From Acidibrevibacterium fodinaquatile (GTDB lineage: Bacteria > Pseudomonadota > Alphaproteobacteria > Acetobacterales > Acetobacteraceae), in assembly GCF_003352165.1 (NCBI RefSeq), contig NZ_CP029176.1, forward strand, positions 2,232,001 through 2,296,000: a stretch of DNA of 64,000 nt, read 5' to 3'. The notes under the pieces are model-generated. The model saw only the letters and a program-made list of their open reading frames with translations. It did not search any database and had not been told where the DNA came from. The position numbers were made by a program, and so were the translations under genes. Positions 1 through 64,000 of the stretch are shown one piece after another (position 1 is the stretch's first letter; each line of letters opens with the position of its first letter).

Positions 1-669
1 GGTGCCGTCGAGGACATTCAGAGCGGCGAACAGGGTGGTGGTGCCGTGGCGCTTGTAATCATGGGTCATGGTGCCGCAGCGGCCAGGCTTGATCGGCAGG
101 CCGGGCTGGGTGCGGTCGAGCGCCTGGATCTGGCTTTTCTCGTCGATCGAGACGACGACGGCGTGCGCAGGCGGGTTCATGTAGAGCCCAACGATATCCT
201 CGACCTTGGCGGCGAAAGCCGGGTCGTTGGATTTCTTGAAGGTCCTGATGCGGTGTGGCTGCAGGCGATGGGCCCGCCAGATGCGCTGCACCGCGCTCAG
301 GCTGATGCCGACGGCGCTGGCCACCATACGGCCGGTCCAGTGGGTCGCCGCTTTCGGTGCCTCCCCGCAGGGCAGCGCCAGCACGCGGGCGATGGTCGCC
401 GGCGACAACGGCGCCTTGCCCGGCTTGCGTGTCTTGTCGCGCAGCAATCCATCGACACCTTGCTCGGCAAAGCGCCGCTGCCAGCGCCATACCGACGGCC
501 GGCTTGCTCCACTGCGCGCCGCCACCTCCAGCACGGTCAGACGCTCCGCCGATAGCAGAATGATCCTGGCACGCTGAACATGCTTCTGAGAACGGTTGCG
601 ATCCTCCACAATGGCGGCCAAACGCTCGCGGTCCGCGGAGTTGACGATGGGGATGACGGTCTGTGCCAT
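1..669 (-). CDS. IS630-family transposase, cut by window edge
   Basis: The frame opens at the ATG at 669 (MAQTVIPIVN) and stays open to base 1, 223 codons, so the C-terminus lies outside the window. Residues about 35-60 form a helix-turn-helix (LTVLEVAARSGASRPSVW), followed by the linker QGVDGLLRDKTRKPG. Around residue 176 the motif VVVSIDEKSQIQALDR carries the first Asp of the DDE catalytic triad; the other two acidic residues would fall beyond the edge. This order is characteristic of IS630/Tc1-mariner transposases, which cut and paste at TA. No frameshift is visible, so the copy may be intact. Just upstream lies an unrelated IS3 remnant, which makes the left edge a small insertion hot spot. 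Confidence 0.88.
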   Translation of the reverse strand, partial: MAQTVIPIVNSADRERLAAIVEDRNRSQKHVQRARIILLSAERLTVLEVAARSGASRPSVWRWQRRFAEQGVDGLLRDKTRKPGKAPLSPATIARVLALPCGEAPKAATHWTGRMVASAVGISLSAVQRIWRAHRLQPHRIRTFKKSNDPAFAAKVEDIVGLYMNPPAHAVVVSIDEKSQIQALDRTQPGLPIKPGRCGTMTHDYKRHGTTTLFAALNVLDGT

Positions 670-688
670 GCACACAGAATCTCACAAA

Positions 689-979
689 TCAGCCCCGTTG
701 TGAATCCTCTGTTTGGTTCAAAGCAGTAGCGTCGACCAAGCTCGCCGCCACGGCGAGCGCCATAGCCACAGCCATCGGCGGCAGCGCGCCGATCATCGCT
801 TCGCGCCAGATCGCCATCGGCGCACGGTTCCTCAGCGCCTGATGCGGGCGATGGTGGTTGTAAAAACCCATCCATTGGGACACGCCAGACCGCGCCACGG
901 CCAGCAGCGCGCATTGCCGCCGGAGCGACAGGGTCGGATCATCTCGGTCGAGCGTCAGTCGGCGATCCGGGGCGCTCAC
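689..979 (-). pseudogene. IS3-family OrfB remnant with internal deletion
   Basis: The ORF starts with a GTG overlapping the OrfA stop. Its first 30 or so residues (TLSLRRQCALLAVARSGV) match the start of IS3 OrfB integrases. It then jumps to WMGFYNHHRPHQALRNRAP, which is the extreme C-terminus of the integrase core. The whole catalytic domain between them, including the two Asp of the DDE triad, is missing. The deletion is in frame, so an about 96-residue non-catalytic protein could still be read. The final residues (ALNQTEDSQRG) run into the element's outer end. It is a deletion derivative of a once complete IS3 copy and cannot move by itself. Confidence 0.8.
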
Positions 980-1287
980 TTTCCGAACCTCATGGCAAAA
1001 AAATCATTCTCGATCGTCAGCTGCCCGATCTTCGCAGGCAGCTTCTCGATCTCTCGTCGCGCCGCAACCTCGGCATCCTGACCCACTTTCAGGTCAACGG
1101 CGCGCGCCGCGTGGTCCTGCAGCGGAGTCTTCCAGGCATAGATCTGGTTCGGGTGAACCTGATACCGCGCCGCCAGATCGGCGACCGTCGCTTTGATCCG
1201 ATTCAAAGCTCAAACCCGCAGCGCCTCCAAGGCAATCTTCGCCGCCATCGCCGCATCAATCTTCCGTCTTGCCTTCGTCGTCATCAT
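976..1287 (-). pseudogene. IS3-family OrfA remnant
   Basis: From ATGs at 1284-1287 the frame reads TTKARRKIDAAMAAKIALEALR, the usual start of IS3 OrfA. It then meets a stop (TGA at about 1207-1209) and resumes as ATVADLAARYQVHPNQIYAWK in the segment 976-1206. That second part is the classical OrfA helix-turn-helix, followed by a coiled coil (REIEKLPAKIGQLTIEND). A small insertion or substitution at the ALEALR/ATVADL joint has therefore broken the gene. OrfA supplies DNA binding and normally makes a frameshifted OrfAB transposase; both halves are defective here. Confidence 0.78.
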
Positions 1288-1358
1288 CCGCTCCGTCTAT
1301 CACGACAGAACGGCGCTTTTCCAACTACGCCCCTGGTCCCATTTCCGGGTCCAGCTCA

Positions 1359-1373
1359 CTTGGGAATCCCAAG
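1359..1373. repeat. 15-bp perfect palindrome
   Basis: CTTGGGA-A-TCCCAAG lies in the 120-bp gap between the IS3 remnant and the end of nrdJ. It is too short for a strong terminator and has no T-run. It could be an operator relic or part of an IS end. Confidence 0.35.
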
Positions 1374-1410
1374 CCGTAACCAAAAATCAAACCCTAATTG
1401 ATGACATGGC

Positions 1411-3681
1411 CTAGCTGCATTTCGACCAACCACAGTGAAAACATGAGAGACAGCCTGCTTCCTTGACCAATCCCGGCTGGCTGCATTTCGGACAAATCGG
1501 GCCAACCAGCCCGCCGCGCGATGGCACCGCCTTATCATCCGCCAAGGTGTCGTCCAACAGCGGCATGGCGAGAAATCCGGTCGAGATCATATGACGTTCA
1601 ATGACATCGCCGATCGCCGCGACCAGTGAGGGCACATAGCGGCCATTATGCCAGTGTCCGCCGCGCGGGTCGAAAACCTGTTTCAGCTCCTCGGCGACAA
1701 ATCCGACTTCGCCGCCGCGACGAAACACCGCGCTGATCATCCGCGTCAACGCCACCACCCAGGCATAATGCTCGAGATTCTTCGAGTTCACGAACACCTC
1801 GAAGGGGCGCCGTGTGCCATCGTGCTCGATATCGTTGATGGTGACGTAGAGCGCGTGCTCACTGTCCGGCCAACGCAATTTGTAAGTGGCCCCGGTAAGT
1901 TTTTCGGCGCGCAGCAGAAGCTCCGGCCCGGTTAGCGAGGGCGGCGCGGCGGCGGTCGGCTTGACTTCGAGCACCGAGCCAGTGATCGCGTTCGGACGAT
2001 AGGTCGTGCAGCCCTTGCAGCCGGAACGATAGGCGTCACGATAGACCTCTTGAAAATCGGCGAAGGAAATATCCTCGGGCACATTGACGGTTTTCGAAAT
2101 CGCACTATCGACATGGCGCTGCACCGCCGCCTGCATGCGCACATGCTCGGCGGGCGTCAGATCTTGCGCGGTGACGAAATGCGCGGGCAGAGGTGCTTCC
2201 GGCCCAAACATGTCGCGATAGAGCCTGACCGCGTGATCCGAAACCTCCTCCTCGCGAAGCGACCCATCGGGTTCGCGGACCTTGCGGGTGTAGCTATGGG
2301 CGAATACCGGCTCGATGCCGCTCGAGATATTGTCGGCAAGCAGGGAGATCGTGCCGGTTGGCGCGATTGAGGTCAGCAGCGCGTTTCTGATGCCGTTTTC
2401 GGCGATCAGCGCGCGCACGTCTTCGTCGAGTTCGCGCACGCTCTCGCCGGCGAGATAGGCATCCCGATCGAAAAGCGGGAACGCGCCTTTTTCGGCGGCG
2501 AGATGGGCCGAGGTGAGATAGGCAATACGATTGACACGCCGCGCCCACTCGCCGGCAACCGCCGCCGCGCTCAGCGAGCCATAGCGTTCGCCGCACATCA
2601 TCAGGGCGTCGGCAAGCCCGGTGACGCCAAGCCCGATGCGTCGCTTGACCATCGCCTCGCGGCGCTGCGCCTCGAGCGGAAAGCCGGAAACATCGATGGT
2701 ATTGTCCATCATCCGCACCGCCGTCGCGACCAGCTCGTCGAGCAACGCCGTGTCGAGCTGCGCGCGCGCGCTGAACGGCTCACGGATCAGCCGCGCGAGA
2801 TTGATCGAGCCGAGCAAACAGGCGCCATAAGGCGGCAAGGGCTGTTCGGCGCAAGGGTTGGTCGCGTGGATGGTTTCGCAATAGGCGAGATTGTTGCGGG
2901 CGTTGATGCGATCGATGAACAAAACGCCCGGCTCGGCGTAGTCATAGGTCGCGCGGGTGATGCTGTCCCAAAGCGCGCGGGCGCGCACGCTGCGATAGGT
3001 CTTCCCCTCGAAGCGGAGCGGCCAATCGGCATCGGCGTCGATCGCCGCCATGAAATCATCGGTGACCAGAACCGAAAGATTGAAATTGCGCAGCCGCCCG
3101 GGCTCGCGCTTGGCGGCGATGAACGCCTCGATATCGGGGTGATCACAGCGCAACGTCGCCATCATCGCGCCGCGCCGGGCGCCCGCCGACATGATGGTGC
3201 GGCACATCGCATCCCACACATCCATGAATGAGAGCGGGCCCGAGGCATCGGCGCCGACCCCCTTGACCACCGCCCCCTTGGGCCGGAGCGTCGAGAAATC
3301 ATAGCCGATGCCGCCGCCCTGCTGCATGGTGAGCGCGGCTTCGCGCAAATTTTCGAAAATACCGCCAAGATCGTCCGGGATATCGCCCATGACGAAGCAG
3401 TTGAAGAGGGTGACGCGGCGGCCGCTGCCCGCACCCGAGAGAATCCGCCCGGCCGGGAGAAAGCGGAAATCCTCGAGCGCGACGTAGAACCGCTCTTCCC
3501 ACGCCGCCGGATCACGCTCGGGGGCCGCGAGCGCGCGGGCAACCCGTCGCCAGCTGTCTTCGAGGGTGCGATCGAGCGGTGTGCCATCGAGGGTTTTTAG
3601 GCGATATTTGGCATCCCAGACTTGGCGCGAAATCGGCGCGATGCGCGCGGTGGCGCCGGTTTCGGCTAACGGGATATCCAT
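1411..3681 (-). CDS. nrdJ: adenosylcobalamin-dependent ribonucleotide reductase (class II)
   Basis: It reduces ribonucleotides to deoxyribonucleotides with a B12-generated thiyl radical, giving the cell oxygen-independent dNTP supply. The 756 residues carry the class II signatures NPCAEQPLPPYGACLLGSIN (active-site Cys region) and LFNCFVMGDIPDD near residue 100. The PTGTISLLADNISSGIEP loop is also present, with a C-terminal Cys-rich tail (CPKCSQPGLVKEAGCLSC) proposed in this family to re-reduce the active site. The start at 3681 (MDIPLAETG) is preferred over the ATG at 3714 because GGAGGG lies 6 nt upstream of it. The nrdR repressor gene sits in this window too, but I found no clear NrdR box in the 248-bp gap upstream. 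Confidence 0.95.
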   Translation of the reverse strand: MDIPLAETGATARIAPISRQVWDAKYRLKTLDGTPLDRTLEDSWRRVARALAAPERDPAAWEERFYVALEDFRFLPAGRILSGAGSGRRVTLFNCFVMGDIPDDLGGIFENLREAALTMQQGGGIGYDFSTLRPKGAVVKGVGADASGPLSFMDVWDAMCRTIMSAGARRGAMMATLRCDHPDIEAFIAAKREPGRLRNFNLSVLVTDDFMAAIDADADWPLRFEGKTYRSVRARALWDSITRATYDYAEPGVLFIDRINARNNLAYCETIHATNPCAEQPLPPYGACLLGSINLARLIREPFSARAQLDTALLDELVATAVRMMDNTIDVSGFPLEAQRREAMVKRRIGLGVTGLADALMMCGERYGSLSAAAVAGEWARRVNRIAYLTSAHLAAEKGAFPLFDRDAYLAGESVRELDEDVRALIAENGIRNALLTSIAPTGTISLLADNISSGIEPVFAHSYTRKVREPDGSLREEEVSDHAVRLYRDMFGPEAPLPAHFVTAQDLTPAEHVRMQAAVQRHVDSAISKTVNVPEDISFADFQEVYRDAYRSGCKGCTTYRPNAITGSVLEVKPTAAAPPSLTGPELLLRAEKLTGATYKLRWPDSEHALYVTINDIEHDGTRRPFEVFVNSKNLEHYAWVVALTRMISAVFRRGGEVGFVAEELKQVFDPRGGHWHNGRYVPSLVAAIGDVIERHMISTGFLAMPLLDDTLADDKAVPSRGGLVGPICPKCSQPGLVKEAGCLSCFHCGWSKCS

Positions 3682-3929
3682 CTCGTCCCTCCTCGATTGA
3701 GATCTACGAAGCAAGCTGCCGCGACGCTCAACGGGGTTAGGCGAACGCGACCTAGCCTGCGGGCGACCCGACTCCGGTGGTGTGTGAGTATAGGATTTTC
3801 TCGTGCAAAGGGTAAGGCCGGGCGAGGCCGGGCGTCGGGGATTCGCCGATGAAAGTTCCTCGACCTCCCAAAAAAATAAATCTATTTCAATAGTTTATTC
3901 GCTCTGCGCGGAAATCCGATGGCCCTGCC

Positions 3930-4706
3930 TCACCGCCGCACTTCCATCTGGATTGGCCCCTCGCGCCGGCCATGGGTGAATTGATCGACCAGCGGATTAC
4001 CGCTCGCCATCAAATCCGCAGCCGCCCCCTGCCAGACGATCCTGCCGCCATAAAGCATCGCCGCCCGGTCGCCGATGCGTCGCGCGCTCGCCATGTCGTG
4101 GGTGATGGCGATCGCGGTGCTGCCGAGGCGCTTGACGCAATCGACGATGAGCCCATCGATCACCGCGCCCATGATCGGGTCGAGTCCGGTCGTCGGCTCG
4201 TCGAAAAACAGGATGTCGGGCCTTGCCGCGATGGCGCGGGCGAGGCCGACGCGCTTTTGCATCCCGCCCGAGAGTTCCGCCGGAAACAGCGGCGCGACAT
4301 CGGCCCCGAGCCCGACCTGCGCCAGCACCTCGATCGCCGCCGCCCGCGCCGCGCGCCGCGTAATCTGGTGGCGGGCGAGCAGACCGAAGGCGACATTCTC
4401 CCAAACCGGCAGGCTGTCAAACAGCGCCGCATTCTGAAACAGCATGCCGACCCGCGCTCGCACCTCGGCCAAAGCCTTGCCCGAAAGCCCGCCGAGGGCG
4501 ACGCCGTCGATCTCGATGGTCCCCGCATCCGGCGCGATCAGGCCGAGAATGCACTTGATCAGCACCGATTTTCCCGAACCCGAGCCGCCGATCACGACCA
4601 GTGAGGTGCCCGCTTCGATATCGAGATCGATCCCCGCCAGAACCTGCTTATCGCCAAACGCCTTGGTGAGGCCGCGCAGGCGGATCATTGGAACGGCGGC
4701 ACTCAT
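3930..4706 (-). CDS. mlaF: MlaF-type ABC transporter ATP-binding protein
   Basis: This is the ATPase of the Mla phospholipid trafficking system, which moves lipids between inner and outer membranes and keeps outer-membrane asymmetry. Walker A is GGSGSGKS (about residue 38), the signature is LSGGMQKR and Walker B is ILFFDEPTTGLDP. The GMQKR form of the signature is typical of MlaF/Ttg2A rather than other ABC ATPases. Its start overlaps the mlaE stop by 4 bp (ATGA), so the two are translationally coupled. No mlaD or mlaC lies downstream in the window, so the substrate-binding parts must be encoded elsewhere. Confidence 0.9.
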   Translation of the reverse strand: MSAAVPMIRLRGLTKAFGDKQVLAGIDLDIEAGTSLVVIGGSGSGKSVLIKCILGLIAPDAGTIEIDGVALGGLSGKALAEVRARVGMLFQNAALFDSLPVWENVAFGLLARHQITRRAARAAAIEVLAQVGLGADVAPLFPAELSGGMQKRVGLARAIAARPDILFFDEPTTGLDPIMGAVIDGLIVDCVKRLGSTAIAITHDMASARRIGDRAAMLYGGRIVWQGAAADLMASGNPLVDQFTHGRREGPIQMEVRR

Positions 4707-5482
4707 CGCGTAAAAAACATTTCCGTGAGCACGTAATCGAAGGCGAGGATCAGGACCGAAGCGCTCACCACCGCGGCAGTGGTCGCGCTGCCCACCCCCT
4801 CGGCGCCGCCGCGGCTGTTATAGCCGAAGAAACACCCCATCAAGGCGACCAGAAAGCCGAACACCGCCGCTTTCACGAGGCCCGACACCACATCCATAGT
4901 CTGCATGAAAGCCAGCGTGTTGGAGAGATAGGTGTAAGGGTTGAAGCCGAGCTTGGCGGTCGCGATGATGAAGCCGCCAAGCACGCCGATGATGTCGGCA
5001 ATCAAGACGAGCAGCGGCAGCGCGATCGCGGCGGCGAGTAGGCGCGGCGTCACCAGGTATTTCATCGGGTTGGTGGAGAGCGTTGTCAGCGCGTCGATCT
5101 GGTCGGTAACCCGCATGGTGCCGATCTCGGCCGCCATCGCCGCACCCACGCGCCCCGCGACCATCAGCCCGGCGAGCACCGGGCCCAGTTCGCGCGTCAC
5201 CGAGAGCACCACGAGGTTGGCGATCGCGCCCTCGGCGGAAAACCGGGCAAAGCCGGTGTAGGATTGCAACGCCAACACCATGCCGGTGAATACCGCCGTC
5301 AGCGCGACCACAGGCAGGCTGAAATAGCCGATCTCGATCAGAGCACGCGCGAACATCCGCCCGTAATAGGGCGGGCGGATGAGGTGCGAGATCCCCTCCA
5401 GCGTGAACAAGGCCAGCCGGCCGGCGAAACCACAGGCATCGAGCACGAAGCGGCCGAGCGCCGCAAGCAGCGTGAGCGGCAT
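4703..5482 (-). CDS. mlaE: MlaE-type ABC transporter permease
   Basis: Integral membrane subunit of the Mla lipid transporter, 259 residues, the usual length. It has five or six hydrophobic segments and the conserved family stretch VTRELGPVLAGLMVAGRVGA, followed by AAEIGTMRVTDQIDAL, which forms the coupling region for MlaF. It lies 4 bp after alr and overlaps mlaF by 4 bp, so alr-mlaE-mlaF looks like one transcript. That arrangement links a peptidoglycan precursor enzyme with outer-membrane lipid maintenance. Confidence 0.92.
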   Translation of the reverse strand: MPLTLLAALGRFVLDACGFAGRLALFTLEGISHLIRPPYYGRMFARALIEIGYFSLPVVALTAVFTGMVLALQSYTGFARFSAEGAIANLVVLSVTRELGPVLAGLMVAGRVGAAMAAEIGTMRVTDQIDALTTLSTNPMKYLVTPRLLAAAIALPLLVLIADIIGVLGGFIIATAKLGFNPYTYLSNTLAFMQTMDVVSGLVKAAVFGFLVALMGCFFGYNSRGGAEGVGSATTAAVVSASVLILAFDYVLTEMFFTR

Positions 5483-5486
5483 CGGC

Positions 5487-6626
5487 CTAGAGCGCTGCGG
5501 CGGGAAGCACGACGCGGGCGATGCGCGCGCCGAGCCCGGTCAGGATTTCGTAGGGCGAGGTATCGAGCAGCGCCGCGATGCGCTCGGGCGGCATCGCCTG
5601 GCCGATTAGCTCCAACCAGCTTCCCGGACCGATGCCGGGATGGTCGGTGATGTCGTAGGTGGTGAGGTCCATGGAGACACGCCCTACCAGCGGAACCGGG
5701 GCGCCGTCAAAAAACGCGCTCCCCCGGCCGGCGAGACGGAACGGCCAGCCATCGGCATAGCCGATGCCGAGGGTTGCGATCCGGCTCGGCCGTGCCGCGC
5801 GCCAAGTCGCGTTATAGCCGACCGGGGCCCCCGCCGGCACATCGCGCACCTGCAAGACGCGCGCCAGGAGACGGCATGCGAGGCGCATCGGATTGGCGGC
5901 GTGCGGGGTCGGGTTGATGCCGTAAAGCGCCGCCCCGGCGCGGGCGAGGTCGGAGGCGAAGGCGGGGCCGAGGAAAATGCCGGAAGAATTGGCGAGGCTG
6001 CGCTTGACCGGCGGCAAGCGCGCGCAGGCTTGCGCAAAACGCTGGCGCTGCGCTGCGTTCAGCGGATCCTCCGCGGTCTCGGCGGCGACGAGATGGGTCA
6101 TCACAAAACGGAGATCGAGATTTTGCAGCGGTTCGGGCGCCTGCGCGAGGCGATCGAGTTCCGCGTCATCGAGCCCGAGCCGCGCCATCCCGGTATCGAT
6201 GTGAAGGATCGCCGGCAAGCGCCGCCCGAGACGGCCGGCCGCCGCCGCGAAGGTGGTGATTTCGGCGAATGTTCCGAGCACCGGCACGAGATCGTGATGC
6301 ACGAACGCCTCGATGACATCGGCGCCAGGAGCCGGGCCGAGCCCCCCCAGAACCGCGAGCATCGCCCCCGGGATCAACGGCCTGAGCGCCAGCGCTTCCC
6401 CGAGATGGGCGGTGAAGAAATGCCGGCATCCGGCCGCGAACAAGGCCGGCGCGACCAGAGCCGCCCCCAACCCATAGGCATCGGCCTTGACCACCGCAGC
6501 GACCGCGCCGCCGGCATGGCGGGCCGAGAGATCGCGCCAATTGGCGATGATCGCCGCCTGATCGATCTCCAAGACCGCACTCGTACCAGGCCGACGACGG
6601 AAAGACTCCACGCCGAAGGAAATCAC
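5487..6626 (-). CDS. alr: alanine racemase
   Basis: PLP enzyme that converts L-alanine to D-alanine for peptidoglycan. The PLP lysine is in VVKADAYGLGA (about residue 47). GYNATWRAARPSRIATLGIG and GYADGWP form the C-terminal active-site half, and VSMDLTTYDIT is the usual late motif. The annotated start at 6626 is a GTG with no ribosome site, and an AT-rich hairpin repeat ends only 8 bp upstream (6634-6665). Recognisable family similarity begins near SAVLEIDQAAI, about 15 residues in. The true start is therefore uncertain, and the repeat may have replaced the original leader. Confidence 0.92.
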   Translation of the reverse strand: MISFGVESFRRRPGTSAVLEIDQAAIIANWRDLSARHAGGAVAAVVKADAYGLGAALVAPALFAAGCRHFFTAHLGEALALRPLIPGAMLAVLGGLGPAPGADVIEAFVHHDLVPVLGTFAEITTFAAAAGRLGRRLPAILHIDTGMARLGLDDAELDRLAQAPEPLQNLDLRFVMTHLVAAETAEDPLNAAQRQRFAQACARLPPVKRSLANSSGIFLGPAFASDLARAGAALYGINPTPHAANPMRLACRLLARVLQVRDVPAGAPVGYNATWRAARPSRIATLGIGYADGWPFRLAGRGSAFFDGAPVPLVGRVSMDLTTYDITDHPGIGPGSWLELIGQAMPPERIAALLDTSPYEILTGLGARIARVVLPAAAL

Positions 6627-6633
6627 GAAAAAT

Positions 6634-6739
6634 GTTCTTTTTTGAAAAAAAGAACTAAAAAACTTATGTCCGTTGGGCGCTGCCCGCGCCGAGCGGCGGG
6701 GGAAAAGTCTTTTTGCTTCTTTTTCTTCAGAAAAAGAAG
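6634..6739. repeat. Composite AT-rich hairpin repeat (copy R1)
   Basis: Two hairpins lie between dnaB and alr. At 6634-6655 GTTCTTTTTT pairs with AAAAAAGAAC and is followed by TAAAAAACTT (type A unit, 6634-6665). At 6716-6739 CTTCTTTTTCT pairs with AGAAAAAGAAG; with its flank it makes a 38-bp type B unit (6702-6739). Type A recurs near 45665 and 59042, and type B recurs exactly, inverted, at 21508-21545. The type B hairpin begins 14 nt after the dnaB stop, a terminator-like position, though the run after it on that strand is A-rich and not T-rich. Confidence 0.8.
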
Positions 6740-6752
6740 GCTCTTACCCGTC

Positions 6753-8246
6753 TTAGTGAATATCATCACCATGATGATCCGGATCGAGATCGGCAAAGCG
6801 GGTGAATTCGGCCTCGAAAAAGAGATCGATCTTGCCCGTCGGGCCATGGCGTTGCTTGGCGATGAACAATTCGGCTTTGTTATAAACACGATCCATATCA
6901 CGCTGCCACTTGGCGAGCGCGTCCTGATATTTTTCCTCCGACTCGAAAGCGAGCTGCTTCGGCGCGCGTTGTTGAAGGTAATATTCATCACGATAGATGA
7001 ACATCACCGCGTCGGCATCTTGCTCGATAGTGCCGGATTCGCGCAAGTCCGAGAGCTGCGGGCGCTTGTCCTCGCGGCTTTCGACGGCGCGCGAGAGCTG
7101 CGAGAGGGCGATCACCGGCACCGCCAGCTCCTTCGCGATCGCTTTCAGCCCTTGGGTGATTTGGCTGATCTCAAGCACCCGGTTTTCCGGTCGTGTGCCG
7201 GCGGCGGGGCGCATCAATTGCAGGTAATCGACCACCACCAAGGCGAGGCCACGGGTGCGTTTGAGCCGGCGGCAGCGGGTGCGCAGCGCCGAAAGCGTGA
7301 TCGCCGGGGTATCGTCGATCTCGAGTGGCAGGCCGCTCAAAGTGCGGCTGACTTCGACGAAGCGATCGAAATCGCGCTGGGCGATGTCGCCGCGGCGAAT
7401 GCGGTCGGCGCTGATGCGGGCATTTTCGGCGAGGATGCGGGAGGCAAGCTGCTCGGCGCTCATTTCCAGTGAGAAGATCGCAACCGCTGCCTTGGGGGCC
7501 GCGCCCAGCGCCTCGGCGCGCAGGGCCTGCGCCGCGCCGAAGGCGATCTTGGTCGCGAGCGCCGTTTTGCCCATCCCTGGCCGACCGGCGAGGATCAGGA
7601 GATCGGAGGGATGCAAGCCGCCGAGACGCTGGTCGAGATCACGCAACCCGGTCGAAAGGCCGGAGACATGGCCGCTCCGCTGAAACGCCCGCTCGGCGCC
7701 GGCGATTGCCTCGGTGAGCGCGCGGTCGAAGGTAACGAAGCCGCCTTCCGCCGAGCCGCGCGTCGCGAGGTCGAACAGAGCCTGCTCGGCGGCTTCGATC
7801 TGCGCCCGGCCGTCGATCGCGTCTTCATCGCCGAAGGCGCGGTTGACCACGACCTCGCCGAGATCGACGAGTTGGCGGCGGATCCAGGCGTCGTGAATAG
7901 TGCGGCCGTAATCGCCGGCGTTGATGATGCCGACCATGGCGCCAAGCAACTGCGCAAGATAGGCGGTCCCGCCGACCTCGGCGAGGATGCCGGAATGCTC
8001 GAACTCGGCTTTCAGCGTCACCGCGTCGGCGAGCTGCCCGGCCTCGATGCGGCGCGCGATCGCCTGATAGATGCGGCCATGGATCGGATCGGCGAAATGC
8101 TCGGGCGCGAGAAATTCGGAAACCCGTTCATAGGCCTTGTTATTGGCGAGCAGCGCACCGAGCAGGGCCTGCTCGGCCTCGAGATTGGCCGGCGGCAGGC
8201 GGAGCGCGACGCCGCCAGCCGGCAACGAGGGATCGATCTTGTTCAT
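6753..8246 (-). CDS. dnaB: replicative DNA helicase
   Basis: Ring-shaped 5'-3' helicase of the replication fork, 497 residues. The N-terminal domain starts at LPPANLEAEQALLGALL, the usual primase-interaction part. The RecA-like domain has Walker A GRPGMGKTA (about residue 225), the H1a-type segment IFSLEMSAEQL and Walker B LVVVDYLQLM. The C-terminus includes LSQLSRAVESREDKRPQLSD and the family ending AKQRHGPTGKIDLFFE. It is not obviously in an operon: 94 bp separate it from nusB upstream and the R1 repeat follows it. Confidence 0.96.
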   Translation of the reverse strand: MNKIDPSLPAGGVALRLPPANLEAEQALLGALLANNKAYERVSEFLAPEHFADPIHGRIYQAIARRIEAGQLADAVTLKAEFEHSGILAEVGGTAYLAQLLGAMVGIINAGDYGRTIHDAWIRRQLVDLGEVVVNRAFGDEDAIDGRAQIEAAEQALFDLATRGSAEGGFVTFDRALTEAIAGAERAFQRSGHVSGLSTGLRDLDQRLGGLHPSDLLILAGRPGMGKTALATKIAFGAAQALRAEALGAAPKAAVAIFSLEMSAEQLASRILAENARISADRIRRGDIAQRDFDRFVEVSRTLSGLPLEIDDTPAITLSALRTRCRRLKRTRGLALVVVDYLQLMRPAAGTRPENRVLEISQITQGLKAIAKELAVPVIALSQLSRAVESREDKRPQLSDLRESGTIEQDADAVMFIYRDEYYLQQRAPKQLAFESEEKYQDALAKWQRDMDRVYNKAELFIAKQRHGPTGKIDLFFEAEFTRFADLDPDHHGDDIH

Positions 8247-8340
8247 GCCCGTCGCACTCTAGACCGCCGCGCGCCCGCTGTCCTGGCCGCGCCCCCTGTG
8301 GATTGGGTGAATAAAGGGGATGGTTTGCCCGGCGCGCCGT

Positions 8341-8826
8341 TCAGCGCGGCTCGGAAAATTCCCCCGCCCGGCGCCGATGGGCGATGCGGTTGAGAACGCC
8401 GTTGATCAGGCCGGGCTCATCGCCAGAGAAGAATCCGTGCGCGATATCGAGATATTCATTGATCACGACCCGCGCCGGCGGCCCGTCCGGCATCAGGATC
8501 TCCGCGACGGCGGCGCGCAAAAGCGCCCGCAACACCGCATCGAGGCGCAGGAGCGGCCATTCCGGCGGCAAAGCCTCGGCGATGTCGCTATCGAGCGCCG
8601 CCTCGCTCGCGGCGGCGCGGAGGATGCGCGCAAATAGCGTAACCTCGGCCTCCGGCACCCTCCCCTCGGCGAAGCCGCCCGCCCCCGGCGGGTCGCCGAG
8701 GCGGTGGCGGATGAATTCCTGCATCACCGCCTCGAGGCTCTGCTCGCGCTGCTCGGCTTGGAACAAAGCCTGCACCGCCGCGACTCGTGAGGCGGTGCGT
8801 GGGCGGGGGTGCGCGGTCATCGGCAT
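8341..8826 (-). CDS. nusB: transcription antitermination factor NusB
   Basis: Small all-helical RNA-binding protein that works with S10 (NusE) on boxA of rRNA transcripts. The segment TASRVAAVQALFQAEQ is the standard NusB opening, and RVVINEYLDIAHGF with GLINGVLNRIA is the standard ending. The frame extends upstream to 8988, but that part lies over ribH and looks random. The start is placed at 8826 (MPMTAHPRPRT), 10 bp after the ribH stop; 8820 is an alternative. It is last in the glyA-to-nusB operon, and the ribH-nusB pairing is very common in proteobacteria. Confidence 0.92.
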   Translation of the reverse strand: MPMTAHPRPRTASRVAAVQALFQAEQREQSLEAVMQEFIRHRLGDPPGAGGFAEGRVPEAEVTLFARILRAAASEAALDSDIAEALPPEWPLLRLDAVLRALLRAAVAEILMPDGPPARVVINEYLDIAHGFFSGDEPGLINGVLNRIAHRRRAGEFSEPR

Positions 8827-8836
8827 CGCCCACCCA

Positions 8837-9319
8837 TCACAGTGCCCCGAGACGCCGCCCGGCGGCGATCTGCTTGAGCACCGCGACCGCGGCTTCCGCG
8901 CCCTTGTTGTGGCCATCGCGCCCAGAACGCGCTTCTGCCTGCGCCAGCGTGTCGACGGTGAGGAGCCCGGTGCCGAGCGCGATGCCATAGGTCAGCGAGA
9001 GCTGCATCAGCCCGTTCATCGCCGCGCTGCAGATGAATTCATAGTGATCGGTCTCGCCACGGACCACGCAGCCGAGCGCGATGAAGCCATCGAAACGCCG
9101 CGCGCCGCGCAAGGCGAGGCGTATTGCCTGGGCGAGTTCATAGGCGCCGGCGACATCGATGGTCTCGTGCGTCGCCCCGGCGGCGTCCAAAATCTCCGCA
9201 GCCCCACGCGAAAGCCCATCGACCACCGCCTGATAATAGGGGGCGCGAACGATCAGCACGGCGGGCGGCGGGCCGGCGATCTCGGGTGCGCGCGGCAGCG
9301 CCGCGTCTTCGGTGCTCAT
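8837..9319 (-). CDS. ribH: 6,7-dimethyl-8-ribityllumazine synthase
   Basis: Penultimate step of riboflavin synthesis: it condenses the RibA/RibD-derived pyrimidine with the four-carbon unit made by RibB. At 160 residues it has normal length. Recognisable parts are VPGAYELAQAI-like (here DVAGAYELAQAIRLAL), GFIALGCVVRGETDHYEF (substrate-binding loop) and LMQLSLTYGIALGTGLLTVD. The start overlaps the ribB(X) stop by 4 bp. It ends 10 bp before nusB. Confidence 0.95.
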   Translation of the reverse strand: MSTEDAALPRAPEIAGPPPAVLIVRAPYYQAVVDGLSRGAAEILDAAGATHETIDVAGAYELAQAIRLALRGARRFDGFIALGCVVRGETDHYEFICSAAMNGLMQLSLTYGIALGTGLLTVDTLAQAEARSGRDGHNKGAEAAVAVLKQIAAGRRLGAL

Positions 9320-10455
9320 CGGCCCGTCTCCACCGCTGGCGGCGCGATCGGCCGCTGCTCGACGATTTCGATGCCGTATCCGTCGAGACCGATGATGGTG
9401 CGTGGCGTGTTCGAGAGCAGAATCAGATCGCGTACGCCAAGATCGAGCAGGATCTGTGCGCCGATGCCATAATTGCGGAGTTCGAGCGGCGGCCGCTCGG
9501 CGGCGGCGAGCAGGCGCACGCGCTCGGAAAGTGCGTGCGGCCGATGCTCGCGCAGCAGGACCACGACGCCGCGCCCCTCGCGCTCGATCATCGCCATCGC
9601 GCCATGCAGGCTGGAGCTGTGGGCGCCGCCGAGAATGTCATCGAGAAGATCGACCGCGTGCATGCGCGCCATCACCGGCCCGGGGGCCGCGAGATCCCCC
9701 TTCACCAGCGCCATATGCTCGGCCTCCTCGACCTTGGTGCGATAGACGACGAGCCGCCAAGCGCCGCCGATCGCGTCGGCGATGGTACCCTCCTCGACCC
9801 GGCGCACCAGCTTCTCGGTGCGTCGGCGATGGGTGATGAGATCGGCGATGGTGCCGAGCTTGAGGTTGTGGAGCTGCGCGAAGGCGACGAGATCGGGCAG
9901 CCGCGCCATGCTGCCGTCGTCGTTCATGATCTCGCAGATCACACCGGCGGGGATCAGGCCGGCGAGGCGGGCGATGTCGACCGCCGCCTCGGTATGCCCG
10001 GCACGCACCAAAACGCCGCCCTCGCGCGCGGCAAGCGGGAAAACATGGCCCGGCGTGGTGATGTCGGCCCGCGTCGTTTCCGGGTTGATCGCGACCGCGA
10101 TGGTATGGGCACGGTCGGCGGCGGAAATACCGGTGGTGACACCCTCGCGTGCCTCGATCGAGACGGTGAAGGCGGTCTGGTGGCGGGTGCCGTTCGACTG
10201 GCTCATCAATGGCAGACCGAGCTGCTCGATCCGCGCGCCGGTGAGCGCAAGACAAATTAGCCCGCGCGCGTGCCGCGCCATGAAATTGACCGCGTCCGGC
10301 GTTGCGAACTGCGCCGGGATGACGAGATCGCCCTCGTTTTCGCGATCCTCGTCATCGACGAGGATGAACATCCGCCCAGCCTGTGCCTCCGCGATCAATT
10401 CCTCGGCGGTGGCGAAATAGGTCGAGAGATGGGCGGTTTTCAACGTATCCGGCAT
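9316..10455 (-). CDS. ribB: 3,4-dihydroxy-2-butanone 4-phosphate synthase with degenerate GTP cyclohydrolase II domain (RibBX type)
   Basis: The N-terminal half (to about residue 205) is a full RibB: it has [15 protein letters not shown] for metal binding, [13 protein letters not shown], and [19 protein letters not shown] with [14 protein letters not shown]. The C-terminal half has the RibA fold (VALVKGD-like [19 protein letters not shown], and [20 protein letters not shown]). It lacks all three zinc cysteines: the canonical CLTGD...RCDCG region reads DLLDD...SSSLHG. The RQEGRGIGL loop is also gone, so this half should not be a cyclohydrolase. The start at 10455 is chosen because AAGGA lies 7 nt upstream; an ATG at 10470 overlaps the ribE stop. 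Confidence 0.9.
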
Positions 10456-10466
10456 GGTTCTGTCCT

Positions 10467-11084
10467 TCATGGCCGCGCCTGAAGCCGCGCGACATAGCGC
10501 GCCAGCAGGTCGATTTCGATATTCACCGCCATCCCCGGAACGAGGGTGCCAAACCCAGTGACCGCGGCGGTATGGGGAATGATATTGACGCCGAACTCAT
10601 TCTCCGCCGCGCTCCCCGGCACCCCGACCTCATTGACCGTCAGCGACACACCGTCGATCGCGATGCTGCCTTTTTCGGCGACGAACCGGGCAAGTGCGGC
10701 GGGTAGGCGAAAGCGAAAGCGCAGCGAGCCATTCTCGGGCGCCACCGAGAGGGTTTCGCCGACGCCATCGACATGGCCGGAGACGAGATGGCCGCCGAGT
10801 TCGTCGCCGAGGCGAAGGGCGCGTTCAAGATTGACCGGGCTGCCCGCCCGCCAGCGCCCGAGCGTCGTGCGCGCGAGCGTCTCGGCCGAGACATCGGCGG
10901 CGAACCAGTCCCCGCCGCGCGCGACCACGGTCAAGCAGCAGCCCGAACAGGCGATCGAGGCGCCGAGCGGAATGGCGCCGGTATCGGGCCAGGGGGCGGC
11001 GATCACGAGCCGCATATCGGCGCCGGCGCCGAGCGGGCGGATCTCGCGCACGTCCCCCAGCGCGCTGATGATACCGGTGAACAT
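10467..11084 (-). CDS. ribE: riboflavin synthase, alpha subunit
   Basis: Dismutates two lumazine molecules to riboflavin. It is 205 residues with two similar lumazine-binding barrels. The start MFTGIISALG is diagnostic, SGHVDGVGETLSV lies near residue 95 and the second barrel holds DGVSLTVNEVG. It begins one base before the ribD stop region ends and overlaps the upstream end of ribB(X). It is sometimes called ribC in other naming schemes. Confidence 0.95.
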   Translation of the reverse strand: MFTGIISALGDVREIRPLGAGADMRLVIAAPWPDTGAIPLGASIACSGCCLTVVARGGDWFAADVSAETLARTTLGRWRAGSPVNLERALRLGDELGGHLVSGHVDGVGETLSVAPENGSLRFRFRLPAALARFVAEKGSIAIDGVSLTVNEVGVPGSAAENEFGVNIIPHTAAVTGFGTLVPGMAVNIEIDLLARYVARLQARP

Positions 11085-12203
11085 CTATTCCGTCCTCTCG
11101 AACTCGCTCAACACATCGTCCCCAAGCAGGGTCACGGCGCGGCGCGAAAAGCGCGGCATGGCGGCGAGCTGCGCGATGCCGAACCCCTGCGCCGCTGGCC
11201 AGCCATCGCCGCCCATCACGCTCGGGGCATGAAACCAGGCGAGACGATCGACCAGATTGTCACGCAGCAGCGCCGCCGCAAGCTGCGCCCCGCCTTCGAC
11301 CAAGAGACGGGTGATGCCGGCCTGGCCGAGCGCCCGCAAGCCGGCCGCGAGATCGATCCCGGCCTCGGCGCCGGGCAAGGGAAACAGCCGCGCGCCGAGA
11401 TCGGCGAAGGCGCGCTTGCGCGCGGCATCGGTGCGGTCATGGATGAGAAACCAGACCGGCCCGAGATCGAGGCTCGCCATGACGCTCGCCGTCATTCGGG
11501 TGCGGAGATGGCTGTCGGCAACGATCCGCACCAACGGACGGGCGCGATAGCCCGGTAGGCGGCAGGTGAGGCGCGGATCATCGGCGAGCAGGGTGCCGAC
11601 CCCGACCAACACCGCATCATGACGGCCGCGCAGCGCGTGCGCGGCACGGCGCGCGGGCTCGCCGGTGATCCACTGACTCTCGCCGGCGCGGGTCGCGATG
11701 CGGCCATCGAGGGTGGTCGCGAGCTTCAGCGTCACCAGCGGCCGGCCGCGCGTGACCACGCTCACGAAGCCGGCGGCGAGAGCGGCCGCTTCGTCCGCGA
11801 GAATACCCTCAGCGACGGTGATCCCGGCCGCGCGCAAGGCGGCGATGCCAGCGCCGTTGACGCGCGGATCAGGGTCGCGAAGCGCGACAACCACCCGGGC
11901 GACGCCGGCCGCGATCAGCGCCTCGGTGCAGGGGGGCGTCTGGCCGGTATGGCAACAGGGTTCGAGGGTGACATAAACGGTCGCCCCATGCGCCGCCCCC
12001 CCGGCCATGGTGAGCGCCGCGGTTTCGGCGTGCGGGCGGCCGCCGGGCGCGGTCGCACCCCGGCCGACGACGCGGCCTTCGGCGCCGACGATGACACAGC
12101 CGACGGCGGGATTTGGCCAGGTCTCGCCGAGCCGGCGCGCCGCGAGCGCGAGGGCGGCGCGCATGTGATCCCGATCCTCGTCGGCGAGATCACCCCTGGT
12201 CAT
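11085..12203 (-). CDS. ribD: bifunctional diaminohydroxyphosphoribosylaminopyrimidine deaminase / 5-amino-6-(5-phosphoribosylamino)uracil reductase
   Basis: Second and third steps of riboflavin synthesis. The deaminase domain (residues about 10-140) has the zinc motif PHAETAAL and [11 protein letters not shown]. The reductase domain begins near [18 protein letters not shown] and includes [12 protein letters not shown]. The open frame reaches 12287, but the start is set at 12203 ([18 protein letters not shown]), where similarity begins. That start overlaps the nrdR stop by 14 bp, consistent with translational coupling. Confidence 0.94.
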
Positions 12204-12645
12204 CGAGCGAGCCGAGGAAGGCCTCGAAATCCTTGGCCTCACGGAAATCACGATAGACGCTGGCGAAGCGCACATAGGCGACTTCATCGACCTCGCGCAG
12301 CGTCTCCATCACCGCTTCGCCGATCTGCTGGCTTGCGATGTCGTTTTCGCCGCTCGCCTCCAACTGACGGACGATGCCGTTGACGATGCGCTCGATCCGC
12401 TCCTCCTGCACCGGGCGCTTCCTAAGGGCGATGCGCACCGAGCGGGCGAGCTTGTCGCGCTCGAACGGCACCCTTCTCCCATCCGCCTTGATCACGGTGA
12501 GTTCGCGCAGCTGGACCCGCTCGACGGTGGTGAAACGCTGGCTGCAGGCCGGGCAAAAACGCCGCCGCCGGATCGCCGCCCCGTCATCGGAGGGGCGGCT
12601 ATCCTTGACCTGGGTATCCTCATGCCCGCAGAACGGACAGCGCAT
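12190..12645 (-). CDS. nrdR: transcriptional repressor NrdR
   Basis: 151-residue ATP/dATP-sensing repressor of ribonucleotide reductase genes. The N-terminal zinc ribbon is [17 protein letters not shown] ... [10 protein letters not shown], with four Cys, and the ATP-cone follows ([20 protein letters not shown]). The start at 12645 places the zinc ribbon at residue 1, as in all NrdR proteins, and lies 5 bp after glyA. The long frame to 12780 is read-through into glyA. The likely regulatory target in this window is nrdJ at 1411-3681. NrdR next to ribD and nusB is a common alphaproteobacterial order. Confidence 0.96.
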
Positions 12646-12649
12646 CGTC

Positions 12650-13978
12650 TCAGCGTCCGGCGTCCAGGGTCGGCGCGAACGCCGTATAGATCGGAAAACG
12701 CCGGCAAAGTTCGCGCACGCGCGCCGCAACCGCGGCCTCGGCGGCGTCATTGCGGCCATCGTTGCTGGCGCCGAGGCCATCGAGCACGTCCCCGATCATT
12801 TCGCCGACAGCGCGGAACTCTGCCGCGCCGAAGCCGCGCGTCGCCGCCGCCGGGGTGCCGAGCCGGATGCCCGAGGTGATCGCCGGCTTCTCCGGATCGA
12901 AGGGGATCGCATTCTTGTTCGCGGTGATGCCGGCGCGCTCGAGGCTGGCTTCCGCGGCCTTACCGGTGACCCTTTTGGGGCGCAGATCGACCAGCATCAA
13001 ATGGCTGTCGGTCCCGCCGGTGACGATCGCGAGGCCGCGTTCGACCAATGTCGCCGCGAGGATTTTGGCGTTTTCCAACACCTGTGCCTGATAAGCACGA
13101 AACGCCGGCGTCAACGCCTCACCAAACGCCACCGCCTTGGCGGCGATGACATGCATCAGGGGTCCGCCCTGAAGCCCCGGAAACAGCGCCGAATTGATCT
13201 TCTTGGCAAGCTCGGGATCGTTGGTCAGCACCATGCCGCCGCGCGGGCCGCGCAGCGTCTTGTGGGTGGTGGTGGTGGTAACATGGGCATGCGGCAGCGG
13301 GCTCGGATAGAGCCCGGCGGCAACGAGACCGGCGAAATGCGCCATATCGACCATGAACCAAGCGCCGACCGCGTCGGCGACCTTGCGGATACGGGCGAAA
13401 TCGATGACCCGCGGATAGGCCGAGCCCCCGGCGATGATCAATTTCGGCCGCTCGGCGTGCGCGAGACGCTCCAATTCCTCGTAATCGAGCAGCCCATCCT
13501 CGCGGCGGACGCCATACTGCACGGCGCGGAACCATTTGCCCGAGAGATTGGGCGCGGCGCCATGGGTCAGATGTCCGCCGGCGGCGAGTGACATGCCGAG
13601 GATGGTATCCCCGGGCTGGAGCAAAGCGAGAAACACCGTCTGATTGGCCTGCGCCCCGGAATGCGGCTGGACATTGGCGAATTCGGCGGAAAACAACGCC
13701 CGGGCGCGCGCGATCGCCAGCTCTTCCGCGATATCGACGGCGGCGCAGCCGCCATAATAACGACGCCCGGGATAACCTTCGGCGTATTTGTTGGTGAGCA
13801 CCGAGCCCTGCGCTTCCAGCACCGCGCGCGAGACGATGTTTTCGCTTGCGATCAGCTCGATCCCGTCCTGCTGGCGGGCGAGTTCCTGCGCGACCGCCCG
13901 CGCCAGCTCCGGATCCGCCGCGTCAAGGGATGCCTCAAAAAACCGCGCCTGGTTTGGCGCCTCGCGATGCTCACGCAT
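12650..13978 (-). CDS. glyA: serine hydroxymethyltransferase
   Basis: PLP enzyme interconverting serine and glycine while loading one-carbon units onto tetrahydrofolate. It is 442 residues. [19 protein letters not shown] and [16 protein letters not shown] mark the N-terminal part. [19 protein letters not shown] precedes the PLP-lysine motif [17 protein letters not shown] (about residue 250). It is first in the leftward operon that continues through nrdR, the rib genes and nusB. The 128-bp gap between 13979 and 14106 should hold the operon promoter, but no confident -35/-10 pair was seen. Confidence 0.97.
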
Positions 13979-14106
13979 TGCCTGCCCTGCTCTCCACTGA
14001 AAACCGCTATGCCGCCGCAGGCTCTAGCACCGCGCGCGGCGGGGGGAAACCGCGAAGCCAGGGGTCAGGTCCGCGAAATCGGCGCCCCGGCCATCGCGGC
14101 GCCAGA

Positions 14107-14667
14107 CTACGGCATGCCGCCGCCCATCCCCATGCCGCCAAAGCCGCCACCCATCATGCCGCCGGCGCCGGGTACGGTGCTACCCATGCCGGCCCCGTTC
14201 ATCCCCATGCCCGCCATCATGCCGCCGAACGGATTGATCATGCCGATGCCGCTCACGATCTGATCCCAGGCCGAGACGTTGCCGCCCGGCGACGGCGTGA
14301 TACGATCGACCACCCTGACCGGCAACGCGTCCTTCTGGCCGAGCGTCTTGATCGCCCGCAACACACCTTTATCGTCAAAGGTCAGGACCACCACCTGCTG
14401 ATTAGCAACGTGAAGGGTGCTCGCGACGATCGGCTTGGTTATCTGGCCGATATAAATCCAGGTATTGTCGTCGAAGGTCGCCTTCGAGGTCGGGGTGCCG
14501 AGCAGAGATTGCGCGTCCGCGCGCGTAGACACCCCCGGCACCAACTCGGCGAGCTGATCGGGGTCGACGGGGTTGCCGCGCACCTGCGTCTGCGGCGCGA
14601 GGGGGCCGCAGGCGACGACGCCGAGCAGGGCGAGCAACGCGAACAGGCGAACGGAAGCGGCGAGCAT
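14107..14667 (-). CDS. bamE: outer membrane assembly lipoprotein BamE family, with Met/Gly-rich tail
   Basis: The start at 14667 gives a lipoprotein signal (MLAASVRLFALLALLGVVAC, lipobox LLGVVAC), then the SmpA/OmlA fold. Typical parts are LAELVPGVSTRADAQSLLG, GTPTSKATFDDNTWIYIG and VVVLTFDDKGVLRAI. BamE stabilises the Bam complex that inserts outer-membrane barrels. The last 40 or so residues are unusual: an almost pure Gly/Met run such as GGMMGGGFGGMGMGGGMP. Many alphaproteobacterial BamE proteins have disordered tails, but this composition stands out. The frame upstream to 14961 has no family similarity and is ignored. Confidence 0.88.
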   Translation of the reverse strand: MLAASVRLFALLALLGVVACGPLAPQTQVRGNPVDPDQLAELVPGVSTRADAQSLLGTPTSKATFDDNTWIYIGQITKPIVASTLHVANQQVVVLTFDDKGVLRAIKTLGQKDALPVRVVDRITPSPGGNVSAWDQIVSGIGMINPFGGMMAGMGMNGAGMGSTVPGAGGMMGGGFGGMGMGGGMP

Positions 14668-14914
14668 CAGCAAACCTCGGCAATATGACCGAACTCCCGG
14701 CCGCAGATCGAAGCGCCGGTATTTGACCGGCGAAATCCAGGCGCTATGTCTCGCCCGCAGCCTTGCAAGCGATGGCGGGAACGGCAGCGCTGCGACCGAG
14801 GCGCCGGGCTGGGCCCTTTTTCGGCGATCGCGCGGCGGCATGCAAGACGATTTCAACGCCTGGGTCGCACACGCGCGCCCAGGGATCGCAAGGAGCTCGG
14901 GCGAGGTGGTGGAT

Positions 14915-15460
14915 ATGGCTTTCTGGCGGCGCGGAAGACGGCACGAACGGGCGGGATTCACCCTCTACGGCCAGGCCGTGGCTGCCGCGCGGCGGCCATT
15001 TTTCTATGATGTCCTTGCCGTCCCCGACACGCTCGATGGCCGTTTCGATCTCGTCGGGCTCCATGTCGCGCTCATCATCCGCCGTCTCCGCCATGACCGC
15101 GAGCCCGGCCCGGCATTGGCGCAGGCGGTGTTCGACGCCATGTTTTCGGACATGGACATCAATTTGCGCGAACTCGGTGTCGGCGACATGTCGGTCGGGA
15201 AAAAGGTTCGGGCAATGTGGGAGGCGTTTCACGGCCGCGCCCGCACCTATGAGGCAGCGCTCGACGCCGGCGATGCCGATGCCTTGACCGTGGCGCTCGC
15301 GCGCAATGTCTGGCGTGGCGGCGCGGCACCGCGCGCGGCAGAGCTGGCCGCGATCGCGATCGCAAGCGATGCGGCTCTGGCGCGCCAAGCCCTCGCCGGG
15401 TTCGCTGCCGGCGAGGTCGCCTTCCCGCCCCCCGAAACCCTGGCCGGCAACGACGCATGA
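14915..15460 (+). CDS. ubiquinol-cytochrome c chaperone family protein (CBP3-like)
   Basis: 181 residues from MAFWRRGRRHERAGFTLYGQ. The region YDVLAVPDTLDGRFDLVGLH, LIIRRLR, ALAQAVFDAMFSDMDINLRE and LGVGDMSVGKKVRAMWEAFH matches the CBP3/ubiquinol-cytochrome c chaperone domain, which in mitochondria helps assemble cytochrome b of complex III. The start at 14915 is preceded by GGTGGT; an upstream in-frame ATG at 14840 is less likely because the sequence there is not conserved in character. It overlaps yceD by 4 bp and is divergent from bamE. Confidence 0.87.
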   Translation: MAFWRRGRRHERAGFTLYGQAVAAARRPFFYDVLAVPDTLDGRFDLVGLHVALIIRRLRHDREPGPALAQAVFDAMFSDMDINLRELGVGDMSVGKKVRAMWEAFHGRARTYEAALDAGDADALTVALARNVWRGGAAPRAAELAAIAIASDAALARQALAGFAAGEVAFPPPETLAGNDA

Positions 15461-15987
15461 TACCGGAATTCCACCGCCCACGCGCGCAGGCAAGCCTCGC
15501 CCCGGCCGGCGAGACGGTGGCGATCGCGGCCCGTCGCACCGAACGCGCCGCGCTCGCCCAGCGCTTTGATCTCCCCGCCATCCGCCATCTCGCGGCGCGC
15601 TTTCATCTCCTGCCGGCGACCGATGGTAGCGTACTCGCGAAAGCCCGCCTGGTCGCCCGTTTCACTCAGATCTGCGTCGTCACCTTGACCCCCTTCCCGG
15701 CGACGATCGCTGCTCCGTTCATGCTCCGCTTCGTCCCAGCCGGGCGTGAATCCGAGGGCGACGATCCGGAGGCGATCGATACTGTCGGCGTCACCGCCGG
15801 CATGCTCGATCTCGGCGAAGCGGCGGCGGAACAATTCGCACTTCTCCTCGACCCCTATCCACGCCTGCCGGGGGCGAGCCTGCCGGCGGACTACGCGCCC
15901 CGGCCGAATGCCGACCCGCAGGCCGCCAACGGAGCCCTTCCCTTCGCCACCCTCGCCGCGCGCCTGCACGCCCGCCGGGGCCGATAG
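15457..15987 (+). CDS. DUF177 (YceD-type) protein
   Basis: 176 residues. The middle segment KARLVARFTQICVVTLTPFP and the acidic stretch ESEGDDPEAIDTVGVTAGML, followed by LDLGEAAAEQFALLLDPYPR, match the DUF177/YceD family, implicated in 23S rRNA and L32 assembly. Usually it precedes rpmF and plsX; here hemW follows 8 bp later instead, and rpmF is not visible. The CxxC often present in the family is reduced to a single Cys. Confidence 0.85.
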   Translation: MIPEFHRPRAQASLAPAGETVAIAARRTERAALAQRFDLPAIRHLAARFHLLPATDGSVLAKARLVARFTQICVVTLTPFPATIAAPFMLRFVPAGRESEGDDPEAIDTVGVTAGMLDLGEAAAEQFALLLDPYPRLPGASLPADYAPRPNADPQAANGALPFATLAARLHARRGR

Positions 15988-15995
15988 GCCGCGCC

Positions 15996-17141
15996 ATGCT
16001 CGCGCTCTATATTCATTGGCCATTCTGCCGCGCCAAGTGCCCTTATTGCGATTTCAACAGCCATGTCCGCGAGCGGATCGACGCCGGGCGCTTCCTTGCC
16101 GCGCTCCGCGCCGAACTCGCGCATGAGGCGGCGCGGCTTGGCCGCCGGCGGCTGGCTTCGATTTTCTTCGGCGGCGGCACGCCGAGCCTCATGCCGCCCG
16201 AGGGTGTCGCCGCCCTGATCGCCGACGCAACCCGGCTTTTTGCGCCCGAAGACGATCTCGAAATCACCCTGGAAGCCAACCCGACCAGCGTGGAGGCGGA
16301 AAACCTCGCGGCCTTCCACGACGCCGGCGTAAACCGCCTCTCGCTCGGCGTGCAAAGCCTCGACCCCGCCGCTCTCGCCTGGCTCGGGCGCCGCCATTCA
16401 GCGGCCGAGGCGATCGCGGCGCTCGAACTCGGGCGACGGATTTTCCCCCGCCTTTCCTTCGATCTCATCTACGCCCGGCCCGACCAAAGCATTCCCGCCT
16501 GGCGCGGCGAATTACGGCGGGCGCTGGCTCTCGCCGCCGATCATCTCTCGCTCTATCAGCTCACCATCGAACCCGGCACGGCCTTCGAGACCGCCCACGC
16601 CCGCGGCGACATCATCCTCCCCGACCCAGAGCACGCCGCAGCACTCTATCACGCAACCGCCGAGGAAGCGTCGCGGTTCGGGCTCTTCGCCTATGAAGTC
16701 TCCAACTATGCCAGACCCGGCGCCGAAAGCCGCCACAATCTCGCCTATTGGCGCTATGGCGATTACGCGGGCATTGGCCCCGGCGCGCATGGCCGACTTT
16801 TCCTCGGGGGGGAGCGGCTGGCAATCCGTCGCCATCGCGCCCCGGAAGCCTGGCTCGCGCAGGTTGAACGCGAAGGCCACGGAAGCGTCGAGGAAGCGGC
16901 GCTCACGGCCACCGAACAGGCGCGCGAAATGCTGCTGATGGGGCTGCGGCTCGACGAAGGGATCGATCCCACACGCTTTCAGCACATAACCGGCCGGCCG
17001 CTGGTTGCGGCGATCGATGGCGAAACCCTCCGCGCGGCAGAAGAGGAGGGATATCTCGCCTGGGGCGAAACCGGGCGGCTCCGCGCCTTGCCCGCCGGCC
17101 GGCTTCGGCTCGACGCCCTGCTCGCCTCACTGCTCAAGTAG
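15996..17141 (+). CDS. hemW: radical SAM heme chaperone HemW
   Basis: 381 residues. The radical SAM cluster motif is [13 protein letters not shown] near the N-terminus, followed by [10 protein letters not shown] for SAM binding, [12 protein letters not shown] and [12 protein letters not shown]. The HemW-specific parts are [11 protein letters not shown] and [20 protein letters not shown]. HemW proteins bind and deliver heme and are often mis-annotated as oxygen-independent coproporphyrinogen oxidase (HemN), which has a different N-terminal motif. Last of the three-gene cluster. Its 3' end overlaps the oppositely oriented 5-oxoprolinase gene by 8 bp. Confidence 0.93.
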
Positions 17142-20100
17142 TTTTATTATTTAGGCGAGTGTGTTCTTGAATGGCCTCCCCCTCCCCCGCTTTTGGTGCG
17201 CCAAAGCCGCCGCCACCCGGGGTTTCGATCACGAAAATATCGCCGGGCGCGAGTTCGGCGCGATCGACACCGCGCAGGATGTCGCGTCTGCCATCGCGGC
17301 GCTCCACCCATTGCCGCCCGGGCGCGCCGTCTTCGCCGCCTTCGAGCCCGAAGGGAGCGACCTCGCGGCGTGAGGCGACGATCACCGCCGTCATCGGCGC
17401 GAGGAAACGGATGCGCCGGCGCGCGCCGGCGCCGCCGCGATGGCGCCCCGCCCCGCCCGAGCCGTGGCGGATCGCGAATTCCTCGAGCCTAACCGGATAG
17501 CGCAGTTCGAGGATTTCGGCGTCCGTCATGCGGGTATTGGTCATGTGGGTCTGCACCGCCGCGGTGCCGTCGAAATCGGGCCCGGCGCCGGTGCCGCCGC
17601 AGATCGTCTCGTAATATTGATATTTCGCATCCCCGAAGAGGAAATTATTCATCGTCGCCTGGCTGCAGGCGATCACGCCGAGCGCGCCGAAGAGGGCGTT
17701 GCAGGTCGCTTGCGAGACCTCGGTATTGCCGGCGACGACGGCGCGGCCGGGCGTCGGGCTCAGGAAACTTCCCGGCGGGATCACGATCTCGATCGGTTTC
17801 AGGCAGCCGTCGTTGAGCGGAATGTCATCGCCGACCAGACAGCGGAAAACGTAAAGCACGACGGCGCGGGTCACCGCTGGCGGGGCATTGAAATTCCCGT
17901 CCGTCTGCTCCGCCCCGGTGCCGGTGAAATCGACGATCGCGGTGCGTTTCGCGGTATCGACGCGCACCTCAACCGCGAGCGGCACGCCGCGATCCATCTG
18001 ATAGATGAAACGCCCGCCGGGGATGCGCGCCAGCACCCGGCGCACGCTCTCCTCGGCATTGTCCATGACATGGCGCATATAGGCGGAGACGACGTCCCAG
18101 CCATAGTGCGCGATAACCCGCTGCAATTCCTGCACGCCGCGGGCATTGGCGGCGACCTGCGCCTTGATGTCGGCGACATTGACATCGGGGCTGCGGGCCG
18201 GATAGCGCGCGCCCGCAAGGAGGACACGGAACTCCGCCTCGCGGAAATGCCCGCCCGTGGCATTGCCCTCGACGAGAAGAAAATCATCGATCACCACGCC
18301 CTCTTCCTCGAGCGTGGTCGAGTTGGGCGGGGTCGAGCCCGGGGTCGTGCCACCGATATCGGCGTGATGCCCGCGCGAGCCAACGAAGAACCGGATCTTT
18401 TGCCCGCTCTCGTCGAAAACCGGGGTGATAACGGTGACATCGGGAAGATGCGTGCCGCCGTTGAAGGGGTTATTGAGGGCGATGACGTCGCCCGGCTTAA
18501 GGGTTTTGCCGCGCCGCGCCAGTACCGTGCGGACGCTTTCGCCCATCGCGCCGAGATGGACGGGCACATGCGGTGCGTTAGCGACGAGAGCGCCGCTGCC
18601 ATCGAAAATCGCGCAGGAAAAATCGAGGCGCTCCTTGATGTTCACGCTGAGGGAGGTGTTCTGCAAAACCGCGCCCGTCTGCTCGGCGACATTCATGAAG
18701 AGGTTGTTGAAGAGTTCGAGTAGTACCGGATCGGCGCGCTCGGAGCCGGCGGCATGGCGCGTCGTGCGTGGGCTCGCGCGCGTCAGCAGGAGATGGTTGC
18801 GCGCGGTAATTTCCGCCTGCCAGCCGGGTTCGATCACCGTCGTCGCATTGGCCTCCCTGATCAGCGCCGGGCCGGACAAACGGTCACCGGCGGCAAGCGC
18901 CGTGCGCTCGAACACCGGCGCGCGGTGCGCGGCCCCCTGGCTGAACAAGGCAACTTCGTCGATTGGCACCGGCGTGCCGGAGGCGCGCGGCGCGAGCGAC
19001 TCTTCGGCCACCGCGTCGCCAGGGGCGATCGCCTCGATCGCGACCAGTTCGGCGATCAGCGTGCGGCCTGGTGGCGGGACGAAACCGAAGCGGGCGCTGT
19101 GGGCGGCGGCGAAATCGGCGGCCATCGCCTCTAGGGAAGCAAAGGCGACGGGAAGCGCTGCTTCGGTACTTTCAATGCGAATATGCACCGAGCGCTTGAC
19201 GCGGATTTTCTCGCGCTCAGCCCCTTGCGCGACGAGTGCCTCGGTTCCGTCTGCCGCCAGCCGCGCGAGCGCAGCCTCGAGCGTCGGGATCGCCGTCTCA
19301 ACGAGCGGCGTTTCGACCGCCTGCTCACGCATCACCACCTGATCGGCAAGCCCCATGCCATAGGCCGAGAGCACCCCGGCGAAGGGATGCAAGAACACTT
19401 TGTCCATCCCGAGCGCATCGGCGACCAGACAGGCATGCTGGCCGCCGGCGCCGCCGAAGCAGGCGAGCGTGAAGCCAGTGACATCGTGGCCTTTCTGGAC
19501 CGAAATCTGCTTGATCGCATTGGCCATGTTGGCGACCGCGATGGCGATGAAGCCCTCCGCGAGGCGCTCCGGGGTGTGGTCGATGCCGGTTTTGGCGCTG
19601 ACCTCGGCGGCGAGGGCCGCGAATTTTTCCCGCACCAGGCCGTCATCGAGCGGTTGATCGCCGCTCGGGCCAAAAATCGCCGGGAAATGCCGTGGCTGGA
19701 TTTTGCCGAGACAGACATTGGCATCGGTCACGGTGAGCGGCCCGCCATTGCGGTAGCTCGCGGGGCCAGGCGCGGCACCCGCCGAATCCGGGCCGACACG
19801 AAGCCGCGCGCCGTCGAAATGCAGGATCGAGCCGCCGCCGGCGGCAACCGTGTTGATCGCCATCATCGGCGCACGCATGCGCACACCGGCGATCTCGGTC
19901 TCAAAGGCGCGCTCGAAAGCGCCGTTATAAAGCGCGACATCGGTCGAGGTGCCGCCCATGTCGAAACCGATGATGCTGGTGATCCCTGCCGCGGCGGCGG
20001 TACGGGCGGCGCCGACGATGCCGCCGGCAGGGCCAGAGAGGATCGCATCCTTGCCCTGGAAATGCCGCGCCTCCGCAAGCCCGCCATGAGACTGCATGAA

Positions 20101-20853
20101 ATAGAGCCGTGTGCCGGCGAGCGCCGCCGCGACCTGATCGACATAGCGGCGAAGAATGGGCGAGAGATAGGCATCAACCACGGTGGTATCGCCGCGCGGC
20201 ACCAGGCGCAAAAGCGGGCTCACCGCGTGACTCGCCGAGACCTGCGCAAAGCCGGCCTCGCGGGCAAGTTCGGCGAGTCGCTGTTCGTGGTCGGGATATT
20301 TCCAGGCATGCATGCGCACGATGGCGCAAGCGCCAAGACCCCGCGCGCGCGCCTCGGCGAAGGCTTTTCGCGCCCCGATCTCATCGAGCGGGATGATCTC
20401 GGCGCCGTCGGCCGCGATCCGGCCATCGATTTCCACCACCGTCTCATAAAGCAGGCTGGGGAGCGTGATCGCGAGATCGAAGAGGCGCGGGCGCGCCTGG
20501 TTGCCGATACGCAAGGCATCGGCAAAACCCCGATCGACGACGAGCAGGGTCCGCTCGCCCTTCCGTTCGAGAAGGGCGTTGGTCGCGACCGTGGTGCCCA
20601 TTTTCACCGCCTCGATCACCCCCGGCGGAATCGGCTCCTCGGCGGCCAGGCCGAGCATCGCCCTGATCCCGGCGATCGCCGCGTCCTGATAGCGGGCGGG
20701 GTTTTCCGAAAGCAGTTTATGAGTAAGCAAGCGCCCGTCCGGCGCCCGCGCGACGATATCGGTGAAGGTGCCGCCACGATCAATCCAGAACTGCCAGCCG
20801 GGGATCAGAGGAGGCTCGGGCGACGTGTCGCGGGGCGCGGCGGCTTGGGTCAT
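17134..20853 (-). CDS. 5-oxoprolinase / hydantoinase A-B fusion
   Basis: 1239 residues joining HyuA-like and HyuB-like halves, the layout of ATP-dependent 5-oxoprolinase, which opens 5-oxo-L-proline to glutamate. The A half starts with [20 protein letters not shown] and has [18 protein letters not shown] and [16 protein letters not shown]. The B half starts near residue 700 ([17 protein letters not shown]) and carries [30 protein letters not shown] and [15 protein letters not shown]. Specificity cannot be settled by sequence; N-methylhydantoinase or acetophenone carboxylase relatives share the fold. It is divergent from a MarR-like regulator that probably controls it. Confidence 0.88.
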
Positions 20854-20887
20854 GGGGACTCCGTCTCTGGATTTTTTCGCGCCCTCT

Positions 20888-20937
20888 TATTGACAAATTA
20901 TCATCAAATCGTCAACGATTTCTCAACGTCAACCGCA
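20888..20937. promoter_or_regulatory. Divergent regulatory region between 5-oxoprolinase and MarR-like gene
   Basis: This AT-rich stretch contains TTGAC (20890-20894) facing GTCAA (20911-20915), an inverted repeat with 16 bp between arms. A second GTCAAC lies at 20929-20934 (CAACGTCAAC), and GTCAACGA begins at 20911. On the plus strand TTGACA (20890-20895) could be a -35 with AACGAT as a poor -10. The repeated GTCAAC elements are candidate binding sites for the adjacent regulator. Confidence 0.45.
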
Positions 20938-20950
20938 AAGGAAGCGCCCG

Positions 20951-21484
20951 ATGCCCGAGAGCAAGGCTGCCCCACATCTCCGGCACGATCCCGTGGTCTC
21001 GTCCGCCCATCTCGCGGCCGGCGGCTCACCCGCGCTTTCCGAGGTCGAATTCGGCCTCACCCTCGCCCATCACGCCTTTCAGCGCTGGATGACCCGCTGC
21101 GCCGCCGCTGCCGGAGCACCCGGCCTCTCGCCGATCGAGGTGCTCATCCTGCACACCGTCCGCCACCGCGACCGGCCGAAGCGGCGAGCCGATATCGCCC
21201 TCGTCCTCGATATCGAGGATCCGCATCTCATCACCTACGCTCTCGGCAAGCTGACCCGCGCCGGCCTCATCATCAGCGAGCGCGCCGGCAAGGAGGTGTT
21301 GGTGCGAGCAACGGCGGCCGGTGAGGCGCTCTGCGCGCGCTACGCCGCGATCCGCGAGCGGCTGCTGGTTCAGGGCTTCGCCGACACCGGCCCCGGCGAG
21401 GCGCCGCTCTCGGCGCTCGCTTCCCTGCTGCGCGCTCTCTCCGGCCATTACAATCAGGCAGCCCGCGCCGCGGCAACGCTTTAG
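20951..21484 (+). CDS. MarR-like winged-helix regulator
   Basis: 177 residues with a central winged helix: LSPIEVLILHTVRHRDRPKR, then ADIALVLDIEDPHLITYALG (recognition region) and KLTRAGLIISERAGKEVLVR (wing). This form is common beside hydantoinase or 5-oxoprolinase genes, and here it is divergent from one, so it is the probable local regulator. The N-terminal 30 residues look disordered. Ligand unknown. A type B hairpin repeat begins 24 nt after its stop. Confidence 0.82.
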   Translation: MPESKAAPHLRHDPVVSSAHLAAGGSPALSEVEFGLTLAHHAFQRWMTRCAAAAGAPGLSPIEVLILHTVRHRDRPKRRADIALVLDIEDPHLITYALGKLTRAGLIISERAGKEVLVRATAAGEALCARYAAIRERLLVQGFADTGPGEAPLSALASLLRALSGHYNQAARAAATL

Positions 21485-21507
21485 GGAAATAAAGATAAAG
21501 AAAGCAT

Positions 21508-21545
21508 CTTCTTTTTCTGAAGAAAAAGAAGCAAAAAGACTTTTC
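21508..21545. repeat. AT-rich hairpin repeat, type B (copy R2)
   Basis: CTTCTTTTTCT and AGAAAAAGAAG form an 11-bp stem with a 2-nt loop (21508-21531), followed by CAAAAAGACTTTTC. The 38 bp are identical to the inverted copy at 6702-6739. Like that copy it stands just 3' of a gene, in the same orientation relative to it, which suggests a shared transcript-end role. Confidence 0.8.
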
Positions 21546-21653
21546 TCCTGCAAAAAAAATCTTCTTTAACTTGTCGGCAAGAAAGGAATCCGTGCCATTC
21601 CCGCGACCGTTGCTGCCAAACAGGATACCGGGCTGCTCGCCTTCTTCCGCAGC

Positions 21654-22871
21654 ATGACTGCGCCCGAACGCGGCACCTTCATCGCTTGCGCCACTGGCTG
21701 GGCACTCGATGGCATGGATTTCATGATCTACCCCTTGGTGCTGGGCTCGATCATGCGGCTCTGGCATGTCGGCGGCGGCCGCGCTGGGCTCGCGGCGACA
21801 GTGACCTTGCTCGCCTCCGCCATCGGCGGCTGGCTCGCCGGTTTTCTCTCCGACCGCATCGGCCGGGTGCGCACGCTGCAACTCACCATCTTGTGGTTCT
21901 CGCTGTTCAGCCTGCTTTCCGCCTTCGCGCAGAGTTTCAATCAATTGCTGCTTTTTCGCACGCTGCTCGGGTTCGGCTTCGGCGGCGAATGGGCGGTCGG
22001 TGCGGTCTTGATGGGGGAGGTGATCCGCCCGGCCTTTCGCGGCCGCGCAGTGGGCTCGGTGCAAGCGGGCTGGGCGCTGGGATGGGGGGCGGCGGTGCTG
22101 GCCCAAGCGGCGCTGTTTTCCGCATTGTCGCCGGCGCTCGCCTGGCGGGCGATGTTCGCGCTCGGCGTCGCGCCGGCGCTGCTCACGCTTTATATCCGCA
22201 GTCACGTTGCCGAACCGGAGCTGGCGGCAGCCAGCCACCGGCAGCGCCTTGCCAGCGGCGAGCCGCATCCGACACTCACGCGCATTTTCGCGCCCGACAT
22301 CCTGACCACCACCCTGCTCGCCGCCCTCGCCTCGACCGGCGCGCAAGGCGGCTATTACGCCATCACCACGTGGCTTCCGACCTTTCTCAAAACCAGCCGC
22401 GGCCTCAGCGTGATCGGCTCAACCGGCTATCTCGCGACACTAATCGCCGGCAGTTTCGCAGGCTACCTCATGGGCGCCTGGCTCGCCGATCGGATCGGGC
22501 GGCGAATGCTGTTTCTCGTCTTCTCGGCGGCGGCGATTGTCCTCGTGCTCGCTTATACCCAGCTCCCGATCCCGAACCAGGCGATGCTGGTGCTCGGGTT
22601 TCCGCTCGGATTTTTTGCCTCGGGCTATTTTTCCGGCTTCGGCCCGTTTCTGAGCGAGCTATTCCCGACCGCGATGCGCGGCTCAGGGCAGGGATTCTGC
22701 TATAATTTCGGCCGCGGCGTCGGTGCCCTATTTCCGACCCTGGTCGGCTATCTCGCGGAGATCATTCCCCTCGCCGATGCCATCGCGGTGTTCGCGACCG
22801 TCGCCTATGCGGTATTTTTCTTCGCCGCCTTCGCACTGCCGGAAACGCGCGGGCGAACGCTCGTACACTGA
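21654..22871 (+). CDS. MFS transporter, metabolite:H+ symporter type
   Basis: Twelve hydrophobic segments. The loop 2-3 motif FLSDRIGRVRTLQ and the repeat motif WLADRIGRRML mark the two halves; GWALDGMDFMIYPLVLGSIM opens the first helix and FGFGGEWAVGAVLMGEV is typical of the sugar/carboxylate:H+ symporter (SHS/AAHS-like) group. The first ATG in frame is 21654. However, the same frame continues upstream with KQDTGLLAFFRS, which resembles the usual N-terminus, and AAGGAA (21584-21588) sits 8 nt before an ATT at 21597. Translation may therefore begin at a rare ATT codon. Substrate not determinable. Confidence 0.85.
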   Translation: MTAPERGTFIACATGWALDGMDFMIYPLVLGSIMRLWHVGGGRAGLAATVTLLASAIGGWLAGFLSDRIGRVRTLQLTILWFSLFSLLSAFAQSFNQLLLFRTLLGFGFGGEWAVGAVLMGEVIRPAFRGRAVGSVQAGWALGWGAAVLAQAALFSALSPALAWRAMFALGVAPALLTLYIRSHVAEPELAAASHRQRLASGEPHPTLTRIFAPDILTTTLLAALASTGAQGGYYAITTWLPTFLKTSRGLSVIGSTGYLATLIAGSFAGYLMGAWLADRIGRRMLFLVFSAAAIVLVLAYTQLPIPNQAMLVLGFPLGFFASGYFSGFGPFLSELFPTAMRGSGQGFCYNFGRGVGALFPTLVGYLAEIIPLADAIAVFATVAYAVFFFAAFALPETRGRTLVH

Positions 22872-22940
22872 GGGGCGGATCAGCACGTGCCGCCAGCCAA
22901 TTATCCCCATCTCGCGACGAGCCGTCAGCGCGACTGGAAA

Positions 22941-22965
22941 TTGATAAAAATACGTTATTTATCAA
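22941..22965. repeat. 8-bp inverted repeat between convergent genes
   Basis: TTGATAAA (22941-22948) is mirrored perfectly by TTTATCAA (22958-22965) with a 9-nt loop. It lies in an unusually AT-rich pocket between the MFS gene and plsC, which converge. It could be a weak bidirectional terminator or an orphan operator. Confidence 0.4.
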
Positions 22966-23023
22966 ATAGTTGAATTTTGACATTGGTGTGACATCGGAGC
23001 TTTGCGGCGATCCTCCCACAGAG

Positions 23024-23743
23024 TTACCCACACCCCGCGCCGGCACGCGGCAGCGGCGCCGCATCCCAGGCCGCCTGGAGGCCGGCAAGCAGTGCCTCAC
23101 GCGGCAGGCCGGCCGGCAATGGCGGGCAGACGACGAGATGGATCGGCCCCGGGCGCTTGAAAAACGCGTCTTTTCCCCAGCGACGCCCGGAGTCGGTCGC
23201 AACCGGCACCACCGGCAATTTCACCGCCGCCGCCATCGCCGCGACCCCGGGCTGCAACGCCCGCCGCTCGCCAGGGAGGGTGCGCGTTCCCTCGGGAAAA
23301 ATCACGATCTGGCGTCCCTCCGCCACCGCCCGCCTTGTCTCGGCGAGGAGGCCACGCAGCGCCGCAGCACCGCCAGCGCGATCGACCAAAATCATCCCAG
23401 CCAGCGGCGTGAGCGGCCCGAAGAGGGGAATTTTCTTAAGTTCCCGCTTCATCACATAGGTCGGATGGGCGAGCAGCGTGAGCCAGACCAGCGTGTCATA
23501 GGCCGATTGATGCTGGGAGGCGAGCAATACCGGCCCCGCCGGCGGCAAATGCTCGAATCCGATCAACACAGGATAGATGCCGCAAATCCAGCGCAAGCCG
23601 CCGAGCACCAACCGTGCCCAGAATTGCGCGTAAGCGAGCGCCCGGCGGCGCGCAAACCAGCGCACGCCGAGCCCGCCGATCCCGAGCACGAAGGTGAGCA
23701 GGAAGAAATAGAGATTGAACAGCGCCGAGCGCAGAAACATCAT
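23024..23743 (-). CDS. plsC: 1-acyl-sn-glycerol-3-phosphate acyltransferase
   Basis: Makes phosphatidic acid from lysophosphatidic acid at the inner membrane. The acyltransferase motif I is HQSAYD and motif III is FPEGTR; VPVATDSGRRWGK follows. An N-terminal hydrophobic segment (YFFLLTFVLGIGG) anchors it. The start is placed at 23743, with GAGAGGG upstream; 23740 is equivalent. It lies 16 bp after ydcF and ends the leftward ftsE-ftsX-ydcF-plsC cluster. Confidence 0.92.
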   Translation of the reverse strand: MMFLRSALFNLYFFLLTFVLGIGGLGVRWFARRRALAYAQFWARLVLGGLRWICGIYPVLIGFEHLPPAGPVLLASQHQSAYDTLVWLTLLAHPTYVMKRELKKIPLFGPLTPLAGMILVDRAGGAAALRGLLAETRRAVAEGRQIVIFPEGTRTLPGERRALQPGVAAMAAAVKLPVVPVATDSGRRWGKDAFFKRPGPIHLVVCPPLPAGLPREALLAGLQAAWDAAPLPRAGAGCG

Positions 23744-23759
23744 ATCCCTCTCATCTCCC

Positions 23760-24392
23760 TCAATCGTGCCCCCAGTCATTGCCCGGCAACAACGCTGAGA
23801 GGCCCGAGGCGACGATCAGGAACTTGCTGTATTCGACGGCGAGCAGCCTGAGCGTCGTCCATCGCCAGGGGCCGCGCATCGCCGGCGGCACCACGGCGGC
23901 GGCGTAAAACGTGACATCGGGCATGGCGCGGGCAAACTCGGCGCGAGCGCGCGGCATGTGATAGGTCGCGGTGACCAGGATCAGCGAATGAAAGCCGTTC
24001 TGCCGCGCCCACAGCGCCGCCTCGGCGGCGTTGCCGCGGGTCGTCAGCGCCGCCCGGCCGAGCGTGACATGGCCGCCGAGCTGTGCTGGATCGAGCCCGG
24101 CGCGGTGCGCCATCTCGGCGAGATCGAGCTTCGAGGCCACCCCCGAGACCAGCAATTCCCGCCCTTTGCCGGCGGCGAGCAGACGCAAGCCATCGGCGAT
24201 CCGATCCGCCCCGCCGGTGAGGACGACGATCCCGTCGGCGGGTGGCAGATCGGGCGGCGGGGGCGTCTCGGTCACCGAGACGAAGCAAAGGAACCCAGCG
24301 AACCAAACACCGGCGGCAATTAGCGTGACCAAAAGGACGCTGCGCCACGGGGCTGCCCATCTCACGCCGGTCACGGTAGACGGCGGAGCCAT
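23760..24392 (-). CDS. YdcF family (DUF218) membrane protein
   Basis: 210 residues. One N-terminal transmembrane helix (VLLVTLIAAGVWFAGFLCFV) is followed by the DUF218 fold: IVVLTGGADRIADGLRLLAA, GRELLVSGV, TRGNAAEAALWA and LILVTATYHMPRARAEF. Family members (YdcF, SanA, ElyC) are envelope proteins, some linked to peptidoglycan or vancomycin tolerance; the reaction is unknown. The start at 24392 overlaps the end of ftsX by 22 bp. The much longer frame to 24833 is the ftsX shadow. Confidence 0.87.
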   Translation of the reverse strand: MAPPSTVTGVRWAAPWRSVLLVTLIAAGVWFAGFLCFVSVTETPPPPDLPPADGIVVLTGGADRIADGLRLLAAGKGRELLVSGVASKLDLAEMAHRAGLDPAQLGGHVTLGRAALTTRGNAAEAALWARQNGFHSLILVTATYHMPRARAEFARAMPDVTFYAAAVVPPAMRGPWRWTTLRLLAVEYSKFLIVASGLSALLPGNDWGHD

Positions 24393-25321
24393 CGCCGCAC
24401 CGTCCCCTGCGCCGTGAGCCAGCCGATGGCCGCCGCGGCCAGCGGCAGCAGAGCGAGCCAAGGCGCCGCGAGCGGCAGGATGCCGCGGGCCAAGCCCGCC
24501 GCCATGCCGCTCACGGCGTCCTTGCTGGGCGCGATAAGCCCCGCAAACGGCGCTGCGACCTGCCCGAGCAACGCCAGCGCCGGCAGCGCCGCGAGCGTGC
24601 CGAGCCCCCCGCCAAGCGCCGCGAGCCATGAGGCGCGGGCGGCGAACCGATTGGCGATATAGGAGTCGCTGGCACCCAGCCCGTGGACGATTTCCAGCGC
24701 CTCGCGCCGCGCGGCAAGGCTCGCGCGGGTTGCGATCGCGATCACCAGGGCGGCGATCATCCCGACGATGAGCAGCGCCAGCGCCGCCAGCGCCTGTAAG
24801 CTCCGCGCCAACACGGTAAGATGCGAAAACCACGGCCCCGCCGCTTCGACCAGCGTCCCCGGCGCGACCGGCGTGAGCCGTGCCGCCAACGTCTCCTCGG
24901 CGACCGGGGCGGCCCCTGCGGCGCGGCGGACAGTGATCACCGCCGGCACCGCAAGACCGAGCGTGCCAGGTGTTGCGCCCAGCCAGGGGCGCAGCAGCGC
25001 CTCGAGTTCGGCATCACTCAGCCGCCGCGCCGCGATAATTCCTGGATCGGCACGGAGCACAGCGAGAACCGCGTCCGCCCGGCTCGCCGCACCAGCGTCG
25101 GCCGGCGCCTGAGGTGCGGGCACCTGAATGGTCAAGCTGGCGCCCGCCCCTTCGCGCCAATGCCGGGCAAGGCCGGCGGCGGCAAGCATCCCAGCGAGCG
25201 CCAGCGCCGCGAGCAACGCCACCGCCGCGACCAAGAGCGGCAGCAAACGCGGTGCGAAAGCGCGTTTCAAGCCAAGTTCGTCGAACCGCGCCGGGCGCAG
25301 CCGCGCGTGCTCCCTACGCAT
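24371..25321 (-). CDS. ftsX: cell division ABC transporter permease FtsX
   Basis: 316 residues with four membrane helices in the FtsX pattern: one after a basic N-terminus (LLPLLVAAVALLAALALAG), a long periplasmic loop, then three at the C-terminal half. The cytoplasmic motif RREALEIVHGLGASDSYIAN contacts FtsE. FtsEX regulates septal peptidoglycan hydrolases. The start at 25321 overlaps the ftsE stop by 8 bp. Sequence similarity in FtsX is generally low, so the call rests mainly on context and topology. Confidence 0.88.
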   Translation of the reverse strand: MRREHARLRPARFDELGLKRAFAPRLLPLLVAAVALLAALALAGMLAAAGLARHWREGAGASLTIQVPAPQAPADAGAASRADAVLAVLRADPGIIAARRLSDAELEALLRPWLGATPGTLGLAVPAVITVRRAAGAAPVAEETLAARLTPVAPGTLVEAAGPWFSHLTVLARSLQALAALALLIVGMIAALVIAIATRASLAARREALEIVHGLGASDSYIANRFAARASWLAALGGGLGTLAALPALALLGQVAAPFAGLIAPSKDAVSGMAAGLARGILPLAAPWLALLPLAAAAIGWLTAQGTVRRWLRRLP

Positions 25322-25991
25322 CGCCGACCAGCCGTCCCTGATCGAGCCGCAGCGCCGGCGCCGGATAACGCGCGACCAGCGCGGTCTGGTGGGTCGCGAC
25401 GATGACGCTAGCGCCAAGCCGGTTCAACTCGCCGAGCAACTGCATGAGCCGTTCCGCCTGGGCTTCGTCGAGATTGCCGGTCGGCTCGTCAGCGAGAATG
25501 AGGCTCGGGCGGTTGATCACCGCGCGGGCGATGGCGACGCGCTGCTGCTCGCCGCCCGAAAGCGTCGGCGGCAGCGCCGCGAGATGGCCGGCGAGCCCGA
25601 CCCAGCGCAGCATTTCCGAAACATCGGCGCGGATCTGCCCCTCCGGTCGGCCGGCAAGGCGGAGCGGCAAGGCAACGTTATCGAACACCGAAAGATGGTC
25701 GAGCAGCCGGAAATCCTGGAATACAACGCCGATCTGGCGGCGGAGCGCGGCAAGATCGCGGCGCGCGGCGGTATGGATGGGGTGACCGAGAATGACGGCC
25801 TCACCCTGGCTCGGCCGCACCGTGAGCGTCAGCAGGCGGAGAAGACTGGTTTTGCCAGCGCCGGAGGGGCCAAGCAGCCAGCGAAACCCGCCCGCCGCGA
25901 CGCTAAAGCTGATATCGCGCAAAACCAGCCCCGCCCGGCCGCCGCCGGCGCCTTCGCCATAGGAAAGTCCGACTTCGTGAAATCTGATCAT
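25314..25991 (-). CDS. ftsE: cell division ATP-binding protein FtsE
   Basis: 225 residues. Walker A is LGPSGAGKTSLLRLL, the signature is LSGGEQQRVAIARAV, Walker B is ILADEPTGNLDE, with VFQDFRLLDHLSVFDNVALP as the FtsE-type Q-loop region. Works with FtsX to couple ATP hydrolysis to septal wall cleavage. First gene of its leftward cluster; the 138-bp gap to the divergent zinc-ribbon gene should contain both promoters. Confidence 0.93.
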   Translation of the reverse strand: MIRFHEVGLSYGEGAGGGRAGLVLRDISFSVAAGGFRWLLGPSGAGKTSLLRLLTLTVRPSQGEAVILGHPIHTAARRDLAALRRQIGVVFQDFRLLDHLSVFDNVALPLRLAGRPEGQIRADVSEMLRWVGLAGHLAALPPTLSGGEQQRVAIARAVINRPSLILADEPTGNLDEAQAERLMQLLGELNRLGASVIVATHQTALVARYPAPALRLDQGRLVGDA

Positions 25992-26129
25992 CCCGAATCG
26001 CGTTGTTGTTCCCTATCCTTTTGCCAAGCCAGGAAAGAGGGTGCAAACCTCGTCGCGCATTGCCCCATTCCCTTCCCAGGGCATTGCCAGAGCCAAGCCG
26101 GCACGGCAAAGTAACTTCTCGAGACATTC

Positions 26130-26561
26130 ATGCACATCACTTGTCCCGCCTGTGCCGCGGCTTATGAGGTTCCGGACACGCTGCTCGTGCCCGGCCGGCG
26201 AGCGCGTTGCTCGCGTTGCGGCCATGAATGGGAGCCGAGCGCCGATACCACGCCACCCCCGCCCGAGCCGGAGGCGACACCCGCGGTAACCGCCGTGGTA
26301 GCGCCCGAATCCGCCGTCCGCATTCCCGAGGCGCCGCGGGTCGCGGCCGCCGAGCGGAGGGTCACGCCCTCCGCGAAGCCGCCACGCCGCCGGCCCGGCG
26401 CCGCGATCTGGCTCGGATGGGCGGCGAGCCTCGTGATCGTCGTTTTTGCCGGCTATGCCGCCGCCCACCATCGCGAGACGGTGATGCGGCGCTGGCCGCC
26501 GAGCATCCGGCTTTATAATGCGCTCGGCCTCCTCCCGGCAGCGCCTCCCGCGAAACCGTGA
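26130..26561 (+). CDS. zinc-ribbon single-pass membrane protein
   Basis: 143 residues. The N-terminal MJ0042-type zinc ribbon has two Cys pairs (HITCPACAAAYEVPD ... ARCSRCGHEW). A Pro/Ala-rich linker leads to one transmembrane helix (IWLGWAASLVIVVFAGYAA). Proteins of this kind are regularly encoded divergently from ftsE in Rhodospirillales, which hints at an envelope or division role, but no function is established. The C-terminal domain (DUF3426) found in longer relatives is missing. Confidence 0.82.
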   Translation: MHITCPACAAAYEVPDTLLVPGRRARCSRCGHEWEPSADTTPPPPEPEATPAVTAVVAPESAVRIPEAPRVAAAERRVTPSAKPPRRRPGAAIWLGWAASLVIVVFAGYAAAHHRETVMRRWPPSIRLYNALGLLPAAPPAKP

Positions 26562-26595
26562 GGATCCCCCTCCCGGTCATGCCGCTCGCGCGCGC

Positions 26596-26625
26596 TTGAC
26601 GGGCAAACAAGAACCAATGTAGAAC
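26596..26625 (+). promoter_or_regulatory. lexA promoter with SOS box
   Basis: GAAC-CAATGTA-GAAC at 26611-26625 is an exact alphaproteobacterial SOS box (direct repeat spaced by 7). It overlaps a candidate promoter: TTGACG at 26596-26601 and TAGAAC at 26620-26625, spaced by 18. LexA bound here would block its own transcription, the expected autoregulation. Confidence 0.82.
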
Positions 26626-26742
26626 ACTGATCAGAAATCCTGGAGTCCCTAATGGCGTTTCCTCTCGCTCGACATGGCCTGGTGGCTTGGGGCAGCGGCC
26701 GGTGTCTTTGGGGCGAGACAAAACAAGACAGAAAAGGCTCGC

Positions 26743-27510
26743 ATGCTAACTCGCAAGCAATACCAGCTTCTGACCGTCATCGATCAGCATCTTCGCAGCA
26801 CTGGCTTCTCGCCGAGCTTCGAGGAGATGAAAGAGGCCCTCGGGCTCAAATCCAAATCCGGCGTCCATCGCCTGATTTCGGCGCTGGAGGAACGCGGGTT
26901 TCTTCGCCGCCGCCATCACCGCGCCCGCGCCCTCGAAGTGCTGCGCCTGCCCGAGGACATCGCCGCTGCGAGCGGGCCGGGCCATGACGCCGCGAGTGTC
27001 TCCCCGGCAGCCGCTGGCGTGGCTTCGCCATCCGGGCTCTCTCCCCCCGCCAGTTTCGCCCCCAATGTCATCCGCGGCGATTTCTCCGCCCGGCTCCAGG
27101 GCGTGCGCGCCGCCTCCGCCGCGAGCGCGGTGCAATTGCCGCTCTACGGCCGTATCGCCGCCGGACTGCCGATCGAGGCGCTGCGTGATCATGGCACATT
27201 GATCGAGGTGCCGGTGGCGCTGCTCGGCAATGGTGAACATTACGCGCTCGAAGTCGCCGGCGATTCGATGATCGATGCCGGCATTCTCGATGGCGATACC
27301 GCGATCATCCGTCGTGGCGAGGGCGCGGAAAACGGTCAGATCGTCGTCGCCCTGATCGATGAGAGCGAGGTGACGCTGAAGCGGCTTCGCCAGCGTGGCA
27401 ATTCGATCGCCCTGGAGCCCGCCAACGCCCGCCACGAGACGCGGATTTTTCCCGCCGAGCGGGTGCGCCTGCAAGGGCGGTTGGTCGCGTTGTTGCGGCG
27501 TTACGCATGA
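26743..27510 (+). CDS. lexA: SOS repressor LexA
   Basis: 255 residues from [10 protein letters not shown], which is the family's usual beginning; AAAAGG lies upstream. The N-terminal winged helix contains [20 protein letters not shown]. After a long Ala/Ser/Pro-rich linker, the autocleavage site is GRIAAGLP. The catalytic Ser is in [10 protein letters not shown] and the Lys in EVTLKRL. The linker is longer than in E. coli LexA (about 202 residues), as usual in alphaproteobacteria. The frame extends upstream to 26674, which would add 23 residues without similarity. The 118-nt leader is rather long. Confidence 0.96.
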
Positions 27511-27926
27511 GCCCGCCCCCAGCGCGGCGGGGCGGGAGCCTGATCGCTTTTCTCACAATGGCTTTCATTGTCGTCGGCCTTGCCGGCATTCTCGCGACCT
27601 ATGCCGCGCCGTTGCCGCTCGCCCGCGCCCTGCATGAGGAGGCGATGATCGATGACGCGCTCGCTGCCGGCCATGCCGCCGACATCGATGCCATGGCGGC
27701 AGCGCTCGGGAAAAATGACGAGGCGCGATTCGGCGGCGCCGCGACCGCCGCCGCCAACCGCGCGGGCGATCTTCCGGCGCGCGCCGCCGCACTGCGCGCG
27801 GCGCTGCGCCAGACGATGACCGCCGAGGCGGAAGCCGCGGCGTGGCGGCTGCGCTTTCTGATCATCGTCGCAACCATCGCCGCCGCTTTGTTCGGCGCTG
27901 CCCTGATGGGCGCCGCGCGACGCTAG
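27507..27926 (+). CDS. hypothetical small membrane protein
   Basis: 139 residues, overlapping the lexA stop by 4 bp and so probably cotranslated with it. One hydrophobic helix near the N-terminus ([20 protein letters not shown]) and another at the C-terminus ([20 protein letters not shown]) flank an Ala-rich, acidic, probably helical middle. I do not recognise the family. Position suggests SOS co-expression, perhaps a division or envelope response, but this is inference only. Confidence 0.6.
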
Positions 27927-27982
27927 AGCAAGGTAGGTTTTGATTGAACCATCCTGTTCAATCAAAACCGGCCAACTTGCTC
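27926..27982. terminator. Two-tier palindrome after the lexA operon
   Basis: An inner perfect 14-bp stem (GGTTTTGATTGAAC at 27936-27949 with GTTCAATCAAAACC at 27956-27969) sits inside an outer GAGCAAG/CTTGCTC pair (27926-27932 and 27976-27982). There is no T-run, so it is either a Rho-type stop aid or an intergenic palindromic repeat of the REP kind. Confidence 0.55.
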
Positions 27983-27995
27983 GCCAAAATAGGGG

Positions 27996-28029
27996 TAGAG
28001 CGTGATCGACTTAAACCGATCGCGCTCTA
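27996..28029. repeat. Palindrome starting TAGAGCGTGATCG
   Basis: TAGAGCGTGATCG pairs with CGATCGCGCTCTA (one mismatch) around an 8-nt loop. Palindromes that open with TAGAGC-TGATC are widespread intergenic repeats in alphaproteobacterial genomes. It separates the convergent lexA operon and PBP gene. Confidence 0.6.
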
Positions 28030-28051
28030 GAATTTCCCTTCGCCCTTTCCT

Positions 28052-29833
28052 TCACTCCCGCGCGACGATCACGGCAAGATCGTGGAACAAACGTGCCGGT
28101 AGGCTGCCGCCGGTGACGCCCTTGGTCGGGCTCGCATCGTCATTGCCGAACCAGACCCCGATCAGGGTGCCGTGGACCGCGCCGATGAACCAGGCATCGC
28201 GATAGGCCTGGGACGTGCCGGTTTTGCCGGCGACGCTCTCGCCCGGGATGGCGGCGGCGCGGCCGGTGCCGTCGCTGACCACGGCGGCGAGCATGGTTCT
28301 CATCATCGCCGCCTCCGCCGGCGTGATCACCGGGATTCGGACGGCGGGCCCGGCTTCGAGAAACTTCGGCCGGACGGCATTGCCACCGTTGAAAAACGGC
28401 GCGTAGCTCGCGGTCAATTCAAGAAGCCCGACCGAGGCGGTGCCGAGCGCGAGCGAGGCGTCATCCGGCAGAGGATCGTTGATGCCGAGTTTCCGGGCAA
28501 GCGCGATCACGGCGCGCGGCCCGCCACTCCGCAGCAGAAGCCGCACGGCGGCGGTATTGGAGGATTGCGCGAGCGCGGTGGTAAGCGTGATCGTGCCGAG
28601 ATAGCGATGTTCGAGATCATGCGGCACCCAGCTGCCGATCCTGATCGGCGCATCCTCGACCAGGCTTGCCGGCGTCTCCCCCCGCGCGAGGGCGGCGAGC
28701 CAGATGAAGGGCTTGAACGCCGAGCCCGGCTGGCGCCGCGCGGCGACGGCGCGGTTAAAGCCGCCGCCGCTTTCGGCCCGCCCGCCGACCATGGCGCGAA
28801 CCGCGCCGGTCGCAGCATCGAGCGCAACCACCGCACCCTCGCTCACACCGGCGCTGGTGCCGGGACCGTCGAGCAGCGCCTTGAGCCGGGCCTCGGCCAC
28901 CGCCTGCAGACGGGAATCGAGCGATGTGCGCAGCGTCAGGTCCTCACCGGGCGGGAGACCGGGTTCAGCCTGCTCGGCCGCCCAATCGGCGAACCAGCCG
29001 CCGCCCGCAAGCGGTGGCAGTGCGATCGCGGCAACGGCGGCGTTTTCGGCGGCCTCGGTAATAACCCCGCCCTCGCGCATCGCCGCCAGCACTTGACGGG
29101 TGCGGGCGATCGCGGCGGCGGGGTCGGCGCGAGGGTTGAAGCGTGCCGGCGCGCGCGGCAGCCCGGCGATCATCGCCGCCTGCCAGAGCGAAACCCGGCG
29201 CGCCGGAATGCCGAAATAGACCCGCGCGGCAGCGTCCACCCCGAACGCCCCGGCCCCGAGATAGACCCGGTTCAGCCAGATCTCGAGAATCTCGGTGCGA
29301 GAAAAATGATCGTAAAGCCAGAAGGATAAAATGGCCTCCTGGAGCTTGCGGCGGAATGTCCGGCGGTTGCTGAGAAAGAGGGTTTTCGCGACCTGCTGCT
29401 CCAGCGTCGAGCCGCCCTGGACGATCCGCCCAGCGGTGAGATCGATGAACGCGGCACGCGCCATCCCCCATCCATCGAGAGCGCCGTGCCTGAAAAATCG
29501 CCGATCCTCGACCGCGACCACCGCCGCCGGAAGATAAGGCGGCAGATCAGCGAGATGCACCGTCGCGCCGACGATATCGCCATAGCGCGCTATCACGTGA
29601 CCGGTGCGATCCTCGAGCGTGAGGCTCGGTCGCCGGAGGGTGACGGCGTCTTCGGGGCGTGGCAGATCATAGATCAGCCACAACCCGACGAGGCCGAGCG
29701 CGAGCCCGCCCCAGACCACGGCGATGATCGCACGCGCGAGCCAGCGCGCGCGGCGCCGGCGCGGCTTGCCCGCTTCCGCCGATTTCCGCAGAGTGGCCGG
29801 ATCCAGGCGGTGATCAACCGGAGGCAGCTTCAT
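28052..29833 (-). CDS. class A penicillin-binding protein (PBP1-type transglycosylase/transpeptidase)
   Basis: 593 residues. It has a cytoplasmic basic N-terminus, one transmembrane helix (AIIAVVWGGLALGLVGLWLI), a glycosyltransferase-51 domain (VAVEDRRFFRHGALDG, QGGSTLEQQVAKTLFLSNRR) and a transpeptidase domain. The catalytic SxxK is PGSAFKPF, SxN is QSSNTAA and the KTG box is GKTGTSQAYRDAWF. It polymerises and cross-links peptidoglycan. It is short for PBP1A and lacks the OB-like insert. The start at 29833 (MKLPPVDHRL) is chosen by position; no clear Shine-Dalgarno site precedes it. Its start codon overlaps the divergent dehydrogenase start. Confidence 0.92.
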   Translation of the reverse strand: MKLPPVDHRLDPATLRKSAEAGKPRRRRARWLARAIIAVVWGGLALGLVGLWLIYDLPRPEDAVTLRRPSLTLEDRTGHVIARYGDIVGATVHLADLPPYLPAAVVAVEDRRFFRHGALDGWGMARAAFIDLTAGRIVQGGSTLEQQVAKTLFLSNRRTFRRKLQEAILSFWLYDHFSRTEILEIWLNRVYLGAGAFGVDAAARVYFGIPARRVSLWQAAMIAGLPRAPARFNPRADPAAAIARTRQVLAAMREGGVITEAAENAAVAAIALPPLAGGGWFADWAAEQAEPGLPPGEDLTLRTSLDSRLQAVAEARLKALLDGPGTSAGVSEGAVVALDAATGAVRAMVGGRAESGGGFNRAVAARRQPGSAFKPFIWLAALARGETPASLVEDAPIRIGSWVPHDLEHRYLGTITLTTALAQSSNTAAVRLLLRSGGPRAVIALARKLGINDPLPDDASLALGTASVGLLELTASYAPFFNGGNAVRPKFLEAGPAVRIPVITPAEAAMMRTMLAAVVSDGTGRAAAIPGESVAGKTGTSQAYRDAWFIGAVHGTLIGVWFGNDDASPTKGVTGGSLPARLFHDLAVIVARE

Positions 29834-30743
29834 GCGCGGTCTTTTTCTCGATGCGGACGACACCATGGCGGCGATTTTCGCGCGCCTCCACCGTTCCGGC
29901 GACCCGGCGGTCACCGTCAACCGCGCCGCCCGCATCGCGCCTGAGGATCTGCCACGCCTGCTCGCCGGCTATGATTTCGTGCTCGATGATCATTCCGCCC
30001 TCCCGACGACAGCACTCGCCGCCTGCCCCGCGCTCCGCCAGGTCATTTTTCTCGGCACCGGCGCGCGGAGCTATATGAACCCCGAGGAACTCGCCGCCCT
30101 CGGCATCACCGTCCACACCATCAAGGGCTATGGCGACATCGCGGTTGCCGAGCATAGCATCGCGTTGATGTGGGCGGCGGCGCGCGGGATCGCGGCGATG
30201 GATCGTGGCGTTCGCGCCGGCGGCTGGCCGCGCATTCCGGGGATGCAACTCACCGGCAAGACGCTCGGCCTCATCGGCTTCGGCGGAATCGCCGCCGAGG
30301 TCGCGCGCATCGCGGCGGGATCGGGCATGCGGGTGCTTGCGTGGAACCGGAGCCCGAAAACCGCGGCCGGGGTCAGCTTCGTCGACCTCGACACGCTGCT
30401 TGCCGAAAGCGATGTCATTTCGCTTCATCTCCTGCTCACTGACGAAACGCGGGGATTTCTCGATGCCGGGCGTCTCGCGCGGCTCCGCCCGGGCGTTATT
30501 CTGGTCAACACCGCGCGCGGCGCGTTGATCGACGAGGCGGCGCTGATCGCCGGGCTCGAGGACGGGCATATCGGTCACGCCGCGCTCGATGTCTTCGCGA
30601 CCGAGCCGCTGCCGGCAGGCCACCCGCTCACGCGCCTCGCCAACGTCACGCTTTCCGCCCATAGCGGGTTTCTCACGCCCGAGGCGAATGAGACGCTGCT
30701 CCAACGCGCGCTTGAAATCGCCCGCCGGCTCTGCGAGGGATAA
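29832..30743 (+). CDS. D-isomer-specific 2-hydroxyacid dehydrogenase
   Basis: 303 residues. The NAD-binding motif is GLIGFGGIAAEVARIAAGSG (about residue 145). The catalytic Arg is in LVNTARGALIDE, the Glu in DVFATEPLP, and the His in LSAHSGFLTPEA. Substrate could be glyoxylate, hydroxypyruvate or phosphoglycerate; the short N-terminal catalytic domain does not decide it. GGAGG (29820-29824) lies 7 nt before the ATG, a strong ribosome site inside the oppositely read PBP gene. tRNA-Leu follows 12 bp after the stop. Confidence 0.9.
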   Translation: MRGLFLDADDTMAAIFARLHRSGDPAVTVNRAARIAPEDLPRLLAGYDFVLDDHSALPTTALAACPALRQVIFLGTGARSYMNPEELAALGITVHTIKGYGDIAVAEHSIALMWAAARGIAAMDRGVRAGGWPRIPGMQLTGKTLGLIGFGGIAAEVARIAAGSGMRVLAWNRSPKTAAGVSFVDLDTLLAESDVISLHLLLTDETRGFLDAGRLARLRPGVILVNTARGALIDEAALIAGLEDGHIGHAALDVFATEPLPAGHPLTRLANVTLSAHSGFLTPEANETLLQRALEIARRLCEG

Positions 30744-30755
30744 GGATCTTCTCAT

Positions 30756-30840
30756 GCGGACGTGGCGGAACAGGTAGACGCAGCAGACTTAAAATCTGCT
30801 TTCCGTTTCGGAAGTGCGGGTTCGATCCCCGCCGTCCGCA
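30756..30840 (+). tRNA. tRNA-Leu (anticodon UAA)
   Basis: 85 nt. The acceptor stem GCGGACG pairs fully with CGTCCGC, discriminator A at 30840. The anticodon arm is GCAGA-CTTAAAA-TCTGC, which puts TAA at the anticodon. The T arm is GCGGG-TTCGATC-CCCGC. The long variable arm fits class II tRNA-Leu. The 3' CCA is not encoded. Confidence 0.96.
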
Positions 30841-30948
30841 GAGCGGAGGGAGCGCATGAAAATTCGTTCGACACTGAATTAATGACCGGCTATCCTCACG
30901 CCATCGCGACAATCCGCGCGGCCACGCCGCGCTAACGGGAGAACCACC

Positions 30949-31356
30949 ATGCAGCAAAGCGTCGATCTCATCGGGCGCATCCTGATCGCCGTCCTGTTCA
31001 TTCTCGCCGGCATCGGCAAGATCGAGAATCCCTCGGGGACCATGCAATATATAGCCTCCGGCGGGCTGCCGCTGCCGATGGCCGCTTATATCGTCGCCGT
31101 GTTGATCGAGGTCGGTGGCAGCATCCTCCTGGTGCTCGGTTGGCAGACGCGGGCGGTTGCCGCCATCATGGCGCTGTTTTCCCTGGTCACCGCCCTCGCC
31201 TTTCACAATAATTTCGCCGACCATGGCCAGCAGATCAATTTCTTGAAAAACCTCGCCATCGCTGGCGGGCTATTGCACCTCGTCGCTTTCGGCGCCGGCG
31301 CTCTCAGCCTCGATCACCGTCTCGCCCAGCGCGGCGCCAGCCACGCGACCGCTTGA
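30949..31356 (+). CDS. DoxX family membrane protein
   Basis: 135 residues with four hydrophobic helices. The opening ILIAVLFILAGIGKIENPSG and the central AYIVAVLIEVGGSILLVLGW are typical of DoxX/DoxD proteins, with ALAFHNNFADHGQQINFLKN near the end. DoxX proteins are linked to quinone-dependent redox reactions or thiol stress. It stands alone, with GGGAGAACCACC directly upstream of the ATG. Confidence 0.9.
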   Translation: MQQSVDLIGRILIAVLFILAGIGKIENPSGTMQYIASGGLPLPMAAYIVAVLIEVGGSILLVLGWQTRAVAAIMALFSLVTALAFHNNFADHGQQINFLKNLAIAGGLLHLVAFGAGALSLDHRLAQRGASHATA

Positions 31357-31368
31357 CGTTTTTTGACA

Positions 31369-31398
31369 CGTCTCCCGCACGGGCGGGTGCGGGAGACG
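31369..31398. terminator. Stem-loop after the DoxX gene
   Basis: CGTCTCCCGCAC pairs perfectly with GTGCGGGAGACG around a 6-nt loop, 13 bp past the stop. It is a strong GC-rich 12-bp stem, with no T-run on either side, so a factor-assisted terminator is more likely than an intrinsic one. Confidence 0.6.
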
Positions 31399-31783
31399 GT
31401 CGATCAAAAATCCTCTCATGACCGTGGTCGAGTAGCTCGGCCATTCGGCTCCGCCCCCGAAGATCCGGGCGGGCGGCTTTTCCGCACCCGGCTCTTCCTG
31501 GAAGCCACGCGCATTGAGCCGCTCGTGGTGTCGAAGGATGAATAATCCGCGGCTGAGGCAAGGGCAGGCACGCGGGTCATCAGAGCCTGGAACCGATCCC
31601 GGCCCATGCACCGGCTCTCATGGCTCCGCGAACCGGCCTTGGCCGCACACAGCGACAACCTCCTTCTCACGGCCGATCTTGCTCAACCCGCAAGGGTCGC
31701 ATAGTCAGATTTCAGGCAACGTCCCCTCGCCAAAGTTCGACGCCGGCCGGGACATCCCCCAACAGCCTTGCGTGCCTGGTTAG
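31399..31783. other. Unassigned sequence at the edge of the accessory island
   Basis: No supported gene is seen in these 385 bases. All frames give low-complexity Arg/Pro/Ala-rich translations. Composition is GC-rich. Its position between the DoxX gene and decayed IS110 sequence suggests old mobile-element material. Confidence 0.4.
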
Positions 31784-32095
31784 CATGGAGACGTGCCCAG
31801 CGCTCACCACTGGGCGCGCGAACTGTGGTCCGGCTCGGCCACACCGTGCGCCTGATCCCGCCGCAATATGGGAAAGCCCTACGTCAAGCGCAACAAGACC
31901 GACGCCGCCGACGCTACGGCGATCTGCGAGGCGGTGGGCCGGCCGAACATGCGGTTCGTGCCGGTGAAGACGCGTGAGCAGCAGGGCATCCTGGCGTTGC
32001 ACCGGTCAGGGCGCTACTGGTGCGGCAGCGGATAGCAGCGGTCAACGCCGCGTGTGGTCTGCTTGGCGAGTTTGGCATCGTGGCGCATGCCCAAA
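31784..32095 (+). pseudogene. IS110-family transposase fragment, multiply frameshifted
   Basis: Pieces of the DEDD N-terminal domain can be read by changing frame. METC is followed by AHHWAREL, then VRLGHTVRLIPPQY, then KPYVKRNKTDAADATAICEA, MRFVPVKTREQQGILALHR and finally LLGEFGIVAHAQ. At least three indels separate them, and the C-terminal half is absent. It is a dead fragment of a different IS110 lineage from the copy at 33300. Confidence 0.8.
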
Positions 32096-32159
32096 GCATT
32101 CCGAGACAGGTTCCATTTAAGCGGCAACAGGCACGATAAGGACACCGCAAGGGCGCAAT

Positions 32160-32278
32160 GACCATAAATTTAATGAACGCTCAAAAATAAATTAATATAT
32201 AAAAAATAATATGTTTTTTCTGTAGCTAAATACACGTAAAGGTGGTAATTTACGATTGCAGCGCACTTGGAGGCACAG
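32160..32278 (+). promoter_or_regulatory. AT-rich leader of the CtrA-like gene
   Basis: Composition drops abruptly near 32160 from GC-rich to mostly A and T, and stays so to 33020. The leader contains several TATAAT-like stretches (for example TATATAAAAA and TAATAT near 32200), so a promoter cannot be pinned down. GGAGG at 32269-32273 is a good ribosome site, 5 nt before the ATG at 32279. Confidence 0.5.
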
Positions 32279-33020
32279 ATGCGAGTCCTTGTGGTAGAAG
32301 ATGACGTAAAAATAATAAACGATGTTCTTGAGATGCTCAAGTCATCTGGAGCGGTTGTTGATCAAGTTGAAACTAGCTCAGAGGCTTTAGATCTCATCAG
32401 TCATTATGAATATGACATAGTTCTTCTCGATATAATACTTCCAGATACGGAAGGCTATGAAGTAATAAAAAAAAATGAGAAATAATAAAATCGACTCTCC
32501 TGTTCTTGTTTTTTCAGGATTGTCTAGACCTCAGGCAAAAATAAAAGCATTATCTTTAGGCGCAGACGATTTTATAACTAAGCCCTATGATAAATTAGAG
32601 CTAATGGCCAGAATAAAAGCCATAATAAGAAGAAGTAAGGGATTTAGTCATCATATAATAAATTCTGGAGAAATATACATAGATACTGAAAGCAGAGAAG
32701 TTAAAGTAAATAATAATATAATACATTTAACAAATAAAGAATATTCTATATTAGAGCTACTTGTTTTAAGAAAAGGATTTGTTTTAACAAAGGAAATATT
32801 TTTAAATCATTTGTATGGCGGTCTAGATGAGCCAGAGATAAAAATTATAGATGTATTTATATGTAAGCTAAGAAAGAAATTGTCTATGGCTGGTGTGTCT
32901 AATTCTATTATTACGGTTTGGGGGAGAGGTTACATGATAAAAGATGATTATTTGTCTTCAAAAGAAATAAATACGCTAAACGATGTTAGTATTGGAAAAA
33001 AAGAAATGCATAACGCTTAG
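32279..33020 (+). pseudogene. CtrA-type response regulator, AT-rich, frame broken at an A9 run
   Basis: The receiver domain begins MRVLVVEDDVKIINDVLEML, with the phospho-acceptor Asp in YDIVLLDIILPDTEGYEVI. It stops at 32483-32485, just after nine A's (32467-32475). Dropping one A restores a single 246-residue frame through PVLVFSG, LGADDFITKPYDKLELMARI and a full OmpR-type DNA-binding domain. That domain contains LTNKEYSILELLVLRKG, TKEIFLNHLYGG and EIKIIDVFICKLRKKL, the hallmark of CtrA cell-cycle regulators, then VWGRGYMI. The sequence is roughly 25-35% GC by line counts, against well over 60% around it. It may be a decayed gene, or one expressed by polymerase slippage on A9. Horizontal origin is likely. 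Confidence 0.8.
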
Positions 33021-33299
33021 AGTCTTCTCTGATTGGGGTTGTTGGTATCGAGCTGCTCCTCTTTCCGCAGGCCATTCCCGTAGGTCACTCGCTTCTCTCC
33101 GCGGTCGGCGCGTGGCCGCCCATGATGGGGTCAGGAGGATGAGGTGTCTCAATCTGACTCGCGACCTCCGTGACATACATCCAATCACGGGGTTCCGGAC
33201 GCTCAACGAGATCACCTCGTCCATCGTCCCCACGGGAACGACACTGACTCCGCCCTTGTCAGGCGGAAGCTGCAACTCCTTTTCTCATGCTACCGTGGC
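33021..33299. other. Non-coding segment beside the IS110 transposase pseudogene
   Basis: No convincing ORF. It lies 3' of the leftward IS110 transposase. Non-coding ends of IS110-family elements can encode the bridge RNA that guides recombination, so this segment might include a relic of one; no specific fold was established by eye. Confidence 0.35.
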
Positions 33300-34168
33300 C
33301 TATTTGCCCCAGCGGAACTCGCTGCCATCGGTCCACATGCGATGCAGGATCATCGCCAGCTTGCGCGCCACAGCGACGCGGGCGCGCGCCATGCTGCGGC
33401 GCTTGGCCACGTTCATGCCCCATGCCCGCAGCGCCGACCATTTGGTGCTGCGGATCAGCAACGAATGGGCTGCCTCGTACAGCGCCGTTCGGGCCAGTTC
33501 GTCGCCACATCGACTGATGCGGCCCTGCACGTCGGTTTCGCCGGACTGGTAGCGTCGCGGCGTCAGGCCAAGATGCGCGCCGACATCACGCGACCTTCGA
33601 AAGCCGTCCGGCTGGTCGATCGTGGCACGGAACGCCAACGCCGTCAGCTGGCCGACGCCCGGCACTGTCATCAGCCGCCTGCATGTTGGCTCCACGCGCA
33701 CCTCGTCGAGCACGCGCCTGGTCAGCCGCTCCACCTCCCGGGTCATTGTCTCGACTGCGGCCAGCAGCGATTCAGCCAGGCTCACCAGCACCGGGTTATC
33801 CGCTACCAATTCACGCACGCGAACCCCAAAGTCCTTGCGGCCTGGCGTATCAACCTTCAACCCAACCTCGCGTAGCAACGCCCGAATGCCGTTCTCGACA
33901 TCACGACGCTTGTTCAGGAGCATCCGCCTCGCCGTCAGCAACGCGGGCCAGGAGCGGCAGGGCGGGCTTTTCACATGCACCGCGCGATACCAGCCGGTGC
34001 GCATGATCTACGCGATGCCGCGCGCGTCGTTGCGGTCGGTCTTGTTCGGCATCGCACCCATCGCGGCCTTCGCCTGACGCGCTTCGATACAGATCGCCGG
34101 AATGCCAGCATCCGAAAGCCCTGCTTGCAGCCAGGCCGTCAGCGAGCACGCTTCCAGGCTGTAAATTC
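33300..34168 (-). pseudogene. IS110-family transposase, internal stop and truncated N-terminus
   Basis: The C-terminal 234 residues are open from 34004. They contain LLTARRMLLNKRRDVENGIR, LMTVPGVGQLTALAFRATID (the Transposase_20 helix-hairpin-helix) and DVGAHLGLTPRRYQSGE with the conserved Ser. The N-terminal DEDD part (EACSLTAWLQAGLSDAGIPA, MPNKTDRNDARGIA) is in the same frame but separated by a TAG at 34005-34007, where relatives usually have Gln before IMRTGWYRAVHVKS. Upstream of about 34168 the gene is cut by IS21-derived sequence. Confidence 0.88.
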
Positions 34169-34199
34169 GCGTCCAATAATGACCCCCCTTTAACGCTGT

Positions 34200-34798
34200 G
34201 TGGCAGCCTCCCTTCCTTTGTCCGGGAAGGGAGTTCGGGGGGTGATTGGTGTGGACCAGATCGGTCAGATACGACGGGCGTATTTCGAGCAGCAGAGACC
34301 GATCAAGGAGATCGTGCGGACGCTGTCGGTGTCGCGCGCGACAGTACGCAAGGTGATCCGCGGCCGGACGACCGAGTTCAAGTATGAGCGCGGTGTGCAG
34401 CCGGCGCCGAAGCTGGGCGAATGGGTCGCGGTTCTGAGCGAGATCTTGGAGCAGTAAGCGAAGCTGCCGCTGCGCGCAACGGCGCTCCATTCAAGGATTG
34501 GAGCCTGCCGACGGCGTTGGCTCAGGTGCGCGCCAAGGTGAAGAGCCACACCGACGGGGATCGCCAGTTCGTCAAGGTGCTGGGCGCGGTGCTCGACCAT
34601 GGCCTGGCCGCGGTTGAGGCGGCCTGCGCCGAAGCCCTGGAGGCCGGCATTGCCAATGGCGATGTGATTCTCACCGTGCTCGCCCGGCGGCTTCAGCCGA
34701 TACCGGTGCCGAGCATCACGACGCCCAATGCGCTGCGCCTGAAGATCGAACCCATGGCGGATTGCCGTCGCTACGACAGCATAAGGAAGGAAGCCTGA
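34200..34798 (+). pseudogene. IS21-family IstA remnant, internally deleted
   Basis: The N-terminal piece (34200-34457) has the IstA helix-turn-helix IRRAYFEQQRPIKEIVRTLS, VSRATVRKVIRGRTTEFKYE, and ends at a stop. After a gap the C-terminal piece (about 34480-34798) reads [52 protein letters not shown], the usual IstA ending. The catalytic core between them is missing. Non-functional. Confidence 0.83.
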
Positions 34799-35262
34799 TG
34801 GAGCGTCACGACATCCTCGACGCCAAGCGCAACACCATCTTTATCGGCGGCACCGGCACCGGCAAAACCCATCTCTGCATCGCCGTCGCTGCCGCCGTCA
34901 TCCGGAGCCGTGCTCGGGGACGGTTCTTCAACCTCGTCGATCTCGTCAATCAGCTCGAGCAGGAAAAGGCCGCCGGCAAGAGCGGACGCTTGGCCGAGAA
35001 GCTGCTGCGCCACGATCTCGTCGTCATCGACGAACTCGGCTATCTCCCATTCAGCCAATCCGGCGGGCAGTTGCTGTTCCATCTCATCAGCAAGCTTTAC
35101 GAGAACACCTCGCTCCCGATCACCACCAACCTCGCCTTCGCCGATTGGCCCCAGGTGTTCGGTGACGTCAAAATGACCACCGCCATGCTCGATCGCCTGA
35201 CGCATCACTGCGACATCGTCGAGACCGGCAACACCAGCTGGCGCTTCAAAAACCGAAACTGA
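34798..35262 (+). pseudogene. IS21-family IstB with internal deletion
   Basis: It starts at MERHDILDA, a correct IstB start, then jumps straight to [20 protein letters not shown]. About 80 residues of the N-terminal domain are therefore missing, while the AAA+ ATPase half is intact. Walker A is GGTGTGKTH and Walker [13 protein letters not shown]; the end [12 protein letters not shown] is normal. The helper ATPase may fold but has no full IstA partner here. Confidence 0.82.
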
Positions 35263-35415
35263 AAACCCTCCCCCGGACCCCCTCCCGGGCTTCTCCTCGT
35301 GGGTGCACAGGGACCTCCCACGCCCTCCGCTGCGCGCAACGCCCAGGGCCCTGCGCTCCGGGCGCGGGTCCCTCCTATGCACTACGCGGATAAGCCCAAT
35401 CTTGTGCACCCAGAG
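35263..35415. other. Non-coding tail of the IS21 remnant
   Basis: GC-rich, with repeated CCCTCC and GGGCCC-like runs; no gene. It ends where a second IS21 fragment, on the opposite strand, begins. Confidence 0.4.
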
Positions 35416-35546
35416 GGGTCGTTTTGGATGCGATAGGCGGTCGCCATGCTCATAGACGCCTTGGCGGCGGCAACGGCGACTGGCTCGGTCTGACGGAACT
35501 TCATGAAAAGCCTCATCTGATGGTCGGTGACATGGCGGCCGGGCAC
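35416..35546 (-). pseudogene. IstA N-terminal fragment (second IS21 lineage)
   Basis: From a GTG at 35546 the frame reads MPGRHVTDHQMRLFMKFRQT, then EPVAVAAAKASMSMATAYRI, the N-terminus of a different IS21 IstA group. It is lost after about 43 codons where it meets the neighbouring IS21 tail. Only the first helix-turn-helix survives. Confidence 0.7.
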
Positions 35547-35584
35547 GAGGCGATTCCTGCAAAATGGAAAAATCGCTTCATTAC

Positions 35585-35628
35585 CCGGCCGGCCGCGACG
35601 GCCAGAGGGCTTTTGAAAAAAAGCCTCG
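35585..35628. repeat. 44-bp junction repeat, copy C1
   Basis: CCGGCCGGCCGCGAC followed by GCCAGAGGGCTTTT, then an A-run and GCCTCG. It matches 36860-36902 with few differences. The 3' half is a hairpin (GAGGGCTTTT with AAAAGCCTC) and the 5' half is GC-palindromic. It joins an IstA fragment to an unrelated transposase tail. Confidence 0.7.
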
Positions 35629-35641
35629 CCGTGGGGCGGAC

Positions 35642-35827
35642 ATGGTGGCGCTTTATACTGTCTGGTATAACTTTGTTCGCCAACACAAGACGTTGCGCTG
35701 TTCGCCCGCTATGGCCGCCGGCCTGAGTGCAACGCTGTGGAGCATGGAAGACGTGGTGAAGCTGAATGACGCACAAGCGACGAAGCCGGCTCGTCCGAAC
35801 GTCTATAAAACGAGAAATTCAAACTGA
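35642..35827 (+). pseudogene. Transposase C-terminal fragment
   Basis: MVALYTVWYNFVRQHKTLRC and AMAAGLSATLWSMEDVVKL form the C-terminal end of an IS1-like DDE transposase group found in rhizobia and Acetobacteraceae. Everything upstream of the fragment is missing, replaced by the C1 repeat. The exact IS family is uncertain. Confidence 0.7.
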
Positions 35828-35856
35828 GACACTACTCTCGAAGAGCGGTGTCACAT

Positions 35857-36579
35857 ATGTTCGATGTCTCTGTTATCGTGACCTTCCACGGCGAGAAGCT
35901 TCTCGCGTGTCCGACGCTCGCATCTATCAAACGCATGCGTAGCGTTGCGACGCAGAAAGGCATTACGAATGAACTCGTAATTGTCATGGATCGTGCGGAC
36001 GAGGAGACGAAGCAGATTGTACGGCGACAGACCATCGACGAGCCTGCCGTAAAAATCATGGAAGTCGACAATGGTGATCTTGGATTGTCGCGAAACGACG
36101 GGCTCGACGCGGCGCGCGGTGAACTCATCTCCATCGTTGATGGAGATGATCTGTATTCGCCCAACTGGATTGAGCAAACCGTCGCTTGCCTAAAAAATTA
36201 CGGAACAAAAACGGTTGTCCACCCTGAATTGGCGATTTCTTTCGGCGCCAAGCACGAGGTTTTTCGAATGATCGATCAAAGCGACCCCGCTTACGATCCC
36301 GCGGCTCTTTTCACGGTAAATTACTGGTGTAGTTGGGTCTCCGGATTTCGGGAAACATTCCTTTCCGTTCCCTACGGTGCGACGGGAAACAGCGGGTTCG
36401 GATACGAGGATTGGCACTGGAATTGCGAGATAATCGTTGCCGGCTTTGAGCATAGAATCGCACCGGGAGTAGCAGGGTTCTATCGCCGCAAGGAAGCGAG
36501 TCTGTGCGCGCTACATCAGCAGAAAAGCGCAATAATTAGAAGAACAGAATTATTTAACGCCCACTTCATCGCGGTATAA
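35857..36579 (+). CDS. family 2 glycosyltransferase
   Basis: 240 residues with a GT-A fold. The N-terminal strand is FDVSVIVTFHGEKLLACPTL, and the nucleotide-sugar site is LGLSRNDGLDAARGELISIV with the DxD motif DGDD at the end of that strand. A later GFGYEDWHWNCEI holds the ED acceptor motif. It probably adds a sugar to a surface polysaccharide. The ATG at 35857 is preferred to a GTG at 35848. GC content is visibly lower than in the core genes. It stands alone between IS fragments, so its original cluster has been lost. Confidence 0.82.
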   Translation: MFDVSVIVTFHGEKLLACPTLASIKRMRSVATQKGITNELVIVMDRADEETKQIVRRQTIDEPAVKIMEVDNGDLGLSRNDGLDAARGELISIVDGDDLYSPNWIEQTVACLKNYGTKTVVHPELAISFGAKHEVFRMIDQSDPAYDPAALFTVNYWCSWVSGFRETFLSVPYGATGNSGFGYEDWHWNCEIIVAGFEHRIAPGVAGFYRRKEASLCALHQQKSAIIRRTELFNAHFIAV

Positions 36580-36590
36580 AAGGTTGACCC

Positions 36591-36751
36591 GGAATCAATC
36601 GGCAGCAAAGTTTTTTTAAGTTACGTCAATGAGTTAGTATTTGAGCGGGCGGCATTCACGTTTCCACCGATTGCTGAGAGGCAGCGGCGGGTTGCGTGAC
36701 TTCCGTGGCTGCGATTCTCTCAGGTTTGCGAAGACCCAGAGGGAGCACGTC
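36591..36751 (+). repeat. IS5-family left end, copy A
   Basis: About 160 bp ending at the transposase ATG. The same sequence, roughly 80% identical, lies inverted at 41296-41456. Shared landmarks are GAATCAA, GTCAATGAGTT, GCGGCATTC, CCACCGAT, GGTTGCGTGA and CAGGTTTGCGAAGACCC. It is the 5' non-coding end of an IS5-type element. Confidence 0.78.
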
Positions 36752-36859
36752 ATGGCTCGGACTGAAATCACGCGCGTCAAGTATCGGCGCGATGGGTCGC
36801 GTTATGCAAGCGGTACCACCGATGCGGAGTGGGCGGTGATCGAACCGCATTTGCCGCTA
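36752..36859 (+). pseudogene. IS5-family transposase N-terminal fragment
   Basis: MARTEITRVKYRRDGSRYAS and TTDAEWAVIEPHLPLPA form the standard N-terminus of IS5-group transposases. It breaks off after about 36 codons at the C2 repeat. The frame stays open through the repeat into an isochorismatase tail, making a chimeric 99-codon ORF to 37051 with no expected function. Confidence 0.82.
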
Positions 36860-36902
36860 CCGGCCGGCCGCGACCGCCAGAGGGCTTTTAAAAAAACCTC
36901 GG
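36860..36902. repeat. 44-bp junction repeat, copy C2
   Basis: Same CCGGCCGGCCGCGAC block plus GCCAGAGGGCTTTT hairpin as 35585-35628. It joins an IS5 transposase fragment to the tail of an isochorismatase gene, so both sides differ from copy C1. Confidence 0.7.
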
Positions 36903-36907
36903 CGGGG

Positions 36908-37051
36908 TTCAATGTCGCCCTCGCCGTCGATGCCATGACCGACACGCGCTCGGAGGCCCACGAGTATAGCCTCCGCAACGTCTTTCCGCGTCTGGGCGAG
37001 ACCGGCGCGACGGACGACATCATCAACCTTATTGCAAAGAGGAGCGCCTGA
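36908..37051 (+). pseudogene. isochorismatase-family hydrolase, C-terminal fragment
   Basis: VALAVDAMTDTRSEAHEYSL and RNVFPRLGETGATDDIINLI match the end of isochorismatase-like cysteine hydrolases. The catalytic Asp, Lys and Cys would all lie upstream and are missing. The stop sits directly before the next start (TGA then ATG), so it was the first gene of an operon with the small membrane protein and the MFS exporter. Confidence 0.72.
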
Positions 37052-37317
37052 ATGGCCTGGCCTCAACTCATCGCCTACTTCTTCGGCGGGGCGTTTCTCG
37101 CCAACGCCGTCCCACATGCCGTCAGCGGCATGTTGGGCAGGCCCTTCCAGAGCCCCTTCGCAAAGCCGCCGGGCCAAGGCCTCTCGTCCTCGACCGTCAA
37201 TGTGGTCTGGGGTTTTTTCAATCTCATCGCCGGCTATTTCCTGGTCTGCCGGGTCGGGGATTTCGGCCTGAAGGACACCCCCGATATCATTGCATTGGGC
37301 GGCGGCGCCTTCCTGAT
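37052..37317 (+). pseudogene. small membrane protein, interrupted by IS21 insertion (5' part)
   Basis: MAWPQLIAYFFGGAFLANAV and STVNVVWGFFNLIAGYFLVC are two membrane helices of an uncharacterised small protein. The gene is split after residue 88 by the element at 37318-39960. Removing the element and one 7-bp duplication joins it in frame to ALHLARQFGRFNGGNAPGRS at 39968-40031, a 109-residue protein. As it stands the frame runs 33 codons into the IS end. AAAGAGGAG precedes the ATG. Function unknown. Confidence 0.85.
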
Positions 37318-37466
37318 TGCGGATTCCGATGAAGTCGGCCATGCATTCCAACTTGAAGCCGGCCACTGCTTCCGAACTGAAGCCGGCCGGGGTTCCGATT
37401 TGAAGCCGGCCACCTGAGCGTCTTCGGTTGGGTCTGGTTGAATGATTATCGTGTCCTTGTTTTGGG

Positions 37467-38219
37467 TCAAGTTCGGGCGTGGGCCGGTGCCGGATCGCGC
37501 TTTTTACGGAGGCTCTCGCCGGTGAGTTCGATGCGGTAGGCGTTGTGGACGAGGCGGTCGAGGATGGCGTCGGCGATGGTGGGATCGCCGATGATTTCGT
37601 ACCAGCGCTCGACCGGCACTTGGCTGGTGATGATGACGGAGCGCATCTCGTGGCGGTCATCGATAATTTCCAGCAGATCGCGGCGTTGGTCCGCGTTCAG
37701 GGTCTCGGGGCCCCAATCGTCCAAAATCAACAGGTCGAGCCTGGCGATCTGGCGCAGTGTTCTGGCGTAACGGCCATCGGCGCGGGCCAGCGCCAGGGCA
37801 GAGAACAGCCGCGACACCCGGTGATAGGCGGTCGAGAGATCCTCGCGGCAAGCCTTCTGGCCCAGCGCGCAGGCCAGCCAGCTTTTGCCGACCCCGCAGG
37901 GGCCGGTAATGAGCAGATTATGCCGGGCGCGCACCCAGTCACAGCTGGCGAGTTTCAGGAACTGTGCCCGGTCGAGGCCGCGCGGGGCGCGGTAATCGAC
38001 ATCCTCGACGCTGGCGGACTGGCGCAATTTGGCCGCGCGGGCGCGGCTCTCGAAGCGTTTCTGCTGTCGCAACGTGGCCTCGTGCTCGAGCAATAAAGCC
38101 AGCCATTCGCCATGGGCCAAACCGGCAACCTCCGGCCGGGCGTCGAGGTCCTTGAAGGCTTTGGCCATGCCGTGCAGGCCGAGTTTGTGCAGCAGGTCGA
38201 GGGTCGGGTGGGTGAGCAT
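37467..38219 (-). CDS. istB: IS21 helper ATPase IstB
   Basis: 250 residues, full length. An N-terminal helical domain (LDLLHKLGLHGMAKAFKDLD) leads to an AAA+ ATPase. Walker A is ITGPCGVGKSWLACAL, Walker B is LDLLILDDWG, and VIITSQVPVERWYEII is the sensor region. IstB remodels target DNA for IstA. It starts 21 bp after the istA stop. Confidence 0.93.
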   Translation of the reverse strand: MLTHPTLDLLHKLGLHGMAKAFKDLDARPEVAGLAHGEWLALLLEHEATLRQQKRFESRARAAKLRQSASVEDVDYRAPRGLDRAQFLKLASCDWVRARHNLLITGPCGVGKSWLACALGQKACREDLSTAYHRVSRLFSALALARADGRYARTLRQIARLDLLILDDWGPETLNADQRRDLLEIIDDRHEMRSVIITSQVPVERWYEIIGDPTIADAILDRLVHNAYRIELTGESLRKKRDPAPAHART

Positions 38220-38240
38220 GCTTGTTCCTTTCAGTGGAAA

Positions 38241-39782
38241 TCAGTGAAAATATTCGGCGCCGCGCAGATTGCTGTGGGTCAGCACCGCCTGCGCCTCATC
38301 TGGCGGGCTGGCCGTCTGGTCGAGCTTGCTGGCGATGATCGAGGCAATGCTCTTGTAGTTGAACGCGCCAAAGGCGACCGCTCGGGCCGCCACCGCCTCG
38401 GCGCGCGGACGGTCCAACTCCTTGAACAGCCGCAGGATGCCAAGGCATGTCCGAAACCCCTGTTCCGGATGCGGCCGGTTGGCGAGGATGGCGATGATCA
38501 GCCCCTCGGTCTGCGGGCCGATCGATGCGCCCCATGAGCGGAACCGCTCCGGCGTCCATGCGGCGTAGCGCCGGTGCGCGCTCGGCATATGCTCAGGGGC
38601 AGTGCCGTGCCTTGGACCGCCATAGCGGCGCTGATGCACCGCGACCCGCTTGCCTTGGTGGAAGATCTCAACCATCCGCTCGGTGGCGCGGGTATCGACT
38701 TGCTGGCGGATCAGCTGATGCGGCACCGAGTAGAAAAAGCCGCAGACCTCGACATGATAATCCAGCGAGACGCGGGCAAAACCCCACTCCGCAAACTCAT
38801 GGTCGGTCTCTGGCAATGCCGCCAAAGCCTGGCGTTCGATCGTCTCGAACAAATGCCGCCGGCTGACGCCGAGCCTGCGCATGACATGCGCGTTGATCCG
38901 CTCCACCATGCCGGCAATCGCCTGGTTGGCTTCAGCCAGAGAGAAGAAAGTCTGCTGGCGCAACCGGCCCAGAATGTAGCTCTGGGCAAAGCGGACACCG
39001 GCTTCCACCTTCGCCTTGTCCTTCGGGCGCCGCGGCCGGGCCGGCAAAACACCAACACCGTAATGCGAGGCCATCCGGCCATAGCTCAGGTTGATCTCTG
39101 GATCGTAGAACGACGCCTTGTTGACGCCGGACTTCAGATTATCCGGCACGATCAGCCGCGGCACGCCGCCAAAAAACCGGAACATGCGGCTATGCGCGCC
39201 GATCCAATCCGGCAGCGTCTGGGTCCAGCTCGCCTCCGCGTAGGTGTAGTTCGACGCGCCCAGCACCGCGACAAAAATCTCCGCCATGCGCACGATGCCA
39301 GTTGCGGGATCGGTGATGCCCAACTTTTTGCCGGAATAATCGACGAACACCTTGTCGCCCGCCCGGTGCTCCTGGCGCATGACCGGTGACAGCCGTGCCT
39401 CGAACTCCCTGAACAAATCGCAGAACCGGCTGTAGCTGTACCCTTCCGGATGCCCGGCGCGATATTCCTCCCACAGCACCATCAGGTTCACGCCCGGGCG
39501 CTTGAGCTCGCAGACCAGCTCGCTCCAGACCGGCTCGGCGCGCCGGCGCACCCCCCGCGGCGCGCCGCTGCGGGCAAACAGCCGCTCCTCCAAAACCGCA
39601 TCACTGAGGTCGGCCGGCAACGGCCACGCCAGCCCCGCTGCCTGCGCCCGCTTCAGATTGTCCTGGATCGTGCTCCGCGCCACGCCCAGCATCCGCCCCA
39701 TCGCCCTGGCGCTGATGCCGTCACTGGCCAGCCGTAAGGTTTGTCGTATCTGCCGCATCGTCAGCTCTCTCTTCGCCGGCAT
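38241..39782 (-). CDS. istA: IS21 transposase IstA
   Basis: 513 residues, complete. The N-terminal helix-turn-helix is GISARAMGRMLGVARSTIQD. The integrase core carries the DDE triad in VFVDYSGKKLG, LIVPDNLKSGV and KDKAKVEAGVRFAQ. A beta-barrel and C-terminal tail end in LTHSNLRGAEYFH. No frameshift or stop. It differs clearly from the IstA remnants at 34200 and 35416. Confidence 0.95.
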   Translation of the reverse strand: MPAKRELTMRQIRQTLRLASDGISARAMGRMLGVARSTIQDNLKRAQAAGLAWPLPADLSDAVLEERLFARSGAPRGVRRRAEPVWSELVCELKRPGVNLMVLWEEYRAGHPEGYSYSRFCDLFREFEARLSPVMRQEHRAGDKVFVDYSGKKLGITDPATGIVRMAEIFVAVLGASNYTYAEASWTQTLPDWIGAHSRMFRFFGGVPRLIVPDNLKSGVNKASFYDPEINLSYGRMASHYGVGVLPARPRRPKDKAKVEAGVRFAQSYILGRLRQQTFFSLAEANQAIAGMVERINAHVMRRLGVSRRHLFETIERQALAALPETDHEFAEWGFARVSLDYHVEVCGFFYSVPHQLIRQQVDTRATERMVEIFHQGKRVAVHQRRYGGPRHGTAPEHMPSAHRRYAAWTPERFRSWGASIGPQTEGLIIAILANRPHPEQGFRTCLGILRLFKELDRPRAEAVAARAVAFGAFNYKSIASIIASKLDQTASPPDEAQAVLTHSNLRGAEYFH

Positions 39783-39960
39783 CCAGCCCTCCTCGTTGAT
39801 GGTAACGAGAGGACAGTTGCCCGAGTTGCTGACCCAGCCGAAAACGCTGAAAAATCCCCGCCAGGTGGCCGGAATTAAATCGGAATGGTGGCCGGCTTCA
39901 AATCGGAACGCTGGCCGACATCAAATCGGAATCCCCGGCCGGCTTCCGTCGGAATCTGCA

Positions 39961-40031
39961 TCCTGATCGCACTGCACTTGGCAAGACAGTTCGGCCGCTT
40001 CAACGGAGGCAATGCGCCGGGACGGTCATGA
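39961..40031 (+). pseudogene. 3' part of the interrupted small membrane protein, after the target duplication
   Basis: After TCCTGAT (39961-39967) the frame continues as ALHLARQFGRFNGGNAPGRS and stops with TGA at 40029-40031. The stop overlaps the MFS start ATG (40028-40030), so the two genes were translationally coupled before the insertion. Confidence 0.85.
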
Positions 40032-41299
40032 GGATCGGAGTGGGACCGTTCCGGTCGCTTCGGAGCCACAACTACCGGCTCTGGGCTGCGGGCGCGCTCG
40101 TCTCCAACATCGGGACATGGATGCAGCGCACGGCCCAGGACTGGCTCGTGCTCACGCAGCTCACCCACCACAGCGTGTCGGCCGTGGGCGTGGTCATGGC
40201 GCTGCAGTTCGGCCCGCAGCTCCTGCTCCTGCCCTGGACGGGCTCCGCCGCCGACCGCTTCGACCAGCGCCACCTCCTGATGGCGACCCAGGCGACCATG
40301 GGCGTGCTGGGCTTGGCGCTCGGCGCCTTGACCGTTACCGGGGCTGTTCAGCTCTGGCATGTCTACGCCTTTGCTTTCCTCTCCGGCGGCGCGGCGGCGT
40401 TCGACGCCCCCGTGCGCCAGACCTTCGTCTCAGAACTGGTCGGCGACGAGAACCTGCCCAACGCTGTCGCGCTCAACTCGACCTTGATCAACGCCGCCCA
40501 GATGGTCGGCCCGGCGGCCGCCGGCCTGACGATCGCGGCAATCGGCACGGGCTGGGCCTTTGTGATCGACGGAGCCTCGTTCGGGGCAGTGCTGGCCTCG
40601 CTACGCCTGCTGCGGGTCAACGAGCTACGCCACAACGCCAGGACCCGCCGGGCCAAGGGGAGCTTCGTTGAAGGGCTCCGCTACGTGCGGGGTCGTACGG
40701 ACCTCAGGACGATCCTACTGATGCTGTTCTTGATCGGGACCTTTGGCATGAACTTCCCGATCTTCACCTCGGCTATGGCGGTCAAGGTGTTCCACGCCGA
40801 CGCGCGCGGCTTCGGTCTGCTGTCCTCGGTCCTGGCCGCGGGGGCGCTGTCCGGCTCGCTTGTGGCGGCGGCACGCCGCAAGATCGGGTTTGGCACCCTC
40901 TTGGGCGGTGCCGGTGCGTTCGGGCTAAGCTGCGCGCTCGCCGGCCTAGCGCCCGGCTACTGGCTGTTCGCCGCCGCCTTAGCGGCGACCGGTGTGTCCG
41001 TCTTGACCTTCGCCAACGCGACCAATAGCCTGATGCAGCTCACCACCGAGTCGTCTATGCGCGGTCGGGTCATGGCGCTGCGCATCGCCATAGCGCTCGG
41101 CTGCACGCCGATCGGGGCGCCGATCGTCGGATGGGTGGCCGACGCCTTCGGCCCGCGCTGGGCGCTGGGCGTCGGTGCGGCATCTGGCTTCGCCGCGGCT
41201 GTTGCGGCCGCCGTCTTCCTGATCCGATCATCTCGCCTGAAGGCCGGGCTGAGTGTCGTCCAGAGTTCCGAAGGCGCCAAGGCTAATGCCCAGCTCTGA
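40028..41299 (+). CDS. MFS exporter (EntS/DHA3-like)
   Basis: 423 residues with about 12 membrane helices. FRSLRSHNYRLWAAGALVSN and IGTWMQRTAQDWLVLTQLT open the protein; AFDAPVRQTFVSELVGDENL and NAVALNSTLINAAQMVGPAA are typical of the MFS_3/EntS group of exporters for siderophores or drugs. The coupled upstream gene is broken by IS21, so transcription may now start in the IS end. The C-terminus stops just inside the IS5 end copy B, so the last residues may be altered. Confidence 0.86.
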   Translation: MRIGVGPFRSLRSHNYRLWAAGALVSNIGTWMQRTAQDWLVLTQLTHHSVSAVGVVMALQFGPQLLLLPWTGSAADRFDQRHLLMATQATMGVLGLALGALTVTGAVQLWHVYAFAFLSGGAAAFDAPVRQTFVSELVGDENLPNAVALNSTLINAAQMVGPAAAGLTIAAIGTGWAFVIDGASFGAVLASLRLLRVNELRHNARTRRAKGSFVEGLRYVRGRTDLRTILLMLFLIGTFGMNFPIFTSAMAVKVFHADARGFGLLSSVLAAGALSGSLVAAARRKIGFGTLLGGAGAFGLSCALAGLAPGYWLFAAALAATGVSVLTFANATNSLMQLTTESSMRGRVMALRIAIALGCTPIGAPIVGWVADAFGPRWALGVGAASGFAAAVAAAVFLIRSSRLKAGLSVVQSSEGAKANAQL

Positions 41300-41456
41300 T
41301 GTCCGCCTCCGGGTCTTCGCAAACCTGAGCGAATCGCATCCACTAGAATCACGCAACCCTCCGCTGCCACCCAGCGATCGGTGGGAACGCGAATGCCGTC
41401 CAATCAAGCGCCAACTCATTGACACAAATTAAAAACTCGTTGCGACTTGATTCTGA
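41296..41456 (-). repeat. IS5-family left end, copy B (inverted)
   Basis: The inverted counterpart of 36591-36751. Read leftward it shows GAATCAAGTCGC, GTCAATGAGTT, GGCATTC, CCACCGAT, GGTTGCGTGA and CAGGTTTGCGAAGACCC. The transposase gene itself is absent: the match ends where the MFS gene ends. Together the two copies bound 36591-41456. Confidence 0.78.
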
Positions 41457-41472
41457 GGCAGCCTCTCGCTCT

Positions 41473-41492
41473 CGGCCGGTCGGTGTCGGCCG
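41473..41492. terminator. Stem-loop downstream of icd
   Basis: CGGCCG repeated around an 8-nt loop (GTCGGTGT), 18 bp beyond the icd stop. It has a short but fully GC stem and no T-run; it may assist termination. Confidence 0.4.
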
Positions 41493-41509
41493 CCGGATCC
41501 CCGACACGT

Positions 41510-42724
41510 TCATCCCATCGCGGCGCGCAGATTCTCGTCGATTTTGGTGAGAAAATCCTGGGTGTTGAGCCAGGGCTGGTCCTTGCCGATCAGCCCCGCG
41601 AGATCCTTGGTCATGGCGCCGCTCTCGACGGTGTCGATGCAGACTTTTTCCAGGGTCTCGGCGAATTTCGTGACGTCGGGAGTGCCGTCGAACTGGCCGC
41701 GATAGGCGAGGCCACGGGTCCAGGCGAAGATCGAGGCGATCGGGTTGGTCGAGGTCTCGCGCCCCTTCTGGTGCTCGCGGTAATGGCGGGTCACGGTGCC
41801 GTGCGCCGCCTCGCTCTCCACCGTCTTGCCATCCGGGCTCATCAGCACAGAGGTCATCAGGCCGAGGCTGCCGAAGCCTTGCGCGACGATGTCGCTCTCG
41901 ACATCGCCGTCATAGTTCTTGCACGCCCAGACATAGCCGCCCGACCATTTCAGGGCCGAGGCCACCATGTCGTCGATCAGCCGGTGCTCGTAGGTGAGGC
42001 CGAGCTTGGCAAAGCGGTCCTTGAACTCGGCGTCGAAGATCTCCTGGAACACGTCCTTGAACATGCCGTCATAGATTTTCAGGATGGTGTTCTTGGTCGA
42101 GAGATAGACCGGATATTTCCGCGCAAGACCATAATTGAAGGAGGCACGCGCAAACCCCTCGATCGAGGCGCGGGTGTTGAACATGCCGAGGGTGACGCCA
42201 GCGCCCTTGAAATCATGGACTTCGAGCATCTGCGGCGGGCCACCATCGGCAGGAAGATAGCTCAGCGTGACGCGGCCCGGGCCGGGGATTTTCGCTTCCG
42301 TCGCGCGGTAGATGTCGCCATAGGCGTGGCGGCCGATGACGATCGGCTGCGTCCAGTGCGGCACCAAGCGGGGGACGTTGCGGCAGATGATCGGCTCGCG
42401 GAAAATCGTGCCGTCGAGGATATTGCGGACGGTGCCGTTCGGGCTCCGCCACATTTTCTTCAAGCCAAACTCGGCGACGCGGGCCTCGTCCGGGGTGATT
42501 GTCGCGCATTTGACGCCAACGCCATATTTCTTGATGGCATTGGCGGCGTCGATCGTCACCTGGTCATCGGTCTTGTCGCGGTATTCGATGCCGAGATCGT
42601 AGTATTTGAGGTCGATGTCGAGGTAAGGAAGAATCAGTTTTTCTTTGATGAACCCCCAGATGATGCGCGTCATTTCATCCCCGTCGAGTTCGACAACCGG
42701 GGTTTTTACCTTGATTTTTGCCAT
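41510..42724 (-). CDS. icd: NADP-dependent isocitrate dehydrogenase
   Basis: 404 residues, the homodimeric eukaryote-like type II form common in alphaproteobacteria. [20 protein letters not shown] opens it, with [19 protein letters not shown] (isocitrate loop), [40 protein letters not shown] (metal Asp) and [17 protein letters not shown] (NADP site). Oxidative decarboxylation of isocitrate in the TCA cycle. It stands alone; the IS island ends just beyond its 3' end, so no core gene seems damaged there. Confidence 0.97.
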
Positions 42725-42981
42725 TTTTTCCTCATCGACCTGGAAAGCGCGTCATGTTGCGGCGCGGCGGAACAGTGCCGGGCGGACATTCGCACCGGGC
42801 GCGGCCGCGGACAAGGGTGGCGGCACTCAAAAAACACAGATCAGGGCATAGCGGCGGACGATGACGGGGGGCGCGGCGAGGTCACATCGATTGTCAATTA
42901 ACTTTTTCTTGACATTGTTCGAAAATTTAGTGACGATCAGGTATCGTTAATTAATGTTAATCGTGGCGAGTGGAGAACAGC

Positions 42982-43992
42982 ATGATAGCGATTTTCGATC
43001 GTCCCTCCGGCAAAGCCGCGTTGCTGACGGTATCCGCCTTGGCGCTCTCCATCGCCGCGGCGCGATCGGCGAAAGCCGATTACGTGGTGACGCCGCCCGC
43101 CAGCGTGCCGACGAGTTACACCGACTCGACGCCGGTCACGCTGACCAATATATCCCAGGGGCTCGCCGCCTCACTCTGGACCTTCTCCGGCGGCTCCGAC
43201 AATCTCGAAGGCGGCTCAGGAACCTTCGGCTATCCCAATCTGCAAGGCATGGCCAATCTCGAAACCCTGGCCCAGACCGGGACGATCACCACGCTGCCGA
43301 GCGGCACGCCCGGCACCGGCACCGGCGCGCTCACCTACACCGCGACACCCTATTTCTCGTTCACCGATACCGCGATCAATAGCAATGGTTTCGTCGCAAT
43401 CGGTGGCGGCGGCAGCAGCATTCAAAGCGTACTGAACGGCAGCGCGACGATATATACCACCAATCTCGTCAATGGCGTCACGCTCCCCACTTCCGCCGCG
43501 ACCACCCCTTGGAACTATATAATTTTTGACCAAAGCGGCTATGTCTATGTCGCGCAGCCGGGCAGTTCCTACACCTTCGCCGTAGCCTCCGGCGGTTTTA
43601 ACGATGACGGCACCGAGATCCTGCTCGGCGGCAATGGCGCGATCGGCAGCGGCAGCGTCGTCGGATTCCAGAACGCCAATAGCATCGAGCCGTCGAATGG
43701 TATCGCGACGCTGTTCAATGGCGCCAAAACCTACTCCGCCGCGACTGATACCGTGACCTTCACGCAAGCTGGCTATTACCCGTTCGAGATTTTCAACGCC
43801 CAGACCTATGGCGGGGCGGCGGAAAACGTCAGCTTCCTGCCGACCACGACGACGACGCCCGATCTGGTGTTCGTCACCGGCACACCGGTTCAATCCTCGG
43901 TGCCCGAGCCCTCCTCGGCGACGCTGATCCTCGCCGGGCTCGCCGGCCTGCCGCTGCTCCGCCGGCGGCGTGGGCAGAAACCGATGCCGTAA
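42982..43992 (+). CDS. PEP-CTERM sorting-signal protein
   Basis: 336 residues from the ATG at 42982 (GGAG 7 nt upstream). A signal peptide (AALLTVSALALSIAAARSAKA) is followed by a Thr/Ser/Gly-rich secreted body without recognised domain. The C-terminus is a PEP-CTERM anchor: VPEPSSATLILAGLAGLPLL then RRRRG. Such proteins are cut by an exosortase and attached to, or exported with, exopolysaccharide. No exosortase gene lies in the window. TTGACA (42909-42914) in the AT-rich upstream region may be a -35. Confidence 0.85.
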   Translation: MIAIFDRPSGKAALLTVSALALSIAAARSAKADYVVTPPASVPTSYTDSTPVTLTNISQGLAASLWTFSGGSDNLEGGSGTFGYPNLQGMANLETLAQTGTITTLPSGTPGTGTGALTYTATPYFSFTDTAINSNGFVAIGGGGSSIQSVLNGSATIYTTNLVNGVTLPTSAATTPWNYIIFDQSGYVYVAQPGSSYTFAVASGGFNDDGTEILLGGNGAIGSGSVVGFQNANSIEPSNGIATLFNGAKTYSAATDTVTFTQAGYYPFEIFNAQTYGGAAENVSFLPTTTTTPDLVFVTGTPVQSSVPEPSSATLILAGLAGLPLLRRRRGQKPMP

Positions 43993-43998
43993 CCGGCC

Positions 43999-45819
43999 TC
44001 AGGCTTTCGGCAGCCGCACGACGAAGCGCGCGCCGACCACGCGCCCGCTTTCGTCGCGGCGATTTTCGGCGCGGATCCGCCCGCGCAGCGCCTCGATGAT
44101 CTGGCGGCTGATCGAAAGCCCGAGCCCGGAGTGTTGGCCGAAACGCTCGCCCTGCGGGCGTTCGGAGTAAAACCGGTCGAAAATATGCTCAAGCTTGGCC
44201 TCGGGAATGCCCGGCCCCTCATCCTCGACGGTGATTTCCACCTCGCCATCTATCTCGCGCGCCGCAAGCATGATCCGCCCGCCGCGTGGGCTGAAAGAAC
44301 GAGCATTGGCAATCAGATTGCGCAACACTTGCACCAGCCGGTCGGCAACCCCGCGCACCACGAGACCGCTTTCCGGCGCGACGACGATCAGCGGCGGCTC
44401 GCCCTTGCTCAGCGTCGCGGCGTGGATATCGGCCAGCGTCGCCAGGATCGGCGCGACATCGACCAGCTCGGTCGCGGTGCGCGACAATTCGGCGTCGACC
44501 CGGCTCGCATCCGAGATATCGCTGATCAGCCTGTCCAAGCGCCGCACATCCTCGGCGATGATGGCAAGCAGGCGCCGCTGCTGGCCGGGATCCTCGATCC
44601 GCCGCAGAGTCTCGATCGCGCTCTGGATCGAGGAAAGCGGGTTCTTGATCTCATGCGCAACATCGGCGGCGAAGCGCTCGATCGCATCCATCCGCGCCCA
44701 AAGCGCGCTCGCGCTTTCCGCAAGGGCATGCGCGAGGGCGCCGATCTCGTCGCGGCGGGCGAGGAGCCGGCGCGGCACTGCGCCGCTCCGCCCCTGGCCC
44801 TCGCGCATCTCGCCGGCGGCGGCGGCAAGGCGCAGGATCGGCCGGGCGATGGTCCGCGCGAGATACCACGACATGATCACCGTAAGGCCGAGCGCCAAGC
44901 AAAACAGCGCGAGGATCGACATCCGCACGTTATAGAGGCTGTCATCGACCTCGCGCGCTTCGCGGGTGAGCAGGATGATGCCAACCGTCTGGGCGTTTTG
45001 CTGCACCGGCTCGGCGACGGTCACCAGCAGCTGGCCGTCAGTGGTGCGGCGGATATAGGGCGGCGTCTCGCGCGAGCGCGCCGCCCCCTCGGTGCGCAGT
45101 TCCTCGCGCACATCGGGCTGCCAGTCGATCCCGCCGGCGAGCGGCCCGGCCTCCAGCGTCGGCGCCGCGGGATTGTGCGGGAGATGGGCGAGCACCCAGT
45201 CATAGACCTGCTCGATCACGCTCGCGACATGGCTGCGCGGCACCGCCGGCGGGATCGGGTCCATCTCAAACCTGCCGCCGCCGGCTTCGTGCTGGCGGCT
45301 ATCGGCGATCACCGTACCGTCCGGGCCATAGAGCTTGGCTTCGGCGCTCGGCGTCGGCTCGGTCAGGCGGCGAAGCAGCGGGCGGGCGAGCGCCGGCACC
45401 AGCCGCGCCGTGCCCGAAGCCTCGATCGCGACCGCCGCCTGGCCGAGCGCGCCGGCATAGATCCGCGCCTGTTCGCGGAGCGTCAGCACCTCCGCCTCCA
45501 AAAGCCCGTTCTGATACTGGTCGAGATAGAGGAGGGTCACCACCAGAAGCGCGAGCGGCAGCGCATTGACGAGAAGGATACGGCGCAGGAGCGGCGAAAC
45601 CAGGCGCGGGGCAAAAGCCGGCGCCGGAGGAGCTGCGCCTGCCCCATGGGTGGCTGGCGAGAGCGTTCTTTTTTGAAAAAAAGAACCAAAAAACTTTCTG
45701 CCATGGCGCTGGGCCTGTCCCCCTGCCCTTCCCCAAAAATCGCCGGGCCGCCAAAGCAAGGGGACGATTTTCTTTTTTTCGGAGGAAAATGAAGGGTCAG
45801 TTCCCGAATTTATGCCCAT
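43999..45819 (-). CDS. chvG: sensor histidine kinase ChvG type
   Basis: 606 residues. Two membrane helices (LLRRILLVNALPLALLVVTL and LALFCLALGLTVIMSWYLA) enclose a periplasmic stimulus-sensing domain. HAMP follows, then the H-box FAADVAHEIKNPLSSIQSAI, N-box RNLIANARSFSP and G-boxes DEGPGIPEA and HSGLGLSISRQI. ChvG/ExoS kinases sense acid or envelope stress and control exopolysaccharide. The first 60 or so residues, ahead of the first helix, are encoded across an AT-rich hairpin repeat (KFFGSFFQKRTL) and are not family-like. The ATG at 45819 follows the chvI stop by 2 bp. Confidence 0.9.
   Translation of the reverse strand: MGINSGTDPSFSSEKKKIVPLLWRPGDFWGRAGGQAQRHGRKFFGSFFQKRTLSPATHGAGAAPPAPAFAPRLVSPLLRRILLVNALPLALLVVTLLYLDQYQNGLLEAEVLTLREQARIYAGALGQAAVAIEASGTARLVPALARPLLRRLTEPTPSAEAKLYGPDGTVIADSRQHEAGGGRFEMDPIPPAVPRSHVASVIEQVYDWVLAHLPHNPAAPTLEAGPLAGGIDWQPDVREELRTEGAARSRETPPYIRRTTDGQLLVTVAEPVQQNAQTVGIILLTREAREVDDSLYNVRMSILALFCLALGLTVIMSWYLARTIARPILRLAAAAGEMREGQGRSGAVPRRLLARRDEIGALAHALAESASALWARMDAIERFAADVAHEIKNPLSSIQSAIETLRRIEDPGQQRRLLAIIAEDVRRLDRLISDISDASRVDAELSRTATELVDVAPILATLADIHAATLSKGEPPLIVVAPESGLVVRGVADRLVQVLRNLIANARSFSPRGGRIMLAAREIDGEVEITVEDEGPGIPEAKLEHIFDRFYSERPQGERFGQHSGLGLSISRQIIEALRGRIRAENRRDESGRVVGARFVVRLPKA
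45665..45697. repeat. AT-rich hairpin repeat, type A (copy R3), inside chvG
   Basis: GTTCTTTTTT and AAAAAAGAAC flank a 2-nt loop, followed by CAAAAAACTTT. It matches 6634-6665 with one difference. It is translated as part of the chvG N-terminus without breaking the frame. Confidence 0.8.
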
Positions 45820-45821
45820 CG

Positions 45822-46523
45822 TCAGGGCTCTTTGTAACGGTAGCCGATACCATAAAGCGTCTCGATCTGGTTGAAGCGCTCATCGACGGCGCGGAATTTC
45901 TTGCGGATGCGTTTGACGTGGCTGTCAATGGTGCGGTCATCGACGTAAATGTTTTCACCATACGCGGCATCGATGAGCTGGTCACGCGCCTTCACGACAC
46001 CCGGGCGCGCCGCCAGCGCCTTCAAAAGCAGGAATTCGGTAACGGTGAGGTCGATATCGGCGCCGCGCCAGGTGCAGCGGTGTCGCGTCTCATCGAGCAC
46101 GAGATCGCCGCGCTGGATGATCCCGGCGGCCGGCTGGCCGGAGCCCTCGGCGCGGCCAGCCTCGTTGCGGCGCAGCAAAGCCCGGATGCGCTCGATCAAC
46201 AGGCGCTGGCTGAACGGCTTGGTGATATAGTCATCGGCGCCGAGCCGGAGTCCCATCAGTTCATCGACCTCCTCATCCTTGCTGGTCAAAAAAATCACCG
46301 GCATCGCGGAACGGGCGCGCAGGCGCTGCAGCAGCTCCATCCCGTCCATACGTGGCATCTTGACATCGAGCACGGCGAGATCGACCGGGCGGGCGAGCAG
46401 CGCCTGCAGCGCGCTTTCGCCGTCGGTATAGGTGCGCACCTGGAAGCCTTCCTGCTCCAGCGTCATCGCAACGCTAGTCAGGATATTGCGGTCGTCATCG
46501 ACCAGGGCAATGGTGTGCTTCAT
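45822..46523 (-). CDS. chvI: response regulator ChvI type
   Basis: 233 residues from [13 protein letters not shown], with GGAGGTGG upstream. The receiver has the acidic pair DDD, phospho-acceptor Asp in [13 protein letters not shown], Thr/Ser in [16 protein letters not shown] and Lys in YITKPFSQ. The OmpR-type DNA-binding domain includes [20 protein letters not shown] and [18 protein letters not shown], close to ChvI. Partner of the kinase 2 bp downstream. The upstream frame to 46556 is not needed. Confidence 0.93.
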
Positions 46524-46589
46524 GACCACCTCCGAGAACCGGCACGGCATCGACATACCACGCCACGCGGCCGATAGGATAACCGAAGC

Positions 46590-47312
46590 ATGACCAAAGA
46601 ATCACCCGCCGACTCCGGGGCCGATCTCGGCTTCGCACTCCGCTCCCTCGCCCGCGCGGCGCGGGCCGGAAGCCTCGCAACCATCACCAATGCCGGGCAG
46701 CCCTTCGTCTCGCTGGTGACGCCGGCATTCGATGCCGGGTGCACGCCCCTCCTCCTGCTCTCGGGCCTCTCCGAACATACTCGCCATCTTCGCGTCGAAC
46801 CACGCTGCGCCCTCCTGATCACGGGCGCAGCGAATGGCCCCAACCCGCAGACGACACCGCGCGTGACCCTAATCGGTCGTGCCATGCCGATCGAGGACGC
46901 GGCTCTGCGCGCCCGCTATCTCGCCATACACCCTTACGCCGCACTCTATGCCGGATTCGGAGATTTCGCGCTCTGGCGCCTCACGGTCGAGGAGGCGCAT
47001 TATGTCGGCGGCTTCGGACTCGCGCGACATGTCACGCAGGCCAAGCTCCTTCCCGCTCCCGAAGCCGTCGCCGCGATCGCGGCGGCGGAGCCCGAGATCA
47101 TCGCCGAGGCCAATGCCGAACGGGCGGTCAGCGAACGCATCGTCGCGATCGATCTCGATGGCTGCGACATCGCCGAAGACGATGCCACCCGCCGCCTCAC
47201 CTTCCCTGCCCCGGCGGCGAGCCCCGAGACGGTTCGCGCAGCACTTCGTCACGTCGCGCCGCAGAAGACGCGCGGTGCAAGACCAGCGCAAGCAAGAGGA
47301 GAGAATTCATGA
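46590..47312 (+). CDS. HugZ-like FMN-binding split-barrel protein (pyridoxamine oxidase fold)
   Basis: 240 residues. The N-terminal split barrel ([52 protein letters not shown]) and the DUF2470 part near the end ([20 protein letters not shown]) match the HugZ/pyridoxamine-oxidase-like family, some members of which degrade heme. A His linked to heme binding in HugZ cannot be verified here. It overlaps the AhpD-like gene by 4 bp and is divergent from chvI. Confidence 0.85.
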
Positions 47313-47878
47313 CCGCCGCCATCAGCCGCTTCCCCGTCCCCTCGCTCTCGGATCTGCCAGAGGATATCCGCGCCCGCATCGAGGCGACCGCGGCCAAATC
47401 CGGCTTCGTCCCCAACGTCATGCTCGCGCTCGCCCACCGGCCGGACGAGTTCCGCGCCTTCTTCGCCTATCACGACGCGCTGATGGCGAAAGAAGGCGGG
47501 CTCTCGAAAGCCGAGCGCGAGATGATCGTGGTCGCGACCTCGGCCGCCAATCAATGCCAATATTGCGTGATCGCCCATGGTGCGGTTTTGCGCATCCGGG
47601 CGAAAAACCCCCTGATTGCCGACCAGATCGCAACGAATTACCGTAAAGCCGATCTCACCCCCCGCGAACGCGCCATGCTCGATTTTGCGATGAAAGTGGC
47701 GCTTTCTTCCCATCAGATCGAGGACGAAGATTATATCCTGCTTCTCGACCACGGCTTCAGTCGTGAGGATTGCTGGGACATCGCCGCCATCGCCGCCTTC
47801 TTCGGCATGTCGAACCGCCTCGCCAACAGCCTCGCCTTCCGCCCGAATGACGAGTTTTATCGGATGGGGCGGGAATAA
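47309..47878 (+). CDS. AhpD-like peroxidase-related protein (carboxymuconolactone decarboxylase family)
   Basis: 189 residues. The redox motif is CQYCVIAHG (about residue 90), following EREMIVVATSAANQ, as in AhpD and the peroxidase-related enzyme subfamily; YRKADLTPRERAMLDFAMKV and WDIAAIAAFFGMSNRLANSL follow. It likely reduces peroxides with a partner thiol. The ATGA overlap with the upstream FMN-binding gene indicates a coupled oxidative-stress or heme-related pair. Confidence 0.88.
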   Translation: MTAAISRFPVPSLSDLPEDIRARIEATAAKSGFVPNVMLALAHRPDEFRAFFAYHDALMAKEGGLSKAEREMIVVATSAANQCQYCVIAHGAVLRIRAKNPLIADQIATNYRKADLTPRERAMLDFAMKVALSSHQIEDEDYILLLDHGFSREDCWDIAAIAAFFGMSNRLANSLAFRPNDEFYRMGRE

Positions 47879-47894
47879 CGGGATCGGGATAAAA

Positions 47895-48458
47895 TTAGCC
47901 TGAGAGCGGCCGCAAACGCGCCGGGATCGTCATCCCGAGCCGGCGTGGCACCTCCCAGACTTCATCGATCTCGCGATAGACGGTAAACCCCGCGGCGAGA
48001 TAGCCGGGCAGTGCCCGCGGATGATCGGCGGTGCAGGTGTTGAGGGTCATCGTCCGCGCCCGGTGACGCCAGACCAGATCGATGGCATTCCGCAAAAACG
48101 GCCCGCCGAAGCCGCGGCCGATGAAATGCGGCATCAGGCCGAAATAGCTGAGATTGACCACCGGCCACGGCCGGGCATCGAGTTCATAAAATCCGCCCGG
48201 CTCACCACCGGCATAAAGCACATGGACACTGATGCCCGGGGTGCTAAGATAGCGCGCGAGTTCCGCGTCCGGCGTCACCCGGCGCAGCCACCAGAGATAA
48301 TCGGCGCCGACCGTGTCATAGAGAAAGCGATAATAGGTGACGCTCGGCGCGGCCAGCGTCACCACCTGCGCGCCTTCGGGGAGGGGCAGCGGCGTGGCCG
48401 GCGCCTGATCGAGGCGAAGAAACGAGACCCGCACCGAAACCTTTGTCACCGGCTCCAT
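47895..48458 (-). CDS. GNAT-family N-acetyltransferase
   Basis: 187 residues. The acetyl-CoA region is VVNLSYFGLMPHFIGRGFGG followed by PFLRNAIDLVWRH, which matches motif A (Q/RxxGxG/A in the form RGFGG). TMTLNTCTADHPRALPGYLA and AGFTVYREIDEVWEVPRR close the fold. Substrate unknown. Its stop lies 16 bp from that of the convergent AhpD-like gene, and it starts 28 bp downstream of rpoD on the same strand. Confidence 0.85.
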   Translation of the reverse strand: MEPVTKVSVRVSFLRLDQAPATPLPLPEGAQVVTLAAPSVTYYRFLYDTVGADYLWWLRRVTPDAELARYLSTPGISVHVLYAGGEPGGFYELDARPWPVVNLSYFGLMPHFIGRGFGGPFLRNAIDLVWRHRARTMTLNTCTADHPRALPGYLAAGFTVYREIDEVWEVPRRLGMTIPARLRPLSG

Positions 48459-48486
48459 CGGCCGCGCCCGATTGCCCGCGCCGTCC

Positions 48487-50439
48487 TCAATCGTCGAGGA
48501 AACTGCGCAGCCGGCGGCTGCGGCTCGGGTGCTTGAGTTTGCGCAGCGCCTTGGCCTCGATCTGGCGAATGCGCTCGCGCGTCACGTTGAATTGCTGGCC
48601 GACCTCCTCCAGCGTGTGATCGGTATTCATGCCGATGCCAAAACGCATGCGCAGAACCCGCTCCTCGCGCGGGGTGAGGCTGCCGAGCACTTTCGTCGTC
48701 GCCTCGCGAAGATTGGCCTGGATCGCGGCGTCGATCGGGATAATCGCCGATTTATCCTCGATGAAATCGCCGAGATGGCTGTCTTCTTCGTCGCCGATCG
48801 GGGTCTCGAGACTGATCGGCTCTTTCGCGATCTTAAGCACCTTGCGCACTTTTTCGAGCGGCATGCCGAGCTTCTCGGCCAGTTCCTCCGGCGCCGGCTC
48901 GCGGCCGATCTCATGCAGCATCTGGCGCGAGGTGCGCACCAGCTTGTTGATGGTCTCGATCATATGCACCGGAATGCGGATGGTGCGCGCCTGATCGGCG
49001 ATCGAACGGGTGATCGCCTGGCGGATCCACCAGGTGGCATAGGTGCTGAATTTGTAGCCGCGGCGGTACTCGAATTTATCTACCGCCTTCATGAGGCCGA
49101 TATTGCCTTCCTGGATCAGATCGAGAAATTGCAGGCCACGATTGGTATATTTCTTCGCGATCGAGATCACCAGGCGGAGATTGGCCTCGATCATCTCCTT
49201 CTTGGCGCGCGCCGAATCGCGCTCGCCACGGCTTACGGTTGCATAAATGCGGCGGAATTCGCTAATCGGCAGACCCGCGTCATTGGCGACCTCGGCGATG
49301 CGGGCGCGAATCTCAGCGATGGCTTCGCCGTGGCGCGCGACGAAATTCTTCCAGCTTTTGCCTGGCAATTTGCCGACCCGCTCCAGCCAGTTCGGATCCA
49401 GTTCATGGCCGTGATATTGGGCAAGAAAATCTTCGCGGCTGACCTTGCAGGATTCGGCGAGCCGCATCAGCGGCCCCTCCTGCGCCATCAGGCGTTTGTT
49501 GAGTTCCTTGAGCTGCATCACCAGCTCTTCGATGCGGTTATTATGCAGCCGCACCTGCTCGACTTTCTGGACCAATTCGTCGCGCAGCTTCTCATAGGAT
49601 TTCTCGCTGCGCGCGCTCACCGCCTCGCCGCCGGTGATGGCACCGAGGCGGCGGGACTGCATCTTCTGCAGCTTCTTATAAAGCGCCTCGATCTCCTCGA
49701 AATTCGCCAGCACCTCGGGCTTGAGCTTTTCCTCGAGCGCCGAGAGAGAAAGGCCGGCGCCCTCGCCTTCCTCGTCCTCATCGCCCTCCTCGCCAGCGGC
49801 GAAGCCCGACACCGACGGCGGCATCGCGTCGGTGCCGCCATCATCGCCGCCCGGCTCACCGCCCGCGTTCGGCGGGCCGCCCTGCGTTGCTTCGAGATCG
49901 ATGATGTCGCGGAGCAGCATGCGCCCGGCCTTCAAGGCATCGTGCCAGGCGATGATGGCGCGGATGGTGAACGGGCTCTCGCAGAGCCCGCCGATCATCA
50001 TCTCACGGCCGGCCTCGATGCGCTTGGCGATGGCGATCTCGCCCTCGCGCGAGAGCAGCTCGACGCTGCCCATTTCGCGCAGATACATGCGCACCGGATC
50101 ATCGGTGCGGCCGAGGCTCTCCTCGTCGACATTGCCGCCGGGCTCCTCGGCTTCCTCTTCTTCGCGCTCCGGCTTGGCGACGGGGTCGGCTTCCTCGGCC
50201 TCCTCGCTCTCGACCACCTGGATGCCCATCTCGTTGAGCTGGGCCATGACGTCCTCGATCTGCTCGGAGCTGTTCTGATCGGGCGGCAGCACGGCATTCA
50301 GCTCATCGAAGGTGATATGGCCGCGCTCCTTGCCGCGGGCGATCATGCGTTTGACCGCGGCGGACTGGATATCGAGCAGATTAGTGTCGAGATCGGTCTC
50401 GGCGGTCGGCGCCTCCGCAGCGGTGGTCTTGGTTGCCAT
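48487..50439 (-). CDS. rpoD: housekeeping sigma factor RpoD
   Basis: 650 residues, full sigma-70. Region 1.1 is near [20 protein letters not shown]; region 1.2 is [20 protein letters not shown]; an acidic non-conserved insert is rich in Glu ([13 protein letters not shown]). Region 2.4 is [20 protein letters not shown], region 3 follows, and region 4.2 ends [20 protein letters not shown]. The start at 50439 ([10 protein letters not shown]) has GGGGAG about 10 nt upstream; 50463 is less likely. It follows dnaG by 60 bp, the usual dnaG-rpoD order. Confidence 0.97.
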
Positions 50440-50499
50440 CAGAAAAAATACTCCCCGCAACATGGCCGCGGGGCGTCCCCGCGCGGCCGATGTAACACC

Positions 50500-52473
50500 T
50501 CATCCCTCGGCGAAACCCGAAGCCGCGCCGCCGCGCCGGCCCTCAATCCCATGCCCATGGGCCTCATTGCCGCCTGCCCCCTCCCCGTCGTTCCCAGCGG
50601 GATCGGGCTCACCGGCATTGAGGCGATTTTGCGCCTCGCGCAACGCCAAGACTCGCCGCTCGGCACGTGGGGTCGGGTTCGCCTCGAAATCCCGCTGCGC
50701 TGCGGCCAGTTCCTCACGTAACCGTTCGCGGTGCGAAAACCCGAAAAAATGCCACCACCCCTCTGCCACATCCGCCGGCGGCGCCCCGGGCGCGGCAAAC
50801 ACCGGCGCGCAAGCCCGCACCTCCGCCACCTGCTCACCTAGCCCGCTCTCGGCGAGATGGTCGATGAGAGCAGGAGAGTCAAGCGCCGGATGCGAATTTA
50901 GTCCGGCCGCGGCCGCAACATCGGCTGATTCCGGCGCCGCCATCACCGCGTTGCGCACCCAGGCGAGCAGTGCCTCCCGCAGTCGGCTCAACGGCGCCGG
51001 CAAAGCGAGGCCGCTGAGCGCCTCCTCGACCTCGAGCGCCAGCGCCGGATGATGAAGCAGCACCGCGAGCAGCACCCGCTCGCGCGTCTGATCGCCAGGA
51101 CGGGGTGCGGCGCGGAGCCGCGGCAGCGACGGGAACGCCGCTCTCTCCCCCCGCGATGGTGCGCCGCGCGCCCGCCCTTTGGCGCCGCCCACTGGTGCCG
51201 GCGGGCGGCGGAATTCGGCAAAGAAGCGATCGCGGAGTGCCTGGCGATATTCCCACTGGAGGCTGCGATGGTCGATGCTCTCGGCCGCCGCCATCAAGGC
51301 GTCGAAAAACCCACTCCGGCTCTCAGGCGTTGCGCCGGGGAACTGGGCGCGGGTGAGCGCATAAAGCGCGCTGATCAAGGGTTGGCGGCGGGCCAGTGCT
51401 TCGGCGCGGAAGCCGGCCGCGCCGGCGCGGCCGAGCAGGCTGTCAGGATCCTCGCCCGGCGGCAATGGCACGATCTCAAGGCTGCGCTCGGGAGTGATCA
51501 GCGGCAGCGCGAGCGAGATCGCGCGCAGCGCCGCCCGCGCCCCGGCCTCGTCGCCATCGAAACAGAGAAGCGGCACCGGCGACACCTGCCAGAGAGTTTC
51601 GAGATGCTCGATGCCGAGTGCCGTGCCAAGCGGCGCCAGCGCGCCGGGAAACCCGGCCTGGTCGAGGGCGATGACATCCATATAGCCCTCGACCACCAGG
51701 ATTTCGCCGCCAGCGCGGCTGGCAGCCGCGGCGCGGTCGAGATTGTAGAGCGTGCGGCGCTTGGAAAAGACCGCCGTTTCCGGCCCGTTGAGATATTTCG
51801 GCGCGCTGGTCTGGCTGTCATCGAGGCGCCGACCGCCGAAGCTCACGATCCGCCCACGGCGGTCACCGATCGGGAAGATCAGCCGACCGATGAAGAATTC
51901 GCGCGCCGGCTGGCCGTCTTCAGCCGGGCGGAGAAGGCCGGCCTCGATCATCGCCGCTGGGGTAATCCCCTCACGCGCGAGATCGGCGGTCAATGCCCCG
52001 CGCCCCGGCGCGAAGCCGAGACGAAAGCGCCGAGCCGTCGCCTCGCTCACGCCGCGCCGGGCGAGATAGGCGCGCGCGCCAGCGCCTTCGGGAAGCCACA
52101 AACGACGTTCAAAGCTCTCGGTGGCGCGTTCGAGCACGGCCAGGCTGTCCCGCGCCGCGCGCGCCGCGACGGCTTGATCCGGCCCTTCCTCCGGCACCGC
52201 AAGCCCGGCCTCGGCGGCAAGGCCGCGTACTGCCTCGATGAAGCTCTGTCCCTCGGCCTGCATGACATAGCTGATCGCATCGCCATGGGCGCCGCAGCCA
52301 AAGCAATGGTAATGATCGTCATAGACGTAGAAGGACGGTGTTTTCTCGCCGTGGAACGGGCAGCAGCCCTTCCATTGCCGCCCCGAGCGGGCAAGGCGCA
52401 CCCGCCGCCCGATCAGCGCCGGAAGCGGCGTCGTGGCGCGCAATTCCTCGAGGAAACCGGGTGGTAAAGCCAT
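50500..52473 (-). CDS. dnaG: DNA primase
   Basis: 657 residues from MALPPGFLEELRA. The zinc-binding CHC2 motif is CCPFHGEKTPSFYVYDDHYH followed by CFGCGAHGD. The catalytic Toprim domain has EILVVEGYMDVIALDQAG and LLCFDGDEAGARAALRA. The C-terminal helicase-binding domain is long and poorly conserved. Upstream sequence to 52527 is not needed for the family start. It is divergent from the carA fusion across a 95-bp region that contains two operator-like palindromes. Confidence 0.95.
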   Translation of the reverse strand: MALPPGFLEELRATTPLPALIGRRVRLARSGRQWKGCCPFHGEKTPSFYVYDDHYHCFGCGAHGDAISYVMQAEGQSFIEAVRGLAAEAGLAVPEEGPDQAVAARAARDSLAVLERATESFERRLWLPEGAGARAYLARRGVSEATARRFRLGFAPGRGALTADLAREGITPAAMIEAGLLRPAEDGQPAREFFIGRLIFPIGDRRGRIVSFGGRRLDDSQTSAPKYLNGPETAVFSKRRTLYNLDRAAAASRAGGEILVVEGYMDVIALDQAGFPGALAPLGTALGIEHLETLWQVSPVPLLCFDGDEAGARAALRAISLALPLITPERSLEIVPLPPGEDPDSLLGRAGAAGFRAEALARRQPLISALYALTRAQFPGATPESRSGFFDALMAAAESIDHRSLQWEYRQALRDRFFAEFRRPPAPVGGAKGRARGAPSRGERAAFPSLPRLRAAPRPGDQTRERVLLAVLLHHPALALEVEEALSGLALPAPLSRLREALLAWVRNAVMAAPESADVAAAAGLNSHPALDSPALIDHLAESGLGEQVAEVRACAPVFAAPGAPPADVAEGWWHFFGFSHRERLREELAAAQRDFEANPTPRAERRVLALREAQNRLNAGEPDPAGNDGEGAGGNEAHGHGIEGRRGGAASGFAEG

Positions 52474-52501
52474 TAGCCGAGGCCCTTTCGGCGCGACCCG
52501 C

Positions 52502-52562
52502 TGGGATTTTTTTTCCCAAACTCGCATTTCTCATTGCTATGGGAAATTATTTCCCGCATAAT
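52502..52562 (+). promoter_or_regulatory. Promoter with tandem palindromic operators upstream of the HTH-carA ORF
   Basis: Two matching palindromes: TGGGA-N7-TCCCA at 52502-52518 and TGGGA-N7-TCCC at 52540-52555 (core GGGAAATTATTTCCC), centres 38 bp apart. A candidate promoter spans the second one: TTGCTA at 52534-52539, 17-bp spacer, CATAAT at 52557-52562. The ATG at 52569 starts 7 nt after the -10, where transcription would begin, so the mRNA is probably leaderless. The same region could also influence dnaG. Confidence 0.65.
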
Positions 52563-52568
52563 TTGCCC

Positions 52569-53930
52569 ATGCCCCTCACCGTCGAAGATCTCATCGCCCG
52601 CCTCGGTGGCGCCGACGCCGCCGCCGAGCAGCTCGGCGTCGGCACCGAGGCGCTGCGCAAATGGCGCCAAGCGCGGAGCATTCCGGCACGCCATTGGCCG
52701 GCGTTGCTCGCCGCGACCGGGCTGACCCTCACCGATCTGCCTCGCGCCCCATCCCGGAGTGACCCCATGTCCGCCATCGCTCATCCCCCCGAGGGCGCGA
52801 CCGCAGCGCTCGTGCTCGCCGACGGCACGGTGTTCTGGGGCCGCGGCCTCGGCGCCATGACCGCCAAGGCGCCACCGCTCGGCGAGGTCTGCTTCAATAC
52901 CGGCATGACCGGCTATCAGGAGACCCTCACCGATCCCTCCTATGCCGGCCAGATCATAACCTTCACCTTTCCTCATATCGGCAATGTCGGCGTCAATAGC
53001 GAGGATGTCGAGGCCTCGACGATCGCCGCCCGGGGCCTCGTTCTGCACGCCGACATCACAGCGCCGGCCAATTGGCGGGCAACCGAGGGCCTCGATGAAT
53101 GGCTCGCCCGGCGCGGCGTCACCGGCATGGCTGGCGTCGATACACGGGCGCTGACCCTTCGCATCCGCGACCAGGGGGCGCCCAACGCTGTGCTCGCCTA
53201 CCCGAAAGATGGCCGCTTCGATCTGCCGGCGCTCCGCGCCGCCGCGGCTGCTTGGCCGGGGCTCGAGGGGATGGACCTCGCCGGCACCGTCTCCTGCACC
53301 CAAAGCTACCCTTGGGATGAGACGGTTTGGACGTGGGGCCAAGGCTATGGCCGCCAGACCGCGCCGCGGTTTCATGTCGTCGCGGTCGATTATGGCGCGA
53401 AACGCAACATTCTCCGCGAACTCGCCGCCGCTGGCTGCCGCATTACCGTGGTGCCGGCAACCGCCAGCGCGGACGACATCCTCCGCCATCGCCCGGACGG
53501 CGTCTTTCTCTCGAACGGCCCTGGCGACCCGGCGGCGACGGCGGAATACGCGGTGCCGGCGATCCGCGGCGTGCTCGAAGCCGGGGTGCCGCTCTTTGGG
53601 ATCTGTCTCGGCCATCAGCTCCTCGCCCTCGCCCTCGGCGGGCGCACCTACAAGATGGCGCGCGGCCATCGCGGCGCCAACCAGCCGGTCAAGGATCTCG
53701 CGACCGGGAAGGTCGAGATCACCAGCCAGAATCACGGCTTCGCGGTCGATCCGGCAAGCCTCCCGGAAGGCGTCGTGGTCACCCATACTAGCCTGTTTGA
53801 CGGCTCGAACGAGGGCATCGCGCTCACCGGCAAGCCGGTATTCAGCGTGCAATACCACCCCGAGGCCAGCCCCGGCCCCTCCGATAGCCACCATCTCTTT
53901 GGGCGCTTCGTCGCGCTGATGGAGTCCTGA
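52569..53930 (+). CDS. carA: carbamoyl-phosphate synthase small subunit fused to an N-terminal helix-turn-helix
   Basis: From 52569 a single frame of 453 residues. Residues 1-60 are a YdaS/Cro-like HTH (TVEDLIARLGGADAAAEQLG, VGTEALRKWRQARSIPARHW). Residue 67 onward is ordinary CarA (ALVLADGTVFWGRGLG), with the glutaminase Cys in LFGICLGHQLLALALGG and the His/Glu in VQYHPEASPGPSDSHHLFG. CarA hydrolyses glutamine to feed ammonia to CarB for arginine and pyrimidine synthesis. An internal ATG at 52767 has its own ribosome site (GGAGTG, 5 nt before) and would give a normal 387-residue CarA. Two products are thus possible, one with a DNA-binding head. carB follows 3 bp later. Confidence 0.85.
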   Translation: MPLTVEDLIARLGGADAAAEQLGVGTEALRKWRQARSIPARHWPALLAATGLTLTDLPRAPSRSDPMSAIAHPPEGATAALVLADGTVFWGRGLGAMTAKAPPLGEVCFNTGMTGYQETLTDPSYAGQIITFTFPHIGNVGVNSEDVEASTIAARGLVLHADITAPANWRATEGLDEWLARRGVTGMAGVDTRALTLRIRDQGAPNAVLAYPKDGRFDLPALRAAAAAWPGLEGMDLAGTVSCTQSYPWDETVWTWGQGYGRQTAPRFHVVAVDYGAKRNILRELAAAGCRITVVPATASADDILRHRPDGVFLSNGPGDPAATAEYAVPAIRGVLEAGVPLFGICLGHQLLALALGGRTYKMARGHRGANQPVKDLATGKVEITSQNHGFAVDPASLPEGVVVTHTSLFDGSNEGIALTGKPVFSVQYHPEASPGPSDSHHLFGRFVALMES

Positions 53931-53933
53931 TCA

Positions 53934-56900
53934 ATGCCCAAGCGCACCGATCTTCACTCGATCCTGATCATCGGCGCCGGCCCGATCGTCATCGGCCAGG
54001 CGTGTGAGTTTGACTATTCCGGCGCCCAGGCCTGCAAGGCGCTGCGCGCCGAGGGCTATCGCGTCATCCTGGTCAATTCCAATCCGGCGACGATCATGAC
54101 CGACCCGGAATTGGCCGACGCCACCTATGTCGAGCCGATCACGCCGGAAATCGTCACGAAAATCATCGCCCGCGAGCGCCCGGACGCGTTGCTCCCCACC
54201 ATGGGCGGGCAGACCGCGCTCAATGTCGCGATGCAGCTCGCGAAAACCGGTGTTCTCGATGCCTACGAGGTCGAACTGATCGGCGCCCGCGCCGATGTCA
54301 TCGACCGCGCCGAGGACCGGCTCAAATTCCGCGACGCGATGGCGGCGATCGGCATCGAGAGCCCGCGCAGCGCCATCGCCCACACGATCGACGAAGCCCG
54401 CGCCGCCTTGGCCGAAATCGGCCTGCCCGCCGTCATCCGGCCGAGCTTCACGCTCGGCGGCACCGGCGGCGGCATCGCTTATAATCGCGAGGAGTTCGAC
54501 CAGATCGCGCAAGGCGGCCTCAATGCCTCGCCGGTTTCCGAGGTGCTGATCGAGGAAAGCGTGCTCGGTTGGAAGGAATTCGAGATGGAGGTGGTCCGCG
54601 ATGGCGCGGACAATTGCATCATCGTCTGCGCGATCGAGAATGTCGATCCGATGGGCGTCCATACGGGCGATTCGGTCACCGTCGCGCCGGCGCTGACGCT
54701 GACCGATAAGGAATATCAGCGCATGCGCGATGCCTCGATCGCGTGTCTGCGCGCCATCGGCGTCGATACTGGCGGGTCGAACGTGCAATTCGCGATCGAT
54801 CCGCAAACCGGCCGGATGCTGATCATCGAGATGAACCCGCGCGTCTCGCGCTCCTCCGCGCTCGCCTCCAAGGCGACGGGATTCCCGATCGCGAAAATCG
54901 CCGCCAAGCTTGCCGTCGGCTACACGCTCGATGAGCTCGCGAACGACATCACCCGCACGACGCCGGCGAGCTTCGAGCCGACCATCGATTACGTCGTCGT
55001 CAAGATCCCACGGTTCACGTTCGAGAAATTTCCCGGAACGCCCGCTCTCCTGTCCACCAGCATGAAATCGGTGGGCGAAGCAATGGCGATCGGGCGGAGT
55101 TTCGCCGAGGCGCTGCAAAAGGGTCTGCGCAGTATGGAGACCGGGCTTTCCGGTCTCGATGAAATCACGCCGCCCGGCGATGGCGGGGCGGATGCGTTCC
55201 GCGCCGCGCTCTCAACCCCGCGCCCGGACCGGCTCCTGGTCGCGGCACAGGCGCTCCGCGCTGGACTTACGGTCGAGGACGTTCACGAGGCGTGCAAATT
55301 CGACCCCTGGTTCCTGCGCCAGATCGAAACCATCATCGCCGCCGAGCGGGCGGTGCGCGACAGCGGCCTGCCCGAGAGCGCCATGGCGTTTCGGCGCCTC
55401 AAGGCGCTCGGATTTTCCGATGCGCGTCTAGCCGAACTCACCGGGTGTCGCGAGGCAGATGTCGCCGAACACCGCGCTCGGCTCGGGGTGACGCCGGTCT
55501 ATAAGCGGATCGATACCTGCGCCGGCGAATTCGCCTCCGCGACCCCTTATCTGTATTCGACCTATGAGGGCGGCTTCGGCACGCCGGTTTGCGAGGCAGC
55601 GCCGAGCACGCGGGAAAAAATCATCATCCTCGGCGGCGGCCCGAACCGCATCGGCCAGGGGATCGAGTTCGACTATTGCTGTGTTCATGCCGCTTACGCG
55701 CTGCGTGAGGCGGGGTTTGAGACCATCATGATCAACTGCAATCCCGAAACCGTGAGCACCGATTATGACACCTCCGACCGGCTCTATTTCGAGCCACTCA
55801 CCGCCGAAGACGTGATCGCGCTGGTGCGACGCGAACAGTCGGCAGGGAAACTGCTCGGCTGCATCGTGCAATATGGCGGACAGACGCCGCTGAAACTCTC
55901 ACAGGCGCTCGCGCGCGCCGGCATTCCCATTCTCGGCACCAGCGCCGAGGCGATCGACATTGCCGAGGATCGCGAGCGTTTTCAGAAACTTTTGCAAAGC
56001 CTCGCCCTGCTGCAACCGGAGAATGGCACGGCGCGCTCGGCCCCTGAGGCGGAGGCGATCGCCGAGCGCATCGGCTATCCGGTGGTGATCCGGCCGAGCT
56101 ATGTGCTCGGCGGTCGGGCGATGGAGATCGTCCATGATCGCGCCGGCCTAGCCCGCTATATGCGCGAAGCGGTGCGCGTCTCGGGCAGCAACCCGGTGCT
56201 GATCGATCGCTATCTCGCCGATGCGATCGAGGTCGATGTCGATTGCATTAGTGATGGCGAGACCGTTCATGTTGCAGGCGTCATGGAGCATATCGAGGAG
56301 GCCGGCATCCATTCCGGCGATAGTGCCTGCGCGCTGCCGCCCTATTCGCTGCCGCCGGCGATCGTCACCGAACTCCGCGCCGAGACCGTCGCGCTCGCGC
56401 GAGCGCTGAAAGTGGTCGGATTGATGAATGTGCAATATGCGATCCAGGGCGATGCAATCTACGTCCTCGAGGTCAATCCGCGTGCCGCGCGCACCGTTCC
56501 CTTCGTTGCCAAGGCGACCGGCCTGCCGGTTGCCAAACTCGGCGCCTTGGCGATGGCCGGCATCAAGCTCGATCCCGCTCGTCTGCACGAAAAGGCGCTC
56601 GGCGCCCATGTCGCGGTCAAGGAATCGGTGTTCCCGTTCGCGCGTTTTCCAGATGTCGACGTCATTCTCGGGCCGGAGATGAAATCGACCGGCGAGGTGA
56701 TGGGGCTCGATACCAGTTTCGAGCGCGCCTTCGCCAAGGCGCAGCTCGGCGCTGGGGTCACGCTTCCGGCTGCAGGGACGGTGTTCCTCTCGGTCAAGGA
56801 TGGCGACAAGCAGGCCGTGGTCTCGCTCGGCCGGCGCCTGATCGAGATGGGATTTCGCATTCTGGCGACGCGGGGAACGGCGGCGCGGCTGCGGGACGCC

Positions 56901-57176
56901 GGGCTCGCGGTCGCGGTCGTCAACAAGGTGCTCGAAGGCCGGCCGCATTGCGTCGATGCGATTCGCTCCGGCGAGGTGCAGTTGGTGATCAACACCGCCT
57001 CTGGCGCGCAGTCGGTGCATGACAGTTTTGATATCAGAAGGAGCGCGCTCACCCACGGGGTTCCCCATTACACCACCATCGCCGGCGCCCGCGCCGCCGT
57101 GCACGCGATCGCTGCCCTGCGCGCAGGAGAGCTTGAAGTCGCACCGCTGCAGGGGTATTTTCACGGATCGTTCTGA
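53934..57176 (+). CDS. carB: carbamoyl-phosphate synthase large subunit
   Basis: 1080 residues, the usual length, with two homologous ATP-grasp halves. The first has [40 protein letters not shown] and [13 protein letters not shown]. The second has [40 protein letters not shown] and [14 protein letters not shown]. The C-terminal MGS-like allosteric domain ([20 protein letters not shown]) binds regulators such as UMP. Probably cotranscribed with carA. Confidence 0.98.
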
Positions 57177-57281
57177 ACCGGCCGGGGTGGGTTTGACCCA
57201 TTCTGGCTCCCATGCCGGGGCCTGGAAGCGGGCAGCCGGCCTTATCTTTTCTCGACTGGTCGAGAGATCGAGGGCAACGAC

Positions 57282-57755
57282 GTGCAGAAGTTTCCGATGA
57301 CGGCCGCTGGCCTGCAACGCTTGGAGGAGGAGCTGCGTCATCTCAAATCGGTCGAGCGGCCGGGTATTATCCGCGCCATCGCCGAGGCGCGAAGCCATGG
57401 TGATTTATCGGAAAACGCCGAATACCATGCCGCGCGGGAGCGCCAATCCTTCATCGAAGGGCGAATCGCGGAACTCGAGGAAATCGTCAGCGCAGCCGAG
57501 GTGATCGATCCCGCCCTGCTCTCGGGCGATCAGGTGAAGTTCGGTGCCCATGTCCGTCTGATCGACGAGGAAACCGAGCAGGAATCTTCCTATCAGATCG
57601 TCGGCATGCATGAGGCCGATATCAAGGCCGGCCGGCTTTCGATCTCCTCGCCGCTGGCCAAGGCGCTGATTGGCAAAAAGCCCGGCGATCAGGTCTCGGT
57701 GCCAGCGCCGGGCGGCGATCGCAGCTACGAAATCCTGACCGTCAGCTTCGGCTGA
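57282..57755 (+). CDS. greA: transcription elongation factor GreA
   Basis: 157 residues starting with GTG at 57282 ([20 protein letters not shown]), the family's standard opening. The coiled-coil tip that reaches the RNA polymerase active site carries [20 protein letters not shown] with the acidic D and E. The C-terminal domain includes [20 protein letters not shown]. It rescues backtracked polymerase by stimulating transcript cleavage. greA directly after carAB is a common alphaproteobacterial order. Confidence 0.97.
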
Positions 57756-57761
57756 GCGCCG

Positions 57762-58994
57762 ATGTCCTCCCTTGCCGTTACCCTCGCCGATGTCGAGGCC
57801 GCTTGCGCGCGTATCGCGGGCCGCGTTCTCGAAAGCCCCGCGATAGCGGCCGATACGCTCTCACGCGCCACCGGGGCACGGGTTTTCCTCAAACTCGACA
57901 ATCTCCAGGCGACCGGCGCCTTCAAGGAGCGCGGCGCCGCCAACCGCTTGGCGCTGCTCACCGAAGAGGAGCGCAAGCGCGGCGTCATCGCGGTTTCGGC
58001 TGGCAATCACGCCCAAGCCGTCGCCCGCCATGCGAGCCTCGACGCCATCCGCGCGACCATCGTCATGCCGCGTTTCACCCCGGCAACCAAGGTGACGCGA
58101 ACGGCCGGCTGGGGCGCCGAGGTGGTGCTGCATGGTGAGACCCTGGCGGAAGCGGCCGACGAGGCGCATCGGCTCGCGGCACGCGATGGGCTGGTCTTCA
58201 TCCATCCCTATGATGATCCCGGGGTAATTGCCGGGCAAGGCACGCTCGCGCTCGAATTCCTCAAAGCGGTTCCCGATCTCGACGTCCTCGTGGTCCCGGT
58301 CGGCGGTGGCGGTCTGCTCGCCGGCTGCGCGGTCGCGGCGAGCGCGCTCAGGCCGGGGATCGAGATCATCGGCGTCGAGGTCACCGCCTATGCCGCGCTC
58401 GCCCAACGCCTCGCCGGCCAGACGGTTTCGGTCGGCGGCCCGACCATCGCCGAGGGCATCGCCGTCCGCGATATCGGCGAAATCCCGCTGGCGCTGATCC
58501 GGCAGCTGGTTTCCGACGTGCTGATCGTTCCCGAGCGCGCCATCGAGCAGGCGATCGCGCTGCTCGCCGAGGGGGCGAAAGTGATCGCCGAGGGCGCTGG
58601 CGCAGCGGGGCTGGCGGCTGTGCTCGCCTATCGCGAGCGCTTTGCCGGGCGGCGGGTCGGCGTTCCGGTTTGCGGCGGCAATATCGATGCGCGCATCCTC
58701 GCCAATGTGCTGCTGCGCAATTTGCTGCGGGATGGCAGGCTGCTCCGCCTCAGCCTCGAAATCCCCGACCGGCCCGGGGTGCTCGCCGATATCGCCGGCA
58801 CCATCGGCGCGGCCGGCGGCAACATCATCGATGTCTCGCACCACCGGCTGTTCGCCTCGCCGAGCGTGCAATCGGCGGGGCTGGAATTGATGGTCGAAGC
58901 GCGCGACACGCCGCATGGCGATGCCATCGTCGCCGCCTTGGCGAAAACCTACACTGTGCGGCGGCTGGCCGGCGAGAGCGGCGCGATCGGCTGA
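57762..58994 (+). CDS. ilvA: threonine ammonia-lyase
   Basis: 410 residues. The PLP lysine is in LQATGAFKERGAANRLALLT; SAGNHAQAVARHASL and VPVGGGGLLAGCAVAA (phosphate-binding Gly loop) follow. An ACT domain from about residue 330 (LSLEIPDRPGVLADIAGTIG) suggests allosteric control. It makes 2-oxobutanoate for isoleucine, though the shorter catabolic TdcB-like type cannot be excluded. It begins 6 bp after greA. Confidence 0.92.
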   Translation: MSSLAVTLADVEAACARIAGRVLESPAIAADTLSRATGARVFLKLDNLQATGAFKERGAANRLALLTEEERKRGVIAVSAGNHAQAVARHASLDAIRATIVMPRFTPATKVTRTAGWGAEVVLHGETLAEAADEAHRLAARDGLVFIHPYDDPGVIAGQGTLALEFLKAVPDLDVLVVPVGGGGLLAGCAVAASALRPGIEIIGVEVTAYAALAQRLAGQTVSVGGPTIAEGIAVRDIGEIPLALIRQLVSDVLIVPERAIEQAIALLAEGAKVIAEGAGAAGLAAVLAYRERFAGRRVGVPVCGGNIDARILANVLLRNLLRDGRLLRLSLEIPDRPGVLADIAGTIGAAGGNIIDVSHHRLFASPSVQSAGLELMVEARDTPHGDAIVAALAKTYTVRRLAGESGAIG

Positions 58995-59038
58995 TCCCCC
59001 TGATCTTCGCGTTGCGCGCGGCCACGCCCCTCAAATCT

Positions 59039-59074
59039 CAAAAGTTTTTTGGTTCATTTTTTCAAAAAAGAACC
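59039..59074. repeat. AT-rich hairpin repeat, type A (copy R4)
   Basis: Read leftward it is GGTTCTTTTTT, a short loop, AAAAAATGAACC, then AAAAAACTTTTG. Compared with the type A copies at 6634 and 45665 it has one substitution in the second arm. It lies between ilvA and the convergent membrane protein gene, a terminator-like spot. Confidence 0.78.
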
Positions 59075-59089
59075 ATTCTTTGCCCCATC

Positions 59090-59887
59090 TCACCCCGCCT
59101 GTTGGCCACCGGGGTGCCGTCCGGCCCGCTGCGGCAGGAGGGCGAGGCAGACGAGAATAAAGATAGCGAGGGCGAGCGTCGCGAGCGGGCGGCTGACTGC
59201 GAGGCCGCCTTCGGCGCGTGATTTGTCGAGAAAATCGCCGACGGTCGCGCCGAGCGGCCGGGTCAGGATGAAAGCTGCCCAAAATAGCGCGACCCGAGAG
59301 AGTTTGGTCCGGAAATAAAGCACGGCGAGAAGGGCGAGGGCGGCGCCGAAGACCAGCGCGCCGCCGTCATAGCCGAGGCCGCCATCGGCCGCCCAGTCGC
59401 CGAGCGCGGTGCCGAGGGTTTGCGAAAACGTGATCGCCGCCCAGTAGAACAGTTCCGTCCGCGGCGCGGCAACGGTGGTGACGGCGATGCTGCCCTGAGT
59501 CCGATACCAGAGGCCAAGGGTTGCCATCAGCAGAACGAACAGCAAGCTCGCCCCGCCGGGATAGCCGAAGCCGAGCGAGCGGTCGGCGAAGTCGGCCATG
59601 GTGGTGCCGAACGTGGTCGAGGCAATGATGGTCGCCCAGTAAAGGAGCGGGTGGAAGCGTCGCGCCGCGATCTGCGCCAGGACGAGACCCACGAGCGCAA
59701 CTAGAAATAGCAAGGTTCCGGCGAGATAGCCCCAACCGAGGGTCATCGTCACCGTATCGCCGCCGGTCTCGCCAAGCGTGGTCGCAGCGATCTTGATGAT
59801 CCAGAAAACGAGGGTGACTTCGGGAACCTTGCTCTCTCGTCCCCGGCCCGGCGCGGCTTCCAAGGCGGGTGCTCTATAACGCCCCAA
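59090..59887 (-). CDS. COG4705-type multi-pass membrane protein
   Basis: 265 residues, about eight hydrophobic helices in four repeated pairs. Each repeat carries a related motif: TTLGETGGDT, TTFGTTMADF, QTLGTALGDW and RPLGATVGDF. This fourfold pattern defines the COG4705 uncharacterised membrane-anchored family. Conserved Thr/Asp lining a central path would fit a channel or metal carrier, but no function is proven. Its start at 59887 overlaps the end of gapA by 14 bp, and the first 18 residues look unconserved, so a later start is possible. Confidence 0.8.
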   Translation of the reverse strand: MGRYRAPALEAAPGRGRESKVPEVTLVFWIIKIAATTLGETGGDTVTMTLGWGYLAGTLLFLVALVGLVLAQIAARRFHPLLYWATIIASTTFGTTMADFADRSLGFGYPGGASLLFVLLMATLGLWYRTQGSIAVTTVAAPRTELFYWAAITFSQTLGTALGDWAADGGLGYDGGALVFGAALALLAVLYFRTKLSRVALFWAAFILTRPLGATVGDFLDKSRAEGGLAVSRPLATLALAIFILVCLALLPQRAGRHPGGQQAG

Positions 59888-60887
59888 GACGGGCGGCGGT
59901 GTCGATCATCCGGTTGGAAAAACCCCACTCATTGTCGTACCAGCCCATCACCCGCGCGAGCTTGCCATCGACGACGGAGGTCTGAGACGCATCGAAGCTG
60001 CAGGACGCGCTGACATGGTTGAAATCAACGCTGACCAGCTTTTCCATATTATAGGCGATGATCCCCTTCATCGTGCCGTCGGCGGCGGCGCGGAAGGCGG
60101 CGTTGATGGTTTCGGGATCGGCCGGGCGGGCGAGGTTGACGTCGAGCGAGACCAGCGAAACATTGGGCGTCGGCACGCGGATCGCGGTGCCGTCGAGCTT
60201 GCCCTTGAGTTCGGGGATGACGAGGCCAATCGCGCGCGCGGCGCCGGTCGTGGTCGGAATGATCGAAACCGCGGCCGCCCGCGCCCGGTGCAGATCCTTG
60301 TGCAGCGTGTCGACGGTGCGCTGATCGCCGGTATAGGAATGGATCGTCACCATGTAGCCGCGTTCGATGCCGAACGCCTCATGGAGCACTTTGGCCATCG
60401 GCGCGAGGCAGTTGGTGGTGCATGAGGCATTGGAGACCACGGTCATCGCCGGGGTCAGCACCTCGTGATTGACGCCGTAAACCACGGTCGCGTCGACGCC
60501 ATCGGCTGGCGCCGAGACCAAAACCTTGCGCGCCCCGGCGGCGAGCAGGTGGGCAGCAGCCTCGCGCTTGGTGAAAAGGCCCGTGCATTCCATCGCGACA
60601 TCGACGCCGGCGAACGGCACCTTGGCGGGATCGCGCTCGGCAGAAACCCGGATCGGCCCCCATTCGCGCCCGCCATGACGGATCCGGAGCGAATCCCCCT
60701 CCACCGCCACCTCGCCGGGAAAGCGGCCATGGACACTGTCATAACGCAGGAGATGGGCATTGGCTTCGACGCTGCCGAGATCATTGATCGCGACCGGCAC
60801 GATATCTTCGCGCCCGCTCTCGATGATCGCCCGCAGGACGAGCCGCCCGATGCGGCCAAACCCGTTGATCGCGATACGCACCGGCAT
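59874..60887 (-). CDS. gapA: glyceraldehyde-3-phosphate dehydrogenase
   Basis: 337 residues. NAD-binding INGFGRIGRLVLRAIIESG is at the N-terminus, the catalytic Cys in SNASCTTNCLAPMAKVLHE, and SYTGDQRTVDTLHKDLHRAR and WYDNEWGFSNRMIDTA at the C-terminal half. It interconverts glyceraldehyde 3-phosphate and 1,3-bisphosphoglycerate. GAGGT precedes the ATG. It lies 27 bp after tkt on the same strand, a sugar-phosphate operon. Confidence 0.97.
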   Translation of the reverse strand: MPVRIAINGFGRIGRLVLRAIIESGREDIVPVAINDLGSVEANAHLLRYDSVHGRFPGEVAVEGDSLRIRHGGREWGPIRVSAERDPAKVPFAGVDVAMECTGLFTKREAAAHLLAAGARKVLVSAPADGVDATVVYGVNHEVLTPAMTVVSNASCTTNCLAPMAKVLHEAFGIERGYMVTIHSYTGDQRTVDTLHKDLHRARAAAVSIIPTTTGAARAIGLVIPELKGKLDGTAIRVPTPNVSLVSLDVNLARPADPETINAAFRAAADGTMKGIIAYNMEKLVSVDFNHVSASCSFDASQTSVVDGKLARVMGWYDNEWGFSNRMIDTAARLGAL

Positions 60888-60914
60888 AACGTGTTACCTC
60901 TTGGTTTTTTTGCT

Positions 60915-62960
60915 TCAGGGGAGGGCGAGGCGCTTTCGCACCGCGTGCACGAGGGCCTCGGCGGTGATGCCGAAATGGCGGTAAAGCTCCTCATAGGGTG
61001 CGGAGGCGCCGAAGCCGGCCATGCCGATGAACACGCCATCAGGGCCGAGCCAGCGCTCCCAGCCGAATCCCGCGGCCGCTTCGATCCCGAATCGCGGCGC
61101 GGTGCCGAGCGTCTCCGCCTGATAGGCCGGATCCTGCTGGGCAAAGAGTTCCCAGCAGGGCAAAGACACCACCGCCGCGGCGATACCCTCGGCCGCCAGC
61201 GTCTCGCGGGCCGCCATCGCGATCGCGACCTCAGAGCCACTGGCGATCAGCGTTGCCTGGCGCGCGGAGGCGGCCTCGGCGAGGACATAGGCGCCGCGCG
61301 CGGTGCGATTTTCGGTGATGTCGGCGCGGAGCGTCGGCAGGGATTGGCGGCTCAGCACGAGGGCGCTCGGTCCGTCGCTACGCCGCAGCGCGAGTTCGAA
61401 GCTCTCCGCCGTCTCGATCGTGTCGGCCGGGCGGAAGACGAGAAGATTGGGCATCGCGCGGAGGCTCGCGAGATGCTCGACCGCCTGATGCGTCGGCCCA
61501 TCCTCGCCGAGGCCGATACTGTCATGGGTCAGAACATGGATCACCCGCAGATGCATCAGCGCCGCAAGCCGCAGCGCCGGGCGGAGATAGTCGCTGAACA
61601 CGAAGAACGTGCCGCCATAGGGGATCATGCCGCCACTGAGCGCGAGCCCGTTCATCGCCGCCGCCATCGCGTGCTCACGGATGCCGAAATGGAGATAGCG
61701 GCCAGCGAATTGCCCCGGCGCAACCTCCGCCATGTCCTTGACCCGGGTAAGATTGGAGCCGGTGAGGTCGGCGGAGCCGCCGATCAACTCCGGCACCAGC
61801 GGCACCAGCGCCTCTAGCACTTTCTGGCTTGATTGGCGGGTCGCGAGTTTTGGCTTACTTTCGGCGATCTCGGCTTTCAACGCGGCGAGTTTTTCCAACC
61901 AATTGTCCGGGAGCCGCCCGGCGAGCGCACGCTCGAACTCGGCGCGCTGCGGATGGCGGGTGGCGCGCTTGAGCCAGGCGCGGCGGGGTGTTGCGCCGCG
62001 CCCGCCAGCCTCCTGCCAGGCTTGCGCGAGATCCTCGGGCACGGTGAAGGGCGCGGCCGTCCAGCCCAGCGCCGCCTTCGTCGCCGCCGCTTCCGCCGCC
62101 CCCAGCGCCGAGCCATGGGCGGCATTGGTGCCCGCCTTGTGCGGCGCGCCGAAGCCGATGATGGTGCGGCAAGCGATCAGCGTCGGCTTCTTCGAGCGCA
62201 CGGCGAACGAGAGGGCGGCCGCGATCTGTGCCGGATCATGGCCGTCGATCCGCTTCGTCGCCCAGCCATAGGCGGCGAAGCGTTTTAGCGCGTCATCGGA
62301 GGTTGCGAGCCGCGTCGCGCCGTCGATCGAGATGTGGTTGTCGTCGTAGAGGACAGTGAGTTTGTCGAGCCGGAGATGGCCGGCGAGCGAGGCCGCCTCA
62401 TGGCTGATTCCCTCCATCAGATCGCCGTCGGAGGCGATAACCCAGGTGCGGTGATCGACCAGGCTGCGCCCGAACCGCGCCGCGAGCATCCGCTCGCCAA
62501 GCGCCATGCCGACGGCGGTGGCGATGCCCTGGCCGAGCGGGCCGGTGGTGGTCTCGATCGCCGGATGGGCGCCATATTCAGGGTGGCCGGCGGCGGCAGA
62601 GTGGAGTTGGCGGAAACGCTCCAGCACGTCCATCCCCATGCCGGCATGGCCGGTGAGATGGAGGAGGGCATAAAGCAGCATCGAGCCGTGGCCGGCGGAG
62701 AGCACGAAGCGGTCACGATCGGGCCAGCGCGGATCGGCGGCGTCGAATTTCAGGAATCGCGTCCAGAGCACCGTCGCGACATCGGCCATGCCGAGCGGCA
62801 GGCCGGGATGGCCGGAATTGGCGCGCTCGACGGCGTCGATGGCGAGCGCACGGATCGCGTCCGCCATGCGGCGCTCGAGCGTCGGCGGGCGCGCGAGCAG
62901 GGCCGCTTGCCGGGCGATGACGTCATCAGGCGGTGAGGAGGTTTCTGCCGGGGATGCCAT
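60915..62960 (-). CDS. tkt: transketolase
   Basis: 681 residues, TPP-dependent enzyme moving two-carbon units in the pentose phosphate pathway. [20 protein letters not shown] opens it; the TPP motif is [20 protein letters not shown] ... [10 protein letters not shown]. The pyrimidine-binding domain has [20 protein letters not shown] and [20 protein letters not shown]. In the tkt-gapA order, as in Calvin-cycle or central-carbon clusters; no other Calvin gene is seen here. Confidence 0.97.
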
Positions 62961-63160
62961 CCCTCGGCTATAAAAGCCGATCCCCGCCGAGGCAAGTCTC
63001 GCGGCGGCTGCTTCGCTGACGGCACGATGCTGGCGGGCAGTGTCTGAGCGCCCGGCGCGGCCGCGATCGGGCTGTCACGCCATGCGTCAGCAGGCGCCGC
63101 GGCATCGGCCTATAACATTATGGATTCCCAGGGTCTGCCGACCGGCAAAGACCTGCCCCC

Positions 63161-63520
63161 TCAGCGGCAGCGCAGATTAACCTCGGCCTCGGCGCGGTGG
63201 AGGCGGTCGATTTCCTCGATCGCGATCGGGGTATGGCGGAAGATATCTGCCTGCGGCCCATGCACCCCTTGCTGCATGCTGAGGATGGTCTCCGCCTTCT
63301 CGTAATCGTCATAGCTCATCATGTCGGCAATGGTATCGATGCCGCATGAGCATTTTTCGAGCAGATCATGGCTGAATCCATTGGCGGCGAGACAGCCGAT
63401 GACGTAATCGGCGCGCGCCGCGGTCGGATAGTCATGCGCCGGATGGTGCTCCTCGGTTTCGGCACGCGCGGCAATGGCGATCAGGCCGAGAGCGAGCGCC
63501 GCGACGAGCGCGCGGGTCAT
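63161..63520 (-). CDS. small secreted protein with four cysteines
   Basis: 119 residues. A signal peptide (TRALVAALALGLIAIAARA) precedes a 100-residue periplasmic domain with Cys at VIGCLAANG, LEKCSCGID and NLRC, probably in disulfides, plus MSYDDYEKAETILSMQQGVH. I do not recognise a named family. It overlaps the upstream ORF by 4 bp and is probably coupled to it. Confidence 0.7.
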   Translation of the reverse strand: MTRALVAALALGLIAIAARAETEEHHPAHDYPTAARADYVIGCLAANGFSHDLLEKCSCGIDTIADMMSYDDYEKAETILSMQQGVHGPQADIFRHTPIAIEEIDRLHRAEAEVNLRCR

Positions 63521-64000
63521 GGCGTCACCGCCTTACCCGGCGCGACTTTCTCGAAAACCAAGTGCTCGCTGATCGCCGGGGCGCCGGATGCGGGATCGGC
63601 CGGCATCTCGGTCGCGAATTCGGCGAATCCCCCCGGCACGTCCTTGCTGAGCACGAAACGGTAGGCTTTCTGCTGGATCTGCGGCATATGCGCGAATCGG
63701 TCATTGTCGGCGAAGGGGCGGAGCGTGATGCTCTGCGCCGCCACCTCATGGCCGTCGAGCGTGACCTTGGCGGGCGTCATCTCCGCCTTGTCGATGAAGG
63801 CGGCGCGGATACGGTTACGATAATAAGCGGCGGCGACGCCGGTCATGGCGCGCATTTCATCGACGTCGTGTTCGAGAAACACCATCAGCAGCGGATTGCC
63901 GCGGAAATCATCGACCGCGGGGTAAAAAATATGGTGATCGCCGGTGAGAAAATTGAACATCACGTATTTCGTGCCATCGGGATGGACGAGTTTGATATCC
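63517..64000 (-). CDS. hypothetical protein, N-terminus beyond window edge
   Basis: At least 160 residues; the frame stays open to base 64000 (DIKLVHPDGTKYVMFNFLTG at the edge), so the start is outside. Visible parts include DHHIFYPAVDDFRGNPLLMV, FLEHDVDEMRAMTGVAAAYY and ITLRPFADNDRFAHMPQIQQ. These look like a secreted or periplasmic domain of unknown function rather than an enzyme I can name. Coupled by ATGA to the small Cys-rich secreted protein. Confidence 0.65.
   Translation of the reverse strand, partial: DIKLVHPDGTKYVMFNFLTGDHHIFYPAVDDFRGNPLLMVFLEHDVDEMRAMTGVAAAYYRNRIRAAFIDKAEMTPAKVTLDGHEVAAQSITLRPFADNDRFAHMPQIQQKAYRFVLSKDVPGGFAEFATEMPADPASGAPAISEHLVFEKVAPGKAVTP

Follow-up and report, generated by a model that had tools for sequence, protein, structure and literature searches.

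A Cro-like head fused in frame to the carbamoyl-phosphate synthase small subunit of Acetobacteraceae: a probable trigger enzyme acting on its own promoter

In nearly all sampled genomes of the Acetobacteraceae, the family of the vinegar bacteria, the small subunit of carbamoyl-phosphate synthase (CPSase), CarA, is predicted to carry a Cro-like helix-turn-helix (HTH) head, and a conserved palindrome occupies the predicted promoter of its gene. An enzyme and a domain of DNA-binding type thus stand in one open frame, the arrangement that characterises trigger enzymes, in 275 of the 283 carA-bearing genomes of the family, the polypeptide itself being predicted. We have good, though not full, confidence in the reading that HTH-CarA is a trigger enzyme that binds its own promoter and autorepresses carAB, and that head-bearing and headless forms of it are made. 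In that case, an enzyme subunit standing at the start of pyrimidine and arginine synthesis would probably switch its own gene off.

Results

The head and carA share one open frame

The window (the whole stretch of 64,000 nucleotides of Acidibrevibacterium fodinaquatile DNA analysed here) contains a single open frame of 453 residues that runs from an ATG at 52569 to a TGA ending at 53930, with 66 codons preceding the carA ATG at 52767. As judged from the frame, domain scores, fold and conservation, these 66 codons (52569..52766, forward strand) encode the Cro-like head and linker of HTH-CarA; the head corresponds approximately to residues 1-57, the linker to the next twenty or so, and carA to the remainder. 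The continuity of the HTH reading frame with carA, described in an earlier note on this DNA, was confirmed, as was the note's assignment to carA of an ATG and ribosome site of its own: GGAG at 52756..52759 (forward strand) lies seven bases before ATG 52767, from which a CarA of 387 residues would be read (52767..53930, forward strand). The next gene on the same strand (53934..57176), an open reading frame of 1080 residues, is presumably carB, encoding the large subunit; this name is taken from the family. Two palindromic boxes and a predicted promoter at 52502-52562, described below, lie beyond the region that the note had covered.

The carA portion scored 441.5 bits against TIGR01368 (cut-off 307.35; residues 79-452), and in a full-length structural model (mean pLDDT 79.9) it matched E. 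coli CarA (1cs0_B) with an E value of 3.9e-46; the linker around residues 60-68 was unstructured in this model. E. coli CarA is not known to contain a DNA-binding domain, which fits the approximately 380 residues of its crystal chains that match the HTH-CarA model. C346, H430 and E432, which we take to be the glutaminase triad, were invariant among 27 aligned proteins. One carA was found in the window genome, the three other matches spanning the glutamine-amidotransferase part alone at 32-33% identity. The CarA part may still be an active enzyme; it is encoded by the sole carA found in the genome, and its active-site residues are conserved.

The head belongs to a named family with a Cro-like fold

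The head scored 71.1 bits against NF046037 ('carph-isopro'; cut-off 38), an NCBIfam family whose listing states no function; since the family has an NCBI name, the domain is already known to curators. Scores against Pfam models were below the gathering cut-offs (26.0 vs 30 bits for YdaS_toxin, PF15943, and 23.3 vs 30.2 bits for P22_Cro, PF14549), and from these scores and the predicted structure the head is related in fold to YdaS and P22 Cro. It was predicted with a mean pLDDT of 91.5 as four helices (residues 5-11, 15-22, 26-35 and 40-50). The nearest solved folds identified by Foldseek were the Cro proteins of N15, Xfaso 1 and P22, with E values of 0.004-0.08, TM scores of 0.65-0.72 by query length and identities of 26-30%; no Foldseek match reached E 0.001, and no solved structure reached E 0.05 in a search with the head sequence alone. 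The structure of N15 Cro was solved on operator DNA. Phage Cro repressors stand alone and control phage genes. The third helix (residues 26-35; 52644..52673, forward strand, from the predicted structure and alignment) contains R30, K31, W32 and R33, which were invariant across 29 aligned heads, and by likeness to Cro it would be the recognition helix. Locus L001, a near copy, was omitted from alignment A1, and L001, L024 and L025 were omitted from alignment A2.

A palindrome fills the spacer of the predicted carAB promoter

A scan of positions 52400-52900 predicted one promoter (shuffle mean 0.0), consisting of a -35 hexamer TTGCTA (52534..52539, forward strand) and a -10 hexamer CATAAT (52557..52562, forward strand; also seen in the locus comparison). 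The 17-bp spacer between them is filled by a palindromic box, TGGGAAATTATTTCCCG (52540..52556), which the box survey and the promoter geometry mark as a probable operator. A distal copy, TGGGATTTTTTTTCCCA (52502..52518), has one mismatch to the pattern TGGGAA-N5-TTCCCA. A somewhat shortened form of the pattern, TGGGAANNNNNTTCCC, was found at a single place in the 4.04-Mb window genome, this promoter.

For comparison among relatives, loci whose CarA core was identical over its first 300 nt were counted once, which reduced 178 fused loci to 157 distinct ones. With up to two mismatches allowed, TGGGAA-N5-TTCCCA was present within 160 nt upstream in 149 of these, exactly in 89; in mononucleotide-shuffled upstream sequences it was present in 0.4%, and the exact box in none. 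At least two boxes were found in 122 of the 157 loci (121 with two copies and one with three), and 100 of the 123 spacings between box starts measured 37-40 bp. The distance from the end of the proximal box to the ATG was 12-14 nt in 111 loci and 11-15 nt in 113. Among these 113, TTG directly precedes the box (-6 to -4) in 100 and A occupies position 2 of the -10 hexamer in 97. The promoter consensus reported for Gluconobacter oxydans is ttGnnn / nAtnnn (PMC5756330, accessible part), and the TTG and A flanks accordingly suggest that a promoter of this type has the proximal copy as its 17-bp spacer.

The -10 hexamer ends 6 nt 5' of the head ATG in the window, and from its position transcription would be expected to start approximately at that ATG (52569). 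A leaderless transcript is defined in the accessible part of the G. oxydans transcript-start study as one that starts at most 3 nt from the start codon (PMC5756330); carA is not named in its main text. Should transcription actually begin a few bases into the gene, the predicted promoter would leave the head unread. Boxes lie farther from the ATG in some loci (e.g., L026, L030 and L054), and a leaderless geometry is therefore not universal. The divergent dnaG gene, which starts 95 nt from the head ATG in the window, was considered as a conserved co-target and found unsupported: within the sequence compared, dnaG was found in 64 of 155 loci, where the median gap was approximately 640 nt and the gap exceeded 550 nt in nine in ten.

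The head is the likely binder of the palindrome

Three observations bear on whether the head recognises the box. First, the exact box was present in 75 of 120 family genomes, compared with 9 of 120 for a backwards control pattern; the 45 genomes missing the exact 12-base box include that of the window, where there is one mismatch. Among the matches listed (75 places in 55 genomes), 68 of 75 exact boxes lay at most 220 nt upstream of HTH-carA, and a broad box regulon was rejected on this basis. One genome, G100, contains 11 exact box-like palindromes, nine being TGGGAAGGTGTTTCCCA and two a close variant, which are scattered and absent from its carA contig; they look like a repeated element. Second, in the three genomes whose carA is headless, no box closer than three mismatches was found within 700 nt. 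Third, the end of the recognition helix covaries with the box. The common box is missing from eight loci. Six of them carry CGGAA-N5-TTCCG, five exactly and the other with a single mismatch; a one-mismatch form was seen at L144, and no box was recognisable at L028, whose head is present. Residue 34 is Q in 142 of 143 common-box loci and is not Q in five of the seven variant-box loci (seven ties left out), giving a Fisher p of 2e-7, a statistic that ignores phylogeny. On a weakly supported tree of 150 loci (7 of the 157, with fewer than 250 residues of sequence, were omitted), there were five residue changes and six box changes, of which one independent pair fell on well supported branches. Because of shared descent, the covariation is not independent evidence across loci.

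These observations must also be weighed for the best-surviving alternative, namely that a separate regulator binds the palindrome and that the head of CarA serves elsewhere, for example in assembly with CarB. It would account for the head without a box in L028, and the contact between head and DNA is itself a prediction. The near-confinement of exact boxes to one promoter makes a general regulator unlikely, however, and it also speaks against a separate regulator that box and head are jointly missing in three genomes, that a box base and residue 34 change together in five of seven variant loci, and that the invariant block of the 29 aligned heads is the putative recognition helix. We consider this alternative unlikely. 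From the near-confinement of boxes to carA, their co-loss with the head and the residue-box covariation, the head is the likely binder of the palindrome, and a conserved palindrome in the gene's own promoter indirectly supports the proposal that the enzyme acts on DNA.

Two start codons may yield two protein forms

An internal ATG is present in 121 of the 157 loci, and 100 of these 121 have at least four matching ribosome-site bases (best ATG per locus); as many matching bases were seen at 37 of 156 head starts and at 93 of the 563 ATGs within carA. The scarcity of ribosome sites at head starts fits a transcript that begins near the head ATG. In the remaining 36 loci the internal ATG is missing, and in 17 of these the linker contains neither GTG nor TTG, so that the fusion there must be the enzyme itself. 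The suggestion in the earlier note that the cell may make both a plain CarA and an HTH-CarA therefore fits the window and most relatives and does not extend to those 17 loci. Automated annotation may place the start of carA at the internal ATG and so hide the head.

The frequency of the internal ribosome site would also suit a head that is a relic of an old upstream regulator gene, a tolerated N-terminal tail, the work being left to plain CarA translated from the internal start, as would the three genomes of 1.7-2.1 Mb in which carA has no head. Against such a relic, in ten genus pairs the head has dN values of 0.04-0.12 vs dS values of 0.26-0.48, by which it is evolving under purifying selection; its invariant residues are shared by all 29 aligned heads, and 17 loci have no internal start. 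A relic thus appears very improbable, and the reading of HTH-CarA as a probable autorepressor is preferred.

The fusion is conserved across the family

In a whole-protein search of 299 family genomes, 283 gave a carA match at E 1e-60; G024, one of the 16 without such a match, gave no carA match at 1e-15 either. In 275 of the 283 genomes, head and carA were fused in one frame; three had no head (G034, G144 and G236), one had head and carA in differing frames (G116, locus L035), and four were cut by contig ends (G031, G064, G173 and G205). The first listing covered 149 genomes in 150 rows, all of which started at query residue 7 or earlier in one open frame; G028 (locus L027), absent from this listing, was fused when its DNA was read. 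The remaining 133 genomes were searched again in two sets of 79 and 54 matching genomes. In the former, 71 were fused, as seen from one low-starting row (60), from two pieces in the same frame (7) or by reading the DNA (4; G067, G082, G094 and G098); in the latter, all 54 were fused. Two fused genomes have later interruptions: a TAG lies within the carA body of G062, downstream of the head-carA junction, and a frameshift farther along carA in G309. The plain carA genes at L039 and L040 (G034 and G144) and L043 (G236), which lack both head and box, fall in two genera, and separate losses are thus possible. When a head profile was compared with 385 genomes of the class, E values below 1e-20 occurred in this family alone (five genomes there), the next best being 3e-10.

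A stop between the HTH and carA in close relatives, which the earlier note had named as evidence against a fusion, was found at the junction in none of the 275 fused genomes; in G116 the frames differ. The note's own alternative, that the HTH is a small regulator in its own right that has lost its stop codon, for which the differing frames of G116 might speak, is ruled out, whether the loss be peculiar to this strain or a sequencing error, for the family by the in-frame fusion in 275 of 283 genomes and can practically be dismissed. Chance read-through in a GC-rich genome was likewise ruled out by this count, together with the purifying selection on the head and its confident four-helix prediction.

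Related heads precede other alphaproteobacterial enzymes

At E 0.001, heads matching NF046037, or weaker relatives of it, precede other proteins in 42 of 142 genomes of the class; 26 are over the cut-off. Acetylglutamate kinase (ArgB) is HTH-headed in L220 (G356) and L222 (G415), and is fused in all four genomes of one family (L225-L228). The ATP phosphoribosyltransferase regulatory subunit (HisZ) is HTH-headed in L218 (G418) and L223 (G346), and is fused in all four genomes of its own family (L229-L232). Further heads occur on SerA (L214, G359), crotonyl-CoA carboxylase/reductase (Ccr; L209, G428) and GlmU (L191, G051), the last named by eye. The heads of HisZ L218, SerA and Ccr score over the NF046037 cut-off, and those of ArgB L220 and L222 and HisZ L223 score below it.

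Among 13 upstream sequences, four (HisZ L232 and L223, ArgB L222 and GlmU L191) had an inverted repeat that was reached by at most 11 of 200 shuffles, compared with 5 of 200 for L002, a carA control of the window type. The same shuffle test found no outstanding inverted repeat upstream of ArgB L225-L228, HisZ L229-L231, SerA L214 or Ccr L209. The sequence upstream of HisZ L232 contains a perfect inverted repeat, TGTCCTG-TTTT-CAGGACA. Many further matches (L195, L201, L202, L204 and others) share the head motif FGGIRPMA-KL---VTTVQGWK; the two of these that were scanned, L195 and L201, are mitofilin-like membrane proteins, distinct from the enzyme fusions. L224 (G332) encodes a chaperone resembling TorD and the nitrate reductase delta subunit, with an N-terminal YdaS domain over the Pfam cut-off.

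It is conceivable, at somewhat below an even chance in our estimation, that Alphaproteobacteria have repeatedly acquired Cro-like heads as a general device by which pathway-controlling enzymes (CarA in Acetobacteraceae; ArgB, HisZ, SerA, GlmU and Ccr elsewhere) repress their own genes. Each would then act through a separate operator, and an internal start would fix how much regulator is made relative to plain enzyme.

Discussion

The mechanism that we infer would link DNA binding, repression, leaderless translation, two protein forms and coupling to the oligomeric state of the enzyme. The heads would bind in pairs to the palindromes of the carAB promoter, and HTH-CarA, alone or within CPSase, would occupy the boxes and block transcription; because the proximal palindrome forms the spacer between the -35 and -10 hexamers, head binding would exclude RNA polymerase. 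The head would be translated from a nearly leaderless mRNA, and the linker start with its ribosome site would, in the window and most relatives, yield plain CarA too, setting the ratio of head-bearing to headless protein. The oligomeric state of CPSase may in turn bring the heads together or hold them apart, and in this way tie repression to the supply of nucleotides and arginine. The UMP/ornithine link is drawn from E. coli enzymology: in that species, UMP-bound CPSase is a single heterodimer, and ornithine promotes a tetramer (PMC6245113, accessible part). Were the enzyme here to behave likewise, plentiful ornithine would bring the heads into pairs and tighten repression; the sign of this effect is a guess, and it could be the opposite if free HTH-CarA is the repressor.

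Proteins that combine these roles are known. PutA binds the region before its own gene and represses that gene (PMC8249747, accessible part). Like HTH-CarA as proposed here, PutA and other trigger enzymes (BirA, NadR, PepA and PyrH) are each one protein serving as enzyme and regulator. PutA is nevertheless a different enzyme, from a catabolic pathway, and its DNA-binding domain has a fold other than the Cro-like one; HTH-CarA is biosynthetic, has a Cro-like head, and has an internal start that allows a headless form. In E. coli, carAB is controlled by PepA, PyrH, ArgR, PurR, RutR and IHF, some of which are trigger enzymes (PMC6245113, accessible part); the same operon is controlled in both cases, and the regulators described there are proteins other than CarA. 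We found no description in the openly licensed literature of a DNA-binding CarA or of the name 'carph-isopro', nor of HTH heads on ArgB or HisZ. Trigger enzymes and the NF046037 domain are thus known, and the candidate DNA-binding head on CarA appears to be new as far as that literature shows.

The locus offers a ready test case, with operator, promoter and DNA-binding head proposed to the base, and natural variants are available in the loci that combine a changed box with a changed residue 34 and in the three genomes without head and box. If the proposal is true, a central enzyme of these bacteria senses its own pathway and sets its own transcription without a separate regulator. If the heads of ArgB, HisZ, GlmU, SerA and Ccr work alike, this would amount to a modular principle of control.
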